Origin: Aeromonas molluscorum 848 | GTDB lineage: Bacteria > Pseudomonadota > Gammaproteobacteria > Enterobacterales > Aeromonadaceae | Direction: 5' to 3' | Length of the DNA stretch: 32,822 bases | NCBI RefSeq assembly: GCF_000388115.1 | Contig: NZ_AQGQ01000025.1 | Span: forward strand, 1 to 32,822 | Part shown: positions 1 to 32,822 of the stretch, piece after piece | Layout: each line of letters starts with the position of its first letter | How positions within the stretch are numbered: the stretch's first letter is position 1 | The notes under the pieces: model-generated | The model's input: the letters and a program-made list of their open reading frames with translations, nothing else | Databases searched by the model: none | What the model was told of the DNA's origin: nothing | Position numbers and translations under genes: made by a program

Positions 1-442
1 AGCTCCTGCTCGCGGCAACGCGGGCAGCCTCCTGCTCGGCGGCGACACGGACGGCCGTCCTGCTCGGCGGCAACGCGGACGGCCTCCTGCTCGGCGGCAA
101 CGCGAGCAGCCTCCTGCTCGCGGCGACATTGGCAGCCTCTTCTTCCGGGCTCAGCAGGTCAGGGTTGACGACGACGGGCTCCAGGGAGCTGGCGCACTCT
201 TCGATCACCAGAGGAGTGGCGCTGAGCACCTCAGCCAAAGGATCTGTCAAGGGATCTGCGGGCGGCAGGGAAACCTCGCCGGACTCAGCGGCGTGGGTAA
301 TGACGTCGGTCGGTTGGGAAGGGGTGGCGCTGGCGCCATCTTGGGTGCTGACAGTCTCGGATTGGGGCGTCTGTGGTTGGACAGCCTCAGCCTCTTCTTT
401 CTTGCGGCCGAACCCCAGCCAGGAAAACAAACCTTTTGCCAT
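1..442 (-). CDS. ftsY: FtsY, signal recognition particle receptor, N-terminal part
   Basis: FtsY is the membrane-associated GTPase that receives SRP-ribosome complexes for co-translational insertion. Only the N-terminal acidic region lies in the window; the NG GTPase domain is beyond the left edge. The protein starts MAKGLFSWLGFGRKKEE, the short amphipathic membrane-targeting start typical of FtsY, followed by an acidic, Ala/Pro/Glu-rich linker and an Ala-Glu-Gln repeat (VAAEQEA). Divergence from rsmD is the usual gammaproteobacterial arrangement. Three single-base indels in the repeat (near 11-14, 56 and 120) break the frame when read literally. As ftsY is essential, sequence error is likelier than inactivation. 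Confidence 0.85.
   Translation of the reverse strand, partial: MAKGLFSWLGFGRKKEEAEAVQPQTPQSETVSTQDGASATPSQPTDVITHAAESGEVSLPPADPLTDPLAEVLSATPLVIEECASSLEPVVVNPDLLSPEEEAANVAASRRLLALPPSRRPSALPPSRTAVRVAAEQEAARVAASRS
4..146 (-). repeat. 27-bp tandem repeat inside ftsY
   Basis: Five copies of a 9-mer (TCCTGCTCG on +) start at 4, 30, 58, 85 and 112, and a degenerate copy starts at 138. Spacings are 26, 28, 27, 27 and 26 bp. Each 27-bp unit encodes a nine-residue VAAEQEAxR heptad-like segment of the acidic linker. The 26- and 28-bp units are the ones that break the reading frame. Copy number could vary between strains. Confidence 0.8.
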
Positions 443-554
443 TTTAAAAAATACTCACTTCGTTGGCTGACTGCTAAGATAGCCGTCCCTCGGCGGGTCG
501 GCATAAAAATGAACCGCCTTATACTATCACTTTATTTTCTGACGACGAAACGCG

Positions 555-1180
555 ATGCCCAGAGTGAAATCCAGTAAAAACGGCCCAGCCCAGCGCCCGG
601 GATCCAAGGGTAAATCCGGCTTTGTCCGTATCATCAGTGGCCAATGGCGTGGTCGCAAACTGCCGGTGCAGGACGTGGAGGGACTCAGACCCACGACGGA
701 CCGGGTCAAGGAGACCATATTCAACTGGCTGGCCGCCTATGTCCGCGGCAGCCGCTGTCTCGACTTGTTTGCAGGCAGCGGTGGTCTGGGCCTGGAGGCG
801 CTGTCGCGTTACGCCGAGCAGGTGACGCTGGTCGAGATGGACAAGGGTGCCGCCGACCAGCTCAAGAGAACCTGGCCGCCCTTGGCAGCAGCCAGGGCGT
901 CGTGATCCAGTCCGATGCCATCAGCTGGCTGCAAGGCCTGGCGACGCCCTTCAATCTCGTGTTTCTCGATCCGCCGTTTCGCCGCGAGCTGCTGCCTCAA
1001 GTGTGTGAGCTGCTGGAGCAGCGCGGTTGGCTGGCACCGGATGCGCTCATCTATCTGGAGCGGGAGAAGGAGTTTGACGATCTGGTGCTGCCCAGCAACT
1101 GGCAGTGCCTCAAGGACAAGCAGGCCGGTCAGGTTTGCTATCAGCTCTATCTGAGGAGCGCCATTGCGGCGTCTGCCTAA
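555..1180 (+). CDS. rsmD: RsmD, 16S rRNA m2G966 methyltransferase, one-base frameshift
   Basis: RsmD methylates guanine-966 of 16S rRNA in 30S particles using SAM. The first part (555 to about 868) gives RIISGQWRGRKLPV, GLRPTTDRVKETIFNW and the SAM-binding LDLFAGSGGLGLEALSR. The second part, in the +2 frame to 1180, gives NLVFLDPPF, the family's DPPF catalytic motif, and a normal C terminus. The frames join if one A is restored in the run at 861-870 (AAGAGAAC for an expected AAGAAGAAC), giving 208 aa against about 198 in E. coli. A TATACT -10-like hexamer lies at 520-525. Loss of one base may be a true mutation or a sequence error; the protein is otherwise undecayed. Confidence 0.85.
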
Positions 1181-1258
1181 TCGGTTTCTCTGACGCGAGT
1201 TGAGCCACCGGGAAACCTCTGTCTGTTCGGTATTGGTGCTATTTAAGGGAGTTACACA

Positions 1259-1558
1259 ATGGGACGTCTGCTTAATCTGTTGGCCATGGGCCTCACCCTC
1301 TTCTTCTGGTTTGGGGTCATTGTCAGTCTGGTGGTGACACTGCCCGGCAAGCTGAGCAGCTTCTTGCCCATCTGCGGCGTCATAGTGGCGCTGATGCACT
1401 GGGTACAGGCCAGCATGATCCGCGCCGCCTGCAAGCCCCACTTCTTCGTGACTAATAGTGAATTTGTGCAGGTGCTGATCTTCGGCGTCTTCGGCATGCG
1501 CGATATCCGTGCCCGGCTCAAGGACATTGTGGACGCAGGCAGCAAGCCGCAGCCATAA
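1259..1558 (+). CDS. yhhL: DUF1145 family membrane protein (YhhL-like)
   Basis: A 99-aa protein with two hydrophobic segments (about residues 5-28 and 34-52) and a basic C terminus, matching the small DUF1145/YhhL family. In E. coli yhhL also lies directly downstream of rsmD. The start at 1259 follows a good ribosome site (AAGGGAG). It is 78 nt after rsmD on the same strand, so co-transcription is likely. Molecular function is unknown. Confidence 0.8.
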   Translation: MGRLLNLLAMGLTLFFWFGVIVSLVVTLPGKLSSFLPICGVIVALMHWVQASMIRAACKPHFFVTNSEFVQVLIFGVFGMRDIRARLKDIVDAGSKPQP

Positions 1559-1577
1559 AAAACCGGGTTGCCCCGGT
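1557..1577 (-). terminator. intrinsic terminator of fabR-yijD (minus)
   Basis: The stem AACCGGG/CCCGGTT is followed, on the minus strand, by a run of T from the A-run at 1557-1562. It sits just beyond the yijD stop codon. Confidence 0.7.
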
Positions 1578-1591
1578 TCTCAATCTTGTCT

Positions 1592-1623
1592 AGAAGGCCT
1601 GCTTGTCAGGCCTTCTCTTTTTT
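1592..1623 (+). terminator. intrinsic terminator after yhhL (plus)
   Basis: A perfect 10-bp stem (AGAAGGCCTG, loop CTTGT, CAGGCCTTCT) is followed by TCTTTTTT. It overlaps the last codons of the convergent yijD gene. Confidence 0.75.
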
Positions 1624-1971
1624 ACCGACGCTGATGCCCAGCTTGATGGAGAGCGCGGCCAGCAAGAGCAGCATCATGATCAGCGAGAAGAAGTTGCTAC
1701 CAAGCTCGGGGTACTGCACCTTCTGCAGCGCAGCATGACCAAAGCCGCCGATAAAGAAGCAGAGCCAGACGCAGACCGGCGTATTGCCTTCCATGGGCTC
1801 GCTCACGTAGCAGCGATAGAGCTGATGGGCCGCCAGCAGGAAGGCGATGATGGGAAAGAAGGAGAAGGGCACGGGGTCCGATACCAGCACCGCAAGGCTG
1901 GCGTCACCACAGATGCCGACCAAGAGGGCCAGCAGCAGGGGTTGTTTGGGGATGGTGTTGACGTCATGCAT
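1606..1971 (-). CDS. yijD: YijD family inner membrane protein (DUF1422)
   Basis: A 121-aa protein with four predicted membrane segments and a lysine-rich tail (VGKKEKA), close in length to E. coli YijD (119 aa). It lies 39 nt downstream of fabR on the same strand, as in E. coli, so the two probably form an operon. The start at 1971 has AGGAG seven bases upstream. No biochemical role is established for the family; linkage to fabR suggests a membrane-lipid connection. Confidence 0.85.
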   Translation of the reverse strand: MHDVNTIPKQPLLLALLVGICGDASLAVLVSDPVPFSFFPIIAFLLAAHQLYRCYVSEPMEGNTPVCVWLCFFIGGFGHAALQKVQYPELGSNFFSLIMMLLLLAALSIKLGISVGKKEKA

Positions 1972-2010
1972 GGGGAAACTCCTGTTGACTCCTGACTTGT
2001 GACTTGTGAC

Positions 2011-2631
2011 TCACGACATGGCCTCGCGACGGCGCTGATTCTGCAGCTCGGCGCCCATGGCGATCATCCGCAACTGGCGCACAGTGCGATCGGCCAGGGC
2101 CCGGCACTCTTCACTGCTCATGTCCAATGCATCGGCACCGGCACTGAAGACGATGGTCACCATAGCCTCGGCCTGGATATAGGCCTCTTCCCGTGGCGCC
2201 CCCGAAGTGGCCTCCAGGTAATCGGTCAGCTCGGCGATGAAATGCTGGATCTCCCGGGCGACCGCCTGACGAAAGGCGGCCGAGGTGCCGGAGCGCTCGC
2301 GCAGCAGCAATCTAAAAATGTTGGGATTGTTTTCGACAAATTCCATGAAGGTCGACACAGAGGTGATGATCACGCCACCACCACCGGCGATGCGCTGCCG
2401 TGCCTGGCGCATCAATTGCCGCAGAGTCAGCCCGCCCTCATCGACCAGGGTCAGCCCCAGCTCTTCCATGTCACGGAAGTGACGATAGAAGGAGGTTGGT
2501 GCTATCCCTGCCTCCCGCGCGACTTCTCGCAGACTCAGGTTGGAGAAGCTGCGATTGGCGCACAGCTGGCTGAACGCAGCGTCGATCAGCGTACGCCGGG
2601 TCTTTTCTTTTTGTTCTGCGCGAATACCCAC
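2011..2631 (-). CDS. fabR: FabR, TetR-family repressor of unsaturated fatty acid synthesis
   Basis: FabR senses the unsaturated/saturated acyl thioester pool and represses fabA/fabB-type genes. The N-terminal helix-turn-helix contains [20 protein letters not shown], and the core has [25 protein letters not shown] and [13 protein letters not shown], all near-identical to E. coli FabR. I place the start at the GTG at 2631 ([13 protein letters not shown]), which matches the E. coli N terminus (GVRAQQKEKTRR). An in-frame start up to 2694 would add about 21 unlikely residues. It is divergent from a desaturase gene carrying a matching dyad operator, so it probably controls that gene directly. Confidence 0.93.
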
Positions 2632-2704
2632 GAAAACAGTCACCTTCCACGTATTGAGGCCAAATGATAACCCGAAGGTGGGCTGGGCTGTCACTTTTTT
2701 ACCA

Positions 2705-2733
2705 TTGACCCGCCGCCGGGCTACGGAGAGAAT
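2705..2733 (+). promoter_or_regulatory. likely promoter of the desaturase gene
   Basis: TTGACC (2705-2710) and GAGAAT (2728-2733) are 17 bp apart, a plausible sigma-70 promoter. The start point would fall at about 2740, inside the FabR-like dyad. The -10 element is weak. Confidence 0.45.
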
Positions 2734-2751
2734 AGCGAACAGCTGTTAGCT
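2734..2751. promoter_or_regulatory. FabR-like operator
   Basis: AGCGAACAGCTGTTAGCT is an 18-bp palindrome with one mismatched pair. It resembles the AGCGTACA...TGTT.GCT type recognised by FabR upstream of enterobacterial fabA and fabB. It lies 16 bp upstream of the desaturase start codon and over the predicted transcription start, a position suited to repression, and next to fabR itself. Confidence 0.65.
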
Positions 2752-2767
2752 GAAAAGGACACCCAGG

Positions 2768-3886
2768 ATGGAACGCCCACCAATTATCATCTCCAACACC
2801 CTGCTGTTTGCCCTGACCGGGCTAACGGCCCTGATCGCCGTGCCCTGGTACGGCCTAACCCAAGGCTTCGATGCCTGGCAATGGGCCAGCTTCCTGGTGC
2901 TGTTTTGCTATTGCGGCATCTCAATCACCGCGGGCTATCACAGACTCTGGTCCCACAAGACCTACAAGGCGCACCCGGCGCTGCAGTGGCTGTTCGCCAT
3001 CGGTGGCGCCCTTGCCCTGCAGAACTCGGCCCTGCACTGGTCCTCGGATCACCGCCGCCATCACCGCAACGTGGACGACGACCATCAGGATCCCTACTCC
3101 GCCAGCCGTGGCTTCTGGTACTCCCACATCGGCTGGATGCTGCGCGAATATCAGGGTGAGCGCTACCACGACTACAGCAATGTGCGCGATCTGCAGAACA
3201 ACCCCATCGTCGCCTGGCAGCACAAACACTATCTGGCGCTGACCCTGGCCACCAACCTGGGGATACCGCTGCTGCTCGGCCTGATCCATGGGGATCTGCT
3301 CGGCATGTTGTTGCTGGCGGGGGTGCTGCGCATGGTGATGACCCACCACACCACCTTCTTCATCAACTCCCTGGCTCACATCTGGGGTAGCCAGCCGTTT
3401 ACAGATCGCAACAGCGCCCGTGACAACGGTATCCTCGCCTTTTTCACCTTCGGTGAGGGCTATCACAACTACCATCACCTGTTCGAGAACGACTACCGCA
3501 ACGGCATTCACTGGTGGCAGTACGATCCGACCAAGTGGCTGATCCGCTGTTCCGCCTGGCTGGGGCTTGCCAAGGATCTGCGAACCTGTCCCGAGGAGCG
3601 CATCGAGCAGGCAAGGCTGCAGATGCAGCTCAAACGCGCCCATGCCAAGCTGCAAAAACGTGACGATATGGAGATGTGGCAAACGCTGCTGCAGGAGGAG
3701 TACGACAAGCTGAGCCAGCAGTTGCAGAACTACTATGCCAGCCGCAAGCGCCTGCTCGAAGAGCGTAAACGCAAGGCCCTGGCCCGCTACGATGCCCTCA
3801 AGCTACAGCTCGAATACCGCAGCCTCAAGGGAGGCTTCCGGGTCAGTCGCCGCAACTGGAATCGCCTGTTGGCCAACCTGGCCTAA
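2768..3886 (+). CDS. membrane acyl desaturase (delta-9 type), possible FabR target
   Basis: A membrane di-iron fatty-acid desaturase that introduces a cis double bond into acyl chains. The three histidine boxes are present: HRLWSH at 58-63, HRRHH at 95-99 and HNYHH at 233-237. Hydrophobic pairs lie at about 8-30, 38-55, 70-88 and 155-200. The start at 2768 follows AAAAGGA. After about residue 275 comes a roughly 95-residue charged, Lys/Glu/Gln-rich tail that looks like a coiled coil and is not part of the catalytic fold. The gene is monocistronic, ending in a strong terminator. The FabR-like operator suggests aerobic unsaturated fatty acid supply, by analogy to DesT-DesCB in Pseudomonas. The exact substrate (acyl-CoA or phospholipid) cannot be told. 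Confidence 0.9.
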   Translation: MERPPIIISNTLLFALTGLTALIAVPWYGLTQGFDAWQWASFLVLFCYCGISITAGYHRLWSHKTYKAHPALQWLFAIGGALALQNSALHWSSDHRRHHRNVDDDHQDPYSASRGFWYSHIGWMLREYQGERYHDYSNVRDLQNNPIVAWQHKHYLALTLATNLGIPLLLGLIHGDLLGMLLLAGVLRMVMTHHTTFFINSLAHIWGSQPFTDRNSARDNGILAFFTFGEGYHNYHHLFENDYRNGIHWWQYDPTKWLIRCSAWLGLAKDLRTCPEERIEQARLQMQLKRAHAKLQKRDDMEMWQTLLQEEYDKLSQQLQNYYASRKRLLEERKRKALARYDALKLQLEYRSLKGGFRVSRRNWNRLLANLA

Positions 3887-3903
3887 CCACGGACCCGACA
3901 GCA

Positions 3904-3940
3904 AAAAAGAGCAGGCCCCATCACGGGGCCTGCTCTTTTT
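3904..3940. terminator. strong bidirectional terminator after the desaturase
   Basis: A perfect 16-bp stem (AAAAAGAGCAGGCCCC, loop ATCAC, GGGGCCTGCTCTTTTT) carries A and T runs at its base. It can act on both strands. Confidence 0.9.
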
Positions 3941-4035
3941 CATGGCATTGATACCTGTCGCGCAGCCTGGTCACTCACTGTCATCGACGAGAGGTTCAGG
4001 CCAGCCAAAGGCGCCATACCGGCGGAAAAATACCA

Positions 4036-4067
4036 TAAAAAATGGGGCGACATCTGCATGTCACCCC
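4036..4067 (-). terminator. minus-strand intrinsic terminator
   Basis: On the minus strand GGGGTGACAT, loop GCAG, ATGTCGCCCC (one mismatch) is followed by ATTTTTTATGG. It lies about 370 nt beyond the clsC-like stop codon, so it ends either a long 3' UTR or a separate RNA. Confidence 0.65.
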
Positions 4068-4213
4068 CTCGCAAATAGCATGTTCCATATTGGAATTCAA
4101 ACCATCAGTTCCTCACCTGACTCTCGGGTTTCCGCTCCCTCGAACACGTGCCCACAGGAGCGATCCCACGGGGTTGAACTGATGCTTCTTGTTCCACAAC
4201 CCGGCGAACCGGG
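4036..4213 (-). ncRNA. candidate structured RNA
   Basis: Read on the minus strand there is a small hairpin CCCGG-TTCG-CCGGG (4213-4200). A nested pair of stems follows: outer CATCAGTTC/GAACTGATG (4184-4176 with 4111-4103) enclosing inner CGCTCC/GGAGCG. An intrinsic terminator closes the run. This order looks like an independent regulatory RNA or a processed 3' UTR. The 5' end is undefined, and I do not recognise the fold as a known riboswitch or housekeeping RNA. Confidence 0.3.
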
Positions 4214-4432
4214 CTGTTTGTCCTTGCACTGGAAATCTTACCCAGTTCGCCATCGGAAAAACGTTTTCACGACATCATATAACTCAGGACATTGCCAGTT
4301 ACCCTGGCACTACATTTACATTTCATTTTAAAAACATATGGTTATGTTTCATCCTATGGCGTTATCCCTGTCCACCCCGCCAAATGGCTTACACGGCTTT
4401 GCGAGATCTCGCACACAGGAGGGGCGAAAGCG

Positions 4433-5682
4433 CTACAGCCAGGGGCGCAGCGGCAGCCAGTCGCTCAGGCGGGCAATCAGCCGCCGCCACCAGGGGGAAA
4501 GGAGGTCGGGCTCACAAGCCCGTTCCTGCCAATGATGCAGCCACCCCTGCAGCTCGGCGCACAGGGGAGCGCAGTGCAGGCGCAGCATCAGTTCGGTGTT
4601 GAGGTGCAAGGAGCGCGGATCCAGATTGAAGCTGCCAAGCAGCGCCTCTCGCTCCCCCAGCAGTATCAGCTTGGCGTGCAGGCTGAGGCCGCAGCTGGCG
4701 GGCAGCTCGGCCAGTACCACTCCCTGGCGCAGCAGCCAGGGGCGGTGACGATAGTAGGCGCCATACACCAGGGGCACATCCGTACTGCCCAGGGAGTTGG
4801 TGAACAGCCGGATCTCTATTCCCTGGCGGCGCAGGCGCTGCAGCTCGCGGCGCAGCCCCCGGGTCAGGATCAGATAGGGGCTCACCAGCTGCAGCAATCC
4901 CTGGCTCTCGGCCAAACGCCGCCACAGGTAACGGGCAGTACCGGGACGGGATACCAGCCCCTTGCCGGGTCTGTCGAACAAGACCTCGGCCCGCCCCGGA
5001 TGCCAGGTCAGCACCGCTGGCTCCTCAAACAGAGCTGGGGGCAAATCATAGATGGCGGCGATGGCGGGATCGGTCAGGGTCAGCAGGAAGTCATTGACCG
5101 CCCTCGCCTCGAGCTGCCCAGGTCGGCGGTGCAGCAGGCGACGGATGGGCTGACTCCAGCGGCTGCCCCAGAATTGATCGAATCCCTGCTCAAGTGACTG
5201 ACAGAGGGGGCCGCGACAGCCAATATCCAGATCGAGGAAGTGGGGGCCTGCCCCAGGCCGAAGTAGGCATCCCCTATGTTTCGCCCCCCCAGGATGCCGA
5301 TATTGCCATCCACCAGCAGTAGCTTGTTGTGCATGCGGTGATTGAGACGACGAAAGCTGAAGCAGGCCTCCAGCACCAGCGCCAGGGGGCGCCAGCCCCG
5401 CAACCAGAAGGGATTGAACAGCCGTACCTCAATGCCGGGCTCGCAGGCTACCATCTCCAGGAAGCGATTATCCCCGGCGTAGAGATCATCGATGAGCAGT
5501 TGAACTCGCACCCCGCGCCGGGCGGCGCACAGCAACTCGGCCAGCAGCAGTTTGCCACTGGCATCCTCGGCCCAGCTGTAATACTGGGCCTGGACGCGAC
5601 TGCGGGCGGCGCGGATCAAGGCCAGACGCTGCCCCAAGGCCAATGCTGGCTCGGCCAGTAGCACGAACTCCCCTTCCTTCAC
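4433..5682 (-). CDS. clsC: ClsC-like cardiolipin synthase / phospholipase D family, frameshifted
   Basis: A two-domain phospholipase D protein related to ClsC, which makes cardiolipin from phosphatidylglycerol and a second phospholipid. The first catalytic motif is HNKLLLVDG followed by GGRNIGDAYFG. The second is HAKLILLG followed by GSFNLDPRS, with Gly where the HxKxxxxD motif expects Asp. The start is GTG at 5682 with GGAGG upstream and an in-frame stop just before it. The frame is lost at a G5 run (5242-5246); one extra G restores GLGQAPHFLDLDIG and a 416-aa protein (ClsC of E. coli is 473 aa). The homopolymer location makes sequence error or slippage plausible. The altered second motif could reduce activity. 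Confidence 0.8.
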
Positions 5683-5756
5683 CCTGCCTCCTCGTCATCG
5701 CCTTGTCATGGTGCTGGTCCATATAGTGACAGAACCGGCCGCCATAAGGAGCCCTC

Positions 5757-5918
5757 ATGGACCTCAGTCAACAGGCGTCACGCCCTCAATCTTATCCGCC
5801 CCGCCATCAACCGGAATGGTCACTGCCGCCTTGGTTTCTGCACCATCCCGATCGATGCGCGGTATGCCCATCCTCCCCAGAGACCCGCATCCATGCAGGA
5901 CCGTCATTGCTTCAATGA
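5757..5918 (+). CDS. possible 53-aa proline-rich small protein
   Basis: A short reading frame on the plus strand in the 286-bp gap between two minus-strand genes. It begins MDLSQQASRPQSYPPRHQP and ends at TGA 5916-5918. It has an excellent ribosome site (TAAGGAG, six bases before ATG). It is rich in Pro, His and Ser, has two Cys (CAVC) and no membrane segment. I do not recognise it and see no supporting terminator, so it may be chance. Confidence 0.25.
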   Translation: MDLSQQASRPQSYPPRHQPEWSLPPWFLHHPDRCAVCPSSPETRIHAGPSLLQ

Positions 5919-5968
5919 GGCTGACACTGCCTTAGCGCAGAGCCTGCAAGGCCAAGAGAGAAGAGCGA

Positions 5969-7396
5969 TCAGTGCTGAGCCGTGGTGGCCTCGATGGCGA
6001 CAGCCTTGCCTTCTATCTGAGGCAGGCTGAAACGGTAGGCAACATAATATTTGTAAATGGTGCCCACATAGTTGATGGGGCCCTGGCCCACCTCCTTGGC
6101 CACCAGCTGCTCGACGTTGCCAAACCAGATATCGGGATCCAGTCCCTGGCTGGCGGCCTTGTCTCGCAAGCTCTGCAACCGGTTGGGCCCGGCGTTGTAG
6201 GCGGCCAGCGCCAGCAGGTGACGGTTGAGCACATCTATCTTGGGATCCTGGAAATAGGTGTCGAGCAAGAAGCGCAGATAACGGCAGGCCGCCTCCACAT
6301 TGCCCTCCAGGGTGCTCAGCCTGGCGCCATTGATGCCCACCTCTGCACCCGCCACGGGTCGCAGTTGCATCAGACCGATGGCCCCCCCCGGCGAACGAGC
6401 ACCGGGATCCAAACCAGACTCCTTATAGGCCAGGGCCGCCAGCATCAGCCAGTCCAGCTGGTACTGCTGTGCATACTCCTCCAGCACGGTACGAATGCGG
6501 GTCAGACGGGACAGTCGTTCGGTGGCCAGCAGGTTACTCATGGGATCACTCTGACTCAGCAGGCGCCGCAACATGAGATCGCTGTATAGGCGACGGCTAT
6601 CTGTCTTTGTCAGGTAACGGTTGGCGGCCTCAAGCAGCCCGGTGCTGTGTTTGGGCAGCGCCCAGGCACTCTTGCCGTTGTCGCGCAGGGGGATCAACTT
6701 GTGCACCTTGAGACCGGGCAGCATATCGAGCCAGATCCGCCCCTTGAAGCTGTCGGTTACCGTCAGTGGCACCAGACCGGCGGCCACCATCTCCAGCAGA
6801 TCGCCATCCTGCAGGTATTCGGGCACTGTCTCTATGTAGACGGGGGGCAACCCCAGCTCGCGCAACAGGCGATTGAGTTGTTGCAGGCTCTCGTAATAGC
6901 TGGAACTCTCCCGCACCCAGATACGCCGGCCGGAAAGCTGGGTAATGCGATTGAAGGCGGGCAGGCTGTTTTTGCTCACCACCCACTCTTCGATGGGCGC
7001 TATCACGGGCTGGGTAAAGCTGACCTGTTCCAGGCGCGCCTGGGTCACGGTGAGATTGGCGGCTACCATGTCGCCACGCCCCTCGGCCAGATAATCGAGC
7101 AGCTTGTCCTGGCGTACCGGCACGTAGACGATCTTGAGCTTGATGGGATCCTTGGCCAGATAGGTCTGATTGAGCCAGCGCTCGAAGCCTTGCAGCTGAT
7201 TGACCAGGACGCCGCGTTCCGACCCCTTGTCAAAGAAGAAGAAGCCGCGCTCATAGACCACCAGGGCCCGCAACTCCTTGCGCTGCAAGATATTGTCGAG
7301 ATCCCCTGGCTGGGGAAGCAGGTGCGGCTTGAGATCCGCCGCCAGCAGGGGGAGAGAGCATAACCAGGCCAGCAGAGCCCATAACCATAGCCGCAT
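5969..7396 (-). CDS. MltF-like membrane-bound lytic transglycosylase
   Basis: A periplasmic peptidoglycan-cleaving enzyme of 475 aa. Residues 1-20 form a signal peptide (MRLWLWALLAWLCSLPLLAA). A solute-binding-type domain (SBP_bac_3, about 40-280) includes GRGDMVAANLTVT. The C-terminal SLT lysozyme-like domain (about 300-450) has the catalytic Glu326 in AYKESGLDP, then GAIGLMQL and AAYNAGP (398-404). This SBP-plus-SLT order is that of MltF. The start at 7396 follows AAGGAAGG. No lipobox Cys is seen at the signal peptide cut, so anchoring is uncertain. It reads alone toward the clsC-like gene, 286 bp away. Confidence 0.88.
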   Translation of the reverse strand: MRLWLWALLAWLCSLPLLAADLKPHLLPQPGDLDNILQRKELRALVVYERGFFFFDKGSERGVLVNQLQGFERWLNQTYLAKDPIKLKIVYVPVRQDKLLDYLAEGRGDMVAANLTVTQARLEQVSFTQPVIAPIEEWVVSKNSLPAFNRITQLSGRRIWVRESSSYYESLQQLNRLLRELGLPPVYIETVPEYLQDGDLLEMVAAGLVPLTVTDSFKGRIWLDMLPGLKVHKLIPLRDNGKSAWALPKHSTGLLEAANRYLTKTDSRRLYSDLMLRRLLSQSDPMSNLLATERLSRLTRIRTVLEEYAQQYQLDWLMLAALAYKESGLDPGARSPGGAIGLMQLRPVAGAEVGINGARLSTLEGNVEAACRYLRFLLDTYFQDPKIDVLNRHLLALAAYNAGPNRLQSLRDKAASQGLDPDIWFGNVEQLVAKEVGQGPINYVGTIYKYYVAYRFSLPQIEGKAVAIEATTAQH

Positions 7397-7476
7397 CTAT
7401 TCGCCTTCCTTGACCGGAGCATGCCGGATGGCCCCAATGATTAACGATAGAACGAGACCCGGGGCTGATGGGCCGA

Positions 7477-7499
7477 CACGGCAGCGTCCTGCTGCCGTG
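7477..7499. terminator. hairpin after the DUF406 gene
   Basis: A perfect 9-bp stem CACGGCAGC/GCTGCCGTG with a 5-nt loop, just beyond the DUF406 stop codon. There is no T-run on either side, so it may stabilise the 3' end or act Rho-dependently. Confidence 0.3.
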
Positions 7500-7513
7500 A
7501 TAGAGGAGGCTCC

Positions 7514-7810
7514 TTAGAGTGAGCGGGCCCGCAACTCGAAGATCAGCTTCTCGGCAGTGCAGGTGAATTGCAGGCGCGCCTTGAGTTCGACCCCATCGGC
7601 GACCTGGTCCAGGCTGCAGCTCACGTCGGCTTCTTCGCTCACCTGCTTGGCCAGGGTCTCATAACTGGCCAGCTTGGCACGAGCCGCCTGTTCGGTCGGC
7701 GCCGCTATCACCAGATCCAGCACATCATCACCTTCGCCAATGATGGTGCCTATCTCGGCAAAACAGCCGCAGCTGTCACAGGTCTCTTGCACTTTATCTT
7801 CTACCGACAT
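7514..7810 (-). CDS. DUF406 family protein (YfcZ/YiiS-like)
   Basis: A small 98-aa soluble protein of the YfcZ/YiiS (DUF406) type. It begins MSVEDKVQETCDSCGCFAEIG with a CDSCGC cluster and ends with an alpha/beta segment (FTCTAEKLIFELRAR). The start at 7810 is preceded by AGGAG. It is a single gene with no close partner on its strand. Function is unknown; the paired cysteines could bind metal, which is inference only. Confidence 0.8.
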   Translation of the reverse strand: MSVEDKVQETCDSCGCFAEIGTIIGEGDDVLDLVIAAPTEQAARAKLASYETLAKQVSEEADVSCSLDQVADGVELKARLQFTCTAEKLIFELRARSL

Positions 7811-7936
7811 GATGACACTCCTACTTCAATAAGATGATTTCAAGCCCGAGGGATCGGGATATCAGTTGTAACAAATGAGAGAGTGTCACTTGTTGGGCGA
7901 AATCAAGAGTGAGCCAAATAAGGCGGCAACACCACC

Positions 7937-7967
7937 AAAAAAATACGGCGACCCAAGGTCGCCGTAT
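7937..7967 (-). terminator. strong minus-strand intrinsic terminator
   Basis: A perfect 11-bp stem (ATACGGCGACC, loop TTG on minus, GGTCGCCGTAT) runs directly into seven T on the minus strand (A7 at 7937-7943). It lies upstream of the DUF406 gene, with no minus-strand gene before it for more than 1 kb. Confidence 0.85.
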
Positions 7968-8032
7968 CAAGTTGGTGCTACTCGTCCCCTCAACCGCCAC
8001 CTCCTGTGACAGCTAGCCGTTGGCCAGAGACG
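7937..8032 (-). ncRNA. candidate small RNA of about 96 nt
   Basis: A promoter-like pair (TTGTTT at 8067-8062, 17-bp spacer, TATTCT at 8044-8039) faces left. About 65 nt beyond its predicted start comes the strong terminator at 7967-7937. The interval has no start-to-stop frame of note. A T7 tail after a GC-rich stem is typical of Hfq-dependent sRNAs. It is divergent from a LysR gene, and such regulators often control their divergent neighbour. Alternatively it is an attenuated leader of the DUF406 gene. The family is not recognised. Confidence 0.5.
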
Positions 8033-8038
8033 GGACTC

Positions 8039-8067
8039 AGAATAGGGTGATGGAGATATGAAAACAA
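8039..8067 (-). promoter_or_regulatory. promoter of the candidate sRNA
   Basis: TTGTTT and TATTCT are separated by exactly 17 bp on the minus strand. The element overlaps the upstream region of the divergent LysR gene, including its TATAAA-like sequence at about 8072. Confidence 0.45.
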
Positions 8068-8109
8068 ATGGTATAAATTCATCTTAGAATTGAAGGAGAT
8101 TCATAACCC

Positions 8110-9069
8110 ATGTTTCTGGAACAGCTGGCCCGCACCGATCTCAACCTGCTCATCATCTTGCAAGTGCTGCTGGAGGAGCGCAACGGCAGTCGCGCCGCCC
8201 GTCGCCTTCACCTCAGCCAATCTGCCGTCAGCAAGGCCCTTGGCCGGTTGCGGGACGCCTTCGCCGATCCCCTCTTCATCCGCTCCGCCTATGGCCTTGA
8301 GCCCACTCCGCGCGCCCTGGCCTTGCAGCAACAGTTGCAGCCAATACTGCTCAGCCTGGACACCTTGCTGCAACCGCCCGCGTTCGATCCCTCAAGCTCG
8401 GAGCGCGAGTTCGTCATCGCCAGCATGGACAGCGCCTTCACCCTGTTCGCGCCTCTCTACCTGAGCGAGCTCAAGCGCCGCGCCCCCAGGGTGCGGCTGC
8501 GCTACGAGGAGTGGACGGAGCACAGCCTGACCGAGATGGGCCAGGGTCAGGTCGATCTCGCCATCACGGTACGGGAGAACTGCCTCACCTCCGACTTTCG
8601 CCAGGACACCCTGCCCGGCACCATCTGCCAGCGCCTGCTCGCCATCGACAACCTCACCTGCCTGGTGCGCCTGGATCACCAGGCCCTGGCCGAACCCGAC
8701 TGGGATCTGGCCCGCTACCTGACCTATCCCCATGTGCAAACCTATTGCGAGGGGCGGGATCGCTGGATGCTGGATCACAAGCTGGCGGAGCAGGCGTTGC
8801 AGCGCCGCATAGAAGCGACTGTGCCCTCCTTCGAGGCGGCCCTGCGCATGAGCATGCACTCGGACATGATAGTCACCCTGTCGCGCCTCTATGCCCGCCA
8901 CGCCACTCAGGTCTACCCCCTGACCCAGTTGCCGCTGCCCATCGCCCTGGACAGCATCTCCCATCTGCTGATCTGGCATCAGAGTCACGAGGCCGATCCA
9001 GGCCATCGCTGGCTGCGGGAAACCCTGTTCGACCTCATCCTCGCCGGGTTGGCAGAGGAGGCGGCCTGA
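8110..9069 (+). CDS. LysR-type transcriptional regulator
   Basis: A 319-aa LysR regulator. The N-terminal winged helix-turn-helix reads DLNLLIILQVLLEERNGSRA then LHLSQSAVSKALGRLRDAF. The DPLFIRSAYGLEPTPRA linker is typical of the NodD/LeuO-like branch. The C-terminal substrate-binding domain spans about 95-310. The start at 8110 has AAGGAG about 11 bases upstream. The inducer is unknown. Its nearest divergent transcript is the candidate sRNA, the first place to look for a target. Confidence 0.88.
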   Translation: MFLEQLARTDLNLLIILQVLLEERNGSRAARRLHLSQSAVSKALGRLRDAFADPLFIRSAYGLEPTPRALALQQQLQPILLSLDTLLQPPAFDPSSSEREFVIASMDSAFTLFAPLYLSELKRRAPRVRLRYEEWTEHSLTEMGQGQVDLAITVRENCLTSDFRQDTLPGTICQRLLAIDNLTCLVRLDHQALAEPDWDLARYLTYPHVQTYCEGRDRWMLDHKLAEQALQRRIEATVPSFEAALRMSMHSDMIVTLSRLYARHATQVYPLTQLPLPIALDSISHLLIWHQSHEADPGHRWLRETLFDLILAGLAEEAA

Positions 9070-9113
9070 GCGTTGTCTGGTAGCGAGCAAGACGCCCCAG
9101 CCCCGCCACAAAC

Positions 9114-9142
9114 AAGGAGCCCGGCACTGGGCCGGGCTCCTT
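9114..9142. terminator. bidirectional hairpin between convergent genes
   Basis: A perfect 12-bp stem (AAGGAGCCCGGC, loop ACTGG, GCCGGGCTCCTT) lies between the LysR gene and yhgN. The T tracts are weak. Confidence 0.6.
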
Positions 9143-9163
9143 CTGGCATCGATTGGGTGACGT

Positions 9164-9757
9164 TCAGCCCACCACCTGCAGGTAGTGATGCACCCCATCG
9201 AGCAGCATCTGCACCGAGATCATCACCAGCAACATGCCCATCAGCCGCTCCACCGCCGTGAGTCCTCGCTCACCCAGCAGCTTGTTGAATACCTCGTAGA
9301 ACATCAGGATGACGGCGCTCGCCCCCCAGGCCATCAAGAGCGCCAGTGACCAGTCGGTCATGCGGCCCGGCGCCTGGTTGGCAAGCAGCAGCAAAGAGGC
9401 CAGGATGGAAGGGCCCGCAATCATGGGGATCGCCATGGGCACCAGGAAGGGCTCCTCCCCGGCGGCCAGCCCGGTCACGCCACCGGGAGTCGGGAAAATC
9501 ATCTTGATAGCGATGAGGAAGAGGATGATGCCGCCGGCGATGCTCACCGCCTCCTGGCGCAGATTGAGGAAGCTCAAGATCTGCTGACCGGCAAACAGGA
9601 AGCCCATCATGATGGCCAGGGAGAACAACAGCTCGCGCATCATCACCTTGCGACGCCGCTTGGGATCGATATGGCGCAGGATCGAGAGGAACACCGGCAG
9701 GTTGCCGAGGGGATCCATGATCAGAAACAGCATGACGGCAGCGGAAAAAGTATCCAT
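9164..9757 (-). CDS. yhgN: YhgN, MarC/UPF0056 family membrane protein
   Basis: An integral inner-membrane protein with six predicted helices. Motifs LIMDPLGNLPVF near the start, GGIILFLIAIKMIFP and AGEEPFLVPMAIPMIAGPS match YhgN. Taking the ATG at 9757 (MDTFSAAVMLF) gives 197 aa, exactly the length of E. coli YhgN; in-frame codons further upstream to 9850 lack family similarity. MarC-type proteins are presumed transporters but have no proven substrate. yecH lies 109 bp upstream on the same strand. Confidence 0.88.
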   Translation of the reverse strand: MDTFSAAVMLFLIMDPLGNLPVFLSILRHIDPKRRRKVMMRELLFSLAIMMGFLFAGQQILSFLNLRQEAVSIAGGIILFLIAIKMIFPTPGGVTGLAAGEEPFLVPMAIPMIAGPSILASLLLLANQAPGRMTDWSLALLMAWGASAVILMFYEVFNKLLGERGLTAVERLMGMLLVMISVQMLLDGVHHYLQVVG

Positions 9758-9866
9758 AACGCTTCCAGGGGAATGAGGGCGAAGAGAGGGGCGAATATAG
9801 CAAAGGGAGGGGGTCTGTGCGAGCCCATGAGCGGACTCGCAGTCACGCAATCACCGCGGCGAGTGG

Positions 9867-10112
9867 CTAACCGTGGCGACAGATCTTCTCGGCACTGGTC
9901 TGAAAACCCTGCTCACTGCCGATGAACTTGCCTCGCTCGCGCAGGAAAGCGATGAGACCATCGGCATCCAGGTCGCTCATGCGGCAAGTGTGGTAACGGG
10001 CATCGACACCAAAGCGGCTGGCCATTGCCTGCTTTAGGCTCCCTTCGCTGAACTGACCCCCCTCGGACAGCATCATCTCCATCACGGCATGACCATGGAT
10101 AGACTCGGACAT
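9867..10112 (-). CDS. yecH: YecH family small metal-binding protein (DUF2492)
   Basis: An 81-aa soluble protein with the YecH signature: SIHGHAVMEMM at the start, FGVDARYHTC in the middle and GFQTSAEKICRH at the end. Conserved His6, His8, His41, Cys43, Cys78 and His80 are candidate metal ligands. The start at 10112 is preceded by GAGGTGAAAG. Its physiological role is not established. Confidence 0.88.
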   Translation of the reverse strand: MSESIHGHAVMEMMLSEGGQFSEGSLKQAMASRFGVDARYHTCRMSDLDADGLIAFLRERGKFIGSEQGFQTSAEKICRHG

Positions 10113-10317
10113 CTTTCACCTCTGAATGACCATCACAAGCATCCATTACAACCTGCCCCAAGCGGGGACTCCTTGATATATGCCAATAAATGTACAATTA
10201 ACGGCACGCCAAGCTGGCCCCGATGGCCTCTTTGTCGATAATGTGGCAACCGGATGAGGGGACGGCTACACTGGCGCCCTTTTCGCCACCACGACTGAAA
10301 ATAAGGACATTGGCGTC

Positions 10318-11601
10318 ATGCTGTTCCATGGACGGGCCTTCAAGCCCTGGCGGATCTGGACCCGCCGCCCTCTCTGGCTGAAGACCTTGATCGGCATGCT
10401 GACTGGCGTCGCCATCGGCCTGGGCTGGAGTGAGCAAGCACTGCTGCTCAAACCCGTCGGCACCCTGTTCGTCAACACCATACAGATGCTGATGGTGCCC
10501 CTCATCTTCTGCTCCATCATCGCCGGCCTTACCGGCCTGCTCAAGGGTCAGACTCTCGACCGCGTAGGCATACGCGCCATCGGCTACTACCTCTGCTCCA
10601 CCGCCCTGGCCATCTGTATCGGCCTGATGATGGGCTGGTTGCTCGAACCCGGGGTCGGTGCCGATATGGGCCCCTATCAGAGGCCAGAGGCGATCCAGGA
10701 TCTGACCCTGGCCACGGCACTGACCCAGCTGGTACCACGCAATCCCATCCAGGCCATCGTCGATGGCAAGATACTGCAGGTCATCGTCTTCGCTGTGGCC
10801 CTGGCCCTGGCGCTCAATGCCAGCGGCCGCCGTGGTCGCCCGGCCATTCGCGCCTTCACCTCCCTGGCGGATGGCATGTTCACCCTGACCCAGATGGTGA
10901 TGTCCCTCGCCCCTTACGGGGTCTGTGCCCTGATGGCCTGGATGACGGGCAAGTATGGCGGGGCCATCATGCTGCCCCTCTTGAAGGTGATTGGCGCCGT
11001 CTACCTGGGTTGCCTGCTGCACGTACTCGGGGTCTACAGCAGTCTGTTGCTGCTACTGGCCCGGCTCAACCCGCTGCACTACTTCAAGAGCATCATCGAT
11101 GCCCAGGCGGTGGCCTTTACCAGCAGCTCGAGCGAGATCACCCTGCCCATCAGCCAGACCTGCGCCGAGCGCCGACTGGGGGTATCCCCCCGCATCGCCG
11201 CCAAGGTCTTGCCCATAGGCGCCACCATCAACATGGATGGCACAGCCCTCTATCAGGGGGTCACTGCCCTGTTCGTCGCCCAGGCGTTCGGGGTAGACCT
11301 GCATCTGTTCGACTACCTGATCATCATCAGCATCGTCACCTTGGCCAGCATAGGTACCGCCGGCACCCCGGGCACCGGCCTGATGCTGCTGACCCTGACC
11401 CTCACCGCAGTGGGATTGCCCCTGGAGGGGGTGGCGCTGATCGCCGGCATAGATCGCATCCTCGACATGGCCCGCACCACGGTCAACGTCTCGGGGGACC
11501 TGCTGGTCTCCGTGTTGATCGGCCGCAGGGAAGAAGAGCTGGATCTGGCGATCTACCAGGATCCCAGGGCCGGGGAAGAGATAGACTTCAGCGCCCACTG
11601 A
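10318..11601 (+). CDS. dicarboxylate/amino acid:cation symporter (DAACS family)
   Basis: A sodium- or proton-coupled carrier of the glutamate transporter fold, 427 aa. N-terminal helices (MLMVPLIFCSIIAGLTGL) are followed by re-entrant loop HP1 with the serine-rich motif FTSSSSEITLPIS (about 266-278). TM7 carries NMDGTALYQGV (about 304-314), a cation-site motif, and HP2 has GTAGTPGTG. The start at 10318 follows TAAGGA. It is monocistronic, ending at a 15-bp-stem terminator. Substrate (glutamate, aspartate, C4-dicarboxylate or serine) cannot be decided. Confidence 0.9.
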   Translation: MLFHGRAFKPWRIWTRRPLWLKTLIGMLTGVAIGLGWSEQALLLKPVGTLFVNTIQMLMVPLIFCSIIAGLTGLLKGQTLDRVGIRAIGYYLCSTALAICIGLMMGWLLEPGVGADMGPYQRPEAIQDLTLATALTQLVPRNPIQAIVDGKILQVIVFAVALALALNASGRRGRPAIRAFTSLADGMFTLTQMVMSLAPYGVCALMAWMTGKYGGAIMLPLLKVIGAVYLGCLLHVLGVYSSLLLLLARLNPLHYFKSIIDAQAVAFTSSSSEITLPISQTCAERRLGVSPRIAAKVLPIGATINMDGTALYQGVTALFVAQAFGVDLHLFDYLIIISIVTLASIGTAGTPGTGLMLLTLTLTAVGLPLEGVALIAGIDRILDMARTTVNVSGDLLVSVLIGRREEELDLAIYQDPRAGEEIDFSAH

Positions 11602-11620
11602 ACCCGGCGCCGGATGCCAT

Positions 11621-11656
11621 CAACGACAGGGGCCCTTGAGTGGGCCCCTGTCGTTG
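11621..11656. terminator. bidirectional terminator between convergent genes
   Basis: A perfect 15-bp stem (CAACGACAGGGGCCC / GGGCCCCTGTCGTTG) with a 6-nt loop lies between the symporter and the DUF2007 gene. T-runs are short. Confidence 0.7.
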
Positions 11657-11668
11657 GTTGATGCCGCA

Positions 11669-11983
11669 TCAGGCATCGTGGGGATCATGACGGCAACGCC
11701 AGCAGATCTCGAAGTTGGCCTCGTTCTCCTCCCCGCACTGGCCGCAGAGCCAGCCATTGCCCTGGCGCTGCTGGTAGCGCTCTATCACCCGCCCGGCCCG
11801 GCTGCGATCCTGCTCGCGCACCAGCAAGGTCACCTGCAACAAATCCACCGGCAACTCGCCGACAGCCCCGGCCAGCCCCTCACCGCTGAGCCTGACCGGG
11901 ATCCCTTCCACCTCCAGCGCCCCCTTGAGGGCATGGGCCTCCAGGGAGTGGGAGGCACGGTACAGATTGAACCAGTTATCCAT
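11669..11983 (-). CDS. DUF2007 domain protein with C-terminal zinc ribbon
   Basis: A 104-aa protein. Residues 1-60 are the DUF2007 fold (NLYRASHSLEAHALKGALEVEGIPVRL split by the usual loop), and the C terminus is a zinc ribbon with Cys80, Cys83, Cys94 and Cys97 (CGQCGEENEANFEICWRC). It follows the upstream LysR gene by only 9 nt on the same strand, suggesting co-transcription. Function is unknown; DUF2007 proteins are annotated loosely as signal-transducing. Confidence 0.82.
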   Translation of the reverse strand: MDNWFNLYRASHSLEAHALKGALEVEGIPVRLSGEGLAGAVGELPVDLLQVTLLVREQDRSRAGRVIERYQQRQGNGWLCGQCGEENEANFEICWRCRHDPHDA

Positions 11984-11992
11984 CTTGTTCCT

Positions 11993-12895
11993 TCATAACA
12001 GCTTGTCGATACCGAATTCTTCCCCGTGTTGCACCATGAAGTCGATGAAGGCACGCAACTTGCGCGGCATCAACTGACGCTCAGGAAACAGCAGGTAGAG
12101 CGATACTCTGGGTTGGCGCCACTCGGGCAGCAGCGACACCAGCTTGCCGTCCGCCAGCTCGTCGTGACAGAGCATGGCGGGCAGAGAAGCCAGACCGAGC
12201 CCGGCCTTGGCCGCCTCTCTGGCACAGGTAATATTGTTGACCACAAAACGGGAGGGCGGATCCACCAGCACCTCTTCCTCCCCACGCTCGAAGCTCCAAT
12301 GGTTGGTGAGAAAGCCGCTGCTGACCTTGATCCGTTCATGGCTCGCCAGATCCTCGGGCCGTAGAATGACCCCATGACTGGCCAGATAGTCCGGGCTGGC
12401 ACAGAGGATCCGCTCCGTGCCCCACAGCCGGCGAGCCGCCAGATTGGAATCTATCATGTCGCCGACCCGCACCACGGCATCGAGCCCCTCGCTGATGGGA
12501 TCCACCACCCGGTTGGTCAGTTCCAGTTCGACCTTGAGCGCAGGATACGCCAACAAGAAGCGGGCGACCATGCGTGCCACCACCATCTGACCCGTCTCGA
12601 TGGGGACCGCCAGTTTGAGTACCCCGGTCACCGCCTGCTGGCTGGCACTGAGCATCAGCTCGGCCTGGGCCAGCTCGTTCACCGCCTTGCTGCAGCGCTG
12701 GTAATAAGCCTCCCCCGCCTCGGTCAGGGTAAGCTGACGGGTAGAACGATAGAGCAATCGCACTCCGAGTCTCTGCTCCAGTTCGGCGATGCGGCGACTG
12801 ACGGTCGCCTTGGTCATGCCCAGCTCCTGAGCGGCCGCGGTGAAGGAACCCTTGTCGACGATCCGCACCAAAACGAGGGCTGCGTTCAAGTCCAT
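11993..12895 (-). CDS. LysR-type regulator divergent from emrAB
   Basis: A 300-aa LysR regulator of the CrgA/AaeR-like group. The helix-turn-helix is at about 15-40 (GSFTAAAQELGMTKATVSRR), and the substrate-binding domain (about 90-295) contains VDPISEGLDAVVRVGD and AKAGLGLASLPAMLC. It is divergent from an EmrA/EmrB-type pair across 96 bp, the standard arrangement for a local efflux regulator. It probably binds the inverted repeat at 12911-12947. The inducer is unknown. Confidence 0.88.
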   Translation of the reverse strand: MDLNAALVLVRIVDKGSFTAAAQELGMTKATVSRRIAELEQRLGVRLLYRSTRQLTLTEAGEAYYQRCSKAVNELAQAELMLSASQQAVTGVLKLAVPIETGQMVVARMVARFLLAYPALKVELELTNRVVDPISEGLDAVVRVGDMIDSNLAARRLWGTERILCASPDYLASHGVILRPEDLASHERIKVSSGFLTNHWSFERGEEEVLVDPPSRFVVNNITCAREAAKAGLGLASLPAMLCHDELADGKLVSLLPEWRQPRVSLYLLFPERQLMPRKLRAFIDFMVQHGEEFGIDKLL

Positions 12896-12910
12896 TGTTG
12901 CACCAGTGAA

Positions 12911-12947
12911 ACTGTATTTCTCATGGAACGATACTAATCGAAACAGT
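12911..12947. promoter_or_regulatory. inverted repeat, likely LysR site for emrAB
   Basis: ACTGTATTTC (12911-12920) is mirrored by CGAAACAGT (12939-12947). The dyad lies midway in the 96-bp divergent region between the LysR gene and emrA. The match is imperfect, and no clear -35/-10 pair was assigned. Confidence 0.4.
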
Positions 12948-12991
12948 GATGGGATGTTAGCCTGTTCACCTTAAGTTCAGGAATCCACCTC

Positions 12992-14053
12992 ATGAGTCAA
13001 CAAAAGAAGATCCCCCTGCTGGTCGCCATGGTGCTGCTGCTCCTTGGTCTGCTGTTCGCCCTCTATTGGTACGGTTACGGCCGCCACTTCGAGCGCACCG
13101 ACAACGCCTATCTGCAGAGCGAGATGACGGGCATTGCCACCAAGCTGCCCGGCTACATCAGCGAGGTCCTGGTCACCGACAACCAGACCGTCAAGGCGGG
13201 CCAGTTGATCGCCCGTCTCGATGACAGGGAGTACCGTGCCCAGTTAGCCGAGGCCGAGGCCAATGTCGCCCTGAACCGGGCGGATGCCGCCAATCTGGAA
13301 GCCAACCTCATCCAGCAGCACAGCGTTATCCGCCAGGCCGAAGCCAAGGTGAGCGAGTCCAGGGCCGAGGTGGTGCGTGCCCGGCAACAGGTCAGCCGAA
13401 TTGGTCGGCTCAACACGGCTCACTACAGCTCCCAGGACAATCTGGATGAAGTGCGGGCCAACTTGCAGGTCAGCCAGGCCCAGCAGCAGGATGCCGAAGC
13501 CGGGGTGCAAGCGGCACGGGATCGTCTGGCCGTACTCACCTCCGAGCGTGATCAGAGGCAGGCGCTGATCGACCTCAGCCTGGCCCAGCTCGCCAAGGCC
13601 AAGTTGAATCTGAGTTACACCGAGCTCAGGGCACCCGCCGATGGGGTCATCGGCAAACGCAGTCTGCGCGAGGGGCTCTATGTTCAGTCCGGCATGCAGA
13701 TAGCCAGCCTGGTGCCCCTGAGCGGAGTCTGGGTCGAAGCCAACTTCAAGGAGACCCAGCTCGCCAACATGGTGCCTGGCCAGAAGGTGGAACTGATCCT
13801 CGATGCCTATCCGGACCAGCCGGTCGAGGGGATCATCGACAGCCTCTCCCCGGCCACCGGGGCCAAATTCGCCCTGCTGCCGCCGGAAAACGCCACGGGT
13901 AACTTCACCAAGATAGTGCAGCGGGTGCCGGTCAAGATCCGCATCCCGGCGCCGGGGGCCTTGGCAGGCAAGCTGCTGCCCGGTCTCTCCACCGAGGTGA
14001 TAGTGGATACCCGCAGCACCGGTGACACCGAGTCTCAGCTGGCCGCCCATTGA
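12992..14053 (+). CDS. emrA: EmrA-like membrane fusion (HlyD) subunit of a multidrug efflux pump
   Basis: A periplasmic adaptor that links an inner-membrane MFS pump to an outer-membrane channel, 353 aa. There is one N-terminal membrane anchor (about 9-29), then the barrel-sandwich half-motif (TDNAYLQSEMTGIATKLPGY), a long alpha-hairpin (about 80-205, Ala/Gln-rich) and the second lipoyl half (LNLSYTELRAPADGVIGKR). A beta-barrel domain follows (VWVEANFKETQLANM). The start at 12992 follows CAGGAA. It overlaps emrB by one base (TGATG), so the two are translationally coupled. Drug specificity cannot be inferred. Confidence 0.88.
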   Translation: MSQQKKIPLLVAMVLLLLGLLFALYWYGYGRHFERTDNAYLQSEMTGIATKLPGYISEVLVTDNQTVKAGQLIARLDDREYRAQLAEAEANVALNRADAANLEANLIQQHSVIRQAEAKVSESRAEVVRARQQVSRIGRLNTAHYSSQDNLDEVRANLQVSQAQQQDAEAGVQAARDRLAVLTSERDQRQALIDLSLAQLAKAKLNLSYTELRAPADGVIGKRSLREGLYVQSGMQIASLVPLSGVWVEANFKETQLANMVPGQKVELILDAYPDQPVEGIIDSLSPATGAKFALLPPENATGNFTKIVQRVPVKIRIPAPGALAGKLLPGLSTEVIVDTRSTGDTESQLAAH

Positions 14054-15621
14054 TGGAAGCCGTACCACGTCGCAACTGGATAGCCGTCATGGGGGGGCTC
14101 ATCGGCGCCTTCATGGCCATCCTCGATATCCAGATCACCAATGCCTCCCTCAAGGACATTCAGGGGGCACTGTCGGCCACCCTGAGCGAGAGTTCCTGGA
14201 TCTCCACCTCCTATCTGGTGGCGGAGATGATAGCCATCCCCCTCAGTGGCTGGCTCAGCCGTGGCCTGAGCGTGCGCCGCTATCTGCTGTGGACCACCGG
14301 GGCCTTCATCTTCTCCTCCGTGCTCTGCTCGTTCAGCTGGAACCTGACCAGCATGATAGTGTTTCGCGCCATGCAGGGTTTCACCGGCGGCGCCCTCATT
14401 CCCATGGCCTTCTCGCTGATCATCAGTCTGCTACCACTGCACAAACGGGCCACCGGCATGGCGCTGTTTGGCCTCTGCGCCACCTTCGCCCCCGCCATAG
14501 GCCCGACCCTGGGCGGCTGGCTGACCGAACAGCTCTCCTGGCATTACATCTTCTACCTCAACGTGCCGCCCGGTTTGCTGGTGATGGCCATGCTGGCCCA
14601 TGGTCTGGACAGGAAGCCCATCGACTGGACCATCATGCGCCAGGTCGATCTGGTGGGCATAGTGACCATGGCCGTCGGGCTGGGCCTGCTGGAAGTGGTG
14701 CTGGAAGAGGGCAACAGGGAGGACTGGTTCGGCTCCAGCTTCATCGTCAAGCTCACCCTGATCTCGGGGGTCGCGCTGATCTTCTTCGTCATCAGCCAGC
14801 TGCTGCGCCGTCATCCTCTGGTCAACCTCCGGCTGTTGCACAACCCCCGCTTCGCCCTGGCCTGTTTCGCGTATCTGGTGCTGGGCATGGCGCTGATGGG
14901 ATCCATCTATGTGCTGCCGCTCTACATGGCCCAGATCCACAACTACAACGCCCTGGAGATTGGCGAGGTGCTGATGTGGATGGGACTGCCCCAGCTACTG
15001 GTGCTGCCCCTGGTGCCCAGGCTCATCCAGAAGATAGATCCGCGTTATCTGGTGAGTTTTGGGTTTCTCATCTTCGGTCTGAGCTGCTTCATGAACGTCA
15101 ACATGAGCGCCGACTACGCCGGCCCCCAGCTGATCCAGTCCTTGATAGTGCGGGCGCTGGGCCAGCCGTTCGTCATGGTGCCACTCTCCCTGATCGCCAC
15201 CGCCAGCCTGACGCAAGACGAGATCCCCTCCTCTTCCACCCTGCTCAATGTGCTGCGCAATCTGGGGGGCGCCTTCGGGGGCGCCTTCGGGATCGCCATC
15301 ATCGCCACTCTGCTCGACAACGATACCCGCGTCCATGTCAGCCAGATCAGCAGCGCCCTGGCCGCCAGCAGCATAGAGGGGCAAGCCTATCTGATGAACC
15401 TGGCCAACAGCATGCTGGCCCAGGGCAGCGATCCCGCCATCGCCTATCAGCAGGCCCAGGCCAGACTGGCAGGCACCATAGAGCGGGATGCCGCCATCAT
15501 GGCCTACAACAAGGTGTTCTACGTGATGGGCATCTTCCTGCTGGTCGCAAGCGCTCTCGTCCTCTTCCTCAAATCCCCCGCCCCCAGGGCGAGCGACGCC
15601 GAACCGCTGGAAGCGCATTGA
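14053..15621 (+). CDS. emrB: EmrB-like DHA2 family MFS drug:H+ antiporter
   Basis: The pump of the EmrAB pair, 522 aa with about 14 predicted membrane helices, as expected for the DHA2 family. It shows LIGAFMAILDIQITNASL in TM1, LSGWLSRGLSVRR at the loop 2-3 motif and a conserved PAIGPTLGGWLTE in TM5 (antiporter motif C region). I take the ATG at 14053, which overlaps the emrA stop; an in-frame TTG three bases earlier is possible. Expression probably depends on the emrA promoter and the divergent LysR. Confidence 0.88.
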   Translation: MEAVPRRNWIAVMGGLIGAFMAILDIQITNASLKDIQGALSATLSESSWISTSYLVAEMIAIPLSGWLSRGLSVRRYLLWTTGAFIFSSVLCSFSWNLTSMIVFRAMQGFTGGALIPMAFSLIISLLPLHKRATGMALFGLCATFAPAIGPTLGGWLTEQLSWHYIFYLNVPPGLLVMAMLAHGLDRKPIDWTIMRQVDLVGIVTMAVGLGLLEVVLEEGNREDWFGSSFIVKLTLISGVALIFFVISQLLRRHPLVNLRLLHNPRFALACFAYLVLGMALMGSIYVLPLYMAQIHNYNALEIGEVLMWMGLPQLLVLPLVPRLIQKIDPRYLVSFGFLIFGLSCFMNVNMSADYAGPQLIQSLIVRALGQPFVMVPLSLIATASLTQDEIPSSSTLLNVLRNLGGAFGGAFGIAIIATLLDNDTRVHVSQISSALAASSIEGQAYLMNLANSMLAQGSDPAIAYQQAQARLAGTIERDAAIMAYNKVFYVMGIFLLVASALVLFLKSPAPRASDAEPLEAH

Positions 15622-15623
15622 CG

Positions 15624-15646
15624 AAAAAGGGGCCCTGGGACCCCTT
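15624..15646 (-). terminator. probable minus-strand terminator of the yhhN-like gene
   Basis: On minus, AAGGGGTCC...GGCCCCTT runs into a T5 tract (A5 at 15624-15628). It lies between convergent genes and may also limit emrB transcription. Confidence 0.45.
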
Positions 15647-15681
15647 CTGCTATGCGCCGTGATAATGCGTGGATGGCTGAG

Positions 15682-16308
15682 TTAACTCGCCAGAGAGGCG
15701 GCTATCAGAAACTGCGCGGCAAAATAGCTGCTCATCACCCAGGCACTGGCATGGGGGAAGGGGCGACGAAAGCGGTTGAAGGCCAGCAAGGCATCGGAAC
15801 AGAGGAACAAGAGCACGCCGACCAGGGCGGCGGCACTGCCCGCGGTGAGAGAGGCGCGCCAGGCGGCGGCGGCGACCCAGACCAGCCCTATCATCATCAG
15901 GGTGTAGCAGAGCACAGGCCAGCGCATCGCCCCCAGGTGAGGGCGCAGCAGGCCGAAGTAGACACCGGCCACCAGGATCAACAGCAAGCCATCTACCAGG
16001 TTGAGCACCAGCGGCCCCTGGGCCAGCCCGACGATATAACAGAGGTGTGCGACAAGAAATGCCGCCAGTCCCTGCAAGAAACGATCGACCGGCAACATCA
16101 GCATGATGTCGCCAAGCAGGGAGAGACAGAGCCCGAGCAGGATCCAGGCGTGGGAACCATTGTGATCGTCCCCGTGATAACCGAACGCCAAAGCAACGAT
16201 CAGCAGCATGGTCAACGGCTTGCTCAGGTAGAACTGGCGGGTATCAGTGCCGTAGGCAGCCTTGATATGCCACCAGGCGGACGCGATGATCAATACACTC
16301 AACCACAT
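15682..16308 (-). CDS. YhhN/TMEM86 family membrane protein, possible lysoplasmalogenase
   Basis: A 208-aa polytopic protein with about eight membrane segments. The family's acidic motifs are seen as LCLSLLGDIMLMLP (about 60-73) and LLFLCSDALLAFNRF (about 166-180). Animal TMEM86 members cleave the vinyl-ether bond of lysoplasmalogens; bacterial YhhN activity is less certain. In E. coli yhhN lies near ftsY-rsmD-yhhL, whereas here it is about 14 kb away. It is an isolated gene between emrB and the small 50-codon gene. Confidence 0.8.
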   Translation of the reverse strand: MWLSVLIIASAWWHIKAAYGTDTRQFYLSKPLTMLLIVALAFGYHGDDHNGSHAWILLGLCLSLLGDIMLMLPVDRFLQGLAAFLVAHLCYIVGLAQGPLVLNLVDGLLLILVAGVYFGLLRPHLGAMRWPVLCYTLMMIGLVWVAAAAWRASLTAGSAAALVGVLLFLCSDALLAFNRFRRPFPHASAWVMSSYFAAQFLIAASLAS

Positions 16309-16488
16309 GCCGGATACCCCTTCCCCATGACGATGCTTGCCTGGCGAAGTGAAGACCCAGTGCCGCGTCAGGGTAGCAAATTCCGGCTCTCGGGGGCAGG
16401 GGTGAGACGCGAATGAGCTGGCTACGCCTAAAGTCTAATTGCCCTTCCCCCCATCAATAGGGCATAAGGGTGTTTCTGGAGGAACCCC

Positions 16489-16641
16489 ATGGAAGAGCCA
16501 ATGAAAAATTACATGCCCGCCATCGATATCATGATGTGCCACCTCGGCATCAGCTTCGAGCAAGCCTGTGAGCAGCTCGGCCTGACCCTGACCGAGCAGC
16601 AGACCCTGAGCTCAATGCAGAGCCGGGAGCTGCAGGACTGA
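16489..16641 (+). CDS. 50-aa small protein of unknown function
   Basis: A short gene, MEEPMKNYMPAIDIMMCHLG to SSMQSRELQD. It has a strong ribosome site (TGGAGGAA, six bases before ATG), and a good intrinsic terminator follows 43 bp after the stop. The protein is mostly helical, Met- and Gln-rich, has two Cys and an acidic end, and lacks a membrane segment. Gene-sized signals on both sides make it credible. I do not recognise a family; the EQACEQLGLTLTEQQ segment could be a helix-turn-helix-like or adaptor helix, but that is a guess. Confidence 0.6.
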   Translation: MEEPMKNYMPAIDIMMCHLGISFEQACEQLGLTLTEQQTLSSMQSRELQD

Positions 16642-16683
16642 TGTGCCTGCCCTGTCCTGGAGACCCCAGGACATGAATTCGAT

Positions 16684-16712
16684 AAGGCGCCTGCGAGCGC
16701 CTTCTCTTTTTT
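16684..16712 (+). terminator. intrinsic terminator of the 50-aa gene
   Basis: The stem AAGGCGC/GCGCCTT with loop CTGCGA is followed by CTCTTTTTT. Confidence 0.8.
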
Positions 16713-16863
16713 GACGCCTCACCCGATATGCCCCTGCTCGTCCTCTCGCTCACACCGACAGATCACGCTCTCCCTGCCACATAGCCCACAGCCATGAATG
16801 TACAGGCAGCCCCCTATTTGCCATCCCTCCCATTCCCGCAATAGGCCCGGCGCATTTCCCCAT

Positions 16864-16888
16864 AAAAAAACGGCGCCGAAGCGCCGTT
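16864..16888 (-). terminator. intrinsic terminator of the TRAP operon
   Basis: On minus, AACGGCGC-TTCG-GCGCCGTT with a UUCG tetraloop runs into T7 (A-run 16864-16870). It lies 25 bp after the permease stop. Confidence 0.88.
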
Positions 16889-16913
16889 ATCATGACGGGA
16901 TTTGCTGCCTTGC

Positions 16914-19466
16914 TCAGGCGGCCTTTTGCCGTCTGCGCTGCAGCATCACCACCAGGCCAAACAGCAGGAAACCAGGCAGCCACATCAGCTCCTTGCGCCA
17001 GCCTTCGGTCGGGGCACTGACGGCAACGATCTGCTGGTCGAACTGCAGATTGGCATCGGCCGCCGGACTACCGAAGGCCACATTGTCGATCAGTGTCTTG
17101 CCATCCTGCTCATACAGGCTCAGCCCCAGGGCCTCCAGGCGCTCTGCGCCGGTGGCGCCCTGCGGCACTCCCAGCAGCAGGCTGTACTCTCTGTGTTTGC
17201 CGACGGCATCTTCCCCGGCGATACGCAGCCGCAACGTGCTCTCGGCCGCCACTTCCCCCAGAGTCTGGGTCAGCTGGGCCGGGGGCGTGTCGCGGTAGGG
17301 GTTATGCACCATGTCCATCCAGAAACCGGGGCGGAACAGGGTGAAGGCCACCAGCAACAACGCCATGCTCTCATACCAGCGGCTTCTGACCAGGAAATAA
17401 CCCTGGGTCGCCGCCGCGAAGATCAGCATGGCGATAGTCGCCACCACGAAGATCAAGACGCCATGGGCGAAGTCGACATCGATCAGCAGCAGGTCCGTGT
17501 TGAAGATGAACAGGAAGGGCAATGCCGCGGTGCGCAAGCTGTAGTAAAACGCCGTGATCCCGGTCTTGATGGGATCGCCCTTGGAGACGGCGGCCGCTGC
17601 AAACGAGGCCAGTCCCACCGGCGGCGTCACGTCTGCCATGATGCCGAAATAGAACACGAACAGATGGACCGCGATGAGCGGCACTATCAGGCCGTTCTGC
17701 TGACCAAGGGTCACCACCACGGGTGCCAGCAGGCTGGAGACCACGATGTAGTTGGCCGTGGTCGGCAGCCCCATGCCGAGTATCAGACTCAGCACGGCGG
17801 TCAGGATCAGCATCAGCAGCAGGTTGCCCATGGAGAGCACTTCCACCAGATCCGCCAATACCAGGCCAACCCCGGTCTGGGAGACGGCACCCACTATGAT
17901 GCCAGCCGTCGCCGTCGCTATGCCGATGCCAATCATGTTGCGGGCACCGGCGATCAAACCTTCGCGCAGATCCACGACTCCATCATTGAGAGTACCGTAA
18001 TCATGCTTGCCATCGGTGCGCAGCCAGTTGAGCAGCGGCCGCTGGGTGAGCAGTATGATCACCAGCATGACGGTGCCCCAGAAGGCGGACAGACCCGGAG
18101 AGAGTCGTTCTATCATCAGACACCACACCAGCACCACCACGGGCAGCAGGAAGTGCAGCCCGGAGAGCAGCACGGCGCGGGTCTGGGGCAGTTCGGTCAG
18201 TGGTTTGTCCGGATCTTCGGCTGGCAGGGGTTCATTGCTGGCGGCAATTTTGAGCAGCCCCACATAGACCAGCGCCAGCAGCAGGCTGACCCCCTCGAGG
18301 GCATAGTCACCCAAGGCAGGTTTGAGCCAGCCCAAGCCATAGTAAACCGCCAGAGAGAGGCCGCTGATCAGGAAAGCGCCGAAGGCAAAACCGGTCAGCC
18401 GACGCAACCAGGTCTTGGGCTGCTGGCCGCCTATAGGCTCCATGCCCAGCTTGAGCGCCTCCAGATGCACAATGTAGAGCAGCGCTATATAGGAGATGGC
18501 CGCCGGCAGAAAGGCATGCTTGATGATCTCCACATAGGGAATGCCCACATATTCAACCATGAGGAAGGCCGCTGCCCCCATCACGGGCGGCATGATCTGG
18601 CCATTGACCGAGGAAGCGACCTCCACGGCCCCCGCCTTCTCCGCACTGAAGCCGACTCGCTTCATCATGGGAATAGTGAAGGTGCCCGTGGTAACCACGT
18701 TGGCGATAGAAGAGCCGGAGATGAGCCCGGTCAGGCCAGAGGCGACAACCGCCGCCTTGGCGGGGCCGCCGCGCAGGTGGCCGAGCATGCTGAAGGCGAG
18801 CTGGATAAAGTAGTGACCGGCGCCGGCCCGCTCGAGCAGGGCACCGAACAGCACGAACAGGAAGACGAAACTGGTGGAGACACCCAGGGCGATGCCAAAC
18901 ACCCCTTCGGTGGTGATCCACTGATGGTTGGCCAGGGCGGTAAAACTGACCCCGCGGTGGGCAAGCAAGCCCGGCATATAGGGACCGGCCAGGCTGTAAA
19001 TCAGGAAAACCAGCGCAATCACGGCCAGGGCCGGACCCAGGGCGCGGCGCGCGGCTTCCAGCAAGAGCGGAATACCGATACAGGCGGTGATCAGGTCTGC
19101 CGTGGTGAGATTACCGGGACGCTGGGCCAAGTCCTGATACATCACAAACAGGTAAGAGGCGGCGCAGGCGGCAATGATGCCAAGCACGATGTCGGCGACC
19201 GGCACATTGTCTCTGGGCGAGCTGCGAAAAGCCGGGAACACCAGATAGGCCAGCAGCAGTGCAAATGTCAGGTGGATGGCACGGGTCTCGGTGTCGTTCA
19301 GGACGCCGAAGCCAACCAGAAAAGGCAGTGGGGACGCTATCCAGAGCTGGAACAGCGACCAGGCCAGGGCCAGGGTAGTGATGAGCCAACCCATAGGACC
19401 TATGGGCAGACGAGCCCCTACATCCTGGGCGATGAGTTCTTCGGTAGAGAGTTGTTTTTCTTGCAT
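16914..19466 (-). CDS. fused TRAP transporter permease (small plus large subunit, DUF3394 tail)
   Basis: A single 850-aa inner-membrane protein that merges the DctQ-like and DctM-like TRAP subunits, as usual for TAXI systems. The N-terminal helices (about 25-190) precede the DctM core with FGALLERAGAGHYFIQLA, SGSSIANVVTTGTFTIP, LILGMGLPTTANYIVVS and ADVTPPVGLASFAAAA. The last roughly 150 residues are periplasmic with a PDZ-like stretch (LGVPQGATGAERLEALGL) and a final membrane helix and basic end, the DUF3394 tail. I take the ATG at 19466; a TTG at 19484 is possible, and neither has a clear ribosome site. It is downstream of its binding protein. The substrate is unknown. Confidence 0.9.
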   Translation of the reverse strand: MQEKQLSTEELIAQDVGARLPIGPMGWLITTLALAWSLFQLWIASPLPFLVGFGVLNDTETRAIHLTFALLLAYLVFPAFRSSPRDNVPVADIVLGIIAACAASYLFVMYQDLAQRPGNLTTADLITACIGIPLLLEAARRALGPALAVIALVFLIYSLAGPYMPGLLAHRGVSFTALANHQWITTEGVFGIALGVSTSFVFLFVLFGALLERAGAGHYFIQLAFSMLGHLRGGPAKAAVVASGLTGLISGSSIANVVTTGTFTIPMMKRVGFSAEKAGAVEVASSVNGQIMPPVMGAAAFLMVEYVGIPYVEIIKHAFLPAAISYIALLYIVHLEALKLGMEPIGGQQPKTWLRRLTGFAFGAFLISGLSLAVYYGLGWLKPALGDYALEGVSLLLALVYVGLLKIAASNEPLPAEDPDKPLTELPQTRAVLLSGLHFLLPVVVLVWCLMIERLSPGLSAFWGTVMLVIILLTQRPLLNWLRTDGKHDYGTLNDGVVDLREGLIAGARNMIGIGIATATAGIIVGAVSQTGVGLVLADLVEVLSMGNLLLMLILTAVLSLILGMGLPTTANYIVVSSLLAPVVVTLGQQNGLIVPLIAVHLFVFYFGIMADVTPPVGLASFAAAAVSKGDPIKTGITAFYYSLRTAALPFLFIFNTDLLLIDVDFAHGVLIFVVATIAMLIFAAATQGYFLVRSRWYESMALLLVAFTLFRPGFWMDMVHNPYRDTPPAQLTQTLGEVAAESTLRLRIAGEDAVGKHREYSLLLGVPQGATGAERLEALGLSLYEQDGKTLIDNVAFGSPAADANLQFDQQIVAVSAPTEGWRKELMWLPGFLLFGLVVMLQRRRQKAA

Positions 19467-19501
19467 AGGGTGTGTTTTTGCCAAGGGTTACAACAAGAGC
19501 A

Positions 19502-19542
19502 ACACTCGTCAGCCCGCTGGCAAACCAGGCGCTGACGAGTGT
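19502..19542 (-). promoter_or_regulatory. intercistronic hairpin in the TRAP operon
   Basis: A perfect 12-bp outer stem (ACACTCGTCAGC / GCTGACGAGTGT) encloses an inner CTGG-CAAA-CCAG. It lies between the binding-protein stop and the permease start and has no T-run. Such structures commonly protect the upstream message so that the binding protein exceeds the permease; that role is inferred here. Confidence 0.55.
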
Positions 19543-19588
19543 CGATGTACAACTACAGTGACCCGGCAGGGTCCCTAATCAAATGCAA

Positions 19589-20560
19589 TTACAGCCAGCC
19601 ACGCTCTTTGTAATAGCGAACGGCGCCTTCATGCAGCGGGGCAGACAGACCAACCTTGATCATGTCCTTCTCGTTCAGGTCAGCAAAGGCCGGGTGCAGG
19701 CGCTTGAAGCGATCCAGGTTGTCAAACACGGACTTGACCAGCTGGTAGACCACTTCAGGATCGGCCTTGGCACTGGTAGAGAGCACGGCCTTGCCACCGA
19801 TGGACGGAGTCGGCTTGTCGTTGCCCTTGTAGAGACCACCGGGGATCTCGGCCTTGGTGTAGTAGCTCTTCTCGGCCAGCAGCTTGTCGATCTCTGCGCC
19901 GGTCACCGGCACCAGCACGGCATCGGTCGTAGTGGTCGCTTCCTGGATGGCACCGTTCGGGTGGCCCACGAAGTAGCTCATGGCGTCGATGTTGTTATCG
20001 CCGAGGGCAGAGGCTTGCTCGGCCGGTTTCAGCTCGGAAACCAGGCTGAAGGCAGACTTGTCCCAGCCCTTGACGGCCATGATCTCTTCCATGGTGTCAC
20101 GCTGGCCAGAGCCCGGGTTGCCGATGTTGACGCGCTTGCCTTTCAGATCGTCGAAGCTGGCAATCTTGGCATCACGGCGGGCGAGAATGGTGAACACTTC
20201 GCTCTGCAGGGAGAAGACGGCGCGGATGTCATCCATGGCACCTTCGGCCTGGAAGGGGGGCAGACCTTTCATCGCCTTGTACTGGTGATCAGACTGCATG
20301 ATGCCGAAGTTGAACTCACCGCTGCGAATACCGTTGACGTTAGCGACACCGCCGCCGCTGGCCGGGGCGTTGCACTTGATGTTGTGCTCGGCGGCGCCGC
20401 GGTTCAGGAAGCGGCAGATAGACTGGCCCGCCACATAGTAGACACCGGTCTGACCGCCGGTGCCTATGGTCACGAAACGCTCTTGCGCTTGCACGGCACC
20501 ACCGAAAGAGGCGGCAGCCAGCACTGCGGACATGGCGCACGCCAAGGATAATCCTTTCAT
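19589..20560 (-). CDS. TAXI family TRAP solute-binding protein
   Basis: A periplasmic substrate-binding protein, 323 aa. A signal peptide (MKGLSLACAMSAVLAAASFGGAVQAQ) precedes the TAXI hallmark FVTIGTGGQTGVYYVAG, and KGKRVNIGNPGSGQRDTME and a conserved C-terminal HPAFADL follow. I prefer the ATG at 20560, because AAGGA is correctly placed for it. The ATG nine bases upstream (20569) overlaps that ribosome site. First gene of the two-gene TRAP operon. TAXI ligands include glutamate and related acids in characterised cases, but nothing here fixes the ligand. Confidence 0.9.
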   Translation of the reverse strand: MKGLSLACAMSAVLAAASFGGAVQAQERFVTIGTGGQTGVYYVAGQSICRFLNRGAAEHNIKCNAPASGGGVANVNGIRSGEFNFGIMQSDHQYKAMKGLPPFQAEGAMDDIRAVFSLQSEVFTILARRDAKIASFDDLKGKRVNIGNPGSGQRDTMEEIMAVKGWDKSAFSLVSELKPAEQASALGDNNIDAMSYFVGHPNGAIQEATTTTDAVLVPVTGAEIDKLLAEKSYYTKAEIPGGLYKGNDKPTPSIGGKAVLSTSAKADPEVVYQLVKSVFDNLDRFKRLHPAFADLNEKDMIKVGLSAPLHEGAVRYYKERGWL

Positions 20561-20828
20561 GTTTTCCATCCTTTTTTCATTGGTTTTTACATCACCCGAC
20601 TCCCGGGTGAAATCAAAGGAGCGGCCATCAGCACCAGGCTGGTCCGTCTCGACCCCGATTAGGAAATGGCGCCTGCCAGAGATGGCAGCACCAAGATTGT
20701 CGCAACCCTGCGAATAGACGCCAGCATCCTGCCGACCGAAGACGATTTACCTGTTTTATCAAGCAAATCAAAAATAACGCACTCAGATTTTAACCACACA
20801 CCGTCAACATAAATCAAACAGGAGTGCA

Positions 20829-20850
20829 AAAATGGCGCTAGAAATAGCGC
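20829..20850 (-). terminator. second terminator of the peptidase transcript
   Basis: On minus, GCGCTA-TTTC-TAGCGC is followed by CATTTTTG. It is short but has the right layout. Confidence 0.45.
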
Positions 20851-20855
20851 AATTT

Positions 20856-20869
20856 ATGACATATGTCAT
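20856..20869. promoter_or_regulatory. perfect 14-bp palindrome ATGACATATGTCAT
   Basis: A complete dyad with no spacer, about 290 bp upstream of the TAXI gene. It could be a regulator site for the TRAP operon. The cognate protein is unknown, and chance cannot be excluded. Confidence 0.3.
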
Positions 20870-20928
20870 CCTATTCTCTCGCTCAGTCGCGATAAAGGGA
20901 TTCCCATGAGTCATAAAAATTAACAACT

Positions 20929-20957
20929 GTCGCGGCCTGACCAAATAAGGCCGCGAC
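20929..20957 (-). terminator. hairpin directly after the peptidase gene
   Basis: A perfect 10-bp stem GTCGCGGCCT/AGGCCGCGAC with a 9-nt loop, 10 bp past the stop codon. A T-rich tract (AATTTTTA) follows 10 nt later on the minus strand. Confidence 0.65.
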
Positions 20958-20967
20958 TGGCTATCGG

Positions 20968-23133
20968 TCAACCCGGCTTGACGGTTTCCGGCTGAGACAG
21001 TTGCAGCAGGAAGGCAAACTCCAGGGCTATGTCCTCATAGGCCTTGAAGCGACCGGATTTTCCACCATGACCCGCCTCCATGTCAGTGTGGAGCAGCAAC
21101 TCGTTGTCATCCGTCTTCAGCTCACGCAACTTGGCCACCCACTTGGCCGGCTCCCAGTACTGCACCTGGGAGTCGTGCAGACCCGTGGTAACCAGCAGGT
21201 TGGGATAGGCCTGCGCCTTGACCTGATCGTAGGGGCTGTAGTCGAGCATGTAGTCGTAATAACGTTTCTTGTTGGGATTGCCCCACTCGTCATACTCCCC
21301 GGTGGTGAGCGGGATGGATTCATCGAGCATGGTGGTCACCACATCGACGAAAGGCACCTGGGCCACGACGCCATGATAGAGATCGGGGGCCTGGTTGATG
21401 ACGGCCCCCATCAGCAGGCCGCCTGCACTGCCCCCCATGGCGTAGACCTGATCCTTGGCACCATAGCCCTGCTCCACCAGCGCCTTGGTGACATCGATAA
21501 AGTCGTGGAAGCTGTTCTGCTTGTTGAGCAGCTTGCCATCCTCGTACCACTGGCGACCCAACTCCTCGCCACCGCGCACGTGGGCGATGGCGTAGGCGAA
21601 GCCGCGATCCAGCAAAGAGAGCCGCGCCGAACTGAAGTCGGGATCCATGCTGGCGCCATAGGAGCCGTAGCCGTAGACCAGCAAGGGGGCCTTGCCCCCT
21701 TTGAACAGATCCTTGCGATAGACCAGAGAGACAGGCACCTTGACCCCGTCCCGGGCCGTGACCCAGAGCCGCTCACTCTTGTAACGCTCGGCCTTGAAGC
21801 CCGCCACCGCCTGCTGCTTGAGCAGGGTGCGCTTGCCGTTTGCCATATTGAGCTCAAAGGTGGAGGTCGGCGTGGTCATGGAGCTGTAACCGTAGCGCAG
21901 CAGCTCGGTGTCCGGCTCAGGGTTGTAAGAGAGACCGGTGACATAGGCGGGATCGTCGAAGCTGATCTCCTGTTGCTCACCGCTCTGCCAGTTGATCTGA
22001 CGCAACCGGGTCAACCCCTGGCTGCGCTCCTCGACCACCAGCCACTGCTTGAACAGGGCATACCCTTCGAGCAGTACGTCCGCTTGCGGCGCGACCACGG
22101 GGCGCCAGCGATCAACCGGACTCTCCTTGGTCTCGTAGAGGCCGAAGTTCTTGCCGTCCTTGTTGGATCGCACATAGAAGCGACCCCGGTAGTGATCCAG
22201 GCTGTATTCGTGATCCGGCTGGCGCTTGAGGAAGAGGCGCGGCGCCTGCTGCGGATTGGCGGCATCGATGAGCCAGGCCTCGTCCGTGGTGGTGCTGGAG
22301 AGGGAGATGACGATGAAATCTTCCGAGGTGGTGGCCCCTATGCTGACATAGAAGGTGTCATCCTTCTCCTCATAGACCAGCTGATCCTTGGCGGGATCCG
22401 AGCCGAGCACATGGCGATACACCTGATAGGGCAGCAGGGTCTGCGGGTGCTTGCGCACATAAAACAGGGTCTTGTTGTCCGCGGCCCAGACGATGTTGCC
22501 CGAGGTATTTTCCAGCTTGTCGCTGGCCCACTGGCCATTGCTCAAATCGAGAAACTGCACCTGATACTGACGACGGGAGAGGTAATCCTCCGCCACCGCC
22601 AGCCAGCGATTGTCCTGGCTCACTTCCAGCGCACCCAGCTCGTAGAAGTCATGTCCCTCGGCTCGCTGGTTGCTGTCGAGCAGGGTCACCATCTCCCCCT
22701 GCTCAACCGCCTGGCGAGCATAGATACCATACTCCTTGCCTGGCTCATAACGAGTCTGATAGCGATAGCCATTCTTGACGTAGGGGACAGAGGTATCCTG
22801 CTGGGGAATGCGCGCCACCATCTCCTTGTAGAGCTGGGCCCGCAGTGGGGCACTTGGCGCTAGCCGCGCCGCCGTGTAGGCGTTCTCGGCATTCAGATAG
22901 GCCAGCACCGCCGGATCCTTGCGCTCATCATCGCGCAACCAATAGTAGTTGTCCGTGCGGCTCTGCCCATGCTTCTTGAGGATCTTGGGGTGTTTGGCCG
23001 CCATCGGCGGCTGGGGCGCGGCATCTGTCATCGGCACGTCTGTCATCGGCATGGGGGACTCATCATTGGCATATGAAGCTGTGCCTGCGGCCAGCGCAGA
23101 CAGCAACAGGAGGCAGCGAGAAAGGCTGAACAT
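20968..23133 (-). CDS. secreted S9A peptidase, oligopeptidase B-like
   Basis: A 721-aa prolyl-oligopeptidase-family serine peptidase. Residues 1-22 form a signal peptide ([22 protein letters not shown]), followed by a Met/Pro-rich linker and a beta-propeller (about 60-430; [12 protein letters not shown] near its start). The hydrolase domain has GGSAGG (Ser about 569), [13 protein letters not shown] (Asp about 655) and [11 protein letters not shown] (His about 690). These motifs fit oligopeptidase B, which cuts after Arg/Lys in short peptides and is usually cytoplasmic. The signal peptide predicts a periplasmic form. The start at 23133 follows AAGGA. Single gene with its own terminators. Confidence 0.9.
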
Positions 23134-23235
23134 GTCGCATCCTTTGCGATTTAAGGGTTAACACGGGGGACTGACGCCCCCTTAATCGGTCATCAATCTG
23201 CCCCTTGTGGCGCCCGGTTGCAAGGGGCACCCATG

Positions 23236-23265
23236 AAAAAGGCCGTTCTGTGAAGAGAACGGCCT
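23236..23265 (-). terminator. intrinsic terminator of the DUF411 operon
   Basis: On minus, AGGCCGTTCT-loop-AGAACGGCCT runs into T5. A further perfect 8-bp stem (GTGAGGCA/TGCCTCAC, 23280-23310) lies between it and the DUF411 stop. Confidence 0.8.
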
Positions 23266-23336
23266 GATCCAGGTCCTGGGTGAGGCAAGATTCGCTCAGG
23301 TGTGCCTCACATGGGGAAAGTCCTCACCCGGACCCA

Positions 23337-23780
23337 TTAGCCCGGGTAGCTGGCCCAGAGCGCGGTCTGACCCGCCTCGTCGATGGCCAACACCTGATAG
23401 GGCTGACCCGGGATATCCATGCCGGGGGCACTCTGTGGCATACCAGGGATAGTCAACCCGCGGATGGCCGGTTTCTTATCCAGCATGCGCTGCACGTCGG
23501 CGGCGGGCACATGACCTTCCACCACATAACCGCCCACCAGGGCGGTATGGCAGGAGGCCAGCTGCGGCGTCACGCCATGCTGCTGCTTGATGGGTTCGAG
23601 CTGCTCGGTGTTGACCACCTTGAGCTCGAAACCATTGTCCTGCATGTGCTTTATCCACTGCTCGCAGCAGCCGCAATACTGGGATTTGTAGACCGTCATC
23701 GGCTCGGCGGCCAGAGCTGACAGGCTGGTGACGCCCGCCACCAGGGCCAGCCACAGGGCTGGGATCTTGCGTATAGACAT
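23337..23780 (-). CDS. DUF411 family periplasmic metal-binding protein
   Basis: A 147-aa exported protein. A signal peptide (MSIRKIPALWLALVAGVTSL then SALAA) precedes the DUF411 motif YKSQYCGCCEQW (Cys36, Cys38, Cys39), and GHVPAADVQRML and the family's GLTIPGMPQSAPGMD follow. DUF411 proteins are commonly found with copper/silver resistance genes and are thought to bind metal. The ATG at 23780 has GAGG five bases upstream; reading on to 23918 would remove the signal peptide position. Second gene of a two-gene operon behind a CueR-type promoter, which supports a copper role. Confidence 0.87.
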   Translation of the reverse strand: MSIRKIPALWLALVAGVTSLSALAAEPMTVYKSQYCGCCEQWIKHMQDNGFELKVVNTEQLEPIKQQHGVTPQLASCHTALVGGYVVEGHVPAADVQRMLDKKPAIRGLTIPGMPQSAPGMDIPGQPYQVLAIDEAGQTALWASYPG

Positions 23781-23847
23781 AACTACCTCGACTGATATTG
23801 CTTCAATGGACATTGATACGAAGGACCCCGGCAGGGGTTCATTATCA

Positions 23848-24171
23848 TCAGATCGTGGTGCGAGGCGGGCGCTCGAGTCGCTCCAGCGGCGGCTGGGGCA
23901 CATAGAGGGAGGGAGCAATGAATTCAGGGTCTGCCGGGCTCTGCTCGGCCAGGGTCAGGCTGTCGCTGCTGACCAGGCTCATGGCCAGCACTGTGGTGAA
24001 GCTGCCGCAGGGCATGGCCTTTTCCAGGGTACGCTCGGCTTCGCTGCAATGGGGCGTCAGGGTACAGAGATCCGCCGCAGCCCGGCTGCCAAACGACATC
24101 AGCACCAGCAGCAGACCCCAGAGGGGCAGCCAGCGGCGTGCATGGTCTAATTGGCGAGGGGTCAGTAGCAT
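23848..24171 (-). CDS. 107-aa exported or membrane protein, first gene of the putative copper operon
   Basis: A small protein with a basic N terminus (MLLTPRQLDHARRW), one hydrophobic segment (about 15-32, LPLWGLLLVLMSFGS), then a mature part with three Cys (DLCTLTPHCSEAE, AMPCGSF) and a Pro/Arg-rich end. I do not recognise the family; its layout recalls small DUF2946-type proteins, but the match is weak. It begins about 20 nt after the predicted start of a 19-bp-spacer promoter and is followed 67 nt later by the DUF411 gene. The ribosome site is weak. A metal-response role is inferred from context. Confidence 0.6.
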   Translation of the reverse strand: MLLTPRQLDHARRWLPLWGLLLVLMSFGSRAAADLCTLTPHCSEAERTLEKAMPCGSFTTVLAMSLVSSDSLTLAEQSPADPEFIAPSLYVPQPPLERLERPPRTTI

Positions 24172-24198
24172 GGGGCAGCTCTGTGAAAATAATGGCCC

Positions 24199-24229
24199 AT
24201 GCTAACCTGCCCCCCAGGGGTAAGGTCAA
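24199..24229 (-). promoter_or_regulatory. MerR/CueR-type promoter and operator
   Basis: On the minus strand, TTGACC (24229-24224) and TAGCAT (24204-24199) are separated by 19 bp, the overlong spacer that MerR-family activators correct by DNA distortion. The spacer holds a dyad (24226-24205) with half sites ACCTTACCCC and, inverted, ACCTGCCCCC. These resemble CueR copper operators (ACCTTCCCC...). The downstream gene product DUF411 fits. No merR-type regulator gene is in the window. Confidence 0.7.
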
Positions 24230-24354
24230 GGGTGCCTGCAGGGCAACCCTTGATCCGGATCAGCTTGCCGGCCGATCAGCGCTGGATGCGAGCGATGACC
24301 CCGTCACCAGGGTCTGACCCGGACCATCGGCAGATCCCCGCACCTCGGCACCAC

Positions 24355-25077
24355 TCAGCTTGGCTGACGGGTAGCGGCCAGCACTATCTCGCGCACGCAG
24401 ACGCTGGCTGGCTGGCGCCAGGCATAGAGCACGGCCTCGGCGATCACCTCGGGGGCGATGACGCCCCCCATACTCTCCTTCCAGCCATGATATCCGGCCT
24501 TGATCTGTTCATCAGTGGTATGGCTGAGCAGCTCGGTCTCCACCGCCCCCGGCGCTATGGTCACCAGACGCACCCCGAGGTCGGCCACCTCTTCACGGAT
24601 GTTCTCAGTCAGGGCATGCACCGCAAACTTGGTGGCACAGTAAGCGGCATGATTGGGGAAGGTTTTGCGCCCGGCGATGGAACTGATGTTGATAATGGTG
24701 CCGCTGCGCCGCGCCTTCATCCCCGCCAACACCGCATGCACGCCGTTGAGCACCCCCATCACGTTGATGTTGAGCATCTGTTGCCACTCGGCGGGATCCT
24801 GCACATCGGCCTGGCCGAGCAGCATGACGCCGGCATTGTTGACCAGGCAACCGACCGGACCGAAACGCGCCTCGGCCTGGTCGATGGCTGCCCGAAACGC
24901 TGCGGTATCGGTCACATCGAGGGGCAGACAGAGGCTGTCTGGCAAACCGAGTGCCACCATGGGTTCAACCCGACGAGCCAGCAGCAGCAGGGGGTGACCC
25001 GCCGCCGAGAAGGCGCGGGCAATGGCGGCACCTATGCCTGCGGAGGCACCGGTCACGACGACGAGGGGTTTGGACAT
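24355..25077 (-). CDS. SDR family NAD(P)-dependent oxidoreductase
   Basis: A classical short-chain dehydrogenase of 240 aa. Cofactor motif TGASAGIG at 9-16, NNAG at 80-83, Asn104, catalytic Ser133, Tyr146 and Lys150 (YCATK), and the PGAVET segment after beta-6 are all present. It is probably a cytosolic oxidoreductase of the YdfG/clavaldehyde-dehydrogenase-like group; the substrate is unknown. The start at 25077 follows AAAGGAA. It is divergent from a LysR gene across 126 bp, so it may be a target of that regulator. Confidence 0.88.
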   Translation of the reverse strand: MSKPLVVVTGASAGIGAAIARAFSAAGHPLLLLARRVEPMVALGLPDSLCLPLDVTDTAAFRAAIDQAEARFGPVGCLVNNAGVMLLGQADVQDPAEWQQMLNINVMGVLNGVHAVLAGMKARRSGTIINISSIAGRKTFPNHAAYCATKFAVHALTENIREEVADLGVRLVTIAPGAVETELLSHTTDEQIKAGYHGWKESMGGVIAPEVIAEAVLYAWRQPASVCVREIVLAATRQPS

Positions 25078-25173
25078 GGGAGTTCCTTTATTGCGGATGA
25101 AAGGGGCTGGTCAGCACCAAGTCCATTCACTATAGTCGCGCCATCTATCAGCGATAAATATAGATTTCCGCTG

Positions 25174-25191
25174 GTTATCATCTGAAATAAC
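25174..25191. promoter_or_regulatory. LysR-type dyad between SDR and LysR-kef genes
   Basis: GTTAT-N8-ATAAC lies 12 bp upstream of the LysR start codon. It has the T-N11-A form expected of a LysR autoregulatory site in a divergent promoter region. Confidence 0.4.
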
Positions 25192-25203
25192 TATGGTAAC
25201 GCC

Positions 25204-26046
25204 ATGCTGGATTTGAGACTGCTGCGCTTTTTCATCGCCATCTATGAACAGAAGAACATCACGGCCGCTGCCGAACGCTGTCATGTCAGCCAACCTTCCC
25301 TCTCCGCCGGTCTGCGTCAGCTGGAAGAGAGCCTGGGGGACAATCTGTTCCTGCGCGGCAAGAAGGGGGTAGAGGCTCTGCCTGCGGCCCACTATCTCTA
25401 TCCCCATGCGGTCAAGCTGGTCGAGGAAGCGCGTCGCCTGCCCGAGCTGTTTCGCCAGAAGGCGAGCCGGGCCCGCCTCAACCTCGCCGTGATGCCGGAT
25501 CTGAGCAAGCGCCGCCTCGCCGCGCTGTTGCAGCGGATACAACAGCATCTTCCCTCCCTGGATTTGACCCTGTCAGACCATGAAACACCGGCCGATTGCC
25601 GCTTGACCCTGGATGTGCTGCGCCGGGAAGACGAGATCTTTCTGCCGCTCTGGGAGGAGGATTATGTCTTGTGCGTACCCGCCAACCACCCCTTCGCCCG
25701 GCGCGAGCGGGTCGAACTCCATGAGCTGCAGGATCAGGATTTCATCGAGTGTCCCCCCTGCGAAGCCCATCAGCAGACCCTGGGCCTGCTCGCCTGCGAC
25801 CGGCTCATCCTCAATCTGGTGGCCAAGGCGCAGAGCAAGGGGCTGGTGATGGCCCTGGTGCTGGCGGGTATCGGCATCAGTTTTCTGCCCGATGGGTTGG
25901 TTGAGGATGAACCGGCCCTGCGCTGCGTGCCCCTCGCCGGGCCGAGGATGTTTCGCCGCATAGGGCTCTGCTATCCGGCACGCCAGACCCTGAGCCCAGC
26001 TCTGGTCGCATTGATCCCCGAACTGGCCGCAAGGCCCGCTTCTTGA
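25204..26046 (+). CDS. LysR-type regulator at the head of the kef operon
   Basis: A 280-aa LysR regulator with the DNA-binding helix NITAAAERCHVSQPSLSAGL (19-38), very like the OxyR-type HTH, and a substrate-binding domain from about 88. It carries eight Cys, including a cluster Cys183, Cys186 and Cys198 in the region that corresponds roughly to the OxyR redox loop; spacing differs, so this is not OxyR itself. It is followed after 39 nt by kefG. A thiol-based or electrophile-sensing role is suggested by the KefGB partner but unproven. Confidence 0.85.
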   Translation: MLDLRLLRFFIAIYEQKNITAAAERCHVSQPSLSAGLRQLEESLGDNLFLRGKKGVEALPAAHYLYPHAVKLVEEARRLPELFRQKASRARLNLAVMPDLSKRRLAALLQRIQQHLPSLDLTLSDHETPADCRLTLDVLRREDEIFLPLWEEDYVLCVPANHPFARRERVELHELQDQDFIECPPCEAHQQTLGLLACDRLILNLVAKAQSKGLVMALVLAGIGISFLPDGLVEDEPALRCVPLAGPRMFRRIGLCYPARQTLSPALVALIPELAARPAS

Positions 26047-26085
26047 TAAGTTTCCACCTAACTCCATGCCCCAGGTCATGACTCT

Positions 26086-26682
26086 ATGAAACGCATTCTG
26101 GTGATCTTCTCTCACCCCGCCCTGCAGCGCTCCAAGGCCAATCGTGAGTTGCTGCAAGCCATCTCTGATCTGGAGGGGGTGACCATTCACGACCTCTATC
26201 AGCACTACCCCGACTTGTTTATCGACGTGAAACGCGAACAGGCCCTGCTCGGGGAGCACGACATCATCGTCTTCCAGCATCCGCTCTACTGGTACTCCTG
26301 CCCCGCCATCATGAAGGAGTGGCTGGATCTGGTGCTCGAGTACGGCTATGCCTATGGGCCCCAGGCCAATGGTCTGGAAGGCAAGCAGTGGTTGAGTGCC
26401 ATCACCACGGGGGGAGCCCCCGAGTCCTATTGCCAGGCTGGCTACAACAACAGCCCGCTGCTCGACTTTCTGCGCCCCTTCAGCCAGACGGCCCGACTGT
26501 GCGGCATGCAGTGGCTACCGCCCTTCGTGCTGCACTCTTTCCACAAACTCAATGATCCCGAAGCGCTGCGCCGCTGTGGTCATGAATATCGCCAGCTGCT
26601 GCTCGCCTTGCGTGATGAACGGCTCAGCCCGACTCAGCTGGACGGGGTCGCCTATCTGCGCGATCTGCTGGAGGTTATCTGA
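26086..26682 (+). CDS. kefG: KefG-like ancillary subunit of the KefB potassium efflux system
   Basis: A flavodoxin-fold quinone-reductase-like protein of 198 aa that binds and activates the Kef channel. Motifs VTIHDLYQHYPDLFIDVKRE, EHDIIVFQHPLYWYSCP and MKEWLDLVLEYGYAYG match KefG of E. coli more closely than KefF. It overlaps kefB by one base (TGATG), so translation is coupled. The C terminus is about 14 residues longer than E. coli KefG (184 aa). Confidence 0.88.
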   Translation: MKRILVIFSHPALQRSKANRELLQAISDLEGVTIHDLYQHYPDLFIDVKREQALLGEHDIIVFQHPLYWYSCPAIMKEWLDLVLEYGYAYGPQANGLEGKQWLSAITTGGAPESYCQAGYNNSPLLDFLRPFSQTARLCGMQWLPPFVLHSFHKLNDPEALRRCGHEYRQLLLALRDERLSPTQLDGVAYLRDLLEVI

Positions 26683-28538
26683 TGGGACACGGCATCTTGT
26701 TCGACGCCTTCATCTACCTCTCGGCGGCGGTCATCGCCGTGCCCCTGGCCAAGCGCTGGGGGTTGGGTTCTGTGCTCGGCTATCTGCTGGCAGGGATAGT
26801 GATAGGGCCTTTCCTGCTCGGCCTGGTCGGGGAACGTCAGGACGTGATGCACTTCGCCGAATTCGGCGTGGTGCTGATGCTGTTTCTGGTCGGCCTCGAA
26901 CTCAAACCGGCGCTGCTCTGGCAGCTCAAGGGACCGATACTGGGCACAGGCGGCCTGCAGGTGGCGCTGTCGACCGCTGCCCTGGCCGGGGTCGCCGTCC
27001 TCATCGGTCTGCCTTGGCAACAAGGGGTGGCCATAGGTCTGATCCTGGCCCTCTCCTCCACCGCCATCGTGCTGCAGAGCCTGCAGGAGCGCAAACAGAT
27101 GCAGAGCGAGAGCGGTCGCTCCGCCTTTGCCGTGCTCCTGTTCCAGGACATCGCCGTGATACCCATACTGGCGCTGTTGCCCCTGCTGGCCATGGCCCCG
27201 GTCGCCCAGAGCGATCAGAGTGAGCTGGCGGGCTGGCAGCATGGCCTGCTAGTTGCCGCCGCCATCGCGGGCATCATATTTGGCGGTCGCTACCTGATGC
27301 GCCCCGTGTTTCGTGCCATCGCCCAATCACACATGCGGGAGATCTTCGTCGCGGCGGCGCTGTTGCTGGTGATCGGCATCGCCGTCTTGATGGAGTCGGT
27401 GGGGCTCTCCCCCGCCCTGGGCTCCTTCCTGGCCGGGGTGGTGCTGGCCGACAGCGAGTATCGCCACGAACTGGAAGCGGACATAGACCCCTTCAAGGGG
27501 CTGCTGCTCGGCCTCTTCTTCATGTCGGTGGGGGCCGGCATCAACTTCGGCCTGTTCGCCGAGCACCCTATACTGATCCCGGCCCTGGTGATCGGTCTCA
27601 TGGCGCTCAAGTGGCTGGTGTTGATGGCGATTGGCCTGGTATTGCGAGTGTCGCCAAGCCAGCGCTGGACCTTCTCCCTCGCCCTGGCCCAGGGCGGGGA
27701 GTTTGCCTTCGTGCTCTTCTCCTTCGCCAGTCAAAACCGGGTCCTGCCCGAGGAGATGATCGCCCTGTTGACCCTAGTGGTAGCGCTCTCCATGGCGTTG
27801 ACCCCCCTGCTGCTGATCCTCAACGACAGAGTGATCCAGCCCTGGTTTGACTATCGCAGCCGGCCGGAAGCCCCTGAGCACGAGCACCCCCAGGCCCTGG
27901 ACAATCCCGTCATCATCGCCGGTTTTGGCCGCTTCGGTCAGATAGTGGGGCGTCTTTTGCACGGTCACGGCATAGGCACCACCATCTTGGAGCAGGATGC
28001 CAGCCAGATAGAGACGCTGCGTAAGTTCGGTTATCAGGTATTCTATGGCGATGCCAGCCGCATCGATCTGCTGCACGCCGCCGGCGCGCACAAGGCCAAG
28101 CTGCTGGTGCTCTCCATCAATGACCCTGTTACCTCACTCACTGTCATCGAGATGGTGAAGAAGCACTTCCCGCACCTTAAGATATTGGCGCGGGCCCAGG
28201 ACAGGCCCCACGCCCACAACATATTGCGCCACGGGGTCGACGGGGTGTTTCGTGAAACCCTGGGGTCGGCTGTGGATCTTGGCGTGGAAGCCCTCACCAA
28301 CCTGGGATTCCGTGCCAATCAGGCCTGGCGTGCCGGGCAGATGTTCAAGCGCCATGACAACTGGCTGCTGCGCGAGCAGATCAGTTATCTGGACGACGAG
28401 CACACCTATATCAACAAGAGCCTGCAGTACCGGGACATACTCTCTGATCTGTTGCGAGACGATCAGCTGGGACCGGACCATGTTCATGCCCATAACTGGG
28501 ATAGCGGCCTCCCCAACCAAGACAAGGAAGCAAGATGA
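26682..28538 (+). CDS. kefB: KefB/KefC-type glutathione-regulated K+/H+ antiporter
   Basis: A 618-aa inner-membrane CPA2 protein that releases K+ and acidifies the cytoplasm when glutathione adducts form, protecting against electrophiles. About twelve membrane helices span 1-385 (GFVVLMLFLVGLEL-type motif near 62-75, QDIAVIPILAL). The DSEYRHELEADIDPFKG loop regulates the channel, and a cytoplasmic RCK_N domain starts at about 405 with nucleotide-binding GFGRFGQ (412-418) and VFYGDASRIDLL. The sequence mixes KefB and KefC features; the KefG partner favours KefB. It overlaps sirB2 by four bases. Confidence 0.88.
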   Translation: MGHGILFDAFIYLSAAVIAVPLAKRWGLGSVLGYLLAGIVIGPFLLGLVGERQDVMHFAEFGVVLMLFLVGLELKPALLWQLKGPILGTGGLQVALSTAALAGVAVLIGLPWQQGVAIGLILALSSTAIVLQSLQERKQMQSESGRSAFAVLLFQDIAVIPILALLPLLAMAPVAQSDQSELAGWQHGLLVAAAIAGIIFGGRYLMRPVFRAIAQSHMREIFVAAALLLVIGIAVLMESVGLSPALGSFLAGVVLADSEYRHELEADIDPFKGLLLGLFFMSVGAGINFGLFAEHPILIPALVIGLMALKWLVLMAIGLVLRVSPSQRWTFSLALAQGGEFAFVLFSFASQNRVLPEEMIALLTLVVALSMALTPLLLILNDRVIQPWFDYRSRPEAPEHEHPQALDNPVIIAGFGRFGQIVGRLLHGHGIGTTILEQDASQIETLRKFGYQVFYGDASRIDLLHAAGAHKAKLLVLSINDPVTSLTVIEMVKKHFPHLKILARAQDRPHAHNILRHGVDGVFRETLGSAVDLGVEALTNLGFRANQAWRAGQMFKRHDNWLLREQISYLDDEHTYINKSLQYRDILSDLLRDDQLGPDHVHAHNWDSGLPNQDKEAR

Positions 28539-28921
28539 TTGCCTATTACCCTCTGCTCAAACACCTGCACATGACGTTCGCCATCGTCAGTATCCTGCTG
28601 TTTATCTACCGTTGGGCCCTGGCCATCAACGGAAGCCCTCGCTTGCAGCAACGCTGGCTCAAGATACTGCCCCACGTCAACGATACCCTGCTGCTGCTCG
28701 CAGGCGTGGTGCTGGCCGTCACCCTGCAGATGAACCCGGGTTCACAACCCTGGCTGCTGGCCAAGCTCATCGCCCTGGTGGTCTATATCGGCCTGGGTGC
28801 CATGGCGCTCAAACGCCCAGACCGCAAACAGAAGGTGATCGCGGGCATCGCGGCCCTGCTGGTGTTCAACTACATCATAGGGGTCGCCATCAGCAAATCC
28901 CCCTGGGCCTGGTTCGCATGA
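28535..28921 (+). CDS. SirB2 family membrane protein
   Basis: A 128-aa protein with four membrane helices and the SirB motifs KHLHMTFAIVSILLFIYRW and LPHVNDTLLLLAGV. It overlaps the kefB stop codon (ATGA), so it belongs to the LysR-kefG-kefB operon. The conserved His residues suggest a haem or metal site, but no activity is known. A terminator follows directly. Confidence 0.83.
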   Translation: MIAYYPLLKHLHMTFAIVSILLFIYRWALAINGSPRLQQRWLKILPHVNDTLLLLAGVVLAVTLQMNPGSQPWLLAKLIALVVYIGLGAMALKRPDRKQKVIAGIAALLVFNYIIGVAISKSPWAWFA

Positions 28922-28928
28922 CCTACAA

Positions 28929-28953
28929 GGGGGAGGCTGCTGCCTCCCCTTTT
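28929..28953 (+). terminator. intrinsic terminator of the kef operon
   Basis: The stem GGGGAGGC-TGCT-GCCTCCCC is followed by TTTT, eight bases past the sirB2 stop. Confidence 0.8.
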
Positions 28954-29138
28954 CATATCCCATCAACTCAGCCCTCCTGTTTGTCATTCCGCTCCCCTGT
29001 CCCGCAATCACAAAGCGCAATCGCCTCCCAAGAGCAATCCTTGCTCTCCTTCAGCAAACTAATTTTAGCGAAATAACAACAAGTTAAGGTCTAATAGCCA
29101 TTATGTATCAATAGCTTAACTGTAGCTGTATGAAAATG

Positions 29139-29181
29139 GCGACACTTGTCGCAGCAAAACTTGCGACATAGACTGTCGCAA
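29139..29181 (+). promoter_or_regulatory. promoter of the WYL gene overlapped by two dyads
   Basis: GCGACA-CT-TGTCGC (29139-29152) and TTGCGACA-TAGAC-TGTCGCAA (29161-29181) place four copies of one hexamer in alternating orientation. A sigma-70-like pair sits inside: TTGTCG (29146-29151), 17-bp spacer, TAGACT (29169-29174). Binding by a dimer at either dyad would block polymerase, pointing to autoregulation by the WYL protein. Confidence 0.6.
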
Positions 29182-29228
29182 CTACTGGCTAGGATACACT
29201 CAACGCTAATCCAGTGAAGGCAAGCACC

Positions 29229-30209
29229 ATGAGCAAGAAGCTGTTACGACAACTGACCTTGGCGCGTTGCATCCCGCACCGCCCTTACAAACTGACCGCC
29301 AGCCAGCTGCAAGTTAAGCTGGAAGAAGAAGGCATACACGTCAGTCTGCGGACCGTGCAACGGGATCTGGAAGAGATGTCTGGCATGGGGCTGTTTGACC
29401 TCACCTCGGATGAGCGCAGCAAACCCCATGGCTGGTGCTTCGAGCGCCACGGCCTCAATGACTTTGCCAACATCATGCCACTCTCCCTCGCCGTCGCACT
29501 CAAGACTTGGAGCGATCAGGCCAGCCATCTGCTGCCCGCGAGCGTGTTGACAGAACTGAATCCGCTAGTCGACAAGGCCAGCCAGGTGATCCGCGACAGC
29601 CAGAGCGAACTGGCCGAACGTTGGCTCGAGAGTGTGCATCAATCGCCGCGTCCGTTTGCCGGCAACTCTGAAATACGCCGCAGCACCTTGATCCGTGATG
29701 CCCTCTGGCGAGGCCGCAAGTTCAGCGCCGAGATCCAGCGTGTCATCAAAGAGCGTACCGTGTGGCTCTGCTATGACCGCATCAATCCGCTTGGTATCTT
29801 GAACCAGGCCGATGGCCCGACACTGCTCTGCACCCTGTCCGAGCTTGACCCCAAGGTGTATGGCATACCGTTCGACCATATCAAGGATGTGGAGCTGACC
29901 AACTTCAGCGCGACCCAGCCCAAGGACTTCAACGTCCAGAAACTGATCCGCGAGCAGGCTTACCAAGATGTCAGTGGCCCTATCCGCTTCGTTGGCCGCA
30001 TAGATGCCAACAGTGCCACACTGACTGATGGTCAGATCCCGGGCCACAACCCGCGCATGACCCGCTATGACAAGCGCAGCGTGGTGGTTGAGACCGAAGT
30101 ACAGGACACCCCGGAGTTCCGCAACTGGCTCAACAACATGGAAGGCAATCTGGAAGTATTGGCACCGGAATCCCTTCGCAAGGCCTACCCAACCAGTCGG
30201 GCCAACTGA
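29229..30209 (+). CDS. WYL-domain transcriptional regulator
   Basis: A 326-aa regulator. The N-terminal winged helix domain (about 1-75) includes ASQLQVKLEEEGIHVSLRTV and QRDLEEM, the DeoR-like recognition region. A WYL-type domain lies at about 160-235 (VIKERTVWLCYDRIN, YGIPFDHIKDVELTNF), and a WCX-like C terminus runs to about 315. I take the ATG at 29229 after GAAGG; an in-frame GTG at 29214 is less likely. WYL proteins sense nucleic acid-like or nucleotide ligands and often control defence or DNA-damage genes. No such genes adjoin it here, so the only visible target is its own promoter. It ends at a strong terminator. Confidence 0.85.
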   Translation: MSKKLLRQLTLARCIPHRPYKLTASQLQVKLEEEGIHVSLRTVQRDLEEMSGMGLFDLTSDERSKPHGWCFERHGLNDFANIMPLSLAVALKTWSDQASHLLPASVLTELNPLVDKASQVIRDSQSELAERWLESVHQSPRPFAGNSEIRRSTLIRDALWRGRKFSAEIQRVIKERTVWLCYDRINPLGILNQADGPTLLCTLSELDPKVYGIPFDHIKDVELTNFSATQPKDFNVQKLIREQAYQDVSGPIRFVGRIDANSATLTDGQIPGHNPRMTRYDKRSVVVETEVQDTPEFRNWLNNMEGNLEVLAPESLRKAYPTSRAN

Positions 30210-30213
30210 TAAT

Positions 30214-30246
30214 GAAAAGCCGGGCTAAGCCCGGCTTTTCCAGATA
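30214..30246 (+). terminator. intrinsic terminator of the WYL gene
   Basis: A perfect 12-bp stem GAAAAGCCGGGC / GCCCGGCTTTTC with a TAA loop; the T4 tract is inside the stem base. Confidence 0.85.
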
Positions 30247-30353
30247 TACACAATAAAATAGATGAAATATTAAGCACGAATATTCAATATTATTTGATTT
30301 TAGACAGCATATTTTAAGTTCCTCTTGAAACCAAAACGCCTCCATTTTCCCCT

Positions 30354-30371
30354 TGTAAGAGATCGCCCATA
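30354..30371. promoter_or_regulatory. UvrY/GacA-like site upstream of the CsrB-type RNA
   Basis: TGTAAGAGATCGCCCATA has a clear left half (TGTAAGAGATC), matching the inverted repeat bound by UvrY at E. coli csrB, and a degenerate right half. It lies about 200 bp upstream of the predicted RNA start; distant placement is also seen at E. coli csrB. A second half site (30377-30384) follows. Confidence 0.5.
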
Positions 30372-30529
30372 GGCACTGTAAGAGCGAGCTGTTTCATGCC
30401 GTAGGTTAGACCGTCAGCAACTGCCGACAATTACAAGGGAAACCAAATAAGATACTGATTATTATCAATAAAAATTAATTTTAGCCACAATGTAAAATCG
30501 TTTTCTTCCGCTTGCTCCCTCAGCCCCTC

Positions 30530-30557
30530 TTGTGACCTCGCCGTTATCCCTTATTAT
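30530..30557 (+). promoter_or_regulatory. promoter of the CsrB-type RNA
   Basis: TTGTGA (30530-30535) and TATTAT (30552-30557) are separated by 16 bp. The predicted start is at about 30564-30566, just before the first GGA motif. Confidence 0.6.
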
Positions 30558-30564
30558 CTATCCC

Positions 30565-31048
30565 ACAAGGACGGCGCGGGCATCTACAGGATGCATGCCC
30601 ACAAGAATAAAGGACTAGCCACAGGACACCTCAGGATGAGGTTGGATAGCCAGGAGGTTATCCGCCAGGACGGTCAGGAACACCACAGGAAGTGGTTATG
30701 GACACCTCCAGGACGGAGAAGCATAACCCGGATGGTTATTGGTCTGGATGACCCAGGATCACCACAGGATGTGGTAGGACGAGCTTCAGGATGAAGGCGA
30801 GATAACCGGGATGGTTATCTGTCAGGACGACGCAGGAACACCACGGGATGTGGTAATGGACACCTCCAGGATGGAGACAGTGCAGCAATCAGGATAGGTT
30901 GCTGGGTCAGGATGACATATGGACACCCCAATGGATTGGGAAGGGGAAATCCAACGGATTTGGATACAGTCAGGGAATGCAGGGAGCATTTGCAGTTCAA
31001 GGACTGGACGACACGACTTAAGGGGACGGCTCAGCCGTCCCCTTTTCT
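30565..31048 (+). ncRNA. csrB: CsrB-class sRNA, CsrA-sequestering
   Basis: A run of short stem-loops whose loops carry AGGA/GGGA, the CsrA (RsmA) recognition motif. Examples: ACCAC-AGGAT-GTGGT (30761-30775), CTTC-AGGAT-GAAG (30784-30796), GATAACC-GGGAT-GGTTATC (30801-30819), CTCC-AGGAT-GGAG (30864-30876). I count about 39 GGA triplets, 16 of them CAGGA. Stems differ in sequence while loops are constant, which is the CsrB signature. The RNA ends in a strong terminator and follows a promoter with UvrY-like sites. At roughly 480 nt it is longer than E. coli CsrB (369 nt). Such RNAs titrate CsrA dimers under BarA/UvrY control. Reading frames here are accidental. Confidence 0.92.
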
Positions 31049-31051
31049 TAT
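31020..31051 (+). terminator. intrinsic terminator of the CsrB-type RNA
   Basis: The perfect stem AAGGGGACGGC-TCA-GCCGTCCCCTT is followed by TTCTTAT (TTTTC at 31043-31047). Confidence 0.9.
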
Positions 31052-31269
31052 ATTGGCGCGCTTCATAACATCATCTCCCCCCTCCTGTAGCGCCTACATA
31101 GCTCAAAGAATCACTACCGACAGCTTGGATCGCCACATTTCCCTTTTCATGACTCCGGATAAATGGTCACAAGATCCTGGGATCTCGGATACAACACCTG
31201 ACCCCAGTTGAACCCCACAATTCCCAAGACACCTCACAGCCTTAAAATGAGGCAACTATTGGAGGTGTT

Positions 31270-31373
31270 ATGACCCGTCAGCGTTACCCAGAAACATTCA
31301 AGATAGAAGCGGTTAAGCGCGGGCGGCCTGTGGCTGATGTTGCACGAGCCCTCGGGGTATCCAGCCACAGTCT
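31270..31373 (+). pseudogene. IS3-family orfA remnant (outer element)
   Basis: MTRQRYPETFKIEAVKRGRP then VADVARALGVSSHSL is the helix-turn-helix start of an IS3-family orfA, with GGAGG six bases before the ATG. Compared with relatives, a few codons appear missing after AVK. The frame runs into the inserted IS after 35 codons. Confidence 0.75.
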
Positions 31374-31441
31374 TGTAGTGGTCTAATCATCCCGGACACC
31401 ATTTTAGGTGGTACAGTCGCCACCATGCCTTGAGGTGTTCA

Positions 31442-32604
<1,163 letters not shown>

Positions 32605-32612
32605 CCACTACA

Positions 32613-32761
32613 GGGCAGCCAGTTTACCGGTGGGGAATGGCAGGACTTTCTGAAGGCTCACAACCTGAATTGCAGTATGAGCCGACGTGGCAACTGTCAC
32701 AACAACGCTGTCGCCGGTAGAGTTTGAAAAGCAGTTCAATGTTCAACAACAGAGTGTCTAG
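32613..32761 (+). pseudogene. IS3-family orfB remnant (outer element)
   Basis: GSQFTGGEWQDFLKAHNLNC then [14 protein letters not shown] is the last DDE region of a different IS3-family orfB. After about 32713 the frame shifts to PVEFEKQFNVQQQSV and a stop at 32759-32761, the normal C terminus of such transposases. The roughly 45 residues between are deleted, including the catalytic Glu, so it cannot be functional. Confidence 0.78.
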
Positions 32762-32822
32762 AGAAACCGGGGCGCAGACTATGTAGAACTGCCCTGATAC
32801 CGCCCATCGTGGCTTATGAGCG

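Follow-up and report, generated by a model that had tools for sequence, protein, structure and literature searches.

An enlarged, modular CsrB RNA in Aeromonas that appears to be built on a tandem 79-nt block of hairpins

CsrB titrates a global regulator, CsrA, so the number of sites on the RNA should set how much CsrA each molecule holds. For Escherichia coli CsrB the published number of GGA motifs is 22 (PMC11882849, PMC7652899). The E. coli csrB gene has its UvrY site, TGTGAGAGATCTCTTACA, with the centre at -183/-182, and TGTAGGAGA lies 5 bp downstream of it; the UvrY site of csrC is TGTGAGACATTGCCGATA (PMC4682653). According to work cited in PMC7652899, a CsrA dimer bridges sites 10-63 nt apart, best when they are more than 18 nt apart; the same article reports that a change of CsrA Arg44 alters the RNA-binding surface. 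Duplication of the csrB gene has been described in Vibrio (PMC6262261). In Shewanella oneidensis, CsrB1 and CsrB2 were predicted at 420 and 421 bp, and CsrB1 appeared at ~450 on a Northern blot; these RNAs depend on UvrY, and the gene carries a GacA-type box upstream (PMC3171408).

CsrB has already been reported in Aeromonas. CsrB and CsrC RNAs of A. veronii were found by RNA-seq and rose more than 50-fold in the leech gut (PMC5061737), and both RNAs are annotated in A. salmonicida (PMC8780938). As far as the accessible text of these two reports goes, they deal with presence or expression and give no anatomy, length, or motif count. These RNAs are most likely the orthologues of the two genes, csrB1 and csrB2, treated below. 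A literature search, mostly at the level of titles and among open papers, returned no description of a module duplication inside CsrB or of the anatomy of Aeromonas CsrB. With CsrB in the genus already published and a modular anatomy not found, the RNA described here is best seen as a known one in enlarged, modular form, and what is new is the block structure, along with the finding that tandem blocks recur in other genera.

We analyzed a 32,822-nt stretch of the A. molluscorum 848 genome (contig NZ_AQGQ01000025.1), referred to as the window. An earlier note on this DNA had read positions 30565-31048 as a large CsrB-class RNA and had named a search with the CsrB/C covariance model as a check. 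That search gave a full-length match to RF00018 well above the gathering score of 71 (Table 1). Within the genome search a second, partial CsrB match was found at 30629-30763 (57.7 bits, below cutoff), and a smaller second csrB gene, csrB2, lies on another contig (91.8 bits). An identity as PrrB/RsmZ (RF00166) was rejected, as the match at 30644-30740 reached 17.4 bits against a gathering score of 44. The CsrB-class reading was borne out as a whole: the Rfam match, covarying stems, a promoter, a terminator, a CsrA, a UvrY-type regulator, and its box are all present. csrB1 is thus an RNA of a known kind, CsrB, and as judged from its sequence it would act as a sponge that soaks up CsrA. That no gene caller would mark the locus was true in part. 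An Rfam scan does mark the 3' 291 nt, but a csrB feature is absent from two ordinary RefSeq E. coli records, whereas the E. coli K-12 record annotates one.

Table 1. Predicted features of the csrB1 locus, in window coordinates
Feature	Position	Strand	Evidence or remark
Putative distal activator site resembling the UvrY/SirA/GacA inverted repeat (TGTAAGAGATCGCCCATA)	30354..30371	+	~210 nt upstream of start
Second half-site TGTAAGAG, 5 bp downstream of the first site	30377..30384	+	conservation; likeness to E. coli
Sigma-70-type promoter (-35 TTGTGA, 16-nt spacer, -10 TATTAT)	30530..30557	+	consensus scan; conservation
csrB1, CsrA-sponge ncRNA, predicted transcript of ~485 nt, 39 GGA	30564..31050	+	RF00018; alignment of 32 orthologues; covariation; promoter; terminator
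5' part beyond the RF00018 alignment, 16 of 39 GGA	30564..30763	+	Rfam match begins at 30764
Module U1, 79 nt, four hairpins (by eye), 8 GGA	30644..30722	+	self-identity; TRF
Module U2, 79 nt, four hairpins (by eye), 6 GGA	30723..30801	+	self-identity; TRF
Module U3, 79 nt, four hairpins (by eye), 7 GGA	30802..30880	+	inside RF00018 alignment; self-identity; TRF
RF00018 (CsrB) alignment	30764..31054	+	model 1-356 of 356; 122.1 bits; E 1.1e-32
Intrinsic terminator, 11-pair stem 31020-31044, T-rich tail TTCTTA	31020..31050	+	scan; helix 17

The earlier note had put about 39 GGA triplets, 16 of them as CAGGA, in the 484 nt from 30565 to 31048, and a count of the + strand returned exactly 39 and 16. 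Mononucleotide shuffles of this segment held 14.2 GGA on average and never more than 27 (n=10,000), and order-1 sequences modelled on the whole window held 8.6 on average with a maximum of 20 (n=2,000). Other 484-nt segments of the + strand, taken at 10-nt steps with starts in the first 30 kb, contained 19 or fewer. The further statement that most of these triplets sit in the loops of short stems proved too strong. Twenty of the 39 were found in loops closed by three or more Watson-Crick pairs, compared with 7.2 ± 2.4 (maximum, 17) in 1,000 controls in which the GGA positions were held fixed; the excess in loops is clear, but it concerns about half of the triplets, not most. Since the other half lies outside loops by this strict test, the usable sites may number fewer than 39. 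Folded as a single strand, the stretch was 4.6 standard deviations below its shuffles.

The comparison with E. coli made in the earlier note also held: the same count gave 22 GGA, 11 of them in loops, in the 369 nt of K-12 CsrB, against 39 in the ~485 nt of csrB1, which is about one-third longer. The two RNAs are alike in being chains of hairpins with GGA in the loops, in their intrinsic terminators, and in a UvrY-type distal box, and the GGACACCTCCAGGATGGAGA and GCAGGGAGCA segments of the Rfam CsrB consensus are also found in csrB1. Unlike E. coli CsrB, csrB1 has ~200 nt on its 5' side beyond the Rfam alignment and a 79-nt block in about three copies, and in Aeromonas the number of blocks varies by species. 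S. oneidensis CsrB resembles csrB1 in being long and in its upstream GacA-type box, although CsrB1 and CsrB2 of that species are, as predicted, ~65 nt shorter (PMC3171408).

Distribution of csrB1 was analyzed in 37 Aeromonas genomes, all of which have a CsrB match. The gene could be delimited from a start motif (CACARGGAYG) to the terminator at 32 of the 35 loci tried, corresponding to 32 of the 37 genomes, with lengths of 411-499 nt (median, 493.5) and 32-42 GGA (median, 38). The five genomes outside the resulting alignment either have a different start or terminator (G009, G027, and G029) or have a single CsrB match that is csrB2-like by score (G018 and G030). The form seen in A. molluscorum is thus the usual one for the genus, and the suggestion that it might be a diverged family member was not upheld. 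As judged by its GCAGGGAGC segment, the same gene lies upstream of csrB1 at 23 of 27 named Aeromonas loci (exceptions: L056, L057, L058, and L074), and by the protein it encodes the closest relatives are A. rivuli (98% identity) and A. bivalvium (97%). In G029, G009, and G027 (L080, L081, and L082, respectively), a csrB1-like gene stands beside a csrB2-like one, with a UvrY-like box upstream of each; in the other Aeromonas genomes with two above-cutoff matches, the two are far apart or on different contigs. Seven Aeromonas genomes have a weak third CsrB match of 22-27 bits (G008:C35:69535, G021:C6:58684, G015:C1:293135, G009:C17:69490, G025:C117:56207, G004:C7:24830, and G032:C20:71498), which may represent another short RNA that binds CsrA or may be fortuitous.

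The promoter and the terminator that the earlier note had claimed are both present by sequence at csrB1, and both are conserved across species. Judging from the scan's own shuffles, the 2.2 kb scanned would contain 1.8 such promoters and 2.2 terminators by chance, and conservation across species is therefore the stronger evidence. All 32 csrB1 genes have TTGNNN-16-TANTAT placed 5-7 nt upstream of the start motif, which reads CACAAGG in 31 of them and CACAGGG in the remaining one; the start given in the earlier note, 30565, falls within this motif. Transcription would thus be expected to extend over the whole of 30564-31050, as predicted from these two ends.

The structure of csrB1 was examined in the alignment of the 32 orthologues. 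A single sequence cannot show covariation of stems, as the earlier note had claimed to see it, but this alignment does. From the RNAalifold result we kept the 77 of 94 pairs that are local and set aside long-range pairs (e.g., columns 6-471 and 347-446). Over the 32 sequences, 98.6% of the cells of these 77 pairs are paired, and the figure for the terminator stem (helix 17) is 99.7%. Twenty-seven of the 77 pairs have changed on both sides at least once, compared with a mean of 10.8 in shuffles and 2-5 with slid partners; because the pairs were chosen on the same alignment and only local ones were retained, these counts lean toward the structure. Thirteen of the 27 lie in helices 1-6, before position 30764, and two in helix 7, which straddles it; the aligned sequence from the window has gaps at helix 2. 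With stems covarying in both halves and a csrB1 of 411-499 nt and the same layout in 32 of 37 genomes, it is very likely that the ~200 nt on the 5' side are part of the RNA.

These data bear on three other explanations. One is that the functional RNA is a CsrB of ordinary size, ~290 nt (30764-31054), and that the 200 nt upstream are either a duplicate in decay or a remnant that is not transcribed. It is true that RF00018 aligns end to end to this segment alone and that the 5' part yields only the sub-threshold second match of 57.7 bits. However, a consensus scan, which misses weak promoters, revealed no promoter-like site on the + strand in 30557-31221, the promoter layout and start motif are conserved at 30530-30573 in 32 of 32 genomes, and the stems of the 5' part covary, which is not expected of a decaying copy. 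We regard this explanation as very improbable.

Still less probable is that the GGA-rich stretch belongs to the upstream gene (29214-30209) as its 3' untranslated region, even though that gene is on the same strand and only ~355 nt away. A hairpin, AAAAGCCGGGCTAAGCCCGGCTTTT, ending in TTTT was noticed by eye right after it at 30215-30239 (it is absent from the scan), and csrB1 has its own conserved promoter and distal box. The two are also separable: no such GGA cluster stands next to the upstream gene in A. diversa, A. simiae, or Aeromonas sp. RU39B (L056-L058), and, as a separate observation, three genomes have a csrB1-like gene adjoining csrB2 instead. The possibility with least to commend it, in our judgment a very slight one, is a translated repeat protein, or a repeat that acts at the level of DNA. 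An open reading frame of 99 amino acids on 30912-31211 does overlap the 3' end of csrB1. This frame has no Pfam match, and among the 444 gap runs counted row by row in the orthologue alignment (gaps common to several rows being counted several times), 420 are not multiples of three, which argues against translation of the stretch; the compensatory pair changes in the stems also speak for an RNA. We consider it highly probable that csrB1 is instead an untranslated CsrA sponge of ~485 nt that is activated by UvrY and was enlarged by tandem duplication of a 79-nt block, with later losses.

The extra length of csrB1 looks like a 79-nt block of four hairpins in about three copies (U1-U3, which together hold 21 of the 39 GGA). 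The best ungapped self-identity of csrB1 is at offsets of 79 and 158 nt, and TRF reported a period of 79 with 2.8 copies at 30656-30877 (score, 260). Alignment of the blocks with each other was compared with shuffles that kept the GGA positions fixed. U1 and U3 scored above these shuffles in 28 of 28 sequences (z, 3.4-12.2); the corresponding z values were 2.0-13.1 for U2 and U3 (32 of 32) and 1.1-14.5 for U1 and U2 (28 of 28). Part of the similarity can be explained by the hairpin consensus that CsrB loops have in common. A recent, simple tandem duplication was rejected as a genus-wide explanation, as a TRF period of 70-85 was limited to 3 of the 32 Aeromonas csrB1 genes; the blocks, if they are duplicates, are therefore old and diverged in most species.

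Block number differs among species of the genus. With A. piscicola and A. rivipollensis as references, one block (74-76 nt) is missing from A. salmonicida, A. media, A. popoffii, and A. bestiarum. The gene measures 419 nt in A. salmonicida, A. popoffii, and A. bestiarum, compared with 493 nt in A. piscicola, and 411 nt in A. media, compared with 487 nt in A. rivipollensis. Genes that are one block short have 32-34 GGA, against 38-39 in the two references. Since A. media and A. bestiarum have A. rivipollensis and A. piscicola, respectively, as near relatives, at least two losses of a block would be likely. In the order of events that we infer, duplication came first and loss later.

The region upstream of csrB1 was examined for control elements. 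The box TGT(A/G)AGAGATC was found at -210/-211 from the start motif in 31 of the 32 csrB1 upstream regions (the exact box is absent in L031), and two half-sites (TGTAAG or TGTGAGA) 23 nt apart were present in 28 of 32, the second being missing in the other four. A perfect UvrY inverted repeat, TGTAAGN6CTTACA, was considered and rejected: CTTACA occurs in 8 of the 32 regions, at -264 in seven and at -88 in one, and never as the partner of the -211 half-site. The conserved parts are only the first half-site and the second half-site in the same orientation. csrB2 of the same genome has a like box, TGTGAGATATTCGCCAT, about equally far from its presumed start, and the genome encodes a regulator of the UvrY/SirA/GacA type (422.9 bits; cutoff, 280). 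Most likely, UvrY would control csrB1 through the distal box. A single CsrA is encoded in the genome; 51 of its first 52 residues are identical to PDB 1y00, which we take to be E. coli CsrA, and Arg44 is retained.

Two neighbors of the locus were recorded in addition. Upstream, the window has a SirB-family gene at 28535-28921 (PF04247, 144 bits), a family whose Pfam name refers to invasion gene expression; in Salmonella, invasion gene expression is linked to the Csr-UvrY circuit. Just downstream of csrB1 is an insertion sequence (31374-32612) with an HTH_Tnp_1 frame at 31430-31750, an rve integrase core frame at 31783-32604, and matching ends (TGTAGTGGTC/GACCACTACA). It seems to sit within the remnant of another element.

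CsrB genes beyond Aeromonas csrB1 were compared using 61 loci hand-picked from the matches (L106-L168 without L116 and L120), which represent 55 distinct places, six being duplicated. GGA were counted here in the densest cluster of each locus, which is not necessarily the whole transcript, and L165 is cut by a contig end. Only two of the 61 loci had more than 33 GGA (50 in G037 and 51 in G172), and both have tandem blocks, of 99 nt in G037 and 51 nt in G172. Tandem units of at least 35 nt were identified at eight loci (L142, L144-L148, L157, and L165) from three genera and were absent at the other 53, including L140 and L141, the other csrB loci of G037, indicating that blocks of CsrB have been duplicated repeatedly, though not as a rule. 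L142 is the G037 locus with the 99-nt blocks and belongs to a genus of the same family. In another genus of that family, g5, all five sampled loci (L144-L148) have tandem units of 55-58 nt.

The longest arrays were found in genus g6, which is probably Moritella: the dihydrofolate reductase of one of its genomes, G121, is closest to PDB 2zza and 3ia4, which are presumably from Moritella profunda. A 19-base core of the 51-nt unit has at least one exact copy in 11 of 11 g6 genomes (in G210 only one, at a contig end), and the reversed core pattern, used as a control, gave 0-2 inexact matches per strand. The arrays were located at L179 (G121), L180 (G075), L181 (G234), L182 (G186), and L183 (G157), and further ones at L184 (G140), L186 and L187 (G172), and L188 (G222). 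Thirteen complete arrays from eight genomes have 3-13 units and 22-62 GGA; the longest comprises 13 near-identical 51-nt units (95% matching) with 62 GGA in 801 nt. Arrays with 62 and 55 GGA in this genus led us to reject any view of csrB1 as the largest CsrB known. Unit number differs between species and also among the csrB copies of a genome, with 6 and 7 units in the one-contig assembly of G234 and 10, 8, 4, and 3 in G172, where many contigs make array length less sure. CsrB of this probable Moritella is similar to csrB1 in its CACAAGGACG start, its tandem units of several hairpins, and its terminator, and differs in its 51-nt units and in having up to 13 nearly identical copies of them.

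Tandem CsrB modules thus occur in Aeromonas (~79 nt), in the genus of G037 (99 nt), in g5 (55-58 nt), and in the probable Moritella (51 nt), and module gain or loss seems to have occurred separately in these four lineages. In the probable Moritella, the arrays may tune CsrA activity globally, in the manner of a variable-number tandem-repeat dial. The combined proposal, that capacity changes by gain and loss of whole modules in at least four lineages and that the probable Moritella arrays are such a dial, strikes us as evenly balanced between right and wrong.

In the mechanism that we propose for A. molluscorum, a system of the BarA-UvrY (GacS-GacA) type would switch on csrB1 through the distal box. 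A single promoter with its start at 30564/30565 would then produce an untranslated RNA of ~485 nt that ends at the intrinsic terminator and forms a chain of short hairpins, with about half of the GGA in loops and the rest outside. This RNA would bind many CsrA dimers and take them off mRNAs, the dimers being held on hairpin-borne and neighboring GGA. The spacing of GGA in csrB1 is compatible with bridging over 10-63 nt by a CsrA dimer, the 39 motifs would set a ceiling of 19 bridged dimers, and the motif count suggests that capacity for CsrA is greater than that of E. coli CsrB and perhaps very high, as the earlier note had supposed. Tandem duplication of the four-hairpin block would have lengthened csrB1 and added sites, which is our proposed reason for its greater length and number of sites relative to E. 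coli CsrB, and later losses of one block in some species would have cut the sites by five or six.

The Rfam alignment omits the 5' 40% of the predicted RNA, and annotation, deletion, or expression studies built on it would therefore miss that end. A genus-wide csrB1 with close to twice the motifs of E. coli CsrB, and with a length that differs by a whole module between species, offers a set of natural variants. Such variants could serve to ask whether the capacity of the sponge, rather than its expression, is under selection.
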